Below are positions 1-64,000 of a stretch of DNA of 64,000 nucleotides, piece after piece. The notes under the pieces were generated by a model, which was given only the letters and a program-made list of their open reading frames with translations, was not told the origin of the DNA and searched no databases. Numbering within the stretch: position 1 is the first letter of the stretch; every line of letters starts with the position of its first letter. Both the position numbers and the translations under genes were made by a program. This DNA comes from Capsaspora owczarzaki ATCC 30864 (taxonomy: Eukaryota > Opisthokonta > Filasterea), in assembly GCF_000151315.2 (NCBI RefSeq), contig NW_011887300.1, forward strand, positions 325,967-389,966, read 5' to 3'.

Positions 1-2427
1 CCTCAGAACTCTGTCAGGACATGCGTCTCATGTGTAGCTTGTTGCTGACCGTGAGCGTTCTCTGTCTCACCTGCAACAAATCGACTCCAATCTCGGCAGA
101 CAAATTTCGAGCCCAAACCTCAACTCGATTAATGTTTTTGCATTTCAAAACAACCCGCTTCTGCAGCAGCTGTAAGTGGACCTTTGAGCCAGTCTTGTCC
201 TCATCTCGCCATGCTTGGCCGTTTCTAAATTTCGATGGCCTGTGTGATCCTGTGAAGCGTCCTGTCCGAGAATCCAGCGCTTCTCGAACTTCCCTTTACA
301 TACGTGGAATACCCGAGCGGATTCGTGACATTTCAAAGTCTTCTCGAGAATCAAAACAACCTGCAGCTACTGTAGGGACCGATGGTTGTCGAACGACGAG
401 TGCACGAACTGTGACTGACCCTCGAGCGGTTGGATGACTACGCGCAGGGATTTGTCCTACACTGGACTTCTCACAATTCCACCCAACTTGATTAGCTACC
501 GACCTCAACTTCAAAATGTGTACGAGATCCTCCCGATTCGCAGGATGAATTACCGAGAGTGTTGACATTGACTTGATTCGCCGATCACAGGACTTTCGCG
601 TATTCCAGCATCTCTAGTATCGGTTCTGTCGAGATCACCAACATGCCTCAGCTGAAGTACCTGTAAGATTGCAGCCAAGGGAGGCTCGTGACCGATGTTG
701 ATCGCCATTTATCATGTACTGTGTTTACATTTTTGCACAGGAACTTGGCTCAAAACTCGATCACCAATGTCCACGTACAAGCCTTCACGAATCTCCCCTC
801 CCTGCTGCAACTGCAAGTGTTTAGCGTGCTCATACTGTTGCAACGGGAATCGGCGATTCTGTCGTCACTCACCTTTTGATAAACCGACCGCAGGGATCTG
901 AGTAGAAATGGGATTACCTCGTTTCCTGCCGGAGTCTTTTCGGGTCTGCAGTCGCTCACTGACCTGTAAGGCATTGTTGCAGACTCCTTCTTTGAGAACC
1001 CATTGTTCATGCAGATGGTCTCACAAGCCCTCTTCTCTCGAGCAGGTATCTGTTCACCAATAGCGCAACCACGTTGCCTCCGGGGTTGTTTCAATGGATT
1101 GCTACTCTTCAAGATGTACGCTTGGGCTCAAACCCGTTCACGGTGGTGCCTCCCAGCACATATGGCTCCACTACGACTCCAGTTGGTGAGTCCACGTTGC
1201 TTGGCGAACGCGGGGCATGATGCGAGCCTCAGAACTAACCTTTTGGACCTTTTTTTCTTTTCAGCCTGTTACTACTCTTGCGCGACGTGTTGGGGCGCTG
1301 GCCCCGCTCGATGCTGCGGCGAAGGCTGCCTGACTTGCACGAGCACCAATCAGTGCACATCTTGCTACAACGGATATGTCTCTCAGGGGCAATTCTGCTT
1401 GCCTCCGTCCGCAATTTCGGCATCCACCGCGTCTGCCAAATCTACCATCGCTGCGTCCAGCGCTTCGTTGGCCTCTGCCGCATCGACAGTGTCTGCGTCT
1501 GGCGCTTCGCTGGCCTCTGCCTCGATCGCATCTGCAGCCTTTGTTGCATCAACATCGGCCGCCTCTGTCGCCACCGCTGCAACTGCCTCTGCTGCAACTG
1601 CCTCTGCTGCAACTGCTGCAACTGCCTCTGCTGCAACTGCCTCCGCCGTGTCTATTGCTTCCGTTGCAACTGCCTCCGCCGTGTCTATCGCCTCCGCTGC
1701 AACTGTCTCCGTTGCTTCTATCGCTTCCGTTGCAACTGCCTCGGCTGCCGCTGTCGTCTCGGCCGCAACTCTCGCCTCCGCTGCAACTGTCGCGTCGATC
1801 GCGTCAGCCTCGGCTGCCAGTAGTGCTTCCACGGCTGTCGCTTCGGCAGCTTCTGTCGCCTCTGAAAACGCAGCATCCGCATCCAGTGCGAGTTTTGCCT
1901 GGGCAACGTCTGCAGCGTCTATCGCCGCTGGCCAGGGGGACGAAAGCAGTTCATCCACCCCGATCATCATTGGCGCCGTGTTGGGTTCGCTGGTGCTGCT
2001 CTTGTTGCTGATTCTCGCAATTGTCGTGGCACGCCGTCGCCGCTCTGCCAAGCCCATTCGGAAGGGACCTGAAGAGGCCAACACTATTGGGATGGTTCTC
2101 ACGAGCGCTCACTTGCTGAAGGCAGCCGAAGCTGCTTCGTATGACGTTCTTGTTCCTCCGACATCTTCTCATGTCGCCAATCCCATCTTCAACCCTCACG
2201 CTCCGTCATCCGCCGTCATTTACGCGAACGGCGATGGTCCTCTGCCCACCGATGGACCAGTGTACGCGGAAGCCACGCTCCCGATCTCCACTAAAACAGC
2301 CCTGCCGGCTGGCGACACGACCACGTACACGAATGTTGTAGTCGCGCCTGCTTCCGACACGACCGCGTACATGGATGTAATTGTACATTGTTGTGCTGCT
2401 CAGTCTCAAACTTTGCGTGCCTTCTGA
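1..2427 (+). CDS. LRR transmembrane receptor with tyrosine-rich tail (5' truncated by window edge)
   Basis: This is the 3' part of a multi-exon gene. Exons I can place are 100-171, 258-371 (less sure), 448-519, 591-662, 741-812, 894-965, 1046-1185 and 1265-2427. The 72-base exons each encode one 24-residue leucine-rich repeat, for example 'DLSRNGITSFPAGVFSGL', and are joined in phase 2. The last exon encodes a cysteine-rich juxtamembrane module (CATC, CCGEGCLTC, CTSC), then about 165 residues of Ala/Ser/Thr-rich stalk, one transmembrane helix near 1966-2025 followed by an Arg cluster, and a tail of about 130 residues. The tail has tyrosines in YDVL, YAEA, YTNV and YMDV contexts. The intron at 813 starts with GC. 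Module order and the 140-base penultimate exon match the gene at 6394-10162, so the two are paralogues. A cell-surface receptor read by SH2 proteins is inference; the ligand is unknown. Confidence 0.85.
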
Positions 2428-2429
2428 GC

Positions 2430-2451
2430 TTTTTTTTTTTTTTTTTTTTTT
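2430..2451. repeat. poly(T) tract, 22 bases
   Basis: Uninterrupted T run starting two bases after the stop codon of the LRR receptor, in the 120-base gap before the TFIP11 start. Confidence 0.9.
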
Positions 2452-2547
2452 GGCCTGTTAAACATCGTCCAAGCAAAGAAACAAACACATAAACGCAAGG
2501 CGTCCTGAGTCACACACATACACACATACGCTCTATCAAGACTTACG

Positions 2548-2913
2548 ATGATGGACGACGACGATCAGCCAAACATGGTCTCGTTTGGCCTCTCAGACGC
2601 TGACTTGGCTGGCAGCAGTGGTCGCCAACACCGCCCCCGCCACCGCGGATTCAGCAAGGAGCAGGCCATGCTGGGCGTATTTGCAGACGACGACGACGAC
2701 AACGACAACAACGATGGTGATGATGGCCAAACCAGCAAGAAGAAGAAGAAGAAGCGAGGCGGACTGGTCGAGGACAGCGACGTCGACGACAGCGACAACG
2801 ACCAGAACGAGGACGGCGACAACGACTTTGATGGCGATCTTGGGTTTGACGGGTACGCGCGGCCTCGGCTGGGCAGTCGCACGAGTCGACACCGGGCTGG
2901 TGGACGTTTCAAG

Positions 2914-2944
<31 letters not shown>

Positions 2945-3821
2945 CGCTCTCACTTGGCAGGACGACGTATGTGCGTGGAGCGCTTCAGACCAACAAGACA
3001 AGTCGAGACGACGGTGAGGACGACGGCGAGGACGACGAGGACGACGACGATGCTGGAAATGGTCGCGCTGGACTGGGACTTGGCTTCAATGCATTCGGAG
3101 CCAAACCAGGTGCTGCGGCCGGTTGGACGTCCGGTGGCACTGCTGGAGCTGCTTCTTCAAGTGCGGATCCGGTAGTGAGGACGCACGCGGCTCCATCTGC
3201 AGGAGCAATGCGGGGCGGACTCGGATTTGGAGCGCCCGCTGGACTCGGCTCGTCGTCGTCGTCGTCGTCGGCGTCCGCGTCGGCGTCCAAAGGCAAGAAG
3301 GACAATGCGCAGCCGCAGATCGCCACTTGGGAAAAGTTCACCAAGGGTATCGGCAGCAAATTGCTGAAAAAGTACGGCTACGTGGAGGGCGCAGGCCTCG
3401 GAAACGCGGGTGAAGGCATGGCGGTGCCTTTGGACGTGCAAAAGCGCCAGGGCAAGACCCTCGGTCTCGGTTTTCTGCCAGAGCTGTCCGACCAGCAGCG
3501 GGAGGAAGAGAAGCGACGTGCCAAAATGCGCGGCCAGCCAGGAGCAGACTCGGAATCCGACGACGATTCCGCTCGTTCCTCGAAAGGCAAGCGCGCAGGC
3601 TCGCGTCCCGCTGAAGAAGACGATGAAATATCTGCCGCAACTCGCGAGATGCTTGCGCAGGAAGCAGAGTTTGAGGACGCAGAGGAGCGCGGGGAGCAAC
3701 CCCGATCACGCAAACAGCGCCGACCTGCCGAACCCCACTGGAAAAAAGGAGCTCAACGACAGTCCATGCCGCCGCGCACTGCGACGCAAATCATTGCCAA
3801 CTATGCCGGATCCGGATCACA

Positions 3822-3852
<31 letters not shown>

Positions 3853-5703
3853 GTTATTGTGGACTTGCGTGGCGCTCAACCGGTTGTTCTGACCAACTTG
3901 GCTCAAGGCCAGATGCAGACGTCCGAGTATGGCGCTGACGGCGCGCCATCGCTGTCCGGCCAGATGCCCGAACTGCAGTACAACATAAAGACGATGGTGG
4001 ACACGTTTGCGACCGAGCTCGAATCGTTTGCTTCCAAAGTTCCCATGGAGCAGGCTCACTTGCATCGACTCGCACAAGAGCACAAGTCACTGGCTGCGCT
4101 GCACGCCGAGGACCAGCACACCATGGAGCGCGTGCGGGAGATTAGCGAGATTCTCGCCCGGTGTCATGCGCGCGTGAACACCCTGTCGTCCGTCTCCAAC
4201 AATGGCTCGGTTCTGGAGGCGTTTGCCGGCTCAAAGGGTCCAGCTACAACCAATCTGGTCTTGTCTGTCTTTCACATGCTGCGCGATTCCTTCCCTGAGG
4301 AATACCGCCTCTTCAATCTCGCCCGCATTGCGCTGTCGTACGCCACCCCGGCAGTCTCCGCCATCTTGAACGATTGGCGGCTTTTCGGAGACGATGCGGT
4401 CAAGAATGCCGACAGCAGCCTCTCTTCCGACACCGACCCAACTTCTTCCTCGTATGGCGTTGATTTGGTGCGGAGCTGGAAGCAGCTCTTGAATCTTCCC
4501 CCAACTCGCCCGTCCAGCAGTTCAGATTTGGATGCCGTTGAACAGTCATTATTTGGACGCAGTCACTCGTCAGCACAGCAGTCGCAGCAGCAGCAGCAGC
4601 AGCAACAACATCAACAACAAGTCACGCCTTACGATCGACTCATGTGGGAGGTGTGGGTGCCGCACTTGCGAACGTCCTTAATGCGCTGGTCTCCACGAAC
4701 ATCATCGCTCGAGCACACTGAGCGCCTTGTCCGCGCCCTGACTGCTTGGAGTGATTTAATACCCGAATGGATTGGAGAGAATCTCTGCGATCAGCTCCTT
4801 GTTCCTCGGTTGATTGCCGACGTAGAAAACTGGAACCCGGTGCGCGACACTGTGCCCATCCATTCCTGGCTCTTTCCTTTTCTACCTCTCTTGGGCATGG
4901 GTCGTCTCGGCGTTGCTCTGCGCACCATCCGATTCAAACTTTCTAATGCGCTGGCTGAGTGGACTCCTGATGACGAATCCGCCCTGGCCGTCCTTTCTCC
5001 GTGGCGGACGGTCATGCCCGCCGGCGACTTTGGCGTTTTCCTCATCCGTTCCATCGTGCCCAAGCTCTCCCAGGCCATCCGAGAGATGCCGGTCGATCCG
5101 GCCAACCAGCGCACGGTTGAGCCTGTCGTGTGGCTGGCACGCTGGGTCGATGCTTTCCATGGCAACCTCGAGCCGCTCGTTGGGGTGCTTGAGCGCGAGC
5201 TCTTCCCGCGCTGGCACCAGGCTCTGACCGCGTGGCTCGCAAGCGACGGCAATTACGACGAGATTGCAGAATGGTATCTGGGGTGGCGCGCTCTGCTTCC
5301 GAAGGCCATTCGGGATCACCCAGCCATTTCCGCTCAGCTTACAGTGGCGCTTGATGCCGTCAACCACAAGATTGATCCATCGCGTCCAGCGCCAGCACAG
5401 GCGGCGCAGGCACGCGCCAGAATGGCCCAACAACAGCAACAGCTCGAACAGAAGCGGAAAATGACCGCGCCTGCCTACTCCACCTTGGCTTCTCAAGAGG
5501 CCAGTTTCAGGGACTTGCTCGAGTCGCTGGCAGCTCAGCATGGGCTGCTCTTCATGCCAGCCCAAGGTCGGCGCCAAGACGGCAACCAAGTGTACCAGTT
5601 TGGCCGCGCGCTCTGCTACATTGACCGAGCAGTTGTTTTTGTCAGCGATGGCGGGCGATGGATGCCAACTGCTGTGAGTGAACTCGTGGCCATGGCGAGC
5701 TGA
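2548..5703 (+). CDS. TFIP11: Tuftelin-interacting protein 11 (G-patch spliceosome disassembly factor)
   Basis: Single-exon gene of 1051 residues; animal proteins are about 840, and the excess is low-complexity insertions (poly-Asp, poly-Ser, poly-Gln). The N-terminus has the TIP_N signature ('SFGLSDADL' then 'RGFSKEQAMLGVF') followed by acidic tracts and a KKKKKR basic patch. The G-patch lies at about residues 260-310 (GIGSKLLKKYGYVEGAGLG). A long GCFC-type helical region follows from about 470. The C-terminus ('FRDLLESLAAQHGLLFMP', 'YIDRAVVFV', 'WMPTAVSELV') closely matches TFIP11/STIP. In the family this protein recruits and activates the DEAH helicase DHX15/Prp43 through the G-patch to take apart the intron-lariat spliceosome in the nucleus, which fits an intron-rich genome. 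The start ATG at 2548 is followed directly by the conserved N-terminus. Confidence 0.95.
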
Positions 5704-5764
5704 GCATTGTGTTTGTGTCCAATATAGTTTCGCACCTCATACTGTACTAGTGCATGTCGATCGA

Positions 5765-5816
<52 letters not shown>

Positions 5817-6393
5817 GGAAAGTAGTTACTGGACGGCGCTGTGTACAGGATTTGGGCGTTACGCGCTGCACGGCACTGAAAAGGAATGGAAAGTTTATGA
5901 TATTTGAACGCTGCTCAGTTTCATTGCCTCCAGCTGTGCCAGCCCTCAATTAAAAAACAAAATACTATCAGGCGAATGCAACAAAATAGAAAAGAAGCTG
6001 AGGCAACCAGATATGGTTGTCACACAACTCTACTGTGCAGGAGCTCATTACTTGCGCTCAAGATCAACATGAACGAGTTCAGCGCACGTCGCTCAGCCGC
6101 AACCATGGCATCTATCTCAAGCTCTCATACAGAGAGAACAGATCGAACTCAGAACACTGTATTGGTGATGAAAGCAGGACTGCACGACGCAGCCATGCCA
6201 ATGGCATCAACAACAAAACCCAAAACCGGCAACAATTCCTTAACACTTGAATAACTCCATAACACCCCCAACAATTGAAAAAAAACAAAACACTCAAAAA
6301 CTCTCAAAAACACTTGAGCTGCACGGCCAAACCGAGCAGCCACGGTCGCAGTTCGAACAGAGCAAAGCAGTCACAGCACAGTTGAAAGTACTG
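5704..6393. other. Intergenic region between two convergent genes
   Basis: About 690 bases holding the 3' flanks of TFIP11 (+) and the second LRR receptor (-). It contains a 49-base T run and A-rich sequence near 6277-6300. I see no convincing coding exon; the short open frames here match no recognisable family. Confidence 0.6.
5767..5815. repeat. poly(T) tract, 49 bases
   Basis: The longest homopolymer in the window, 64 bases after the TFIP11 stop codon. It could be the poly(A) tail of a minus-strand retroposed insertion or a plain expanded homopolymer. I saw no clear target-site duplication in the flanks. Confidence 0.9.
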
Positions 6394-9300
6394 TTACGAG
6401 TTGGCATATGTCACCTTCATGCTGTCGTACAGCACCTCGTTCGACAGGTTGGCGGTTTTGACTTCGCTGTATGGCGTTTGGCTCGAGGCGCCAAGCTTTC
6501 GGACGTTGCCAGCTGCCGGGTCGGCGTACGTGTACTGCACCTCACTCGGATTGGCGCGGTTGGTCAGCTGGTCGTAGTTGCGGTTGGTCAGCTGGTCATA
6601 GTTGTTGCTGACGTCGTCATAGATGGAAGTGTCGACTTTCCCCTTTGTCAAGCTGTTCTGGTACAGTTCAGTTGTCGTCGAGTCCCGCGGTACGATGTCC
6701 GACTTGCTGTTAATGCTTTCGAGCGAGTTGCGCTTAAAGCTGTCTTTGCGACTGCGGCTGCGGCGGACCAGCAGCAGAATCACGATGAGAAGCAGGAGGC
6801 CACCGATGCCAGCGCCAAGAGCAATCGGCAACAAGGACGAACCCGAATCGGTTTGGGAGTTTGCGGTGGCAACCAGCGAAGCAGAAACTGAAGACGCGGA
6901 GGCCGCTGACACAGAGTGGACGGAAGCGACAGACTCGACGGACGGTCTCGCTGCAACAGACTCGATAGACTGCACAGAGGCTGCCGACACGGAAGAAACT
7001 GATGCAATTGAATGGACCGAGGCCGCAGAGGCAGCAGACTCGACAGACTGGACAGATGCAATAGACGCGAGTGACTGGACAGACTGGACAGACTGCACGG
7101 ACTGGATCGACGCGACGGAAGCGGCCGACTCGGCGGACTGCACGGACTGGATCGACGCGACGGAAGCGGCCGACTCGGCGGACTGCACGGACTCAATCGA
7201 CGCGACGGAAGCGGCCGACTCGGCAGCGTGGGCAACGGCAACCGATGCAACTGACTGAATGGAGGCGACCGACTCGACTGACTGAGCCGAGGCGGCAGAA
7301 GAAGCCGACTCGATCGAGCGAATCGAAGCGACTGACGCGGCTGAAGCGGCCGAAGTCGCAGATTGAACAGCCGCTGACGCCGCGGAATCGGTCGATGCGA
7401 CATACGCGACAGAAGCGGCAGAGGCGTCGGATGCGATCGAGGCAGAAGCAGCGGTGGCGGCAACCCGCGCAGGAGAAATGCACAAACCTCCAGGCAGCAT
7501 TGTGTATCCAGCATAGCATAGCGTGCACGTGGCTCCAGACGAGCAAGTTAGACAGCCCTCAGCGCAGCACGAGCTCGATCCAGCACCAAAGCACGTGGCG
7601 CATGCATAATGGCAGACTGCATGCGGGGAAACTAGTAAGCACTCACAACGCACATTGCATGTAACAGGAAAGCCAAAATACTCACCTGAAAGCGATGCCA
7701 GCGTTCCATAAGTGCTGGGAGGGACGACAGCAAAGCTGTTGGAATTGAGAGTAACCGAGGTGAGCAGGCTGAGACCTTGGGCGAGACCAGGAGGTAATGT
7801 GGTCAGAGAGTTGCCCGAGAGTCGTCTTTGAAGGAACGGCGTGCGCTGGTTAGAAACGGAAGATGGCCAAACCATGTCATAGTATCGTTCAAAGTGCCAT
7901 CATTACAGTGTTGTGAGGCTGGTCAACTGTGAGAATGCGCTAGCAGCAATGCTCGTGATGGTGTTCCCGTTCAAGTATCTGCCAGACAAGCATGTCGTGT
8001 AAAACGCCATCAGTCATGCACGACAATCAAGATTTCCCCAAGAACGGTCGTGTCAACAACATACAGAGACTGCAGAAAGCGCAGACTGGAAGGAAAGTCG
8101 TTCGCATCAATACGCGCCAAGTTGTTGCCGACCATGTCTCTGTGTCGGCGTGCTTGATGGTGAGCTTGACAGTTGGTTCCCAACCTGTCCACGCCCTGCA
8201 AAAAGAGCACTTACAGCGTTGTCATAGACAGAGTCGTTTGCATGCCGAAGGCACTCGCCGGGACGCTTGTGAATTTGTTTTGAGTCAGCTGCCTGTTGAT
8301 TCAAATACGCGAGCAGATGAGAATGGAATTTTTTACACCTGAACACTTGAGCACTTGACAAGAAAATTCCATAAAGGTCACGACATGAACACTTACAGAT
8401 TAACCAGAGCCGGGAAGGACACCAGCCAACTGGCAGGGAGCGAAGTCAGGTTGTTGACTGTTAAGTCTCTAAACCAAGAAAGGAGCAAACGCAAAGCCAA
8501 GTGAAATGAGGATCAGAAGATTGAAAACAACTCCACAGTCAGATGAACCTACAGCAAAGCCAATGTTGGCAAACCGCTCCAATCAGCGCCGATCGTTGTA
8601 ATCTGGTTGTTTGAGAGGTACCTAGAACCAACCACGACCGCGTCGGAAAAAGTCAGAAACCAAGCCCACAGAGAAGATCGCTCTCTATCCGACCCGTTTC
8701 ATTGTGTGAAGCAGCATAGTACAGCATGAAAAGCGACGGCAGATTGGTGAACACGCCACTTGGAATCAAAGTCAACTTGTTATAGCGAAGATCTCTAAAA
8801 ATGCGTCAAACAAACATCATAAGTCTTCTGCCAGTTTGTATCACCCATGAAATGTCGCGGGCTTACAAATTGTTGAGGTTCGGAAGGCTGGAAAAGGCGT
8901 TCGGCTCAATGGTGAGCTGGCAAAGCGTGCAACCGACCAGCGTCCTGGAACAGACAATGTCGGTGAGCATAAAAAGAAAACGAGAGACACCATCGTGTTA
9001 GGCTCGTGTCTTACAGATACTTGAGCTGTGGGATGTTGCTGAACGCATTGGCGGGAATTGAAGTGAGTCCAGAGGAGGAGAGGTCACTGTGAGAGCACGC
9101 AAATGAGCCAGGGGCGAATACGTGAGGCTAATTCTGGATTGAAAGACTTCAAGGACGTGTATCGCATCAGATGGCAGTGAAACTCACATGGTAATAAGCT
9201 GCTGCAAACTTGAGAACATGCTCGACGAAGCAAGGGAAAACGGCGTGAAGACAGTGGTTCCCACGTTGTTTTGGTCCCTGAGCTGAAATGTTCGCAACGA

Positions 9301-10162
9301 CGTCAGCGTGAACACATCAGATGGAACGACAGTGAGCTGGTTGAAGCCAAGGGCTCTGAATGCAGGCAGATCAAGTTGGCAAAGATGGGAGCAATCTTTA
9401 TGAGTTTCATGTGGCACACAAGTTGTCAACTTCTTGCATATATGGAGCTGCTCAGGACATTGCTTACAAAGTTTGCAGCACCGGAAGATTGGAAAATGAC
9501 CCGGAAGGGAACGAGGTGATTGATGCCGATTGGATCGAGCTGCAAACATTCAATCATGTTGCAACCAACGTAAGTCGATGGCGCTGATGAGGCGATGTTG
9601 CAACTATTGCATGAAAGCTTGGGGCTTACATGGAGGCAAGGGCAGGGAGGTTGGAAATCATTCCTACCGCAGGCACCACAATGCAATTCTTGATGTAGCT
9701 ATGTAAGGTGCCCAAGCCGTCACCGTCAGGACACGAAACTAAAAAATAGCTCAACATGCAGGCAAAATGGAACATCTAAACAGTACGGTCATTACATGCT
9801 TGTCAAAGAATTAAGACCGGAAAACGAGGTCGAGCTCATCGTCAAAGTGCTGCTGCTTGCGCAATCAGTGCTACAATGGGGCGCAACAATGAGACAATGT
9901 AGCAGCACCACAGCTAATCATTCCGCGAAACGCGCCGCAGCGAACGGAAACAAACATACATCCTAATTTGAGTCGTGCCTGTCGGAATGTTGCTTGTAAG
10001 CATGCTGGAGATTCCAGTACAGGTCATGACGTTGCCGGAGGAGCAGTCGCAGACACCAGTTTGTGTATTGGTGTTGCCACAAGCGGTGGCGTCGATGCAT
10101 TGCAAGGGTGCGATAACGGCAACCGCCGCCAGGAGCAAAATCAAAGCGGCTTGTACTTTCAT
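6394..10162 (-). CDS. LRR transmembrane receptor with tyrosine-rich tail, complete
   Basis: Fifteen exons on the minus strand: 9960-10162, 9796-9870, 9630-9698, 9468-9539, 9188-9355, 9015-9086, 8867-8944, 8723-8794, 8553-8621, 8397-8468, 8215-8292, 8065-8139, 7907-7978, 7686-7825 and 6394-7616. The start at 10162 gives a signal peptide ('MKVQAALILLLAAVAVIAP') and a Cys-containing LRR N-cap. Internal exons mostly encode single LRRs joined in phase 2. The last exon holds the cysteine module (CATCFGAG, CCAEGCLTC, CTLCYAGY), a Ser/Ala/Val/Gln/Glu stalk of tandem repeats, a transmembrane helix near 6765-6840 (IALGAGIGGLLLLIVILLLV), an Arg cluster and a 120-residue tail. Tail tyrosines are YQNS, YDDV, YDQL twice, YADP, YSEV, YDSM and YANS. 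These fit SH2-docking or ITIM-like sites (inference). It is an inverted paralogue of the gene at the left edge. Confidence 0.9.
7091..7225 (-). repeat. 45-bp tandem repeat (3 copies) in the receptor stalk
   Basis: Three head-to-tail copies of a 45-base unit at 7091-7135, 7136-7180 and 7181-7225, the last slightly diverged. They encode a 15-residue Ser/Ala/Val/Ile/Gln/Glu repeat in the extracellular stalk, the unit being of the type 'AESAASVASIQSVQS'. More degenerate copies extend on both sides. Unit length is a multiple of three, so copy number can vary without breaking the frame. Confidence 0.85.
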
Positions 10163-11214
10163 GCGGCGATCTGTGAGCATGCGAGCAAGACCGAGTGAAT
10201 GACACGAGCTCAGCACTAGCAATGTATCAATGAGAGATACCCAATGGCAGCAACAATTCAAAAACACAAAAAAACAAAAACAAAACAAAAACGAAACAAA
10301 AGCAAGGCCGGATTAAAGAGAGAGGCCAAACGGCGAACAGCGCTTCCCGACACACTGCGGGCAGGCAGGCAGGCCGTCATTCGCCCGAGAGCATCGACGA
10401 CACACTGGCTCATGCGAGCTGCTCAAGAGTGAACAAGCGGCAAGGCGAGCCAAAGGTTGAGTTCAGCCCGTTTTTGTTTTTGGTGTGTTTGTTTTTGCCG
10501 ATGCGCAGTTCGACGATCCCTCCCCTCCTCTTTTTTTTTTGTGGTGATTGGATTGCACACTCCTCGTCTTCTCGACTGCCTCTCATCGATGTGATACTTG
10601 ATCAGCGACTCCAAGTCATTGATCATCACGGGTCGGTCGTGTCACGAATTGTTGACCAACCGCAACTCGCTGGCCAACCGTCTTTTGCTTTGTTTTGAAT
10701 TCCTGTTGATCTACTTTTTAATGTGGGTGAGTCACCGACGACGATTGGGGTTTTTGCTCCGTCATTGCATTGCGCCTCCAGGCTCGCCGGCCTCCTTAAA
10801 TAAATATGGCGATGAATACGCAATTTGGGGGGGGGGGAAAGCCGAGGAGGGCATCAACCGGCTTGCTTGGTAAAAGAAGCGACATGAGGGGCTAACAAAA
10901 ATCGACAATGCCGCAACCGCCACCAAAGACTCGAAAGCATCTTTCAACCCCTTTCCAGCCCCATCCTCCGCCTCCCACCACGTGTACAGGCATGTGAATA
11001 CATCGCAACACTCCAGGCGGTCTTCAGCAGCATGCAGCCTGCGCCTGGAACACTGTGTCCTTACCGACGGGGCTGAACAAAACAAAGAATGACAACATCC
11101 AAAACCGTCTTCGCCACGCCACACAGATTACCATGAAACCCATTGGTTTTTGCTTTGACTAGTTGAGCTCGAGCTATTGATACTTTTACTGGTCTTGTTA
11201 GTTTTGGCTGGTGG

Positions 11215-11218
<4 letters not shown>

Positions 11219-11278
<60 letters not shown>

Positions 11279-11297
11279 TGTGTGTCTGTGTGTGTGT
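11219..11297. repeat. (TG)n microsatellite
   Basis: Nearly perfect TG dinucleotide repeat of about 80 bases with a few TC interruptions at its right end. Confidence 0.95.
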
Positions 11298-11539
11298 AAA
11301 AAATAAAACCAGGAAAATAACAACAAAACAAACAAAAAACAAAAATCAACAGCATCATGTCGACATGTTTTGGGCTGTCGCGTTTCTCCTGTCTCCAGAC
11401 ACGGCGCTTGCGGTAGATGGCCTTGAATCCGCAAGTGTCTATCGACCTTCGTTCGGCGAGATCTTGAGACGATTTATGGGGAGGGGAAGAAAGGGGGAGC
11501 AAACGAGGAAGAGACGAGCGCTGCGATGGATGATTCAGC

Positions 11540-11745
11540 GTCACGACGAATGCCACGCTGATGCCTTGCTGCCGTGCATGTGCTTGCGTTGCGTGTGCTC
11601 AAAAGAGTTGACTCAGCATCAAGACAAATGCATGGTCTGTCGAGTGCGTCCGACCTCATCTCAAGAAAGGCGCACACAACAAGACATTTGTGCCTTCTTG
11701 CAGCTGCTCCGGAATTCTGATGAGAAGCGACATTTGATTTCTTGA
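11540..11745 (+). other. Possible RING-like exon (weak)
   Basis: On the plus strand the reading frame ending at 11745 contains 'LLPCMCLRCVCSKEL' followed closely by 'DKCMVCRVR'. This resembles the second half of a C3HC4 RING finger, which normally reads LPC-x-H-x-C..C-x-EL..C-P-x-C-R. The conserved His is not in its usual place and I found no upstream exon carrying the first zinc ligands. The region is also the probable 3' UTR of the minus-strand gene. It may be chance or the remnant of a gene. Confidence 0.18.
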
Positions 11746-11935
11746 TTCGACGTTTTGGAGCGCATCCAACTCCTGCCTCCGATTCAATTGGCATTTGCAA
11801 GGAACATGTATTTATTTTTCGATAATCGCTTTTGCACATCCTTGTGGGATTGACTGGCATCGTCTCAGCTCCACCGTGCGCGCTACGCACAGTGAATCTT
11901 TTGTTGACATTCAGGATTGTCGTCATCGTCATCGA

Positions 11936-13842
11936 TCATGGATGGGATACCGCTGAAATGCCAGGATGTGCCTGCAAGTTGGATGGTGGCACTCGTTGTG
12001 CTGGCTGAGGTGCAGCGCTGAGCACATCCTTCAGCGCAGCAATGTCGTTCAACGCCATCAACTCGACCGTCTCGAATGGCGTCGAGTCGGCTTCGAACTC
12101 ACGCCACAGCTCGTTCTTTGGCTTGCCGACAGCAGCAGCGTTGCCGCGTTTCGATGACGACGTCTCTCCCATGGTTGTCGGGACACGAGGTGCACCGCTT
12201 CGATTCGTCGACACGTTCTCGCTACCGCTGGAAACGAGGGTTGGCACAATTGGAGCAGCGTCGTGAAGAAACATGGAGGGCTGCAGAGGCGTTAGAGATG
12301 ATGAGGGTTGTTGTTGGCTACCGAGCGAGGCGAATTGCGAGGCAGGCATGTTCGACGACTGCGCAATGTCCTGGGTGTTGTCTGTGTGGAGTGGATGCGG
12401 CTGAAACTGGTATGGAGGTTGAGAAGCGTGATTGTGAAAGGTGTGCGTTGGCATTTGGTATGCCGCTTGGTTGAATTCGTGACTTGGAGCAGTAGTGCGA
12501 GGTGGCGATCCTGCAGGAGTATGTTGGTGAACGGGAGTTGTTGATGCGGAAGAACCGACTGTCGAAGAAGAGGACCCGTGAGTTGTTGCAGCAGCACCAG
12601 CAAAGAAGGACGTACTCGGTGCTGGCGTTGGCTGCAACGGAGTAATCGAGTGCGGTATTACGGAGACTGGAGTTGTCGAGGAGCTAGTGGGTGTTGCTGC
12701 GGCAGCCAAGCTTGGTGGCTTGGCCAGTTTGGGATTTGGCTCGCTCAGGGCAGAGTCGACCGACCAAAGAGTGCTGTCTGGTCGAGACGGAATACCGCTA
12801 CTCCTGGTGCTGGTGTTAAAGCTAGAGAATGTGCCATCGATCTGGTCTGCCGTGGAATTGGCGCCCAAAGAAGCAGAAGAAACTGAAGATGCGCTTTGGG
12901 AAGTTGTGCTGTCCGTTGGGTCGACGACCCCTGGAGCAGCAACAGCAGCAGGATTGTTCAATCGCGCGAGTTGCTCTTGCTGCTCCAAGCGCATCTGTTC
13001 GACCTCTTCGGCCATCCGTTTGACTTGTGCTCGCGTCTCCTCAAGCAGTTTTCGCTCTTGTTGCTCGAGCAATGCCTCTTGCTGCACTTTGCGCTGCTTT
13101 TCGCGCTCGAGCTCCTTCTCGTGCTCCTTGAACGCTCGCAGGCATTGCTGTTCCAATCGAAACGAGTACGGCAGTTGCCGTTGAAGACTGCTGCTACCGC
13201 TGCTACTACTACCATTCGAACTCGCTGTGCTTGAGCTTGTGCTATTGTTCGCGACGTTGTTCTGACTACTTGCTCCCAGCAGCGCGGACGTAGCGCCGAC
13301 CAGAGGGTGAGGCAGCTGAGCGCGCGGCTGCTCGACAATCTGTCCAGGCACAAAGGCACAAGCAACGGATGGGAATTTGAGCTCAACAGTACATAGTGCC
13401 TTGCAATCAGAGTCTTATCAGAGTCGAGTGACGACGACGGCGAGCGATTGGTGAGTGACTGATGATGACGACAAGGTCGCGGTGCTTGGAACCCCCACAA
13501 CTTTGTTCGAAAACGCCGTCGCTCGCTCAAACGAGCTTTTTTGGTTGGACTTTTCACGCTCGTCCTAATCGCAGCATGGATGGCAGCGAAGCAGCGATGC
13601 GAGTTCACGGCGACGACCGTGGGAGGCCAACGAACTGGGTCCGCCCAGCCAAATTCGCGCCCTGAATTTTTGTGATGACTGCTTGTGCCCGGGTTTGGTC
13701 GGTTCCTGCTTGCTAGTGGAGATGTGGAAGTAGGATGAATGGGTGAATGGGGCGCACTCACTTGGAGGAGCCTTTGGTAGTCGGCAGAGAGCGACAGTGG
13801 CACTCCATCGAGCGCCCAGTACAGCCGCTGATGACTCGTCAT
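11936..13842 (-). CDS. Unidentified coiled-coil, Ser/Thr-rich protein
   Basis: Two exons, 13762-13842 and 11936-13339, joined in phase 0 with donor GTGAGT and acceptor GGACAG, giving 494 residues. The first exon encodes 27 residues (MTSHQRLYWALDGVPLSLSA...). After an Asn/Ser/Gly-rich stretch there is a strongly charged coiled coil at about residues 95-170 ('FKEHEKELEREKQRKVQQ'). Most of the rest is Ser/Thr/Pro/Gln-rich and probably disordered. A short ordered-looking segment lies near the C-terminus ('NELWREFEADSTPFETVE'). I do not recognise the family. The coiled coil suggests a scaffold or adaptor, but no function can be assigned. Confidence 0.7.
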
Positions 13843-14633
13843 TCAACGACACACAGAAGGAACGGAAGAAGGAAGCAAAGACAATACAAAAGGAACAAAG
13901 AATAAGAAGAGTGAATTGAAGAGTTCAGGAAAAGTTTGAAAAATGACTCTTGCTCTTGATGCTGCGAAGTAGCCGAGTATGCGTTGAAAGAGGCAAAGGG
14001 GGGAAAGGAAGACGGACAGTTCAAAGTCACTCAGAAAGCCATTCAGCACATTGCACACACAATTGCACGATTGTCACTACAGTATCACCAAGAATTACAA
14101 TGATTTCCATTTGCTCATGCTCAGATTCTCAGTCTTTTATTATTTCGTGTTCTTTTGGATTCAGCAGCAATGAGCAGCGAGCAACGAGGCAAGCTTGCAT
14201 TGGATGCTGATGTGTTCCCGATTCCCCGCCCTACCAGATCAGAGAGGCGCAGTTTGCGGCACACACCGGATATTCAATCAGCGATGGGGCGATGTGCCTG
14301 TGGTGCGAGGTGGAGACAGGGCGCAAAGCAACAAAGTCATATGGAAGGAAGAGAAGAGCCTCAAACGCCAAGCGAGACCCGTCGTTCTCCGTCTCAACTG
14401 GTGGTGACAGGCTCATCTAGATTGTGCACGCCAATCCAGAGGGAGGAGGAGAGGGCGAGGAGAGAGAAACGCAAGGCAATGGAAAGTCAGCCAAAAAAAA
14501 AAAAAAAAAAGCAATGGAAATCCAGCAAAAATAAAAAAAAAAATAAAAATACAAGCATAGACTTTTGCTCAACTTGTTCAGCGCACCCGCTCTGTATCCT
14601 CACTGCACTCTACGAACACACATATGAACAGAG
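13843..14633. other. Intergenic region, divergent genes
   Basis: Sequence between the coiled-coil gene (-) and NDUFB7 (+), about 790 bases, with A-rich runs near 14497-14550. An open stretch from 14170 could be a 5' exon of NDUFB7, but I found no donor joining it in frame to the coding exon. Confidence 0.4.
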
Positions 14634-14922
14634 ATGCGAGTCACCGCTAAGGAAATGGCAGACGCCCAGCTGCCCATCCACGCGCGCGACTACTGCGCCC
14701 ACCTGCTCATTCCGCTCAACGAGTGCAGGCGCGCGACCACCTACCTCCCATGGAAGTGCACCGACCTCCGACATGCCTATGAAGCATGCGAGTATGACGA
14801 GTAAGTGTTGCTTCGTTTGAGGCAGATCGAGCGGCGGGCTGCTGCGGTTTCTCACCGTCTGCATTCGGACGCACCTCAGGTACAAGCGACGGCTGTTGAA
14901 CAAGGCCCAGGCTCACCATTAA
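14634..14922 (+). CDS. NDUFB7: Complex I subunit NDUFB7/B18 (twin CX9C)
   Basis: Two exons, 14634-14800 and 14880-14922, joined in phase 2, give 69 residues. The protein carries two CX9C pairs: C-AHLLIPLNE-C and C-TDLRHAYEA-C, with the family motif 'YLPWKC' before the second pair. This twin-CX9C fold is oxidised by the Mia40 pathway, and B18 sits on the intermembrane-space side of complex I. Fungal members also begin close to the 'TxxEM' motif, here 'VTAKEMADAQ', which supports the ATG at 14634. Animal proteins are longer at both ends, so a missed upstream exon is possible. The C-terminus is short, lacking the long basic tail of animal proteins. Confidence 0.85.
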
Positions 14923-15345
14923 CACACTAATCAAGCAATGATGCGTCCAGCTGCAGAAGTTTTCGAGGCGGTGACCTTTCTGGAGGGCGATCGCCTGCTT
15001 TGTTGCTTTCTTTGCTTTTTTTGCTTGTTTTTCTTTCTTGTGTTCCTGTCTGTATCATCTTGGCTGTAGGATTTGTTTTGGTGTGCGTGGTACGATGGTG
15101 TCTTCTAATGTACGTGTGTTTCCGTCTGGATCGGTCTTCTTGTTTGAGAGTTGTGACACAAACGTTCAAAGTTTTTGGTTTTGTTTGGTTTCATCCAACT
15201 TGGACTTTTGCCAAACTACAGGTGGCGACGGCAATCTTGAACCCTCAAGCATACATCGAGGACGAACAGAAAGCAACATCTTTGAATACTTCTTCTCAAC
15301 AACAAAACCCAAAACGAAAAAAAAAAAAAAATCAAAATAAAACAA
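14923..15345. other. Intergenic region between convergent genes
   Basis: About 420 bases between NDUFB7 and the 3' end of the TMEM63-like gene; T-rich near 15000-15040 and A-rich at 15317-15345. I see no coding signal. Confidence 0.6.
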
Positions 15346-18300
15346 TCACATCCGCGACTCATCACGCGGCAACACACCCTTAGACCACGACGTGGTAGAT
15401 CGCAACATTTGGTCTTGCTGCTGCTCCTCGTCTTCCAGGCCGTTGGCCGCGGCAATCATGGCTGCAATGCTGCTCGACTGGGAGGGGATGTTGGAAACAT
15501 TGGAGACGCCAGAGACGGTTGACGAGACGCTGCTGATGCTGCCAGATCGACGGTGGCGGGGCGTGAGTGAGTGCGGCGACGAGGGCACGTGTGATACGAG
15601 GCTGGCCCCGCCGCTGCCGCTGCTAACGTTAATGTAGCTGCTTCCGCCAGAGACAGAGGAGGTGGTGGAGATGCTCGAGGTGTTCAGGTTGACTGACGAG
15701 GAGGTTGCGGCCACCGACGGCGAGAAAGCTGCGGCAATGCGATCCACAGTGAGGCGGCGCGGGCTTGACAAGACAGTGTCGGCCGTTCTGCCGCTGAATG
15801 CTTGCACCAGCGTCTGCGACTTGCCGCGCAGCAGCTCGTAGTACATTTCAAGGGTGGTTCGCGTCTCGCGCAAAACAACGTCATCCACGGCAATTGGAGG
15901 CCGGTACTCCTCCTCGAGCGAGCCAACAATGACCTCGTATGGCGGACGAATCACGGCGTCGCTCACCAATTGCTTGAGACTGGGCGTAACGGAAGGATCT
16001 GCAAGGACATCCTGCGCCAACAGCGGCCCCTGGCCTCCTCGGTTGGTCGCGTGGTCTGCTTCGGTCGCAGAGCTCTCGTACGGACTGAGCGCTGGGACTA
16101 GGTACGCGCGAGAGACGGAGGGTGGCTGGGTTTGCAGCAATGGCTCACTGTCCCGAGAGCTCGGCCAGCTGGCACGAGAGCGCCGCATCGTCCGTCCAGA
16201 CAGTCCGGTCATGTCGTTTGCGTAGGAGTCCCCAGAGCCGCCCCTGCCGCTGGCTAGGCCGCAGCAAGAGCAGGTAATCCAGCGGAAGAAGCGCTTCCAA
16301 GGAACATAGCGAATGATTCCCGCCAGCAGGCCAATCCCAGACATGAGCCAAATCCAAGCCCAGGTAAAGCTGATTTCACCCAGCTGGGGAAGAATCAAGC
16401 GCAGATCATCGCCGTTGCCGCACCACGGTCCGAGGACAAACGCCAGGCCGCCCAGCACGACGTGAAAGTAGATGCACCACGGGATGTACTGGAGGGCGCG
16501 GAGCGACAGGCGGTGGTCAATCCGGGGAGGGCGCTTGTGGATGCGCAACAGGTTGCGTTTGTCGACCCAATATTGCAGACCCACGGCGAACACGGCAATG
16601 AGCGGCGCCAGCGGCATTTGGAATGCGTACAGCATTGCGACCGACATGTTCACAATGGCGTTGACATAGCGAGCGGCAAACATGATTTCGCGAGGCGCCA
16701 TCCGTTTGTCCAGCTCGGTTTGCGTCAGCGCTGTTCTCGTCGCCAAAAATTCGCGCATCCGTGTCACTGGCATGACAAACTGGATGAGCGAGTTGAACAC
16801 GGCGTTGGAGATGATGGCCGTCAACGCAGCCGACAGCTGCCCGCTGCTCGAGTACCAAAAGATGGATCCAAACTGGCGACGGCTGTTGTGGGTGCCCCAT
16901 TCGCTCACAATCAAGTAGGCGGCAAGAATCGAATAGCCGGAATTGACGTAGCCGGCCAGTAGGAGCTTGGCCAAGGCAGTGTTCTGGAAGCCAGAGTAGG
17001 TGTGATGGCGTTCCCAGCGACCCAAGGCGGTGACGACCGTGGCCAGCACCCAGTTGACAAAGGTGACGACGAGCGCGTTGATTACCTTCGAGCCCACGCC
17101 GCCCAGGTCGACGTGCGACTTGTGATCATCTGTGAGCTCAAAGTACAGCAGGGAGGTGACGCTCGCAAAGCCGGCCAGCACCACAATCCCGCACAGCAAG
17201 GAGGTCACCGAGTTGCGCAAGAGGCGCTGAAACAGCGTGATGTGGAGGTTTTCCCAGATAATGTCGGACGGTTCCGGCGGGGCTTCCAGCTTTGGCCGCA
17301 GGGTCGAGCGAAAGACAAAGCGCGATGGTTTGAAGCCGAAAATGTTGGCTGTCGGGAGTGCGTACGCTGCAGAGCTGCGATCAGCGGAGGTGCGCGCGTT
17401 CGACGACGGCGGGGACATGAGTCCTTCGTGCATGTTTGCGTAGGGACCGCCGGACAGGCTCGAACTGCTACCTCTCGTTAGAAGCGGAGCCTTTGACGCC
17501 AGGCTGGCTTCGTTGTGGGCGGATGACGACGACGACGACGCCAACGCCGACGCGGAGGGGGCAGCAGGGCTGTACGCTCGAAACAGCCAGCTCGTGGCAA
17601 CCCAGTCTTTGAATCGCACCCAAATAGGCTTTTGCATGTGGTCGATGAGGCAGCAAAGCGCGCTATCCGCGCTGCGGAAGGTGACGAAGGCGTATCCGGT
17701 GCAATGGAAGACGCGCCGATGCTTGAGTTCTTCAATCTTGGCATCGATGGCGGCCAGCTCTTCGCGCACTTGGCGAGACTCGCGGTGCGTCAGCGATCGG
17801 AAGGCACACAGAATCTGCGAAAGAAGCCCGCTCTGCGCAACCGGGTCGGAGGTGCCATTCCTTTGCGCAGCTTCGCGAGCCAACGCCGAGCCCAGTTCGA
17901 CGCTCATCTCCTTGTGCTTTTGCATGAGATGCATGACTCGCATCGAGTCGAGCGAAATGGAAACGTGCGCAATGGGCCCCCACTGCGCAAAGTGCTGGGC
18001 GAGTTCTTCCGTGTTGGTGCAGTTGCGTTCCAGGCCCGACACCATCACAGTGTAGTGGCGTGCAGTGAGCATCTCCCGTGCAAACACGGTCGCGCGCACG
18101 GAAATGCGTCGGCGCCACACCACCACGAGCTTGAGGACCATGATGAGCATCACGAGCTCAATGACGACATAGCCGGCGCCTGGCGCGAGGGAGCGGTGGC
18201 CCAGGAACCAGTTGTACGCTGCCTCGAGTTCCGTCTCATTGGTGCTGGTAGAGTCCGAGTCTACCAGATGGTAGTTTGACGCCGCAGGACTAAAACTGGA

Positions 18301-19137
18301 TGTGACGAGACTGACGGGATTCGACGTGTTGGAGCAGTTGCGAATGTTCCAGGTTCCGCCGCCCAGCCCATGGTCAATGTCCGCCCATGATCCCTGAATG
18401 TTGAGCACGACCATCGGGATTGAGTAGAAGAGCGTGACGCAGGTGCCAAGCACAATGCAAAACCACAGAAACTCAAAGAAGAGCGGCACTCCCACGCCCA
18501 GCGACAGGAGCTGTTGCGGCGGTACGCGCAGATTGTATGCCTTCCCATCTGGCTGGCGCACGCGCAACCGATCTGCATTGCTCCGCGCAGTTTCGAGTCG
18601 CGGTCTGTTTTCAAATCACACATACATGTCGGCGATCAAGTGAGCAACGAAGCATAGAAAGGCTCAAAGTGGACTTTCCCTCTACCCCCTGAAATCCCAC
18701 CCCCCCATTCTCAATGGTGATGAATTTCCTCATTGAAAGTGCTCAAACACCCTCAAAGCGAGTCAAGGTTGGGATGATGATTTGAATGGGAGCCAGCGAA
18801 ACGTCACGTCCGCACAGCATGCCACTCAGTTCCAACCAAACATCACCCGACGACGAACTGCGACATATGAAGAAGAGAAGCGCTTGACATGTCCTCAGAG
18901 TCAAAGCGAGAGAGAGAGGAGAGAGAGGAGGTCCAAATCGTACCGGATGTTGGGTGGCTGGGAAGTGCCGCTCGCTGCTGCTGATGATGCCTGCGCCTGC
19001 GACTGCGCCTGTTGTTGGTAATGCTGATGATTGGGCTGTGTTTGTGCTTGTGCTTGTGCTTGCGCTGGTGGTGGCGGATACGGCTGGTAGACGGGTGGCA
19101 GTTGAGACCGCGACTGAGCGTAATCCTCCGACTGCAT
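15346..19137 (-). CDS. TMEM63/CSC1/OSCA-type mechanosensitive cation channel
   Basis: Two exons, 18944-19137 and 15346-18604, joined in phase 2 (donor GTACGA, acceptor AAACAG), give 1150 residues. The first exon has a Pro/Gln/Ala-rich cytosolic or extracellular leader. The large exon holds the N-terminal transmembrane segments (RSN1_TM), the RRM-like cytosolic domain ('YTVMVSGLERNCTNTEEL', 'GYAFVTFRSADSALCCL'), the diagnostic 'PSDIIWENLHIT' motif, and the multi-helix RSN1_7TM (DUF221) pore region ('PLIAVFAVGLQYWVDKRNL'). A Ser-rich tail of about 280 residues follows. In the family these are osmo- or stretch-gated cation channels of the plasma membrane or endomembranes. The large exon has no ATG near its 5' end, which supports the upstream exon; an even earlier non-coding or coding exon cannot be excluded. 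Confidence 0.88.
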
Positions 19138-19619
19138 TTTTTGGTCGTCCACACCCTTCCAGGCGAATGACAGGTTCGCTGAGAAGGAGTCAGGGGAAAG
19201 GGTCAAGCGCTTTTGATGCAACTCGGGAATAGCAGGGCTGTGTTGAGTTGCCGCGCGTGATCCAACCTATAATTCAAAAAGGACTGGGCAAGTACGTGAA
19301 GTTCACAGCTCTGCAGAATCTAACATGTCTCCAGTGCGTCAGTCAGCAGTCGTGGAAACAAGCGATCATGAAAATGTCACAGTCTGCCTTGGGGGAACCG
19401 AGCTCCATCCGTGTTCCATTGGACTTGTTCCGAATGGGGACGTTTTGACCGGTTTTCACTCGCTTTCAAACCATTGTTCCGCTCTTTTGACTCTGATTGG
19501 TGAGGAATAACGATTAATCCTTACATGTAGTTCCTGTACTTTTACCTTTGTCTCCAGTCTTTGTTCTTTGCCGCTTTGGCCTCTTTGCCCTCTTTGGCTG
19601 GAAAAGCGAAACGACGAAA
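19138..19619. promoter_or_regulatory. Shared upstream region of two divergent genes
   Basis: About 480 bases between the putative starts of the TMEM63-like gene (-) and the SH2-PLC gene (+). It must hold both promoters and 5' UTRs. No TATA box or other defined element is evident; coding extensions of either gene could lie here. Confidence 0.4.
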
Positions 19620-22600
19620 ATGACCTTGTCGCGCGTCTCCAAGGCGGATGCGACTGCGCTGCTGATGGAAAGCGGCTCCGAGGGCATGTACATTCTGCGC
19701 GAGTCCAACACCGAGCCGGGCCTCGTCGTCCTCGCAGTCAGGTACAAAATGGGGCATCAAAGCATCAAAAGCAACAGAGCATCAATGCAAAAACAAGCAG
19801 CAGCCAAAAAGCAAGCTTTTTTTTTTTTTTTTTTTTTTTTTTGGTTGGTGCCTCCTTTGCTTGCCCCTCAACAGACAAGGGCACCTCCCGCATCCACATC
19901 GCCACGACACGCATCTCGGCATTTGGAGTGGCAACTTGCAAACTGCGTGTGCTTCAGGGTCCGCAATCTGCACTCACACAAAGATCAACAGCTGCGACAA
20001 ACCCTGACTCCCCCTTTTTTTATTTTTTTATTTTTATTTTTTATTTTTTATTTTTTATTTTTTATTTTTTATTTCTGAGTATTTTCGATTTCATGTTTCT
20101 CACCTCGCGTTGAAAAATAACAACCGAATTCACAAACTCACCCTTTGAAATTTGGCTGCTACAGAGTTGGACCAAAGGTCGACCAGTACATGATCAAGCC
20201 AGACCCAGCTGGAAATGGCACGTACAAGCTTGGCAAGGTTGCTGGCACGCTCAGCCAAATCATTGAGCATCACCGTCGCACTCCGTTGCAGAATGTGCTC
20301 CTCACCCAGCCGTTGCCGACAGCGGGGCGTCGGCCCCCGATCGCTGCCGCGTAAGCCCCGCCATTTTTTTGTGCCTTGCTTGCTTGTGCGAAACCGTCGC
20401 ACGAAAAGCACAAACCTGTCGTTGCTCATGTTCTGTTGAACTTCCTCCCCAATTCCCAAAATCATGTCATGGACAAATCGTGTCATGGAGCAGAGCGCGA
20501 GCAGAATCTCCAACCACGAGTATTCCAAACCTCCCGTCTGCCGATCAATCGCGCTCGTTCGTTCTCAACGATGTTTCCAAGCGTCCAGTGTAAGGCCCTG
20601 GCTACTGTTCCGAGGACTTGCGTAACCACAAGAGTAGGTCATTCTCACAATCACACAATTTTTTTGTAGTTGGTTCCATGGCGGTCTGTCCAAGGACCAG
20701 GCCGAATCCCTCCTCATGGAAGGCGGTAAAACTGGCTCCTTCTTGGTGCGCACAAGCCCGAACAATCCCGACGAATACGCGCTTGCTCTTCGGTGAGATT
20801 CTGTTTTCCCTTCGACCGAGTATTCAACTTTCGCTTTCCCTAACTTGCAATCCTCTCTCCTTCCCTTCCCTCTCTCCTTTTGCAGCCGCGAGGAAAACGA
20901 CGTCAAACACCTCAAAATCACCTTGACTCCAAACGGCATGTACTCGCTGGGCGACAACCACGGGCCCTTCCCTTCCATCGCGGCGTTGATCGATACCTAC
21001 CGCACCTCTGCCTCGCTCTGGGCTACCAAGCTCGTCGATCCCGTGCCCATGCTTGCTGCAATGAATATCACAGTGTCCGTCATGAAAAGCGGCACCCTGT
21101 TCAACACTGTGCTCCCCAAGGGTGTGCTCCAAGCGCGCATGTACAATGTTGACGAAATGGGCTACTTTTTGCTCTACAAGGTCGCTGTGAAGGACTCTAA
21201 GGAACTTCGCGAGCAGCGTTGGTGTAAGTGTGTTTGCGTTCTTTGTTTTTGAAGCTTTTGCGTTTTTGGCTCACGATTTCACTCATTTTTGTTTTTGTTT
21301 CTGTCTTCTTCTCGACAGTACCCTTCCGCAACATTGTTGAAATCCGACGCGGCACCAACACGCGCACTTTTCTCCAAAACAAGTCGCTGATTTCAGCCCC
21401 TCTCGCTTTCTCCATCTTGTACCGCGATGGCACTGCTGATATTCAATCGCTGGATTTGATTGCATCGACGAACGAAGAGTACGAGTTGTGGCTTGCGGGC
21501 CTGGACTATCTGCTGGGCCAGTCTCGTCGCGCTACAGATCCCTCCAACTGGGAAGAGTTTATTCGCAACGAGTGGCTGGCAATGGGCTTGAACATTGAGA
21601 GCCTTGACAACGAGCGCATTGTCAATCGCACCTTGGAGCTCTTCATCAAGCGCTTGCACACGGGTCTGCCGTCCGACTATTACCGCGTGATGGTCAACCA
21701 GGCGCTTGTCGGCGCCGTCAACCAACCCAACGTGGCCGATCCCAACGCCAAGCTGACGTTCACCGTTTACTCGCGCATGTTTGCGGCGCTGAAGGCGCAA
21801 CGCAGCGATCTCAGCCACCTTTTCCAAAGCTCCTTCCTGAAAATGAACGAGTTTCATCGGTTTTTGGTGGAGCAGCAGCGAGGCGGCGCGCGTGGCAATG
21901 CTGCCACCGGCAGTCTGGCGGGGCTTTCTTCTTCCTCCGCTCAGAACGACCAGTCTCGCGCAGCGATCGGATCCTCGTCGTCCTCCCTCATGGCGCAGTC
22001 CTCAGCCGCGCTCATCACGGAACGCGAAGCCAGCGCGTTGCTGGCCAAGTACGAAACCTCCCCGCTCAACGTCCAGAACAGAGTCCTGTCGCGCCAGGCC
22101 TTCTACCGCTTCTTGCTCTCGCGTGACAATGACATTTTCGACCAGCGCCATCTGTCCGTCTTCCAGGACATGACGCGCCCCCTCTCACAGTACTATATTG
22201 CCACCTCGCACAACACGTCGCTCATTCTCGACACTGCCGCCGTCCCCGAAGTGGCCATCGACGGCTTTATGCGGCTGCTGCTCAGCGGCGTGCGCTGTCT
22301 GCATCTCGAGGTCTATGATGGCGACGTGGAGCCCATCGTGTCCTCGCGCTACGTGATGCCCAGCAAGTCCAAGGCGAGCGTCCCGGGCAGCGTTTCGAGC
22401 GCGAGTGGCAAGCACATGCTTGCCGCGTCCCAGTCGACGGCCGACCCGAACGGCTACGCCGAGTGGAAGCATCTATCTGGCGGCGGCGTCGGCACCGACA
22501 AGCGTGGCAAGGCCGTCTACGTGAGCGTGCCCCTTTCCCAAGTGCTCCAAGTCGTGCTGACTCACGGCTTTGTCGCCTCGCCCTACCCAGTCATCCTCGT

Positions 22601-24343
22601 GGTCATCAACCGCTGCTCGGCGCCCTTCCAGAACAGGATGGCTGATTTGTTCAAGTCCATCCTCGGCGACGGCGTGCTCGCAGCGCCCTTGAGCGAGGCC
22701 ACCGTCGGCAACATTCCCTCTCCGAGCCAGCTCAAGGGTCGCGTGCTCATCATGGCGTCCAAGCAGGTCACCGACACGGACTGGTTTGACGACGACTTTG
22801 ATCTCCAACCAGCCGCACCGCAGGCGCAACCCAATGCTCGAGTTAGTGCAGACGGCAGCCCGCGCATCCTGGTCGAAAATGCCTTTTCAAACCTCGTCTT
22901 CCTTGACCTCAACCGCTTCCAGTCGCTGGCCCGTGGCCGTCGCATGCCCATGTTCGAGGTTCCTGCGATCGACGAGCGTCACTCGACCGAGTTTTTGAGC
23001 GCGGAGTCGTCCGTTGTTGCGCTGCAAGACATTACCCTCCGCAATCTGGTGCACAATCGGCCGTACTCTCGTCGCGACATCATGACCAACATGGACCCCA
23101 TTCCCGCCTGGAATGCCGGCATTCAGATGGTCGGTGTCAACCACTGCTCGCGCGGTCTCGCCGTCAAGTTCCACCAGGCGCGTTTCCGCGTCAACGGCAA
23201 CTGCGGCTACGTACAAAAGCCCAGGTTGCTGACGTCTGGATCCTCCCGGGGCACCTCTTCTGGGGGCAATGCCGGTGTCAAGTTGGTTATTCAGGTAGGG
23301 AGAGCGAGAGAGGGAGCGAGAGTGAGAAGTGGGTCGTTTGTTTGTTTTGGTCTGTTGTGTTGTGTACACCCACACCTCGTTCTCCTCCTGACCCCCCCCC
23401 CTTTCCACCAACCCACAGGTCATCTCTGCGCAGCAATTGCGCCGCCCGACAGGCCCACGATTGGAGCGCCCTTCGACGGCAAACACAAACGACAAGCCGA
23501 TCTCGCCAATGATTGTCGTCGAGACGTGCGGTCAGGCACGCGACTCGATGAAGTTCTCAACGGCCGTCATTCGCGACAACAATGGGTTTGATCCACTGTG
23601 GCAGGCGGACACCAAGTTTGTCTTCAATCTGAACTCGGCCGACTTGACCTTCTTGCGCTTTGCAGCGTACGACGACTCTACTCGCACGCTGCTCGGCCAG
23701 GCCGTCTATCCAGTCACAAGCCTGAACGATGGTAGGTTGCGTTTTTTGTCAGCTCGATGCTGGCTGGTGGTGTTTGTCGTTTTTTTTTTTTTTGGGTTGG
23801 TAGGCTCAATTGTGGATTTTTTTTCTGTGGTTTCACTTTCTGTGCTTCTCTTCAGGATACCGCCACGTCCGATTGTGCGACGACGACAACGAGCCAATTG
23901 ACCAGAGCACCGTTTTCGTGCACATTAGTGTCCGCGAGCTGTCAACGCTGGGCGGCCGCATCGAACTCGCGTTGGACGATCTCATCCAGCACCAGATTGT
24001 CCCCTTCACTGCAGAGTTCCCTTCGCCCAACTTTTTTCTGGGACAGGAGGGTGCCGAACTGTTGGCCGAGCAGTATGGCACCAACGCGCACCTGATGCGC
24101 TTGCTCAAGTCGCTGGAAACAATGAGGACGACCATGCAGCGGTCGCGCACGCTGATTGATGAGATCAACGCCAAGCTGCTTCACTTTGGCTCAACCTTTG
24201 TCAGCTCGACAGACGAGCAAAGCTTCCGCTTCACTTATCACATGATGCCCGAGGGGGCACACAACTTCCGCTTGTGCAACGTGTACGAGTACAGCCCTGC
24301 ACAGGATGTCTACTCGTGGCGTGCGTACTTTTTCCTGTACTAG
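19620..24343 (+). CDS. Tandem-SH2 phospholipase C-like protein, probably catalytically dead
   Basis: Eight exons: 19620-19741, 20165-20350, 20494-20589, 20670-20792, 20886-21223, 21319-23294, 23419-23731 and 23856-24343, with all phases consistent, giving 1213 residues. Domains in order: SH2 (about 1-95, 'YILRES' with the phosphotyrosine-binding Arg), linker, SH2 (about 135-230, 'WFHGGLSKDQAE', 'FLVRTS'), PH (about 240-370, 'LDLIASTNEEYELWLAGL'), degenerate EF-hand region, PLC X box ('ATSHNTS', 'SPYPVIL', 'LPSPEQLKG'-like 'IPSPSQLKG'), Y box ('AWNAGIQMV', 'NGNCGYVQKP') and C2 ('DNNGFDPLW', 'GYRHVRL'). The first catalytic His-Asn is kept, but the E-L-D motif reads H-L-E, the second catalytic His is missing, the SLENH glutamate is Ile and the KGKK lysines are altered. 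It probably binds phosphotyrosine and phosphoinositides as a scaffold. Standard PLC-gamma carries its SH2 domains between X and Y, not at the N-terminus. Confidence 0.9.
19817..19842. repeat. poly(T) tract in intron 1 of the SH2-PLC gene
   Basis: A 26-base T run. The same intron later holds a (T5-6A)n region at about 20015-20073. Confidence 0.9.
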
Positions 24344-24650
24344 TGGTTTTTTTTTGTTCAGAGCGCGGGTGGCAGGAATGCATCGACACGTGCTCCGAGA
24401 CAGTTAGTCGTTTTGTTGTTTGATTTCGTCGCCACGACCATTTGTTGGGCTGTAATAAAATGCAATAAATTCTAGAATCGTCGACGAATGTGTGGATAAG
24501 CAAATGTTGATACAACCAAGGACGAGCGACCAAAAAGTGCAAACAGAACGCCATCGAACGAAAAACACAAGCAAACAAGCAAACAAACGAACAAACAAGG
24601 GCAGGAAGCAGCCGTTGCAAAAAGAACCAACAAGAAATGATCGAGGTCAG
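24344..24650. other. Intergenic region between convergent genes
   Basis: About 300 bases of 3' flank for the SH2-PLC gene (+) and cytidine deaminase (-). AATAAA-like sequences at about 24453-24470 could serve as polyadenylation signals for the plus gene. Nothing coding seen. Confidence 0.5.
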
Positions 24651-25236
24651 TTAAGCCTTGACCCGGTCCAGCTTCAAATCAGCGGGGGTGAATGCGTCAG
24701 GGAGAATACGACCAGAAGTTGTGATTTGCGACGAGCCTGCGCAGCATCATGCCCAAATGTTGTCAAGGAGAAGTAGATTGAGTATTTTCATCTCTGAAAC
24801 AACATCCCCTCCACAACACATCTCTCATTTTGGGCTAGTACTGCACACTGACCATCAGGCTTGCAGAGGTGGACGGTAATGTCGAGGCCAAACTCGACGA
24901 TAAATTGCCGGCATGCTCCGCACGGCGAGCAGAACTTGTCTGTCAAGTCCGTCGTGACGCAAATGTCTGTGAACTCACGGAAGCCCTCGCTGACAGCCTT
25001 GACCAGTGCCGTGCGCTCGGCACAGATTGCGAGACCGTAACTCGAGTTTTCGACATTGCAGCCTGCACAAAGTTGGTGTTTGACAAACCACAAACCAAGA
25101 AAAAAAATCACACGTAAATATCAAGAATTGTCAGCTCTTCATCACACAGCGAAAACCATGCTGGGCCAAATGAAGCTCAAAGTAGGAAATCTGATCTTTT
25201 GGTTTGAAACAAACCACCAAAACGCCAGTTTGAAGG

Positions 25237-25276
<40 letters not shown>

Positions 25277-25665
25277 CAGTCTTATCGCGACGCTTCTTCT
25301 TCAACCGACATGATTGCGCAGAGAGTGCGTGCTGCGTGATCTGAATGCACTGAATGGGCTTCTTGCACTTGCTGACAACAAAACTCACCAGTGAAGATGC
25401 GGCCGGATGTGGTGCGAAGGGCAGCGCCAACGCGGAAGTTTGAATAGGGAGCGTATCTGTGTCAAAGCAGCCAGCCACGCCAACGCGACAGTCGTGAGTG
25501 AGGGTGCAGCGTTTTCAATTGGGATGAGATCTGGTGATGATGAGCTGGATGAGATGGATGAAGGCGCGGGGGGGGTGGCTGGAAAGAGGGCGTTCCTTAC
25601 GCGAACGTCTTCGCAGTGTTGGCTGCATTGAAGAGCTCAGCTGGCGTTGTTGATGCTGTTGACAT
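24651..25665 (-). CDS. CDA: Cytidine deaminase
   Basis: Four exons, 25601-25665, 25389-25456, 24853-25062 and 24651-24736, give 142 residues, close to the usual 146. Key residues are present: 'YAPYSNFRVGAAL' (substrate loop), 'GCNVENSSYG', the catalytic 'CAER' motif (zinc ligand Cys and proton-shuttling Glu) and 'PCGACRQ' with the other two zinc-binding cysteines. The C-terminus 'GRILPDAFTPADL' is the family's usual end. The enzyme deaminates cytidine and deoxycytidine to uridine and deoxyuridine in the pyrimidine salvage pathway and works as a homotetramer. Intron 2 carries a 39-base homopolymer on its non-coding strand. Confidence 0.96.
25238..25276. repeat. poly(T) tract, 39 bases, in an intron of CDA
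   Basis: Uninterrupted T run on the plus strand (poly(A) on the strand of the gene), within the intron between the exons ending at 25062 and 25389. Confidence 0.9.
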
Positions 25666-26080
25666 AGTTAAAAATTCTAAGACTGACTGAATTGCAAAAA
25701 ATAGATGGGAGCATGAAAGCCAGAGAGATGAGACTCTACAAAATGGAAAACCTGAAACATTGAGGACGAAATGCTTTTTTGTCTTGTTCAAAAAGCACAT
25801 CACACACAAAAACACCGAGATGAAGACATGGAGAGACGACTACAACAAAAGAAGTGTCTCAAGAATAGCAACCAGGCTATTCCAATAAGACGACACGCAG
25901 ACACACAGTTAGAAGGAGAACGACACGGGGACGAACGCGCTGCATCCGAACCTTCAATCACAGCCAGAAACGCATAACGAAACAAACAAACAATGAAGAG
26001 AGCAACAACAGCAAGACATCAAGACAGCATGAATCGAGCCACCTCGAGCTGCTGCTAGCGAGGTGAGACATCATCAACAG
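25666..26080. other. Intergenic region
   Basis: About 415 bases upstream of CDA (-) and downstream of the receiver-domain gene (-). It is A-rich and contains no recognisable exon. Confidence 0.6.
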
Positions 26081-28521
26081 TTAGAATGAACCACTGCGGG
26101 CGCGCGCCGCTTGTGTGTGGTCGGTGGAGGACGCGCCGCTGTCATCGGTCGGAGAAGGCGAGCGACGGTCTGTCGAGTGCGCAGAGGAGACGTACGGGTT
26201 GACTGGGTGCGCGATTTGGATGTTGGCTTCATCATAGTACTTGATAAAGTTGTCATCGTCGTCATCGTCTTCAGAGGACGAGTAGTAGTCGTCTGCGTCC
26301 ACGTAGCGGCCTTGGTGCGCCTGCTGGTGCTGGTGCTGGTACTGGGAGGACAGGAGGGCCGCGGCGTCGCGAACGACACGTCCAGCATGGTGAGGGACAT
26401 CGGTGTCGACAATGTAGAGGCTACCATCGTCGCTGTCACTGTCGCTTCCAGGCAGACTCAGGCCATCGCCAGCGGCAGCAGCGTCGGCGAGCAGGGCGCG
26501 TGATCCAGGTCCAAGCAGGGCTGCCACGTCGTTCGCCTCCTCTTGCACACGCTGACGCGCGTTCAGCTTGGCGGCTGCTTGCATGAGCGCGGCGATAAAG
26601 TCCTTGGTCGCCACAGGCTTGCTGAGCAAGAAGCTGACCCCCGACTTGATGCAGTCCAGCATGTCGACCGTGTTGGGCGCAGCCAGCGCAATGATGGTGG
26701 GCTGGTCGTCGGCCGCAAACAGTTGTCGCACGTGCCGCGAGATGCGGAGCAAATCCAGCTCGTTGGGATCGTTAATGTCCATGATGAGGACATCGTACGG
26801 CATGCCCTTGCGCGAGGTGGAGGACGAGGTGGACGAGGTGGAGCTTTTGCGGCTCGGCGTGTTCATCGCGGCGGGCAGGTCGTCCAGCGAGTCGGTCGAG
26901 CCGCTGCGGGGCTTGAGCGGGATTTGGGCAATGACGCGCAGAGCTTGCTGGCCCGAGCTGACCACGTCGACATTGTCAAAGCCCAGCGCCGTGAGGCAGT
27001 CGACGCACGCGCGGGCATGCAGCACGTTGTCTTCGATGAGCAGGATGCGCATCGGGGTTTGCTGGCCCATCTGACGGTACGACTCGTGGATGGGCAGCGG
27101 TGCGACGCCAGCGGCAATGTGCGGGTGTGAGGCCAGCTGCGTGAAGGACGACGAAAAGGAGGCGGACAGCGAGTAGTGCGACGCAGCCAGTTGCGTAAAG
27201 GAGGACGAGAACGAGGCTTCGAGCGACGCGCTGGGTGGGAGGGACGACGCATCCGCGTACGGGCTCAGCGGGGGCTCCATGGTTGACACTGGAGGCTGCA
27301 GTTGGTTGTGATCCATCGATGGATGTTGCTGTTGTTGCTGTTGCTGTTGCTGTTGCGCCTGTTGTTCTCGGATGGCACGTGTCAGCCGGGAAACCGGTTG
27401 CGGTTGCAGTTGCTGAGGCGGCTGAGCGAACGCAGCTGCAGCCATGTTGGCAAAAGCATCCTCTTCATCCGCGGACATTGCAGAGGAGGATGCTGATCGC
27501 CCAGAGCTGTTGGTCGCATTGGTGGGAATAATCGGCGCGGTTTCGACCGATGATGAGTCAGCGGCCTCGTCCTTTGTCAACATCAAAGCAGCAGCAGCAG
27601 CAATTGAGCTCACGCCGTCGACCATGGGCTGATTGGCCGATGTGTTTGCGATTGCATCCAAGCCCAAGTGCGGGTGACTCACGAATGCGCCGAAAGTGGC
27701 ATCGTCCATCGCTGTCGTCGTCGTCGTCGTCCGCGTGGCTGCACTTTCTGACGCCGCCAAAACGGGCGCTGAGCTCGTGTTTGTGCTTGTGTTGGCAATC
27801 AAAACTCCTGCGTTTGTCGTAGAAGCAGCAATTGCGCCTGTATTCGCGGTGGTGGCGGCGGCGGTGGTCGTTGCGGGTTGGCTGGCTGTCGGCGTTTGGG
27901 CTTGTGCTAGCAACGCATTGCGCCTTCGCTCTGCCAACGCGACTGGGTCCTCGTCCTCGTGCTGCTGCTGCTGGTGGTCGTAGTCATGCATCGCGAGCTC
28001 TGGCGCAGAGTGCACGGTCATCTTCAATGCAGAGGTGTTTGTGCGCAGGGCGGCAGTGGTCGACGAGGGGAGGTCGGCCACGCTGCTGTTGTGGTTGCTG
28101 TTGCTGTTGCTGTTGTGAATTGGCAGCGATCGCGCAGGTGGACTCGACTGCGACCGGAGCAGCAGCGCAGGACGGATCCCGTGCGATGACATTGGATGCT
28201 GGTACGACTGCTGCTGAAACACGCGCGAGAAGGACGATGAAGAGGACGAGGAGGATGAGGAGGGCGACGAGGAGAGGACGAGGTGCGGATGCTGCTGCAG
28301 ATGCTGCTGGAAGGCGAGCGCGTTCGCCCGTGCGCTGAAAAAGTGCTGCGACTCGAACGCATGAGAGTGGTGGTGGTTGTGGTTGTGGTGGTGGTGGTTG
28401 TGGTGGTGGGACGGGTGAGGGGCGGCGGGCGACGATGGCGGGGACAGGGCGCATGGAGTGAGGCCAGTGTGGTTGTGACTGCCACTGCCGCTGCCGCTGA
28501 TCGCGGATGCCGTCAGAGCGC

Positions 28522-28561
<40 letters not shown>

Positions 28562-29161
28562 GGCACTCGCAGGCACGGCGCGCGGCAACGACGACGAGGG
28601 CGATGACAGTGGCAGGGCCAGCGCGGGCAGGGCTGCTTGGTGATGGTGGTGGTCGGCCGAACCTGAAGCAGCAGGGCTTGGTGATGAAGAAGCCGTCCCT
28701 GCAGCAGCCGTCGACAGCGGAAGCGGAGGTAGAGGAGCAACAGCAGTGTTGTTGTTGTTGTTGTTGTTCGTTGTTGTCGCCATGTCGCTAAGCGAGGTGC
28801 ACGAGACCGCTGCAGAGACCGCGGCAGAGTACGGCGGAGAGAGCGGCAAAACTGCCGTTGCCAACCGCGGAGGTGGTTGCGCGGCCTTCTGTCCCAGATC
28901 AGCCTCCGCTCCTGCTCCTGCTGCTGCTGCTGAAAGCGGATGCTGATGGTGCTGGTGATGGTCGAGTGGTGGCTGTGCGCTGGTCGTCGTGCCTGCTGCC
29001 GTGTGCTGGTGGTGGTGGTTGCTCTTGTTGCTATTGTCGGAGTCACCAACCGCCGCCGACGCCGCCGCCGCATCGGAAGCCCGACTCGAGCAGAGCGACG
29101 CAGCAGCACCCCCAGCAGCACCCGCAGCAGCACTAGCACTGCACGATTGTACTGATGACAT
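26081..29161 (-). CDS. Response-regulator receiver-domain protein with long disordered N-terminus
   Basis: Single-exon frame of 1026 residues from the ATG at 29161. Residues 1 to about 700 are low-complexity (Ser, Ala, His, Asn, Gln and Pro runs). Residues about 704-865 form a two-component receiver domain: 'MRILLIEDN' with the acidic pocket, 'YDVLIMDIND' with the predicted phospho-accepting Asp, and 'LLSKPV' with the conserved Lys. The conserved Thr/Ser after beta-4 is Ala ('IIALAAPN'), and the usual M-P-x-M-D-G after the Asp is changed. The loop between alpha-2 and beta-3 contains a Ser/Thr-rich insert. The C-terminal 160 residues are acidic and disordered. No histidine kinase or output domain is seen in the window. 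It could be the end point of a phosphorelay or an inactive receiver used for protein binding. The frame also continues upstream of 29161, but that part looks like non-coding DNA. Confidence 0.85.
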
Positions 29162-29904
29162 GAATGTGTGTTGTGTGTTTTGGGGGGGGGTGGGGGAACT
29201 CGGGGCCTCGGATGAGATTGTGTGTGTGTTTTGGATTTTGGGGTTTTTTTGTTTTAGGGTTTTGAAACCATGTGGCGGGAAGTTGACAAAAAGCAAAAAA
29301 GAAAGAGCTGGAATCAGAAAAAACCCGCCAAAATGAAGAGAGCGCAAGACCCAAAGACAAAGAAGAGCGTTGTGCGCGGGGGGGGGGGGTGTTGGACGAG
29401 GGCGGGTTGGAGCGCGAGCGAGAGAGAGAGAGACAAGAAGAAGGAAAAGCAAGAAACAAATAAAAAAAAAACAAATAAAAATAAAAATAAAAAAACAATA
29501 AAATCAAACAATAACAAAACAACAAAAAAGAAGAATAAAAAGCGCGGAGCTTTAAAAAAAAAAAAAACGCGTGTTGTTGTTGATTTTTAAAACTTGGAAG
29601 ACAATGTTGGGGTGAAAGAGTTTAGTGTTTTGGAAGAAGAGACGAGAGTGTGTGTGTGTGTGAGAGAGAGAGAATAGGGACAGATGGAAGCATGGAAGAA
29701 GAGGGGAAGAGTCATGAGAATTAAAAGGTCACAAGACAACAACAACGAGCAGTCGTAATGAGAATACTTCACACAAACACGCAAAAGCGAGTGCGTGCGG
29801 TGGTCAACAATGAAATAAAGAGGTGAATCAAGCAATGGTCTCAAAGTATATCAAATGGAGGTGCAGGGAAGAGGCTGAAGTGCATGGAGATTTGCCGCCC
29901 GCGG
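29162..29904. other. Intergenic region, purine-rich
   Basis: About 740 bases with G runs (29181-29194, 29379-29389), AG repeats, and A-rich DNA at 29458-29570. This is probable 5' UTR and promoter of the receiver-domain gene plus 3' flank of the next minus gene. No exon recognised. Confidence 0.6.
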
Positions 29905-32900
29905 TTACTTTGGAATCGGAGGCGCGGGTACAGGTCGCACGATACCGCTCTTATCAAACGTCTGCGTGTTTAATGACACGTCCCAAAACAAAAATATCGT
30001 CAAGTGAGCAACAAACACACACTCTTGACAGAGCCTTAAAGAAGAAGAAGAAGAAGAAAAACAAAAAAAGGATGCAACGTGTCGGATTGGCGCCCGCTCG
30101 ACGATTCTTACCCAAACATCGACGCCGCCAGCGCCAACACCATCAACAGCCAAGCCTTGCTCGGTCGCGCGGTTGGTGGTGCCCGACAAGAACGCATCAA
30201 ACTCTGTGAACGAAACAAGCAGAGAGACCGAGAGCATTACAACCAAAACAAGGACCAAACGTCAGACCAACCGTGCGTGACTCGCTTGACTCAACCAAAC
30301 TCAACTCCAAACCTGACAAAAAAAAAACCGCATACCGTTACGCTGGAATGCATCTCTCGAGTTCTCAAGCAGGGCCAATGACCGGAGACACTCGATATAC
30401 GTGCTCTTGCACGATCCATCGCCACAGGCGACGGGGAACTTGGAGTCTGTGCACGGCCCAGAAAAGACAGCGTTGTCACCGACGCAATGCGAGATGAACG
30501 GGAAGCCGTACTGGTTTTTGATGTGCGATGGGCAGTGGCCAAAGTCGCGAACCGTGCGCTCGTAATTCATCAGCATGGCCATCACCTGGTACGCCGACCG
30601 CACTTGCTTGTCGAACGTGACATCCCGTGTGTCGTAGTCAATGTACTCCATCCGTCCATTCCGGAAGACTGGAGCGACGACCGACAAAGCAAACAAACAA
30701 ACAACAAGAAATAACAACCACAAACAAAAAACCCCCCGTTAGACCAAGTACCACACCTGTCTGCCGAGAAACCACAAAACCAAAAAACAGCCGCATACCA
30801 ATATTCCAAGGCGCCATATCCTCATACAGCGGCAACGTGAGGAAGTTGTCATAAAAGCGGTCTCGAAACTCGGGCAGGAGCTTCATGCGCAGCAACGCAA
30901 TCAGGGTGATGCTTTCCAGCGATTGGTACGGAATGCGGAAGCCGTCCAGCTGGCGGGTCAGGTACACGGCCCAGGACTCGTCGGTCGTTTCGCAGTGCAG
31001 CGTGTACTTGCGCGTGTGACCGTCGACCTTGTAGTCAAAGTGGTGGTTGACCACCACCGTGAGATTTCGGACATCGGCGCGGACCAACGACCAGCCATGA
31101 TCCGGCTGATGCTTGGCGCTACTGCTCCTGTCCGTGTGGGCCTTGTTTGCGTTGTGACGGTGCGCGGTCTCGCTTTCGCCCACCCACGCAGGAGATCGAG
31201 CAGGCGTGATCACAGACACCTTGATGGTGGTATTGGCCGTATCAGCGCGCGCCGATTCCGCCAAGATGCGCTGCTCGGCGATAAAGTGCGGCAAGGGATG
31301 CATGTCTCTTGCGTACACATTCGAAAGCTCGTATGTCTCGTAGCGATCATCAAGAAGAGTTTGGCGTGTTGTCGCACGATTGGCAGAAGGTGGTGAAGGC
31401 GGAGTGAACGCCCCAAAGGTAGCGGCGTCCGCCTTTGGGAAGAAGGTGGTGAAGGCAAGGGACAACAGCTGCGACGAGGGCATCTGGATGAATGTGGTCA
31501 TGGCGGTGGACAGCAGCTCGCCCATCATGACGTCAAAACTGGTCGCGCTGTTGGCGACGAGCGCTGTGAGCCAGGCATCCTGCGACACGAGCTGGTACCG
31601 CATAAACTCTGGGCTTTCGAACAGCTTGTGCACAAACTCGGGATCCAATCGAGCTTCGCAAATGACATTGTTGGGCAATGCGATCGGCGGAAGCAGGCTA
31701 TCGACAGCAACATCAGCCACAGCACCAGCAGCAGGCGCGTCGTCTTCCGCGGCACCCGCCGCCTGAGCTCTTGCTTCGGCCTGAACGTGCCCAGACTGGC
31801 TTCCAAACCGCGCCACGGTTAGCTCACGCAAGGCAGCGCGGTGTCGACGAATCATCTCGGGGCGCCGCTCCATTGAAATGACTGTGGCCAGCGGGAATGT
31901 GTCGGCCAACGCCATCGACACTGCGCCATCTCCGCTCTCCAGGTCGAGGAAGGAAAAGGCGCGCTGGTTAATCTGGCCGACCAAGCTTGCAGCAAGAGCG
32001 CGCTCGTTCCAGGCACGCAAGTCCACTTCAGCGTCGCCGGCAATGTGGCCGGTCGTTTCGCAGAGGACATCCTCAAACACGAGTCGCTGAGCCCGGAAGA
32101 CAATATTGATGGGACACATGTCTGCGTAGACGGGAAGCGAAAGGTAGCGCCGAAAGAGTCCGCGCAACGTCTCTTGGTACGGCCCGAGCGTGAGCAAGAA
32201 GGCAAGACTGACGCCATTTCCCGCTCGCAGCAGTGGATAGGTGTCTTTGGCGGCAGAAAACCGCAGCGACGTCACTGCCATTGGGGAGCCCATTTCCAGC
32301 GTAATTCGCCCCTTAGCACAGTCGAAATCGACCTGGCGGGAGAGGTGCTCAATGTCAACACGCAGCATCATGCGACCGCTGACTGCCGCCTGCAACAGGG
32401 GGCGCAACGTGGCGTCATCTGCAGTACCGAGGCCGTCCAGAGTGGCCGTGCTCAAATCCTGCCATGTTGTTTCACCACCCGTGACAAATCGGACTGTGGC
32501 GACAGCGCCCACGCTTGCAGCTGCACGCGACACCAACGAGCTCAAATCCCGAAGTAGCTGGGCCACTGAGCTGGCAGAAAACTCGGTGTGCTCGGTACTG
32601 ACAATTTGCAGAGCGCGCATCAAATGCAGCGGATTGGGCAAGTCCACAAACGTCGTGTGGGCATTGCCAAGAATGCGACCCAAGTACGAAGGGAACTGCT
32701 CGCGCAGCGATAGCAGCGGCAAGAGTACGTCAAGGCCAAGAACCTGGTAGCGAACGACATCGGGCAAACGGTGGAGTCGCTCGACGAGGGACGTCGTCCA
32801 GGTCTCGGTGAAAATGTGCGCGTTGGTGAGCGAGAAGAGCGACGCGGTGCGCCGAAACTCTGCAATGTCGAGCTGTTCGCGAGTAGGGATGCACGCCAAG

Positions 32901-35900
32901 ATGGTGGCCTTTGGGTAGAGCTTGGCCAGCTTGAGGGACAGCAAGGTGAGTTGGGAGCCGTACGTCAGCAGCGTAAAGCGGCGAGCCGAGCCAATCAAAG
33001 CGGCCACAGCTGGATTGTCGGATTTCATGCTGCTTGCCGCTCGAATGTCGGCGGTAATGCTCGCTTGGACAGCGGCAAGGTGAGCGGCGTAGATGCGCTC
33101 TGAATGGCGAGCTGCAAGGATGAAAGCAGAGCGGTCGTGCTGCGATGAGGAGGAAGAGGAGGAGGAAGAGGAGGAGGTGAATTCGGCACTCGGCGAGATC
33201 TGAAGCGACTCCATCCACACGCGCAGATCCTGTGCACTGTCCATCGCTTCATCCATCCAAGTAACCTCGGCTGCTCGAAGTTTATCGAGTCTGCTTGGCG
33301 GATCGGCGGCTTTTGCCGCTTCGATGACAGGTTGCGCCTTCATTCCAAACGCAGCACCAAGCACTTTCGGGTTTGCCGGAGCGGCGGCAGCAGCAGCAGC
33401 AGCAGAAGCAGAAGCGGATCGCGGAGAAGCGTCAGACATGTTGCCAAACCGAAGTTGCTGACATGTATCCCCGACCAGATGCAGTGTCCATGGATCTCTC
33501 AGCGATAGCTGGCCTGCACCATCGAGCAGGCGATGCAAAACAAACCGCACGTCGGAGGAGACCAGACCCGCTGTCAGGAGCGACAGGATTGGAATGTGGA
33601 CGAGCGGACCCAGTGATTCGAGTTGGTTGAAGCGCGTCGAGATGGCTCCACAGGTGACGTTCAGAGTCCGGATGAGTTGCGGTGGTGGAGCAGATGGCGC
33701 GCCAGAGCCAGACCGGTAGTCGGGCTTGAGGTTTGAAAACCCAGCATCGCCCTTGGAATCGTTCTTGCCGCCGGTGCTGTTGACGGCAATTGGCACTTCG
33801 CGCACATTAAATTGCAGCAGGCAGTCGTCCGGTTGGACTAGACCATCGGCAACAGCGGTGGGAGGAAACACTTTGGATGCGTGCTCGGGCAAAACTGGAC
33901 GCTCCGCTCGGCGAGTTGTGACCTTGTACACGTGCGCTCCATTACGTGGTGCAGGCAGCACAGTGACTGTTGCATTGATTTTGGCGAGCGCAACTGCATT
34001 GTCGATCAAAACAGTCGCGGCCTCCCAGTATCTGCGTAACATCAGTGAGGCAACCATGGAGTGAGACACTCAAACGATGTATTGCAAATCTTCCATCCTG
34101 AGCAAAAAAAAAAGCAACTTACCGAGCGCTCAGTGTAAGGATCCACGATGAGGGTAATCTCACTGATGGCGAGAATATGGGCGAGCAAAAGCTCAAGCTC
34201 GTGGGGTAACAGATCGCCGGCAAGTGCGCCGAGATCCAGAATGACAGAATACTGCACCTGCAGATACGGATTGAAGCCAAGCTTGCGGACGGTCGAAGGC
34301 AGTTGCTGCAATGGCGTAAAGCAAACATAGTTGTTCCGAGCACCGAGTGCATCGCGCGCCTGCAGATGCTCACGAAGGCGCGCTGGCCGGGTAAAGATGG
34401 AGACGGTTGTGATTGGAGGGGCTGCTGATTTGCTGGGAGAGTTGGTGGAGGGCGCAGGAAGTGTGGTAGCCCCGGAGCTGCTGACGCCTGCTTGGGCTGG
34501 AGAGCGAGAGATGGCCGCGAGTGACACATCCCCAGAGCCCCACTCGATCATGGAAAAGCCCGATTTTGTGGGCAGGGCATCGCCGATGGTTGTCCAAATG
34601 CTTGTAAACGTCTCGCGGAAGAGTTTTTTCTGCGACCCGTCCGATGATGATAAAGACGATGGCAACAAGCCTGATGTCAGAACCGACCGCAGGGTGCTGA
34701 TGAGCGGATGTCGCACAGAAGAGGAAGCTGCGCGCTGCTGAGCTGCGGCAAACTCGCGTAACAGTGCTTCGTGCTGGTCCATGGCATCTGCATGCTCCAG
34801 CAGCTCTTGAACGACCGAGTCTTCGCTGCTGTCGTCCTCGCTCTCTGACTTTCGCTCGTTTCCGACGCCTTCGAGGCTTTCGAAATTGAACTGGTCGTCA
34901 TCGCCAATCAGGCCGTTGCGGAGATTGCCTTGTGACAGCCGGTGTCGAGCAGAGAGCAAGACTTGCTTGGCGTCCAGCGAAAAGATGTCAACGTCTGCGA
35001 GTGCGTAGATGACTTCTGCTCGCGTCAACGGAGGAGTGATTTCCTGCACAATCCCGTGGCTGCTGCCTTCGTGATCGTCGTGCGCGGCCATGACCGTTTC
35101 GGCCGCGTCGCTCAGCTTTTCTGCAAGGCGGTGGCTGTCAGAGAACCGCCGTTCGCTCAATGCGAGCGCTTCTTCGGATGGCTGCATTGCAAGGCTTGGG
35201 CTGGCTTCCGACGGGCTGGACAGGTACAGGGCCTGGAACGCAGCAAGCAGTTCTTTTGGAGATGCCGGTCTGGGGCGGGAATCCAGGGGTTCTGAGATCT
35301 CCACAACATGAGACTTTTGGAGACTTGGATTGGCGACGTCGTTCTGCTCGAGGAGTCGACCGGCGAGAGGTTGCAGTCCGAGCGGTGCATGTTTCCCAAT
35401 TGCAGCAGCAGGCGGAGGAGGCAACTCCAACTCGTTCTCAGCCACTGGTTTTCCAGCTCCACGAACAGCAGGAGGAAGCGCCTCAGCACCGGGCAATCGT
35501 TGCACTTGATCGTCGCCAAAGAAGAGTGGATCGATGTGATCCGGGTTGAGCTTGTTGTCTGCAATGTCCATGTCTGGCGCGCGACCAAGCGGTGGTCGAC
35601 CGTCCACCTTGGCATCTGGAATCCTCTCTCGTGCTGCTGGCTCAGCACCAGCATCAGCGTCGTTCAGCACGATTGGCTCTGCGGCAGCGTCGAGTGCGCG
35701 CTCGATGGCGTCTGCATGGAGCAACGACGAGGTGCCCAGCGCAGCCACGTCCAATCCAAACGCACATACATTTGCATTGTACACATTCAACAGAGTCAAT
35801 GATGAGGTTAGTATTCACGCTGGATCACAAAGTCGCAGCTCGTCCGTTCGGTCGCGTTGGCAAGTCTCATCATTCAAGTCCGCGTTACCATCTGGTCGCT

Positions 35901-36009
35901 GCTGTGCTTGTGCTGCAAATGCAATGCTCGATCGATGTGGCTGCAATAGCAATGTGCATGCAAGTGCAGTGACTGCGAGCAGCAGCACCCGACGAGCGAC
36001 ACGAGCCAT
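29905..36009 (-). CDS. Large secreted/membrane-anchored protein with repeated methyltransferase-like modules
   Basis: Six exons: 35889-36009, 34123-35711, 30799-~34021 (acceptor uncertain), 30336-30668, 30112-30203 and 29905-29961, giving about 1804 residues. The N-terminus is a signal peptide or anchor ('RRVLLLAVTALACTLLL'). Three segments look like degenerate Rossmann/SAM-methyltransferase modules: 'EWGSGDVSLAA' (near 34530), 'YGSQLTLLSLKLAKLYPKAT' (near 32950) and 'LESGDGAVSMALADTFPLAT' (near 31930). Each is followed 70-115 residues later by an aligned 'VQYS/VRYQ/MRYQ' segment. The C-terminal part joins across an intron to read 'LYEDMAPWNIVFRNGRMEY' then 'IDYDTRDVTFD', with a degenerate earlier copy 'VYADMCPINIVFRAQ'. 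A Cys-rich end follows (GHCPSH, SHCVGD, GPCTD, CGDGSC, IECLRSL). The D-x4-N and I-D-Y-D pattern recalls kinase-like phosphotransferases (weak inference). I do not recognise a named family. Confidence 0.75.
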
Positions 36010-36210
36010 CGATTGAAGTTTCAAGTTCAATGGAAGTCCAATAGAACGACTAAAAGAAGTGGATGGTCACTCAGTTTGGAACCATAGGGATACAAGGTAG
36101 TATCAACAAAGTAGTGATTCACGCCATTGATTGAGAATCCATCTGAGACTCCAGCCGACTTTCTCAGACTACTGTAGTCTTCAATTTTCGCTGTCTTCAC
36201 TCTGATCTGA
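36010..36210. promoter_or_regulatory. Bidirectional promoter region
   Basis: Only 201 bases separate the ATG of the methyltransferase-like gene (-) from the ATG of ANAPC4 (+). Both core promoters and 5' UTRs must lie here. No TATA box was recognised. Confidence 0.5.
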
Positions 36211-39200
36211 ATGATTCGCGACGAGCAATCTGCCGACGGCGATGTCATCAATGACGATGATGATAACATTGTCAATGAAGCAGACCAGACGCTTCTGCAG
36301 GAGGAAGTGGAGGAAGTGGAGCCTGGTGCGCAGACACTCCAAAGCAAGTCAGACTTCCGACACCGCGGCGGCGCAGACAGCGCTCTCCCAGCCAGGGCAC
36401 GACTGGCAGCATGGTGCCCGACCATGGATCTGATTGCGATCGTGACGGTGGAGAACGCCGTCTGTCTCTACCGCCTCAACTGGCAGCTGCTCTGGACGAT
36501 CGAGGCTGTCCAAGACCCAGCCGTCAATGATGCTGATGCTGGTGCTGGTGATGCTGCTGCTGCTGCTGATCAAGAGCAAGTCAATCCTCCTGGCGAGACG
36601 CCTGACATCCAGCCAGTGTCTGCGCGGCGACCACCGCCAGCTCCGTCCTCATCTTCATCCTCATCCTCCTCGCCTTCCTCGGAGCCCGCGCTTCCTGGCC
36701 GATCGCCCGTTTGTGCTGCTGCCAGGAGACACGCAGACGCAGATCCATCAAGTGTCGTGCCGCTCTACGCCGTGGACGAGTCGACCAGAATCACTGCGAT
36801 CGCTTGGCGACCAGACGGACGCGTCATTGCGCTGGGTCGAGCGGACGGGCACATTATGCTGGTCGACACGGAGGGCGGACGGTGCTGCTATGCATCGCAG
36901 TTCTCGGAATTCCCACGCAGAGTCTCGTCGACAGAGCAGCTTGTGCGAATGGAGGCAGTGACGTGTCTCGAATGGACGTTGGCGGACAGCGACAGCCATT
37001 CCGCGAATGTGTCTGCGACCGTCGCTGCGACGCTTCGTTTGACCGGAAGCTCGTCCACAGGCTGCGGAAGCTTTGAAAACTCGTCTAGCAAACTACTTCC
37101 GCCGCCGATGCCGTTGATTGACAAGGTTGAGGCGGGATTTTTGGGAGCCAATCCCTCAGCACTGGAACGGCTGCTGCTCCCGCTCCCTCCAGTCCCCGCT
37201 CCGCTACCACAGCAGCAGCACTCGACGCCCCGCGCGCCCTTCCCAATCCTGGTGGTTGGCCGTGCTGGAGGGTTTGTAGAGCTGACTGCGTATGGCGTTT
37301 GTCGAATCGGCTCCATTCCAACGCCCGATGCCTCGCCTCCAGCACGCGCATCCCTTTCCAAAAGCCTGTTTGCGCTTTCTATGGTATCTGTGAGCAAAAT
37401 CGACAGCAACGACGCCGCTGACAATGGTGATGCTGCGCCAGACAATGCCCAACCACCCACGACCTATCCACCACCCAGTGCCAACCTCGCTGTCTTTGAC
37501 ACGTCGTTTCTGGCAACGAGGACGGTAGAGCTCCAGGCCATGGCTCACAGGTACACCCAAAGCGTCATTATGGAGGGCTACATTTTGGAAGCATTGCAAA
37601 CAATCCGCGATTTGCTCTCGGACGGCATTGTCACGGCTGCAACACGATTCCACGAAGCCATCATCCAGTCCTATTCTTCCGCGTCGGAAGTGAGTCTGTT
37701 AACCGCATCGCATGCCTTCCAACGCGACCTACTCGACCACCTCTGGCACGGCGCCGAGCCTCCGGGATTTCGCGCGTTCTTGAACGGCATCTCTGCACAA
37801 ACCATTCGCAAGTACAGCCTTGCCGTCAAACAGGCCTGCGAGCAAGTTTCGACCCTTCTGACTGGGACACTACAACCCGCACTGCAACTCGCCTTGGCCC
37901 AATACTCAGACCTCGGCGGGTTGGCTCGCTGGCACGATCGTTTTGGCGTGCTCGGCCTGGCTCCGGAGCGGGTGCAAGACTGCGTTGCCTGGACGCAAGC
38001 CCTGATGCTCAAAGTGGACGAGATGGTCTGCGCAGTCAATCGGTTTGATCAGCAGATGGAGCAGTTGCTGTCCTGGCTGCACACGGTGGCCGCCAACTCT
38101 GCTGTAGCGACAGACAAGCCTCTTGTCGAGGTCAGCGCGAGCATTAGTGCGCAAATTGGTCTGAAGGTGGCCGAGTACTTGGCCCAATCGGATGACGCAA
38201 CGATTCTCCCGGCATTCGCGCGGGATGACTTGTCTGCGTTCGTCAGCTTTAACTCTTTGCCGTCGACGGCTCGATCGGCTGGCGACAAGTCTCTGAATGG
38301 TTGGACGACGGTTGTCCGTCAGAGTGCGAGTGGCGTTCTCTCGTCCAGCCAACACGACACGGTTGAACTTTCTCGATTGGACGTGCGACAACCGGAGGCG
38401 TCGTTGTCGCAGTTGGTTCGCGCTCTCGCCACCGAGCGTGTCAATCTGGCAGACTGGGTGGAGCTGCAGTTGAGCGGCCGGATTGTTCCTCTCGTCAGTC
38501 CTGTGCAACTGTTCCGATTTGTGGACCATCCGCCTTCCTCGACCCCGGGCTTGCAGGTGCTCGAGACGATTGCTCATTGCATTGTCGTGCGAGGACAGGA
38601 ATACGAGGTAGCCGAGTCCGAGACAGCGGCTGGCTTGCGCCCTGCGTTTGCACCTCGGTACCGGCAACCTCAACGCGTCCGAAGCACGTTGCCATACCAG
38701 TGTGTCGTGTTCCACCCGGCCTACTTGAGTCTAACGCAGAATAGCGACGAGCTGTGGGTACTTCAATACCCCGTGGCACAACTATCGTCGGGCACGAACG
38801 CTTTGGTTGCTCCGACCAAAGAGTCACTGGGCATTAGCGTGGCTGCGTTCGGCTGCAATATTGACACTGCGGAAGAGCACCAAATTCTCGGCGTCCAAGA
38901 TTACTCGGATGCAACCCTCGCCGTGCTGTTAACCCGCAGGCTTGGCAACGTGCCCGAGCGTCATCTTGTTCTCGCCGATGTCCTCCAAGATCCCGCCTCT
39001 TTACCGAGCTGTCCTGCCCTGCTTCTCAGCGAAAAGTGTCCTCCGGGTGGAGAATATCCTCTCATGGGTCTGTCTGGCGCATTGTTCCCAACACTTCTCA
39101 TGTCGGGTATGCTATCGGTCGTGCAAGGCGCGCGTGGACTAGACCGAATGGCTGCGACGTTCATGGCCGTCAGCGGTTCACGCCGCGTCGCATCCATCTT

Positions 39201-39327
39201 TTCCCGTGCCAGACGTGCGCGAGTTTTCGAGCTGGATGCCAACGAGGACGACGACGAGGAAGCAGAAGAAGAGGGGGAGCGAGAATTCGCAGAGCAGGAG
39301 CAAGAGGATGGTGCCGAAGCTTCATAG
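36211..39327 (+). CDS. ANAPC4: Anaphase-promoting complex subunit 4
   Basis: Single exon of 1038 residues; animal APC4 is about 800, with the extra length in Ser-, Asp- and Pro-rich insertions. The N-terminal ANAPC4_WD40 region reads 'AAWCPTMDLIAIVTVENAV' then 'LYRLNWQLLWTI', and 'ITAIAWRPDGRVIALGRADG' is a second blade. The helical ANAPC4 domain (about residues 435-640) contains 'LLDHLWHGAEPPGFRAFL', 'LQPALQLALAQYSDLGGLAR' and 'WHDRFGVLGL', all typical. The C-terminal tail is strongly acidic. APC4 is a scaffold of the APC/C platform that holds APC1 and APC5, needed for ubiquitylation of cyclins and securin. It is head-to-head with the preceding minus gene. Confidence 0.93.
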   Translation: MIRDEQSADGDVINDDDDNIVNEADQTLLQEEVEEVEPGAQTLQSKSDFRHRGGADSALPARARLAAWCPTMDLIAIVTVENAVCLYRLNWQLLWTIEAVQDPAVNDADAGAGDAAAAADQEQVNPPGETPDIQPVSARRPPPAPSSSSSSSSSPSSEPALPGRSPVCAAARRHADADPSSVVPLYAVDESTRITAIAWRPDGRVIALGRADGHIMLVDTEGGRCCYASQFSEFPRRVSSTEQLVRMEAVTCLEWTLADSDSHSANVSATVAATLRLTGSSSTGCGSFENSSSKLLPPPMPLIDKVEAGFLGANPSALERLLLPLPPVPAPLPQQQHSTPRAPFPILVVGRAGGFVELTAYGVCRIGSIPTPDASPPARASLSKSLFALSMVSVSKIDSNDAADNGDAAPDNAQPPTTYPPPSANLAVFDTSFLATRTVELQAMAHRYTQSVIMEGYILEALQTIRDLLSDGIVTAATRFHEAIIQSYSSASEVSLLTASHAFQRDLLDHLWHGAEPPGFRAFLNGISAQTIRKYSLAVKQACEQVSTLLTGTLQPALQLALAQYSDLGGLARWHDRFGVLGLAPERVQDCVAWTQALMLKVDEMVCAVNRFDQQMEQLLSWLHTVAANSAVATDKPLVEVSASISAQIGLKVAEYLAQSDDATILPAFARDDLSAFVSFNSLPSTARSAGDKSLNGWTTVVRQSASGVLSSSQHDTVELSRLDVRQPEASLSQLVRALATERVNLADWVELQLSGRIVPLVSPVQLFRFVDHPPSSTPGLQVLETIAHCIVVRGQEYEVAESETAAGLRPAFAPRYRQPQRVRSTLPYQCVVFHPAYLSLTQNSDELWVLQYPVAQLSSGTNALVAPTKESLGISVAAFGCNIDTAEEHQILGVQDYSDATLAVLLTRRLGNVPERHLVLADVLQDPASLPSCPALLLSEKCPPGGEYPLMGLSGALFPTLLMSGMLSVVQGARGLDRMAATFMAVSGSRRVASIFSRARRARVFELDANEDDDEEAEEEGEREFAEQEQEDGAEAS

Positions 39328-39489
39328 CGCCTTTCCCTTCCTTCTCACCCTCTCTTATGACCTTGAATAAATTTTACAATCATCTGAGAAGCACAACAAC
39401 TTTGTCAAAACAGATGCAGTCTCTTTTTTTTTCGCTTGTTTCCATTTTGATCCATCCTTTTTGCGCATTCGTGCTCTGCCTGTTTAATC

Positions 39490-41701
39490 ATGAGTCGTGC
39501 AACTATCGATCAGCTCTCCGCTGGCATGCAGTCGTTGGTATGGCGCATTGGGACGAGTGTCGTGATGACTGATGCCCCTCAGGGATCAAGCCGAAAGGGA
39601 ACAAAACTTGGCGTTTCGCGCTCAAAACTCATCCTCGATCATTCTCGCTTGTCCTCGATCACAGACGGTCGTCGGCCTGGTCGTTGCCAAGCTGTCCATC
39701 GGGACCTTTGAGGACAGGAAAAGTAAGACCGCCACAATGTTTCACAGCAAAGAGCAGAGGGAGAAAGGAACCAAAGTTGAATCGAACTGAGTTTGTTTCA
39801 CTGCTGATTTCCCGCGCAGATCCTGGCACGTCGAGATCGCGCTTCACCTTCACGCTACGCGACTCTGAGAGTGACAGCATCAACTGCACCATGTGGGGCG
39901 ACCCAAATCTGATCGGCAGTGCGCACAGTCGGTTTAACGTGAGTCCATCTAGCAATTGGCGTTCATCTGGTGATTCGTTTTGGCGCCAAAAACACCAAAC
40001 CGACAATCCATCCGTAAAACGCGCTCTCTGATCCCAACTGCGATCTGTACCATTGACTTGGATAGACTGGCGATGTCGTGGAAGTCATCCATCCTCAGGT
40101 GGTGCCCAAGAACCCCACGCAGGAGCAGCGCTGGATGCCGCGCACCAGCAGGTAACGAATGGATTTACATTTTTTGTTTGCTTGCAACGCGTTTTTGAGG
40201 CAACTCTATTCACAATAACACTGCCTCCATTCCGTCAATACCACAGCGCCTATGCGCTGCAGCTGAACTCGAGCTCAGATGTTCAGCTGTACATGGGTGA
40301 TCTGCCCGACCGCCAGCGATTCGTGCGCATTCCCATGCTGTACGAAAGCGGGTTTGTCAAGATTCAAGACATCCTGGCTTCTCCCCAAGAGCTGTCGCAG
40401 CAGTACATTAACGTGCTGGGCATTGTGTCGCGCGTAAGACAACGACACGATGGAGGCGTGCTTGATTTTTGAAGGCGCTCATCCTTCACACTGTGACAGA
40501 TCGGAGCCGTGACATCCACCACCACCTCGAACGGTCGCGCCACCGACAAGCTTGAGGTGTACCTGACGGATGACTCGGGCGGTGAAATCAGGATGACACT
40601 CTGGGGAAGCTGCATTGCGATGGCGTCCAACTGGACCGTTCGAGACACGATTCTGTTTTTGAGCGACGTTCGCGTTCGGACCAGCTCGTTTGTCCCGAGC
40701 GCAGCGAGAAATGACCCGACGCAGGAGCATGAGCGCATGGTTTACACGACCGAGCTCTCCTTTGACAACTGTTCCCTCGTCACCGAGTATCCCGACCTGC
40801 GCGAGGCGCAAGAGCTGTACGACTATGCTCAACAGCTACCCGCCGATGCGTTCACTACAGCATCCCGCATGGGCGGTGGCATGAGCAGGGCCGCGTTCAA
40901 GCCGATTCGCAACGATGAGATTGTGGAATCCCAAGGCAAGTGTGGAAATTGATGCAAGGCGCGATTTTGAAAGATTTTCTTCTCATCCCCGCAATTGCAC
41001 AGTCGTCAACGTGGACGTCGCGGGGGTGTACGCGCTTCGCCCGCCCGTGTTTGTCTTTGACGTGTTCATCACCGATCTTCCTTTGGATGACTTCTACACG
41101 CAAGTCGTGATTGCCCGCTGGTAAGTGCCTAGAAACTCACAGTGCATCGGCAACAAGCTAGCTTACTCATTCTTTTATGGTGAGTGCTCCACTAGTCCTG
41201 GGTGCAATCAACAGCTGCCGGTTGAGCACGCATGCAACCGACCCGAATGCGCGAATCTTGGCGAAAATGCCGCCGACAACCCTGCCAATTGGCAGATTCA
41301 ACTCCCGATCGCAGTCACGGATGCGACGGGCACGCTCCTCAAGATTGTGCTGCAGGGTGATCCGGCCATGTCGCTCATCGGCGTGGATGTGAGTCAAATT
41401 TTGAGTTGGGGGATTTGAGTTGTTGGAAAAGGCTCGCAACGGCTCATTGCCATCGTTTCTTATCAATCTTTACTCTTACAGGCATCGGAACTCTACTTTA
41501 TGAGCTACGAGGAGCGGTCTGCGCTTCGCAGGCGTCACATTTTCCAGAGACATCGCGTGGTGTGCAAGGTGAGCGAGCAGGATTGGCGTGATTTGGAGAC
41601 AGCAAAGGCGACTCACTCAAATGCACTTAATGCAGATGTCCCAGTACCGCTCGTTTGCGCAGTATCCGCTGTACGAGGTGGTGCGCATGGATTTGTTCTG
41701 A
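39490..41701 (+). CDS. MEIOB: MEIOB: meiosis-specific RPA1-like OB-fold protein
   Basis: Ten exons: 39490-39537, 39665-39722, 39820-39938, 40066-40151, 40247-40433, 40500-40935, 41003-41120, 41196-41388, 41482-41568 and 41636-41701, giving 465 residues, in the family range. The first OB fold has 'RFTFTLRDSESDSINCTMWG' and 'TGDVVEVIHPQVV'. The second has 'VYLTDDSGGEIRMTLWGSC' and 'RDTILFLSDVRVR'. The third contains a zinc-ribbon-like set, 'CPGCNQQL' and 'CNRPEC', then 'WQIQLPIAVTDATG'. MEIOB binds single-stranded DNA with SPATA22 during meiotic recombination and helps stabilise strand exchange. The order and lengths fit MEIOB better than RPA1, because there is no RPA70N domain. Intron 6 (donor at 40936) starts with GC instead of GT. 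Confidence 0.88.
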
Positions 41702-42737
41702 AACCGAACTTTGGGTTTTTGGACAAAGTTTTCAAATCCAGGCATTTGCTGATTACTCTGCTTGCATGAGATCTCGCATGATTATTACGGTGTGTTTGAT
41801 ATCAGCCCATTTATCATCACGATACTCTTCGAATTGCAGACATATGGCGCAGTTTTCTCAGCGCAAAGTCCTCGACTTGGTCGAATCTTGCAAAGCAATT
41901 TGGAACATTTCAACTCTTTTTTTTTTTTTTTTTTTGTTTTTTTATCGTCGGATATGAGACAGTTGAATGTCGTCATAACGCACACCAGTGAAGGCATGCT
42001 GGGAGAGTGCTCAAGAGCTCACAGAGGAACTCGAACAGATGATCAGCCGGGCTGACAATGGAAGGATCAGGCAACCTAGACACCACGAAAGACATGTTGC
42101 TAGCCAACACGCCAACCTTTGACGATGCACCACCAGCTCCAAGAGCGTCGGAAACCGTGCTTCAAGCCCTAATTATATGCGACAAGTATCTGTGTTTTGA
42201 GTATTGAGCCTTTTGCGGTGGTTGTGACGATGAGTCTCGCGCTTGGAGGTCAAAAGTCGCGTCAAGTCAAATGTCGCCCTGTAAGCCCTATGACCAAACG
42301 GGAAGGGTCCGCCCATTTTTTGCCCATGAGTATATATAATATTGTGGGTTGGACGAAATTAGAGTGGCGGGTCTGGGAGGCTGACACACGCTCAGATCGG
42401 CAATCCTCAACCCCGCCGCCCATTTTCAACCGAGTCCCCTGCGATGGCATCTCGACTTCATGCTATTTTCTCTCGTTTCGCCTAACCTACGAATATAACT
42501 ACATGCACCCTGAAAGTGGCGGCGAGTAGGATTGAAATCCATAGAAAAAAATCGGGACACGTTGAATGACAGGGGGTTGAAAAACAAAAAAAAAAAAAAA
42601 AAAAGGTAGCCAGTGTCTTCAGAGGACACAGGCGTGAGATCGAAACGTTAGGCCCCCATTTCATTCACATTAAATCGATTTGTCCTGATGTTCAGTCAGT
42701 TTTGAAGGGTAACTTGTTTGTTTTTTGTCTTTTCTAA
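41702..42737. other. Intergenic region upstream of the multi-exon LRR gene
   Basis: About 1 kb with a T tract at 41917-41941, a TATA-like 'TATATATAATATT' near 42332, an A tract near 42583-42604, and a short near-perfect hairpin at 42610-42626 (GTGTC...GACAC). The TATA-like box is about 400 bases upstream of the LRR gene's ATG and could be its core promoter if a 5' UTR intron exists. No coding exon recognised. Confidence 0.5.
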
Positions 42738-45700
42738 ATGGTTAAGAAGGCCGTACCCTCGGCTGCTCCCGCTCCCACTCCTACTCCTGTGCGCACTACA
42801 AGAGCAACCAAGCCAAAGACTGGTGGCAGCATCAGTAGCACCGACGCAGTGGAAGACGATCGTGTGGTCGCGCCAATGGAGGCCGATCCACCCAAACCCA
42901 AGCGAGCTGCAGCCCGTGCTGCTGCCACTGCTGTCACTGCTGCCACTGCTGCTACATCAGCAGTACAAGTGGTTACTACTACTATTGCTGCTCCCCGAGG
43001 CAGGACCAGCAAGGCAGCCGCACCTGTCCCTGCCTCTTCAATCTCAGCGCCGCTCAGCAAGGTGCGGCTCCTGCCCAAGAGTTGTGAGACGTAATGCCAG
43101 TCCACTAACTCGTCACTGACATCTTGTTTGCTTCGTTTGTGATTCCTACTGTTTGATTTTTCGTATAACGCCAGACCGCTCAGAAAAAGGCCACTGCGCC
43201 AACCAACCAAGGATCTCAGACTGTGAGCTACAGTCTTCGTGCTCGCAAACCCATTCAGGTTGCAATTGCGCGTACTGGCAAGACGAGTTCAACTTCCAGT
43301 AGTGGCGCCCCCACGACCATCCGGAGCAAGCGTCGGGCTGCTGAAATGGCCGGGGAGAACACCTCAACATCCAAGAAGAACAAGAAGAAGGCTCGTCAAA
43401 CGGATGCTGACGATGCTGACGACGGCGACTACGAGGACTGCGACGACGACACTGCTGGCGACGGCGACGACAACCAGGACAGCAAGAAGCTCAGCAGGGA
43501 GGAAGCGATTGGTGAAGCACTCCTGCAAAACACCACACTGACTACACTCGAGTATGTACTTGTCGGCTTCTGCTAACTCCATGTTTGTTTGATGCCTTGA
43601 CTCACCGTATGGTTTCAGCTTGGGTTACCTTGTGGTTGACGATGCAAAAATGCAGCCGATTGCGGCCGCGTTAGCGCAAAACAAAACGCTGACAACACTC
43701 CGGTATGCGAAGCTGGATCCATTTGCCGATGCCATGGTCATGGCAGCTGTACAAAGCTCACTCGCTCACTACCTTGCTCTATGATAACAGGAATCGAAAT
43801 TACACTGACGCAGTGATTGCCGATGCACTGACGCAAAACACCACACTGACTGAACTCTCGTAAGTTGTTTTTTGCAATTTGCCCGTGTTGCTTTGTGCGA
43901 GGTGATTGGCTCACCATGTGACGACAGAGGTTACCTCGATGCCAATGGAGCGCGATCAATGGCAAAGGCACTGACGCAGAACGCCACGTTGACCACGCTC
44001 CAGTACGCACCAATTTCACATTTTGATTGCATTCGAGTTTACCATTGCAAATGCTCCGGTTTGTTTCGATGGCGTCGCTCATTGTGTGGTAACAGTGTGG
44101 ACTCGGGCAAATTCGGCCCGGCAGAAACAAACGCGATTGCCGCCGTCCTGAAGCAAAACTCGACACTGTCCACGCTCGTGTATGCTTCTTCCCTCTCATG
44201 CTGACCACTACCGTGTTGATTGCGAACATCAGTCTAACCATGTCTGTCTGTTGGGTCAGGGTGTTTGGTCCTCAGATTGGAGCCTTTGGAGCTCGAGCGA
44301 TTGGAAAAGCGCTGAAATCAAACACCACTTTGACTGCACTCCGGTAAGGATTCCACCACTCTCTTCCTCATCTGCTAGTTGCTTGTTCGTTGATAAGTTG
44401 AATCGAATATTGATTCTCATGTCATGGTCTCCAGCTTGCTCGGCAACGATATTGGCAGCGCTGGAGCGCAAGCGATCGGAGAGGCACTCAAGAGCAACTC
44501 GGCATTGACTACGCTTGTGTCAGTGCCATTCTCATGCTGAATCATTGCTTGAGGTCATGCGAGAAGCGCAGTGGTATGTGTTGCTCACTTCATTGTAATA
44601 GTTTGGATAAAAACGAGATTGGCGAAGCTGGCGGACTTGCGATCGCTGATGCTCTGGTGTGCAACAAGACGTTGACTACGCTTTCGTACGTTCTGCCGGA
44701 TGGATGTTGTGACTCTGGGTTCCACTGCTGCGTTGTTATGCCATCGCTGACATCAATTGCCACAGGCTTTATTGGTGTTCGATTGGAGATGCTGGAGTTG
44801 AAGCGATTGTTCACGCACTCGAGAAGAACACTACGTTGACCTCCCTCAAGTATGTTCTTTGCCTCTCGTTTTGATTGAATCCATGTCTGTAGCTATTTCG
44901 ATCGTCATGTCGCTCACTGCAATGCTCGCAGTTTGAACAACAATATCACTCTCGGTTGTGGCACGCAGGCGGCGCTACCACGGATGCTCTAAGTGAACAC
45001 GACGCTGACTGAGCTTGAGTACGTGACAGCTCCTATCTTTATCCCCCTACCCCAAACCAAAAGCAGAAAGAGGAAGAGAACGAAAATCGAGGCAATCACG
45101 GCTGCCTAATACCGCATGCTCACACGTTGATTATAGTCTGGGCGACAATAGATTGAACAGCGTTGGATTCCAAGCAATTGCAGAGGCGCTCGCGAAAAAT
45201 ACTTCTCTCACGACACTCTCGTACGAGTTTCCCTGTTCATATTGATGAATGTTGTGCTTTATTGTGGTATTCGATGGTATGACTCACCGTTTTGGAGTAG
45301 GCTTGCGCGTAACTTCCTGGAATTAGTCGACGCGCAGGCGATTGCAGCAGCACTCAAAAGCAACACCACACTGACCACACTCATGTATGTTTGCAATCTG
45401 TCATGCCGGTTCGACGCTATCACTCTTGATTGTCGGGGTGCTTTGAAATTCTCACTGCTTGAACAGTCTGGATCACAGTCGATTTGGTGATGCCGGTGCG
45501 CAGGCCATTGCGGATGCTCTTCGGCAGAACAAGACGCTTACGTGTCTGCAGTAAGTTTTTCTGCCGCACATTGGTCCATTTCTGTCTGCAAAGGCCAAAT
45601 ATTAACCTTGCTTGTATTGCTTGTCACGTGTCAAGTCTCGAGCATTGCAGGATTGGCACTGCTGGACTCCAAGCGATCAGTGGAGCACTCACGCAGAACA

Positions 45701-48628
45701 ACACGCTGACCACGCTCAAGTATGTTTGGGAATGCTGTTGTAGAGAGCGAAGCTATATTCTGGTGATTCATTTTCTTACCACTTGAAAACAGTCTTTCAA
45801 TGAATCCGATTCCCGATGTTGGTGCCAACAGCATTGCCGAAATGCTGAAGTCGAACACCAGTTTGACCACTCTCGAGTACGTTCTATGCTCCTGTTGCTG
45901 TGGAGCTGGTTGTTGCTGCATTACTCACGGTCAGCCAACAGTCTGAGTTGCAGTCAACTTCGTTTTAAAGTGCACGAGATTGCCGAAGCTCTCAAGCAGA
46001 ACACGGCGCTGACGACACTCGAGTAAGGGTTTCGAACACCTTTCTGTCACTCCCAAACACTCGTTTATTGTTCTATTCCTTACGGCTTTGCGCATTCAGT
46101 GTATCTCGCAATGTTATTGGCGCTGTTGGAGCGCAGATCATTTCCGAGGCTCTGAAGCAGAACAAGACTCTGACCACGCTCCGGTACGTGCCTTGCTCGT
46201 TGCTCAATGTCACACCTGAGGGCGGACGTCCTACTTGGTGGTATTCTTACATAACACGTGGTTGCAGTCTGAATGAAAATCACATTGGCGCTCCTGGGGT
46301 GAAAGCTATTGCCGAGGCGCTCAAAGTGAACACCGCGCTGACCACGCTCGAGTATGTTCAATCTTCCGCGGTGATTGGTGTCATGCCTCACTGGAATCAC
46401 TTTGCTTGTTATGTGGGAGCAGGCTGGATGGCAATTCCATTGGTGATGCTGAGACGCAGGCAATTGCACCCGCGCTTGTTCAGAACACGACTCTAACCTC
46501 GCTCAAGTATGTACCGACTTTCATGCCGCTTTGTCTCGATGCTTGATTCACTGAAACTGACACTTTTGGTGGGATTAGACTAGGGAACGACGTGCTTGGC
46601 AAAGCTGGAGCTCACGCGATTGCCAAATCGCTGAAGCAAAACTCCAAGCTCGCCTCCCTCAAGTAAGGTCAACATTCATTGTGTTGTTTGCTGCTCTGAA
46701 CGTGATAGCGACTGCTGATTACTGATTCTGGTTTGATTGTTCGTGTTCTTCACCGTGATGACATCACAGGCTGTCGGCTAGCTTTGTTGCCTGTGCAGTG
46801 CAAACAATCGCAGCCGCACTCAAACACAACACTACGCTGACCACGCTCGAGTAGGTTCCACTCCCTCGTATTGACCAATTTCTCACTCGTGCGCATAAAA
46901 TGATTCTTTCTGACGCGGCTCTCGGCATGGTTACAGATTACGTGTGACGAAGAATCGCGACCTTGACTTTGAGGAATATTCAAACTCATTGACCACAGAG
47001 CGGTATGTTGTCCTGCAGTTGACATTAACTCTGAAGTGGCCAAAGGTGGTCGCTCACGCAACTTGTCACCGTGTGGTCACAGTCTGCTGTCGCAGGTGCG
47101 TAATCTCGGATTGGACGCCATTAATCATGCCGTGACGCGGGTTTCCAGGCTTTAGTATGTTTCTCCTGTTGTTCCCCCTTCTATGACGACGACGCATGTG
47201 ATGCTTCTTTCGATGGAGTGACTCAGTTTATGCGGACAGCTTGCGTGAGAACATTGTTGACTCCGCTGGAGTGCAAGTGATTCAAGAGGTTCTGAGTTTG
47301 ACCAAGCCAAGCAAGCTTGAGTAGGTTCTCCTGCTCGGTTGGTGTTGTGACTTTCATTGCAACTCACATTGATTGTTGTTCACGACACTGTTTAGGATTC
47401 GCTTTGGCATGAACGACTTTGGAGCGCAAGTGCTTGCAACATCACTCAAGCAGAACTCTTGGATGACCGAGCTTAAGTTTGTTTCTTTCGCGCTGATGTT
47501 CTTTGTTCTGAGGGAGGAGGGGTGGGGTGGCGGGGTGGTGTCGGTGGTCGATCGGATTGAGTTTTACCGTGTGACAACAGTCTGCGTTCCAGTCAGGTTG
47601 GAGCGATTGGAGCCCAAGCGATTGCAGAAGCGCTGACGCAGAACACCAAGCTCGCTATACTCAAGTATGTTGTCTTTCTATCGCTTTCGTGCCATATTGT
47701 CGTTCTCGGCGTTGTCATCTAATGGCTGTTCGACCATGTCGGGGGTTTTCATTCACCACATGATTCTAGTCTGAGTTCCACTCAGCTCGGAGATGCAGGA
47801 GCGGAGGCGATTTCCAAGGCACTCAGGGTGAACACGACACTGACGACGTTAAAGTACGAAAGGACCTTTTCTGCCCTTGCCCTTTTGATGCACTGCGTTG
47901 ATGATACTCACACTTTGAACAGCTTGAGCTCCTGTTTGATTGGTAGCGCAGGAGCGCAGGCGCTGGCGGAGGAACTGAAGCACAACGTGGGATTGACTTC
48001 GTTCGAGTAGGTTTTCGTTCGCTTGCTACCCTTCATGCTGAGCATGTCGGTTGATGAACAGTGATAGCGGTACTTACCTTTTGAGAGCAGCCTGTCCCGC
48101 AATTCTATCGGCGATAGTGGTGCAAATGCGATGGCGGCAGTGATTTCGCAGAACACAACACTGACAACCCTCGAGTATGTTCCTCGCACTTTACTGCTGC
48201 TTCGTGTCGCACTGGTAATTGAACAAGCTGCATGTTACTCACTGCATTGTACACAGTCTCGGAAAGAATCATATTGGCGATGCTGGCGCTGAAAGGTTGG
48301 CAGAAGCGCTCCTGCGGAATACCACGCTCAAGGGGCTCAGGTATAGAACCAGATTGAGATCAACAATGAATGTGTGTACGTGCTGCTCTGCAGTGCTTTT
48401 GCTCACTCGCATGTAAACAGTTTGTGGTATAACGAAATGAGCGAAGCAGGACAGCGAGTGATGGCAGCAGCACGCAGCCAGAGTTCTGCACTTGTCTCGC
48501 TCAAGTATGGGTCCCCTTTCTCTGATGCTGATACTGTCGTGTATGCACGTGGTACTTACTGTTGTTTGATGGCATGGCCTGGCTTTCTCACTTGGAACAG
48601 CTTGAGCGAGAATCAACCGCCGAACTAA
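42738..48628 (+). CDS. Ribonuclease-inhibitor-type LRR protein, one repeat per exon, 33 exons
   Basis: Exon 1 is 42738-43061 and exon 2 is 43175-43551. They encode an Ala/Pro/Thr-rich, Lys/Arg-containing N-terminus ('PKPKRAAARAA', 'RSKRRAAEM') and an acidic stretch, then the first repeat. Exons 3-32 lie between 43619 and 48504, and most are exactly 84 bases. Each encodes one 28-residue RI-like repeat of the type 'L..N.IG..GA.AIAEAL..NTTLTTL', with every intron in phase 2. Exon 33 (48601-48628) adds 9 residues and the stop. The full model is 1061 residues. Exon 11 (44932-45018) has an in-frame TAA; because it is symmetric, skipping it keeps the frame (1032 residues). Exons 23-25 are degenerate. 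The N-terminal basic clusters suggest a nuclear location (inference). It resembles NLRC3/RNH1/RanGAP-type LRR scaffolds but has no NACHT domain. Confidence 0.82.
44932..45018 (+). pseudogene. LRR exon 11 carrying an in-frame stop codon
   Basis: The exon has normal splice signals (CGCAG acceptor, GTACGT donor) and an 87-base length that fits the series. Read in the phase of its neighbours it gives TAA where Lys/Ser/Gln normally follows the Ala-Leu pair, just before 'VNTTLTEL'. No alternative acceptor or donor inside it restores the frame. It is either skipped, a sequencing error, or a lesion that truncates the protein to about one third. Confidence 0.7.
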
Positions 48629-48999
48629 CCAGAGAACGCTCTCTTCCCTTTCTCTGGTGGTCTGTTGCTGTGTTTTCTTCTGATGATGGCTTTTGCTCAC
48701 TTCAAGGTAGCCGTTGTGTTTGAATTCGGGTAGTTTGGTGGTTTTTGTTTCTGGTTGTTTGTTTTTTAAACTTGCATGGCTTGTTGTAGTAAATGTGCTT
48801 TTGAGTGTCAACCTTTCCATCATGAAACAACAAGCGATCTTAATTCGTAGTACAGTTGATTACGCACCATGCACCTCTACACACACTCAGAGTGCAATCA
48901 AATCTGCCAACACTTTTGGAATTCGTTTTTTTTTTTTTTTTTTTTCTTTTTATTTTTCCATTTTTTTTTTTTTTTTTCAGTTTCAATTCGACTCGACAA
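48629..48999. other. Intergenic region upstream of MVP
   Basis: 370 bases with two T tracts at about 48927-48945 and 48959-48977, the second ending in a CAG that could be a 5' UTR splice acceptor just upstream of the MVP ATG. No coding exon seen. Confidence 0.55.
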
Positions 49000-49175
49000 A
49001 TGAGCGTTCCTCGTCCTCCACCGATGCCTGGCTCGCCCGCTGGCTCCATCCGCAAGACCGAAGAAGGCACCTCGATTGTGCACATTCCGCCCGTGCACTT
49101 TGCACACGTCCTCGATGTGGTACGGCGACTCGATGTTCACCGTTCAATGGATGGATTACCATGCAAACGCATTTC

Positions 49176-49207
<32 letters not shown>

Positions 49208-49618
49208 CGACGTTCCGTTGCGCGCGTTGTCCGTCTTCTTTCAGCCGCCGCCACCGCTGCTGCTGCTGCTGCTGCTGCTGCTTGCTGGTCGGATAGTGGG
49301 CTTGTAACCCTCTTCAGTGTGACTGCTGCACACCTGGCTGCGCAGCGCTATGAGCGACTTGTGCTCCCAAAAACAGCGCGAGCAGATCGAACTCTGCCCA
49401 AAGTTGGGTTTTTTGTTTCGTCAGATCGACAACAACACCCTCCTTCCATCATTTGCGCCTTTCCATGAGCGAGACGCACACCAATGTTACTCCATTCTGT
49501 GTGTGTGTGTGTGTGTGAAATCCATTCGTTGACTTTGACCCTCGATGCGAAACAATCGACAAAGTACAAAAGTACAACAAAAAATTCGTCATTCTTTGAA
49601 TGGTGAAGTCAGCAAAAA

Positions 49619-49650
<32 letters not shown>

Positions 49651-52617
49651 AAACCAAAAAAAAAAAAAAAATCAAACAAATCTTTCAATCGTTTCAAGCT
49701 GTTTGTTTTTTGTTGTTGTGATTATTCAGCATTTCTGCGAAACTGAAAATTCGCGTCTCAATTTTTTTTTTCGTAGAATGAAAGATTGCGACACTTGAAT
49801 GACAACCCAAAAATTCTTGAAAGAAAAAAAAAATCACCCTTTCTCAACATTTGTTTCTGCTTGTTTTGTTTTTGACAGAACACAAACATCACCGGCCTGG
49901 TCACTGGTCCGACCACGCTCGTCCTGCAGACGCACGAGGAATTGGTGCTGGGTCCGATGCCGCTCATCATCATTCCCCCACGACACTACTGCATCATCCG
50001 TGATCCCGTCGACTATTCCACGGTCGTCTTTACAAAGGGCGGATTTGGTGCTGCTCAGAAACCCGCCGCCGCTGCTCCTGCCACTGCTCCTCCTGGTCCT
50101 TCCGCTACTGCACCTCCTGTCTCCCGTGACGAGTCGCCCATCCTCGTCGGCAGCGTCGCCACCTCGCGCACCGCCCCCATGAAGCAACGCATTGGCGCGC
50201 GCTCCATCCGCCTGCACGGCCGCCCCTTCCCCCTCTTCCCCGGCGAAGACATGTTTGAGGGCTTGAAGGCCATCAAGCTGCTTCCTGTCGTCCCCGTCAA
50301 CTCTGCCATCGCGCTGCAGGCGATTGCCGATTTCGACGACACAGAGTCCGTCCCCGGCAAGGTGATTCACCGCCAGGCTGGCGACGAGTGGCACCTGCGT
50401 GGCCCGCGCACGTACATTCCGCACGCGGACGTGCAAGTCACAGCCACGATCCAGCCCACCCTGATCAAGGAAGGCCACGCCATCCGCCTGCGTGCCAAGC
50501 GCGACTGCCTCGACGGCTTCTCCGGCAAGGCGCGCGTCACGGGCGAGGAGTGGCTCGTCCGCACGCCTGGCGCGTACGTGCTCACCGCGGACGAGGCCTT
50601 TGTCCAGGAAATTGCCGCCACCACGCTCACCGCCAAGATTGGGCTGCACCTCCAAGCGGTCGAGACCTTCACCGACTTTAAGGGCATCCAGCGCCTGGCT
50701 GGCGACGAGTGGCTGCTCACCTTGGCCGACACCGAGTCGTACATTCCCGACGTGACGGAGCGCATCATCAAGCAGGTCGACAAGATTGTCCTGGGCCCGC
50801 TCAACTATTGCGTTGTGCTCAACCCGCACGACCCCAAGACTGGCCGACCCCAGTGGGGCCGTCGCGACGTGCGCAAGGGCGTTTTGTCCTTCTTCCTCCA
50901 CCCTGGCGAAGAGCTCGACGGCAAGGGCGTCACGAACGCCTACGTGCTGGCCGACGACGAGGCGGTAGTCGTCTCTGCCATTGAGAGCTTTGCAGACACT
51001 CGCAACGGCGTTGCGCTCCAGCGCGCGCCTGGCGAACAGTGGATGGTGCGCGGCCCCGTCGAGTTCATCCCTTCGCGCGAGGAGTCTGTTGTCGCTCGTC
51101 GCAAGGCCATTCCGCTGGACATGAACGAGGGCATCTACATTCAAGACCTGCAGACGGGCACGGTGCGCGCAGTGATGGGCCCAACGTCCTACCTGCTCCG
51201 CGCATCAGAGCAGCTGTGGGAGAAGGATTTGACCTCCGAGGTCGAGCAGCTCCTCAAGGCAGGCGGCGGCATTGGCGACGAGGATGTGCGCAAGATTGCC
51301 TACTTTGACGGCAATGCGGCCTCCGACAAGCCGCGCGACAAGACGCGCGTCGTGACCTTCCGCATCCCGCACAACACGGCCGTCCAGCTGCACGACTACC
51401 AGCTGCGCACTGCCCGCATCTTGTACGGGCCCGACCTTGTGCTGCTTGGCCCGCACGAAAACTTTACCGTTCTGCGGTTGAGCGCAGGCAAGCCCAAGCG
51501 CGCTGGCGCATTGCGCAGCGTGGCGCTGATGCTCGGCCCGGATTTCACCACGGACATTATCACGGTCGAGACGGCCGACCACGCGCGTCTCATCCTGACG
51601 ATCGCCTTCAACAACTACTTTGACATTAATCGCTCCACCGAGGAATCCAAGGCCAAGATCTTTTGCGTGCCCGACTTTATCGGTTTTGCCTGCAAGAACA
51701 TTGGCAGCCGCATCCGCGAGCGAGTGGCCCACACGACGTTCGACGAGTTTCACCGCTTCTCGGCGCGCATCATCCAAGAGGCAGTGTTTGGCGTCGGTGC
51801 CAACGGCGAGCAGAACACTGAGCTGCGCTTTGAGGCCAATGGCCTGGTGGTGACCAACATTGATGTCCAGAGCATTGAGCCTTCCGATCAGCAGATGCGC
51901 GACTCGCTCCAAAAGTCCGTCCAAATGGCCATCGAGATTGCCACGCGCTCCATCGAGGCGTCTTCTCGCCATGACGCCGAGAACGAGGAGCAGCAGGCTC
52001 GCGGCCACCTCGAGACCCAGAAGATTCGCAACCAGATTGAGGCCGAGAAGACCCAGTGCAAGCTCTTTGAGATTCGCGCCTTCAACAGCGCAATCGAGTC
52101 GACAGGTCAAGCGAAGGCCGAGGCTGAGGTGAGTAGAAGTGAAGGTTTTTTTGTTGTGTTTGCCTTCTCTGTTCAGCGTCCCTCACTTGTTTTTTTTGTT
52201 TCACTTTTTTTTTCGTTTGCCCCGACCTGACAGGCCCAAGCAGAGCGCCTGGCCATCGAGGGTCAGTCTGCTATCGTGCTCGCCGAGCTGCGAGCGGAAG
52301 CTGCCCGTCTCGAAACCGACACTGAGCTGCTCAACCTGACGCAGGCGCGCAACGCAGAGCTCCACTTTATCCGAGAACAGACCAAGCTCGAATTGGCCAA
52401 GATGCGCGCACTGAGTGAGATCAACAAGGCAAAGGTCTCGCGCACCGTCGGCGCCCTCGGCCACGGCACGATTCTGGCCATGGCCAACGCCGAGCACAGC
52501 CAGAAGGTCCGCCTGCTGCAGGCCCTCAACCTCAAGTCGACTGTCTTTACGGACGGCAACTCGCCAATCAACCTGTTCAACACGGCCAATGGCCTGATTG
52601 GAGGCAACGGCCAGTAA
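49000..52617 (+). CDS. MVP: Major vault protein
   Basis: Three coding exons, 49000-49119, 49879-52128 and 52234-52617, all joined in phase 0, give 917 residues (animal MVP about 890). The N-terminus 'IVHIPPVHFAHVLDV' is the first strand of repeat 1. Successive vault repeats carry 'AGDEWHLRGPRTYIP', 'GEEWLVRTPGAYV', 'AGDEWLLTLADTESYIPD' and 'PGEQWMVRGPVEFIPS'. The shoulder domain ('LGPDFTTDIITVETADHARL') and the long cap helix (from about residue 660, 'QKIRNQIEAEKTQ', 'VRLLQALNLKSTVFTDG', 'PINLFNTANGL') follow. A 30-residue Ala/Pro insertion lies at about residues 97-125. MVP copies assemble into the cytoplasmic vault shell. Intron 1 is unusually long (759 bases) and full of homopolymers. Confidence 0.97.
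49177..49206. repeat. poly(A) tract in MVP intron 1
   Basis: About 30 A in a row, followed in the same intron by a (CTG)n tract near 49258-49285, a (TG)n run near 49499-49518, and two more A tracts near 49630-49672. Confidence 0.85.
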
Positions 52618-52752
52618 CCAAAAAAAAAAAAAAAAAAAACTTGAGTGTCAATGTGATTGGTGTTTTTTGCTGCAAGTTCAACAATGTATGTCATATAATT
52701 CGGTTTTGATGACCATTTCATCCATGGAGTCCAACAACACTTGTATTTGTAT

Positions 52753-55700
52753 TCAAGTATTGGGCGGTGGAGGCAAGGTGAGAAGACGCATGCACTCGTG
52801 GCGGCCCGTTTGCGTGGAAAGATCAAACAGAGCAACAATGCGCTGCGTCTCGCCATGTCTCCGAAGCGCATTCGCGATGCGGGCCGTCGGTGTGACACAT
52901 GCAGAAAGCAGCCCTTGGAGCTGGCAAGCACGGCGAAGATAGCACAGAGCAAACAGCTGCGGGAATGCCAACGGGCCCGAGAGACAATCAAACACGACGG
53001 CAGTGAACGAACTGAGGGCTTTGAGCAGCACGGGGTTTTCGGGACTTGTCGCGGTGGTATAATGCGCCGTGAATTGCTGCGCGGAAAGCGCTTGCAGCGC
53101 CTCGCGTCTGGACTCTACGGGAATCGAAAGCGGTGCTCGAAGCAGAGCGAGCAACTCGTCCGACAGCTGCGCTCGTGGCGTCCGCGAGGTCAAGCGGAGA
53201 CCCATCGCCGCCAATCGGAAGCAAATCTCGGCCAGTGCGCGAGCCGCCGAGCGGGTGGGTATTGCTGAAATGAATTCGACAACAATCTGGCCGAAGAAGA
53301 CTTGCGCGATTTGCTGAATGTCATCCACCGCAAGGCAGCTCGAGACAAATACGTCCACTGCGGGGGAGAGGACGAGATTGGGGCAGCAGACATCATTCAG
53401 TCACTAGTTGTGTGATTGCACGCATAATTTCTCGCAAAGATCAACCTACCGGATGGAGCGACATACGCAATTTCCCGAACAGCAAAAGCCTCCTGTGAAA
53501 TGGAAAAAAAACCGATCTCAATGTGAGTACACAATCCGGCCAGCCAACACAGACCCGACATACCTTTAACAAGGCGGAGAGAAAGTTTCGAGCACCAACT
53601 AATCGGTGGTGCTGTCGCAAAGTGTCGATGAAAAGTCGAGACACTGCATCACAGCTCGCAATCGAAGCGCGCATTTGTCTGAGCACTTCGTCAGCGGTGG
53701 TTGTCATAGAGGACTTGTGCTGCGGCAGCACGATGGGTAGTACTAGCGAGCGACAGAAAAAAAGGACACTCTGTGAGCACGTGAATCAGCCAGCAACAGT
53801 GAAAACGAAACGATGCACATACCTTCGCAAACAGAAACGACCGGTCGCCACAACGGCTCAAAGGAACGCGTCGAGCGCAGCACGGCTCGGCACTTGCAGA
53901 ACTCGTACGACAAAGGCAGCGCTAGCGTTGCAAAATGTGGACGTAGCGGCACCAATGTGGGATTGAGAGTTGTAGCATCGGCATGGACCATGCCGGCCAT
54001 GTCAAAGTCGTCGTGAATGTGCTCCGAATGGTGAACTTCTGGTCCTACAAACACGATGAGCATCACTTCGAGCAAAACTGCGACCGAGAGCGACGTGTCC
54101 TCAAAGTGGGAGGTTCTGTGTGCAAGGAAAAGATGAGAACAAACATTTTGAAACGCAGCAGGGTTTGAGTTCAAGCGAGATTGCACGCGTACCGCCAACG
54201 GGTCTTGGCCTCGCCTCCAATCGAATCGCGCGCGTCTTGCATCAACACCAAGCTCGGTCCAAGCAAGCAGCTTGGAATAGCGCTCATCAATACCACCAAC
54301 CCCTTGCGTAGCTGTTCGAATGACAAGGCGCCAGCCGCCACGGCTGCTGTGGCTTCTCGAAGCAAGCGAGGCGCAAGGTTGAGCGTCACCTCGGCGAAAG
54401 TGGAGGATCTGAAGGCATTGTGTGAGTGGGTTTGTTGAAACGTGACATTGTTTGAAACATTTATGCTTACTCGAGAGCTTGGCTGAGCGCGTCAGAGCGG
54501 TGCTCAATAAAGACGGCCTCCAAGCATCGTTCCAGCACCAAGTCTTCCACTTCGGGAGGAGAGATTCGATCCCACCAGTGTCTCGACCACTGCGCGAAAA
54601 ATGAGGGCTGATCTTGTAGATTTGGACATGTCTGTGTGAAAAAAAGCTCATTGAGGTGAATGCATTCCAACGGATGAATATTATTGAGTACGAAGCTGGT
54701 TTTCTTACTGTAACAAGGTACCGCAGCTCCCAGTTGGCGAGCAAACAGAGAGAAACATCAAACATGGGTAGCCACTCAAAGTCTGCGAATTGAGAGTGAG
54801 AAAACAACGTTGCACACTGACATTTTGTGTGTTCGAAGCTACATACTGTTCTGAAGCGCCAGAGAGTCGTTCAGCCGCACTATGGATGAAACAAGCTCGG
54901 AGAAACGCCCAGCGGCAATCAATGCGGTGGAAAGATCAACGGAGGAAAATGCGGGCAGAGATGCTTCCAGCAATTTAGGATTGTGCTCTTGCAACGAGAG
55001 CGTCACCTAGAACGGACAAAAATGAGGAATCGTCGCGTGGAATTGCGTTCATACTGGAACGAGAGAACGTACCCTCAAAACAAGGTCGGCGAGCAGCTCA
55101 GTGACCGCAATTGGCCAAAATCGAGCTTGTTGACAGAGCGTCCTCAAGATAGCTGTTGCGAATTCAGGGGCCTCTTCGGTGGCCGAAAGAATCGCAGCAA
55201 ACAAGTGATCAATCTCCTACAGGATCCAGAACAGCAACAAAAAAAAAAGATGTCAAAGACAAAAATCAAAAGAAACGACTCGCACAACGCATCTTTGGAA
55301 ATACCTCCTGCGTGCTCGGCCAGGACAAGGCACTGCCGTTCTGACCATCGCGAATTTGAGAAAGAAACACTTCAGCGCTTTCAGATTGTGGCGGGTGCGC
55401 GAGAGTCGGGAATTTGGACGAGACTTCTTGTGGATCAAGCAGGCCAAGGCCGCACAATGTGTGACTCAAGGTTTCAAGAGCACTAAAACTGTCATCCCAC
55501 AAAAACCAGAGAGTGAGTGCGCGATCAAAACGATTCGACAGTCGGTACCACTGTTGACATACCCCAGATTTGACTGAAACCAATCGTCAAAACTGTAAAC
55601 GGTAGCTAGTTGTGTGAATGCAGACATCAAGGGATTCTGGTAGCCTCGAGATGGCTGTTTCTAGTTGAAATATAGCCAAACCACCCACGTTAATGCACGG

Positions 55701-57579
55701 GCTCGCCGCATGAAAGAGCGCAGCTTTCGAGAGATAGATTTACAGGGTCCAGGGAGAATAGCTCGGACGGAATATCCACCCAGTCCTGTTCGATAGCGGC
55801 AATCACTCGCGGAATCTATGATCAAGCAACGATGACAAATAAAAGGAAGTGTGGCGACACGACGACGCGCTTTCCCTTGCAATTGTAGTGTACCTGAACA
55901 AAGGCAACAAGTTTCTGCGAATATCTTGTGTGGGATGTGTGACTGGAGGAGCTGGAGGCGTTCGAAAACAAGGCAAGACCAGTGCGAAGTGCTTCAAAGT
56001 AAAAGGTATCTGCAGGCCAGCCCAGGGAGGCCAGAACGCCATGCCATTCGATCGCAATTTCTTGGTACGAGGCGTGCAACAGTGCAGAGCCATGGAGACG
56101 ATAAACTAACGAGCAAATGTTCTGGTTGGGCAGGCGAGGGGCCGAGAGCGAGCCTTCCTCCAGCAACGAGGTGGCCATATAAGTCGAGAATGGCATTTCA
56201 ATCGAGGTCATCATGTCATCGGATGCAGGGACAGGGCCGCCTGACTTTTGCTTGTTGTCGCCAGACGCACTTGATGAAGTGGACAGGCTTTCGATCAGCC
56301 GCTGGCGCGAGACGTTCAATAGCGTTTCAAGCAATGGAGGTTGCTTGAGTTGGTACCACGTTGGGTGCATGACCAGGTCGAGGCTCGGCCAGAACGACTG
56401 CCAAACAGAAGCACTGTGGTCTCCTAGCATTGAGGCCTTGTCATTCCTGCACTGGTCTTGAATCGCACGCAGGACGGAGCACAGTTGGTTCCAAGAGTCT
56501 GAAAAGAGATGTCGAACGCGAGTTGAGCAAATACATCCGAAAAAGCACAAAGCACACGCCGCATACTTGTGTTTACACTCACCACAATACTCTAGACGAG
56601 CGCACAGCAGCAAACCGCTTGCAACCGGATCTCGCAAAATCCGCAGACACTGCTCGATTGCCCGCTGAAGACTGGCTTGCAATTCACGCTTTTCTTCGGC
56701 CGACAGAATGTGCTGCTTTCGCTGGTCCGACTCGCCGACGAGTCGAAAGAGATAGGCCTGGAGCGCTTCAACGAGCCAGGAGAGCAACCGGAGTGTGGCC
56801 TTGGCAAACTGCGTTGGATTGTCGCCAGTTGAAGCTGCTGGTAAGCCAGCGCCATTGCTTGACAACACAGCCGACAACGACGTGTACGCTGCAAGCATGC
56901 TTTTCTGGCTCTGAGAGGCCGTTGTCGTGATGACATCCGACCGCAGCTGGAGCAGCGATTCGACAGCAACCTCGCTGAGCGCATGAAACAGACTGCGATT
57001 GTCGCTCAACGGCGAGTCCGAGATCATGAAAACGAGCTGGAGCGGCGACACGATGGACGATCCAAGCGCATACCGCAGATAGGACAGCATCAGCGGGCTC
57101 GGGCGGCACGCGAACTCCAGGTGGCGGACGAGCAGCGAGGCGAGTGCGTCGCGATTCGCCAGCCCGCGCTTGAGCTGCTCTGCTGTGATTGCGCCCCACC
57201 GCTCGGGAGGCCATTGCTCGCCCCACGCCCGCATCAGCAGCTCACGCGGCGGGGTCGCAGTCCAGTCCTGGCCCGGCGGCAACAACAGAGGGAGGGCGGA
57301 GCGGCGTCCATTGCCGATTGCTGCCATGCCGGCCTCTTGATCCGGGTGATTGTGATCAATATAGTCATCATGATCATCATCATCATCATGACCATCATCA
57401 TCATCATCATCATCATGGTAGTCGTCGTCGTCGTTCAGCTGCATTGGCTCGATTTTGATCCTCGTCCCGTTCCTCAGCTCAGCATCTGCAATGGTCTGTC
57501 GGGCATTCCCGCGACTCAATCCAGAGCTGAATAACTCACTCCCAGCAGTACGATTCGCAGCCAACAGCATGGGCAGCAT
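52753..57579 (-). CDS. MED24: Mediator complex subunit 24
   Basis: Fourteen exons: 56583-~57579, 55894-56498, 55744-55815, 55563-55636, 55305-55488, 55073-55216, 54847-55006, 54709-54782, 54471-54631, 54193-54408, 53823-54115, 53564-53742, 53450-53492 and 52753-53357. All joins keep frame; about 1268 residues. Family evidence is strongest at the N-terminus: 'LLMRAWGEQWPPERWGAI' matches MED24 'AWxExWxxxxW', and 'RPSPLMLSYLRYALGSSIVS' matches its 'PSPNPLILSYLKYAISSQMV'. The rest is helical repeat sequence, as expected. MED24 is a tail-module subunit that links transcription factors to RNA polymerase II. The start is uncertain: the conserved part is preceded by an Asp/His repeat and a CTG-repeat Leu run, and a separate upstream exon beginning near 57608 (MMARPPAAV) is possible. 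Confidence 0.72.
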
Positions 57580-57780
57580 GAGCAGCAGCAGCAGCAGCAA
57601 CAGCAGCTGGAGGGCGTGCCATCATGCTGCAAAAGGCTGAGAATCTGAGATGTATCTGAGAAAGCGACTACGAATCAGGACTGGCCTCGCCCCATTCTCC
57701 CATTCTTGGCACTTGATCGAATCACTGTTGTCCAAGTTCACTCATTTTCTATTCGCTTTCCATTGCAATACTAAAAACAC
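57580..57780. promoter_or_regulatory. Bidirectional promoter region of MED24 and LTV1
   Basis: About 200 bases between the MED24 start region (-) and the LTV1 initiation codon (+). Both promoters and 5' leaders must lie here. No TATA box recognised. Confidence 0.45.
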
Positions 57781-60700
57781 AATGGTACAGCCATACACAC
57801 TCGTCTCTCTCTCTCCCCCCTTCCCAGTATCATCAGGAAACTCACCCCCCCCCCAAATTCATCTAAAATGTAACCTTTTGTCCAGGGCAAGACAAAGCGC
57901 TTTGTGGACAAGAAGAGCTCGGCGCGCTTCCAGCTCGTGCACCGGTCACAGCGTGATCCGCTTGCCGCCGATTCCGACGCGCCGCAGCTCGTGCTCAGAC
58001 CCATCAACGTGCCAGAGCACCTTGCCGACAAGTTCGAGGGCGCAATGGCCCCGCAGCTCCCGTCCAACGCCCGCGTCGTCCCCATCGGCGCGCGTGTCGC
58101 TCCCGACGCACGCAACGTCGTCGTAAGTCTTTCACCCCCTCCAGCATCCCAGTCAAAGCACCGAGGCTTGCTTGCTAGTCCTTGCTTGATACCCTGACCT
58201 CGGCCAAGTGTGGGGGGGGGGTCGACAGCGCTAAAGTGAGCGACGCTGGCTGACTGAAGGCTCGAAAGGGTCCATGTGGGCATTACGCAAAAAGCCTGTC
58301 CGCCGTTCGACTTTGCCATCCCGCGCTCTATGAACGTGGCAGAATTAGTCGGATTCAGTGTTTGCGGCTGTTGTGCAAAAAAGCGGGGTTGGGCGGGTGG
58401 CAAACACGCTCAAAACAAACGCAATGCACTTTTTGGCTGGGACAACATTGGCGGCTTGTTTGACGGCTGGATTTGATTGGAAGTTGCTTCTACTGACTTG
58501 TGAAATGCTCAATAATCAAAATCACAGGGTCACGACGATGAAGACGACGACGACGACGACGAGGATGGCGACGATTCGGACTTGGACACGATTGAAGGCG
58601 ATGATGAGGAGGACGAGGATGATGAAAACCCGTTCAGCGACGCTGAAGATGAAGACGCAACAGCCTCAGATTCTGCTGCTGCTGGTGCTGCTGCTGCCGG
58701 GACAGCGGCAAAAGGTACAAAGGCCACTTCTGCCAAGGACGCCCAAAATGCATCTGCCAAGCCACGACGAACCGCTGTTGGCGCTTTCGAAGACGCAGAC
58801 GAATCGCCCGAGGTGCAGGCGAAACTGCAAACGTAAGTTGATTAGCTCGCAGCCATGTTCCATCTGTGCCATCGAGACCTGGTTGCTAACTGCGGGATGC
58901 CGTTGTCGCAAACAGCTCTCAGTTCGCCCGAAAGGAACAACTCGCACAGTTTGGCGTGTACTTTGGCGACAATTACGACTACATGAAGCACTTGAAGACG
59001 ATTGGCAACAGTGGCGACGGCGTTTTCGTTGCTGCCGACTCCAAAAAGATGGTTAGTCGCAATGCAAGGTGAATCTGTAGCTCGAAAGGTTTTTTGACGC
59101 TGACTTTCAACGTTGACAAACAAAAACCAGATTGCTGGATTGCCCGCCGACCTGTTTGCCTCGGCCGATGAGACCAAAGTCGGCCTGATGAACTTGCAAG
59201 CCGCACCAGCCACCGGTATGAAGCCGAGTCTTGAGCTTGTCTGCAATCTCTTTGTCCTCTCACCCTCAAATTCTCTCTTCTTTCTTCCCTTGTCCCCCCG
59301 CCACACACACACCCTCTTGCAGCCATCGGACTCGACTGGGACCCGGAAATCGTCGCAGCCCTGGACGCCAGTGATGATGAAACAGACATGGGCCCGGAGC
59401 TCGAAGACGACTTTATCTCGATGGCCAACGCCACGGACGGCGTCGATGTGGAGGGGGACGCCGACCTCGACAGGGAGCTGGGCTTGAACAGCGATTCGGA
59501 GGACGACACTACGACTGGCCAGTTTGAGCGCCCCGGCATGACGGACGCCAAGGCGGAGATGCTCGCGCGCTTTGGACTGAGCGCCGGCAAGCGGCTACCA
59601 GCGGGTCGCTCGGACGACGAGGACGACGACGACGATTCAAACTTTGGCAGCGAGGCAGAAGACCGTCTGGCTGATTTGGACGATGGACGCTTCGATCTGG
59701 ACAGCGAAGCGACCAGCAAGAGCCGTCGCCGCGGACCGAGCGACAACAAGTCGCGCATGAGTAACTTTTCAATGACGTCGTCTGTGATGCGACGAAACGA
59801 CGGCCTGCAATTGCTCGACGAGCGCTTTGATCACGTGTTGGACGCTGCGTACGCCGACGACGAGATTGGCGCGTTGGACGAGGAGGGCGAGTTTATTGCC
59901 GGTAGTGGCGACGTTGGTCATTTTAGCTCGCTGCTTGACGAGTTCCTCGAAGAGCGCGAGCTTGCATTGCGTTACAGTAAAGAGGATGAGGGCGAAATCA
60001 AGATGCGTCGCAAGACGGCCCGACCTGCCATCACCAAGAGCCGCAGCAATTTCGACGCCGTCCCACCACCACTGCCCGAGCCCAGCGCCGCATCCACAGA
60101 AGATGTGTTTGATGTGTCGGACGACGAGAGCAGCGATGACGACCGTGCTCCCATCATGGAGCGCCTCTATGTCCCGCCCAAGCCGCGCGATCTGCTGGAT
60201 GCATTGAGTAAGCGGAACTGTTGGTTTTTTTTATGCACGATTCGTTTGTTGATAATTCCTCTCACGTACATCCTGCTTGTTTGTCGCTAACAACCAGGCG
60301 TGTCGTCAAACCAGTTCAACCACCCTACCTTAATTAAAGAGCCAATTATCCGCCTGTCCAAGAAGACGGGCTTGCCGATTGGCGTGCTTTCGACCCGAGG
60401 TGCTGGCAAGATGGATGACGAACGCGGTGTTCTTACGACAAAGTCCCTGAGTCGTCACGACCAGCGTCAGGCTCAGCAAGACGCCGAAGACGACGAGGAT
60501 GACGACGTGAGTGTGGCCGAATCGACTGTTTCGACGATTCGCGATAAGAACGAGACGCCCGAAGAGCGTCGTATTCGAAAGCAGGCCGTCAAAGCTCAGC
60601 GCAAGGTGCGTCCGTTTGCCGTGTTTGTTGTTGGCCGGTGGCGCTGTGGAAATGTTGCTCACCAACAAACGCTTGCATGTCGTGTTCTTGTTGTTTTGCA

Positions 60701-60815
60701 GGAGCGCCGAGTGGTCAAGAAGGCTACAAAGGATGCTTTCAAGGTGGAAGAGCTGCGTCAACAACACTTGTCAACATCGCGAAAGGCTGCCAATCAGGGA
60801 ATCAAAATCCAATAA
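57781..60815 (+). CDS. LTV1: LTV1, 40S ribosome biogenesis factor
   Basis: Eight coding exons: 57781-57783, 57886-58122, 58528-58832, 58916-59051, 59131-59215, 59323-60207, 60298-60605 and 60702-60815, giving 690 residues (human 475; the extra is acidic and Ala-rich insertions). The first coding exon is just the ATG, followed at once by a GTACAG donor; exon 2 then continues 'GKTKRFVDKKSSARFQLVHR'. Diagnostic motifs are 'LVHRSQRDPLAADSDAPQ', 'FGVYFGDNYDYMKHL', 'NFSMTSSVMRRN', 'LLDERFD', 'DDEIGALDEE', 'RLSKKTGLPIGVL' and the basic 'RRIRKQAVKAQRKERRVVK' tail. LTV1 chaperones assembly of the small-subunit head with Enp1 and uS3 and is released after phosphorylation before the 40S matures. Confidence 0.95.
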
Positions 60816-61068
60816 CCACGACGACGACTCTCGACTGACTGTTGCACCCGCCTTGTTGCACTTGTTGGAATATCACTGTATTTTTTTCGCTTTGCTTTCA
60901 AACCTTAACAAGAGAAAAATGCGAAACTCATAAAAAGAAAGACAATTCCAGACTCATTATTCGCGCATGACAAGAAACCGAACGTTCATCCGACCCAAGC
61001 AGACTGACTCCCACAACAATCATCACATTCCTTTGGTTTTTTTTTCATTTTGCATTTTGTGTTGTCGC

Positions 61069-63350
61069 TTAATTCCACAGCGAGCTGTTCAAGGTGGAGC
61101 CGTTGGAGGGACTGGTGGAAAGCAAGTTGGGGTTGGCACGCTGTTGTTGCTGTTGCTGGCTCACGCGCTGCACGTGGAGAAGTTGCTGTTGCTGTTGCTG
61201 CTGAGCATATTGCTGCTGCTGTTGCTGTTGCGCATAATACTGTTGCTGCATGAGCATTTGCTGCTGCTGTTGCTGGTACAGCTGCTGTTGCTGCTGCTGC
61301 TGGAACTGCTGCTGCGGCTGGAACTGCTGCTGAGGCTGGAAGTGCTGCTGAGGTTGGCCAAACTGGCCCTGGGCCTGCTGCGGTTGGCCTTGCAGGAAGG
61401 GGTTGAAGCCTTGCTGTTGCGGCTGCTGCACAAAACCGCCAGTAGCGCCCGACGAGTACAGACCGGGCATGCCGAACGCGTTTGGCGCACCTTGTTGAGC
61501 GCCGGGGAAGCCCTGGCCGTAGCCGGGCTGGGCGCCATAGCCTTGGGGCGCTGGCTGGCCAAAGCCTTGGGCGGCCGAAGGAGCGGCGACGCCACCGACA
61601 GGGGAAGGAGTGCCGTACAACGAAAGAATGGAGCTCTTGTCGACCGCCTTTGCGCCAACGGATCCGGGAGCGGGAGACGCCGAGGGGGTGGCAAACAGGC
61701 CGGACAGATCAACGCTGCTCGAGTTCTGCGATGGAAGGTTGCCGCCAGCAGCAGCAGCAGGGGACGGGGCGGAGAGGCCAAAGCCGTTTGCAAAGACGCT
61801 GCTGCCATTGCTTGCAGGAGCAGCGGATGCCTTCTGAGCTGGGGCGTCGTCGATGGACAGCAAGTCGAAGGCGTTTTCGACAGGCTTGGCGGGACGCGAG
61901 GCTGCAGCAGCGGCGACTGGCGCTGGAGCAGCAATGGTAACGGGGTTGGACGACGGCGGGGCCGTGATCTTTGGCGGGTGCTCGCGGTAGTTGTGGTGGC
62001 CGTGGCTGTGACGGTGGCCATGGTGCGACTCGGCAGATCGGTTGTTGCCAGCCGGGGCAGGCGCGGGCTGTGCTGCTGCGGCTTGCTGCTGCTGCGGGGC
62101 CGATGAAGGGCCGCTGGAGGTCTTGTCGATAAAGTTTTTGCGCTCGTACTTTGCGCGGATGAATGTCTCGAGCTCGCTGGAGTGGGGTCAAACAAAGACA
62201 GAGAATGAAGAGCGAGAAGAGTGAGAATGGAGAGAATTGGAGCATTTTCTAAGAACAGCACAAACTCACCTGCCCTGCTGGGGACGACGGAAGCCGTGCG
62301 GAATGTTTGCTTCGTAGTATGCGTTCACGCGGCGGTTGCCACCACGAACCATGCTCTGCACAGAACGAAGGGACATGAAAATGGATCAACAAAATGGATC
62401 AACAAGTGAGCACCAACCCCCCTCCCGTGGCCCTTGTCGCTCGCCGCGCACAACCCTACCTCGATCTGCTCTGGCGTCCACGAGTCGAGCGTCACTGACT
62501 TGACGCGTGAGATGTGCACGCCCAGGTTGCGGTGGATGCCGGCGCAGGTGATGCAGAGGAAGACGCCGAGGTTCCACGACGCCCAGCGCGGACCTAGACC
62601 ATCGGCCATTTGTTTTCAACAAGAACAACAACAACAACACCATCGGCAACAACAATAGCAGAACTGAGTGAGTGAACATTGCGGGGGGGGGGGGTTTGCT
62701 TGCGTTGTGGTTTTGAGCATTGTTCCCATGCGTTGTGTCGTTCGTTCGCCTTTTTCCGCTTTTTTTGCTTTTGGACGTTCGCATCAACAATAAAGTTGAA
62801 CGTTGATTGAATGAATGTTTTTGTTCGTTCAAACAAAACAAAACAAACAAAACAAACAAACAAACAACAGCCGCAAAAAAGAAGGAAAGAAAGGAAGAAA
62901 AACAATAGAAAAAAAAGTCAAACAAAAACAATAGAAAAACAATAGAAAAAAAAGTCAAATGATTCTGATTCTTTTTTTTTTTTTTTTTTTTTTTGTTCTT
63001 TTGCTTCAGATTCGTGACTTTTTTCTTCTTCTTCGCGTTGAATGCACTTCGCTTTCACTTCTTGCTTTGTTGATCTCCGTTGCTTCGAATGGAGAGATGG
63101 AAAGAGAGGCAAACAACACAAAACGAACGGAAGCAACACACTTTGCTTTGCTGCACTCCGGTGTGGCGCTTGAGCACTCAAGGAAGAGGGTGTAGAGTGA
63201 TGTAGGATCAAGGAGGAGGCAAGGGGGCGGGGGGGGGGGAAGCGCACCTTTGGCGAGGCAGTCGACGCAGCTCTTGTTGGCGTCGTCGTTGAGCAGTCCA
63301 GTGAGAATCTCCTGGTGCTGCTTGGCCAAGCGATCCTTTGCGGCAGACAT
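61069..63350 (-). CDS. SMAP-type Arf GTPase-activating protein
   Basis: Four exons, 63248-63350, 62460-62593, 62270-62355 and 61069-62176, give 476 residues. The ArfGAP zinc finger is complete across the first intron: C-VD-C, 16 residues, C-IT-C, followed by the arginine finger in '[16 protein letters not shown]'. '[14 protein letters not shown]', '[10 protein letters not shown]' and '[13 protein letters not shown]' are characteristic of SMAP1/SMAP2. After the domain come a His-rich segment, Ala/Pro/Ser linkers ('[10 protein letters not shown]') and a Gln-rich C-terminus of about 100 residues. SMAP proteins stimulate GTP hydrolysis by Arf6 or Arf1 and act in clathrin-dependent endocytosis and retrograde traffic. 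Which of SMAP1 or SMAP2 it corresponds to cannot be told; it may predate their duplication. Confidence 0.93.
61145..61400 (-). repeat. CAG/CAA repeat encoding the Gln-rich tail of the ArfGAP
   Basis: Imperfect trinucleotide repeat seen as CTG/TTG on the plus strand. It encodes a Gln-rich tract with scattered Met, Tyr, Leu and Ala near the C-terminus of the SMAP-like protein. Confidence 0.85.
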
Positions 63351-63700
63351 GGTGGGAAAATGTGTGTGGATGTGCAAATAGACTGAACATGAATGAAAAT
63401 AACAATTGTACAGAATAATAAAACAGCAGAGGGAGGGAGGGAGAGAGAGAGAGAGAGCAATGAAATGCAGCAGAGCCACGAAACTCGATCTGCTGATAGG
63501 ATTGCTGGTGATGCTGTACAGGACAGGTTCAAACCCCTCTTCAATACACTATTTAACCGATCTGAAACTATAGATACACCCCCAAAGCAAGCCGTCCGGC
63601 TTTAGTCTGAGCCAGTTAGCACAAAAGTCCAGTCATTTTCTTTGATTTTTCCTTGTCTTTTGCCTTCCCTTTGGGCCTTTGATTCAAAGTTTAACCACCG
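63351..63700. promoter_or_regulatory. Divergent upstream region
   Basis: 350 bases between the ArfGAP start (-) and the start of the right-edge gene (+). It contains a GA-rich repeat near 63430-63457. A 'GGTTCAAACCC' string at 63528-63538 resembles a tRNA B box, but no cloverleaf forms around it. Confidence 0.4.
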
Positions 63701-63802
63701 ATGAGTGAGGAATTGTACAAGGTGCTCTCTGACAACTGGCGTGAGCTCGTCGCTGCCGAGACGCTGAAGGGCCGCTTTGACGCTGCCGTGCGAGTCATCC
63801 AA
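63701..63802 (+). CDS. First exon of a probable acyl-CoA-binding-domain protein (3' truncated)
   Basis: The ATG at 63701 opens a 34-codon exon ending at a GTAAAG donor in phase 0. The end of the exon, 'GRFDAAVRVIQ', matches the start of the ACBP domain in ACBD4/ACBD5-type proteins ('RFEAAVKVIQ'). The acyl-CoA-binding YKQAT-type motif would lie in following exons beyond the window. The remaining 200 bases look like intron, and I did not identify the second exon. Assignment rests on one short motif. Confidence 0.4.
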
Positions 63803-64000
63803 GTAAAGAAAGCTCGTCTCGCTTGGTCTCGCTTGGTCTCTCTTCTTCCCTCGTCGCTCGTCCTCCGCCAATCGCGATTTCAATCGATGACTCTCGTGTG
63901 TCATCTATTCCGAGGAAAGCGCGCGCACTGTGTGTGTGTGGATTGAGATTGCCGCGCAACAACAGCCGCTGTCCGTTTTGCACGAGTTTGTAATCAGCCG

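Follow-up and report, generated by a model that had tools for sequence, protein, structure and literature searches.

The window, the whole stretch of 64,000 nucleotides of the Capsaspora owczarzaki genome that was analyzed, contains at 19620..24343 on the forward (+) strand, on which all of its features given below also lie, a gene of seven coding exons (19620-19741, 20165-20350, 20670-20792, 20886-21223, 21319-23294, 23419-23731 and 23856-24343) for a predicted protein of 1181 amino acids. When joined, the seven exons form a single open frame of 1181 codons, and all introns are GT-AG. The domain order SH2-SH2-PH-EF-X-Y-C2 proposed in an earlier note was recovered by the domain search, and a C-terminal module follows C2. 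As that note had also stated, no SH3 domain was listed by the Pfam scan, where HMMER leaves out most matches beyond about 0.1, and the scan listed no domain between X and Y. We refer to the protein as the pseudo-PLC.

The codon log-odds were positive in the chosen frame and negative in the two other forward frames in 7/7 exons, and a simple gene finder returned this exon set as well, differing only in a shift of the exon 1/2 junction. Long ORFs from the window and the loci had served to train the codon table, among them the 787-aa ORF of the pseudo-PLC gene itself; for exon 21319-23294, the two tests are therefore in part circular. Exon 20886-21223 holds the end of SH2-2 together with the first half of PH, and the next exon (21319-23294) holds the remainder of PH followed by EF, X and Y; thus, SH2-2 is not separable without splitting PH. 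Two introns, of 423 and 319 bases, separate SH2-1 from the remainder, the first with a weak donor and both with low-scoring acceptors. Since intron 2, if left unspliced, runs immediately into a stop (20352-20354), a short product consisting of SH2-1 alone could be an alternative. An optional in-frame linker exon of 96 nt (20494..20589), with a strong donor and a weak acceptor, lies between the SH2 domains outside the preferred model; an 85-nt exon in intron 2 was rejected because it broke the frame.

SH2, PH, C2 and C-terminal domains

Pfam SH2 matched in two stretches (2.1e-31), the pair lying within aa 1-182. SH2-1 spans aa 1 to about 90 in exons 1-2 (19620..20311, end approximate), and SH2-2 spans aa 104-182 in exons 3-4 (20671..21000). 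Both are of the SH2 fold, and the phosphotyrosine Arg that had been read in each of them is present, at what we take to be betaB5 (YILRES and FLVRTS; the names betaD4 and alphaA2 are likewise our own assignments). SH2-2 adds the betaD4 His (VKHLKI) and has Lys at alphaA2; SH2-1 carries the Arg alone, with Gln at the betaD4 His position (VDQYMI) and the N-terminal Trp missing. Judged by these residues, SH2-1 is an atypical SH2 domain, and only SH2-2 of the two combines the betaB5 Arg with the betaD4 His.

The PH domain (aa 209-323, 21079..21518; PH_12, 1.5e-7) is split by the intron 21224-21318. In an alignment composed of paralogue PH domains, without a PLC-delta1 PH row, the Arg of its QARMY motif aligns with an Arg of L011 and L015, two of the four paralogues. 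We assume this column to be that of PLC-delta Arg40, and the beta1 lysines, at the positions where we presume them to be, are missing. R40 is described as a critical residue (PMC6726632). With an Arg40-like Arg and without the beta1 lysines, the PH domain is a candidate lipid binder. The joint binding of phosphotyrosine and phosphoinositide put forward in the earlier note has support only in part, from the Arg and His of SH2-2 and from the PH Arg, and is weakened by the atypical SH2-1 and the missing lysines.

An EF-hand-like segment (aa 490-532, 22017..22145; EF-hand_like, 1.1e-4) lies upstream of the X box. Beyond the Y box follow a C2 domain (about aa 909-1045, 23274..23932; 5.4e-8 when scanned alone), which is split by introns 23295-23418 and 23732-23855, and the C-terminal module (aa 1053-1181, 23954..24340). 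The latter has no Pfam match and is common to the C-terminus of the open frame of a PH-domain protein at another locus (L017, 3436-3897).

Active-site residues of the X-Y core

The X box (about aa 538-736, 22161..22757) was matched by PI-PLC-X in two stretches (1.7e-27) and the Y box (aa 784-892, 22899..23225) by PI-PLC-Y (1.6e-15). Residue numbers here follow what we take to be PLC-delta1 numbering. Ten active-site columns were compared with 12 other PLCs, L013 being left out: all ten residues are present in each of the 12, and the pseudo-PLC keeps two, His311 and Asn312. The eight changes comprise E341H, D343E, H356S and E390I in the X box, S522A, R549H and Y551R in the Y box, and K438M; K440S, a further headgroup Lys seen changed in the alignments, lies outside the ten columns. 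The losses that had been read from the letters were all confirmed, namely the conversion of E-x-D to H-x-E, the Ile in place of the SLENH Glu and the altered phosphate-binding lysines, together with the retained SHNT. The second catalytic His is indeed lost; the Ser that replaces it stands just before an inserted loop and not, as had been supposed, inside it.

This Ser/Ala/Gly-rich insert (about aa 607-656, 22368..22517, ends approximate) of ~50 aa directly follows the second catalytic His column and is missing from 8/8 aligned paralogues. The H356 column is Ser in a gap-free alignment (PIVSSRYVMPSK / PVIYHGYTLTSK), and no hidden second His was found. The insert was also considered as an unspliced intron and rejected, the gene finder having kept it coding; its removal would restore nothing, as it sits after the H356 column. 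Three alignments were searched for intact catalytic residues at other places of the X box, one of the findings that the earlier note had named as fatal to its reading; none was found, nor any substitutes.

The pseudo-PLC therefore lacks the full set of residues of an active eukaryotic PI-PLC (His pair, Ca2+ ligands and headgroup Lys/Ser/Arg/Tyr), and it is predicted to have the X-Y barrel fold of that family. As far as can be judged from sequence, PI-PLC catalysis by this protein is very unlikely. The first AlphaFold model was of low confidence, with a mean pLDDT of 56.8, scarcely bettered by X-Y alone (58.2), and its top structural match had an rmsd of 15.5. The aligned PLC rows bias such models towards a PLC fold, and the lack of other folds in the match lists is no evidence.

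We consider it improbable that the gene is simply a decaying PLC gene whose catalysis disappeared through drift and which serves no dedicated function. Relaxed constraint would fit the very long end branch of the pseudo-PLC (2.58 changes per column) and the change of 23/55 non-catalytic invariant columns, as seen in one genome. However, 32/55 of these columns are kept, non-catalytic conserved residues being retained more often than catalytic ones (p 0.039); in addition, the frame stays open for 1181 codons across the seven exons, each of which shows coding bias in a partly circular test, and SH2-2 retains its Arg and His. More remote still seems the possibility that rewired residues support some other or weak phosphodiesterase or lipid-binding activity: the first His-Asn pair is retained and a preserved barrel is predicted, but the Ca2+ ligands E341, D343 and E390 and the second His are all changed, as are K438, K440, S522, R549 and Y551, with no substitute in the alignments.

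Other PLCs of the genome and the origin of the architecture

Nine PLC loci were found in the Capsaspora owczarzaki genome. One of them (L010) is a PLC-gamma, with SH2-SH2-SH3 between X and Y, which groups with animal PLC-gamma (98/98). In three further loci, the PLC core is preceded by an SH2 or SH2-like domain, with the orders CH-SH2-C1-X-Y-C2 (L009), LIM3-SH2-X-Y-C2 (L014) and LIM-SH2-like-X-Y-C2 (L013, with an SH2 E of 0.008, below the Pfam cut-off); they form one clade (100/99) and have intact X-box catalytic residues. They resemble the pseudo-PLC in this placement and differ from it in their single SH2, the lack of a PH match, their CH/C1 or LIM partners and their intact X-box residues. 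Thus, an SH2 domain in front of a PLC is not unique in this genome, and what sets the pseudo-PLC apart from the other eight of the nine loci is its tandem SH2 joined to a dead core; the unusual architecture claimed in the earlier note stands in this narrower form.

Two better-known proteins bear comparison. PLC-gamma likewise carries tandem SH2, PH, EF, X, Y and C2 on a single chain, but the pseudo-PLC has its SH2 pair at the N-terminus instead of in the X-Y linker, lost catalytic residues, and no SH3 found; the SH2-SH2-SH3 and split PH between X and Y that mark PLC-gamma are not found in it. In RASA1 (p120 RasGAP), SH2 also precedes PH, as in a RASA1-like model at L021, and among the matches listed no single stretch scores higher against SH2-2 than its C-SH2 (63.4 bits). 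RASA1, however, is SH2-SH3-SH2-PH-C2-RasGAP, without a PLC core. Kinship with RASA1 was not rejected in the SH2 tree (p-AU 0.362).

A rearranged PLC-gamma, in which the SH2 pair moved to the front and the SH3 and split PH were lost, seems to us a rather unlikely origin, although several matches point that way. Unlike the RASA1 chain, PLC-gamma1 chains cover both SH2s in a single stretch (query 13-184, up to 52.5 bits); of the rows of the SH2 tree, the PLC-gamma2 N-SH2 has the highest identity to SH2-2 (45%); and PLC-gamma (PLC-gamma2) is the best match of the PH/EF part (9.1e-5). In addition, groupings with PLC-gamma were not rejected for the core (p-AU 0.254), for SH2-1 and SH2-2 with its N-SH2 (0.246 and 0.298, respectively) or for SH2-2 with its C-SH2 (0.289). 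On the other side, the genome has a separate PLC-gamma elsewhere, whose SH2-SH2-SH3 lies between X and Y, the X-Y-C2 core alone scores higher with PLC-delta1 (190.7 bits) than with PLC-gamma2 (159.1), and the best match of both SH2s within the genome is a Src-like gene, not PLC-gamma. The highest total SH2 score is that of RASA1 (106 bits), although its two stretches both lie on SH2-2. The free trees place neither the core nor the SH2s with PLC-gamma.

In the best core tree, the pseudo-PLC groups with PLC-delta1 and L011 (71/74), outside the clade of L009, L013 and L014, with which a union of the core was not rejected (p-AU 0.087); SH2-2 falls with the SH2s of these three in the best SH2 tree, at a support of only 40/0. 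Seven groupings were compared for the core and seven for the SH2s; in each case, one is that of the best tree and the six others tested were not rejected at 0.05. A single clade of PLC-gamma with L009, L013 and L014 was not rejected either (p-AU 0.14). The derivation from PLC-gamma concerns origin and is compatible with an adaptor role of the protein.

Proposed role and significance

We propose, with a probability of about 0.6, that the protein is a phosphotyrosine-directed, PRIP-like pseudo-phospholipase C adaptor. PRIP has a PH-EF-X-Y-C2 core and is not known to carry SH2 domains, and the same holds for the inactive PLCs of animals, in which such proteins have received most study. Like PRIP (PLCL1 and PLCL2 of animals), the pseudo-PLC combines a PLC-type core with a lack of PLC activity, in its case predicted; by description, it is set apart by the loss of 8/10 site residues, the X-box insert, the tandem SH2s in front and the module at the end. 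PRIP is reported to have high homology to PLC-delta1 and to keep PLC-delta1 and OCRL1 off PIP2 (PMC6726632).

In the proposed mechanism, SH2-2, perhaps aided by SH2-1, would dock on proteins phosphorylated by the tyrosine kinases of the organism, and the dead PH-EF-XY-C2 core would then act as a membrane-facing or protein-binding scaffold. The pseudo-PLC may compete with PLC-gamma and the other SH2-bearing PLCs for phosphotyrosine sites; alternatively, it may keep PIP2 covered in the manner of PRIP. Through the C-terminal module that they share, the pseudo-PLC and the PH-domain protein probably bind a common partner. A bolder version, which we hold only tentatively and rate well below the adaptor proposal itself, is that a pre-animal lineage evolved its own pseudo-PLC, which would tune the active SH2-PLCs via phosphotyrosine sites or PIP2, acquired its SH2 domains independently of PLC-gamma and carries a new C-terminal interaction module that also occurs in a PH-domain docking protein.

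Among the matches listed in a search of mostly open-access literature, no tandem-SH2 dead PLC appeared by title or abstract. PLC-gamma is the known link of PLC to phosphotyrosine, and here a PLC-gamma occurs in one unicellular genome together with a dead tandem-SH2 PLC and a clade of SH2 or SH2-like PLCs that have LIM, CH or C1 partners. Should the transcripts and the binding be confirmed, PLC would be wired to tyrosine signalling in more forms here than in animals, and a pseudo-PLC regulator could arise within the phosphotyrosine system. The pseudo-PLC also offers a candidate antagonist that can be tested in an organism without animal tissues.

Gene model and domain order

The PLC-like gene runs exactly from 19620 to 24343 of the window (+ strand), as the earlier note had placed it, with an ATG at 19620, a stop codon at 24341–24343 and seven exons that form a single frame of 1181 codons. 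A small gene finder recovered all of the exons with the exon 1/2 junction shifted, in a run that was not independent of the gene, because its own ORF was among the long ORFs used for training the codon table. The hand-made exon 1/2 junction gives back the SH2 strand in its usual form, LAVRVGPKVDQYMI, and was preferred on that account. Because exon 20886–21223 encodes both the last part of the second SH2 domain (SH2-2) and the beginning of PH, at least SH2-2 lies on the PLC transcript; the assignment of the first SH2 domain (SH2-1) to that transcript, also claimed previously, is less secure, given the longer introns 1 and 2 and the weak donor of intron 1. Intron 2, if left unspliced, leads to an immediate stop at which SH2-1 would terminate, and an extra in-frame linker exon of 32 codons is possible.

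In the Pfam scan, two stretches matched SH2, followed by PH, an EF-hand-like segment, the X box in two pieces and the Y box; SH3 was not among the domains listed, and C2 emerged once its region was scanned by itself, in agreement with the proposed order SH2-SH2-PH-EF-X-Y-C2 without SH3. The last 129 residues gave no match in the Pfam scan. This C-terminal module (23954–24340) resembles the C-terminus (3436–3897) of an open frame elsewhere in the genome, L017, which carries a PH domain (Pfam 7.1e-10) and proline-rich stretches, and both proteins stop one residue past a matching AYF-L (blastp 2e-12 against that single sequence; 6.3e-4 in the genome search). It is the open frame that matches; in the L017 gene model this end was spliced out. 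On the simplest reading, the two C-termini would represent a common, undescribed interaction module.

The PLC gene is divergent from a neighbour at 15349–18615 (- strand) that matches anoctamin and PHM7_cyt and, below the cut-off, RSN1_7TM, and that is perhaps a CSC1/TMEM63-like channel; downstream lies a cytidine deaminase frame (24791–25120, - strand; Pfam 3.3e-12).

Loss of the active site

The active site was compared with 12 PLCs, seven from the same genome (L013, a PLC locus with LIM and SH2-like domains, was dropped) and five references copied from solved-chain alignments. Ten catalytic or substrate-contact columns are invariant across all 12, and the window protein retains two of them, the first His and the adjoining Asn. 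The other eight are changed (E341 to H, D343 to E, H356 to S, E390 to I, K438 to M, S522 to A, R549 to H and Y551 to R), which bears out the loss of catalytic residues noted earlier; K440, not countable in the column-count script, is Ser in two further alignments. The second catalytic His is indeed lost, with Ser in its place, but not inside the X-box insert as the earlier note had it: the insert, of about 50 residues, begins directly after that position. These substitutions make it very likely that the protein is without PLC catalysis.

The main functional rival is that the gene is a decaying pseudogene. Among the other invariant columns 32 of 55 are retained, against two of ten in the active site (Fisher p 0.039), a modest difference of the kind expected if the barrel were better constrained than catalysis. 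Two AlphaFold models of the contiguous exon sequence reached mean pLDDT values of only 56.8 and 58.2, a low confidence, and the best 31 entries in each list of structure matches were eukaryotic PLCs, with bacterial ones below; these matches are supportive only, because paralogue rows in the alignment push AlphaFold that way.

The PLC family of the genome

At least nine PLC loci are present in the 27.46 Mb searched (29 contigs), on which X-model and Y-model searches agree, although a more diverged locus could be missed. SH2 or SH2-like domains occur in five of the nine, and in front of the core in four; the window gene is the only one with two SH2 domains in front, and also the only one to have lost the active site. 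The PLC-gamma of the genome (X-SH2-SH2-SH3-Y-C2, its N-terminus incomplete in the gene model) grouped with rat PLC-gamma1 and human PLC-gamma2 (98/98). Three loci form a clade (100/99), with their SH2 domains together at 90/88 and the catalytic residues of their X boxes intact: L009 (G000:C1:224500-232500, 1-8001, - strand; CH-SH2-C1-X-Y-C2, EF match weak), L014 (G000:C5:67500-76500, 1-9001, + strand; LIM-LIM-LIM-SH2-X-Y-C2) and L013 (G000:C16:780500-790000, - strand; LIM-SH2-like-X-Y-C2, the SH2 at E 0.008, below the Pfam cut-off). L011, L012 and L015 are PH-EF-X-Y-C2 proteins, L011 with a further C2 N-terminal to these domains and L015 with an EAP30 match at the model start that may be a fused neighbour gene, and L016 (G000:C4:2054500-2062000, - strand) is a PLC model with N-terminal DEP domains (Pfam 4.3e-51, four stretches).

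The L009 SH2 has Tyr at the phosphotyrosine Arg position; by hand alignment the Arg is present in L014 and replaced by Tyr in L013. The L013 reading frame switches mid Y box (~3480-3800, - strand), which reflects either a genuine frameshift or an error in the assembly.

In the PLC tree the window protein has a very long branch (2.58). Grouping of its core was not rejected with PLC-gamma (p-AU 0.254), with PLC-delta1 (0.286) or with the L009/L013/L014 clade (0.087), nor was a single clade of these three loci and PLC-gamma (0.14). Against solved chains, the whole protein scored highest with PLC-gamma2, the X-Y-C2 core with PLC-delta1 (190.7 bits; PLC-gamma2, 159.1), and the SH2 pair with RASA1 (highest total, 106 bits, both stretches on SH2-2); PLC-gamma1 chains cover both SH2s in a single stretch at up to 52.5 bits. 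A Src-like gene was the best match of both SH2s in the genome search.

Binding residues and possible role

At betaB5, betaD4 and alphaA2, SH2-2 has Arg, His and Lys, whereas SH2-1 has the betaB5 Arg, Gln at the betaD4 His and no N-terminal Trp. The phosphotyrosine Arg is thus kept in both, as had been reported, and with its Arg and His SH2-2 is likely to bind phosphotyrosine. The suggested joint binding of phosphotyrosine and phosphoinositide is supported in part, by the intact residues of SH2-2, and is weakened by the missing His and Trp of SH2-1 and by the lack of the beta1 lysines in the PH domain, a possible lipid binder. One PH Arg aligns with an Arg of the L011 and L015 PH domains, and is taken to be equivalent to R40, which PLC-delta requires (PMC6726632).

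Among the papers listed by literature searches, none was on this protein judging by title or abstract, which does not establish its absence from print. The animal PLC-related inactive proteins (PRIP; PLCL1/PLCL2) have no PLC activity and keep OCRL1 and PLC-delta1 off PIP2 (PMC6726632), and the window protein, in which catalysis is very likely lost, would resemble them in being inactive. We strongly infer that SH2-2 would dock on phosphotyrosine; by analogy with PRIP, it is plausible that the dead PLC core would serve as a membrane or protein scaffold, and that the protein would compete with active PLCs.
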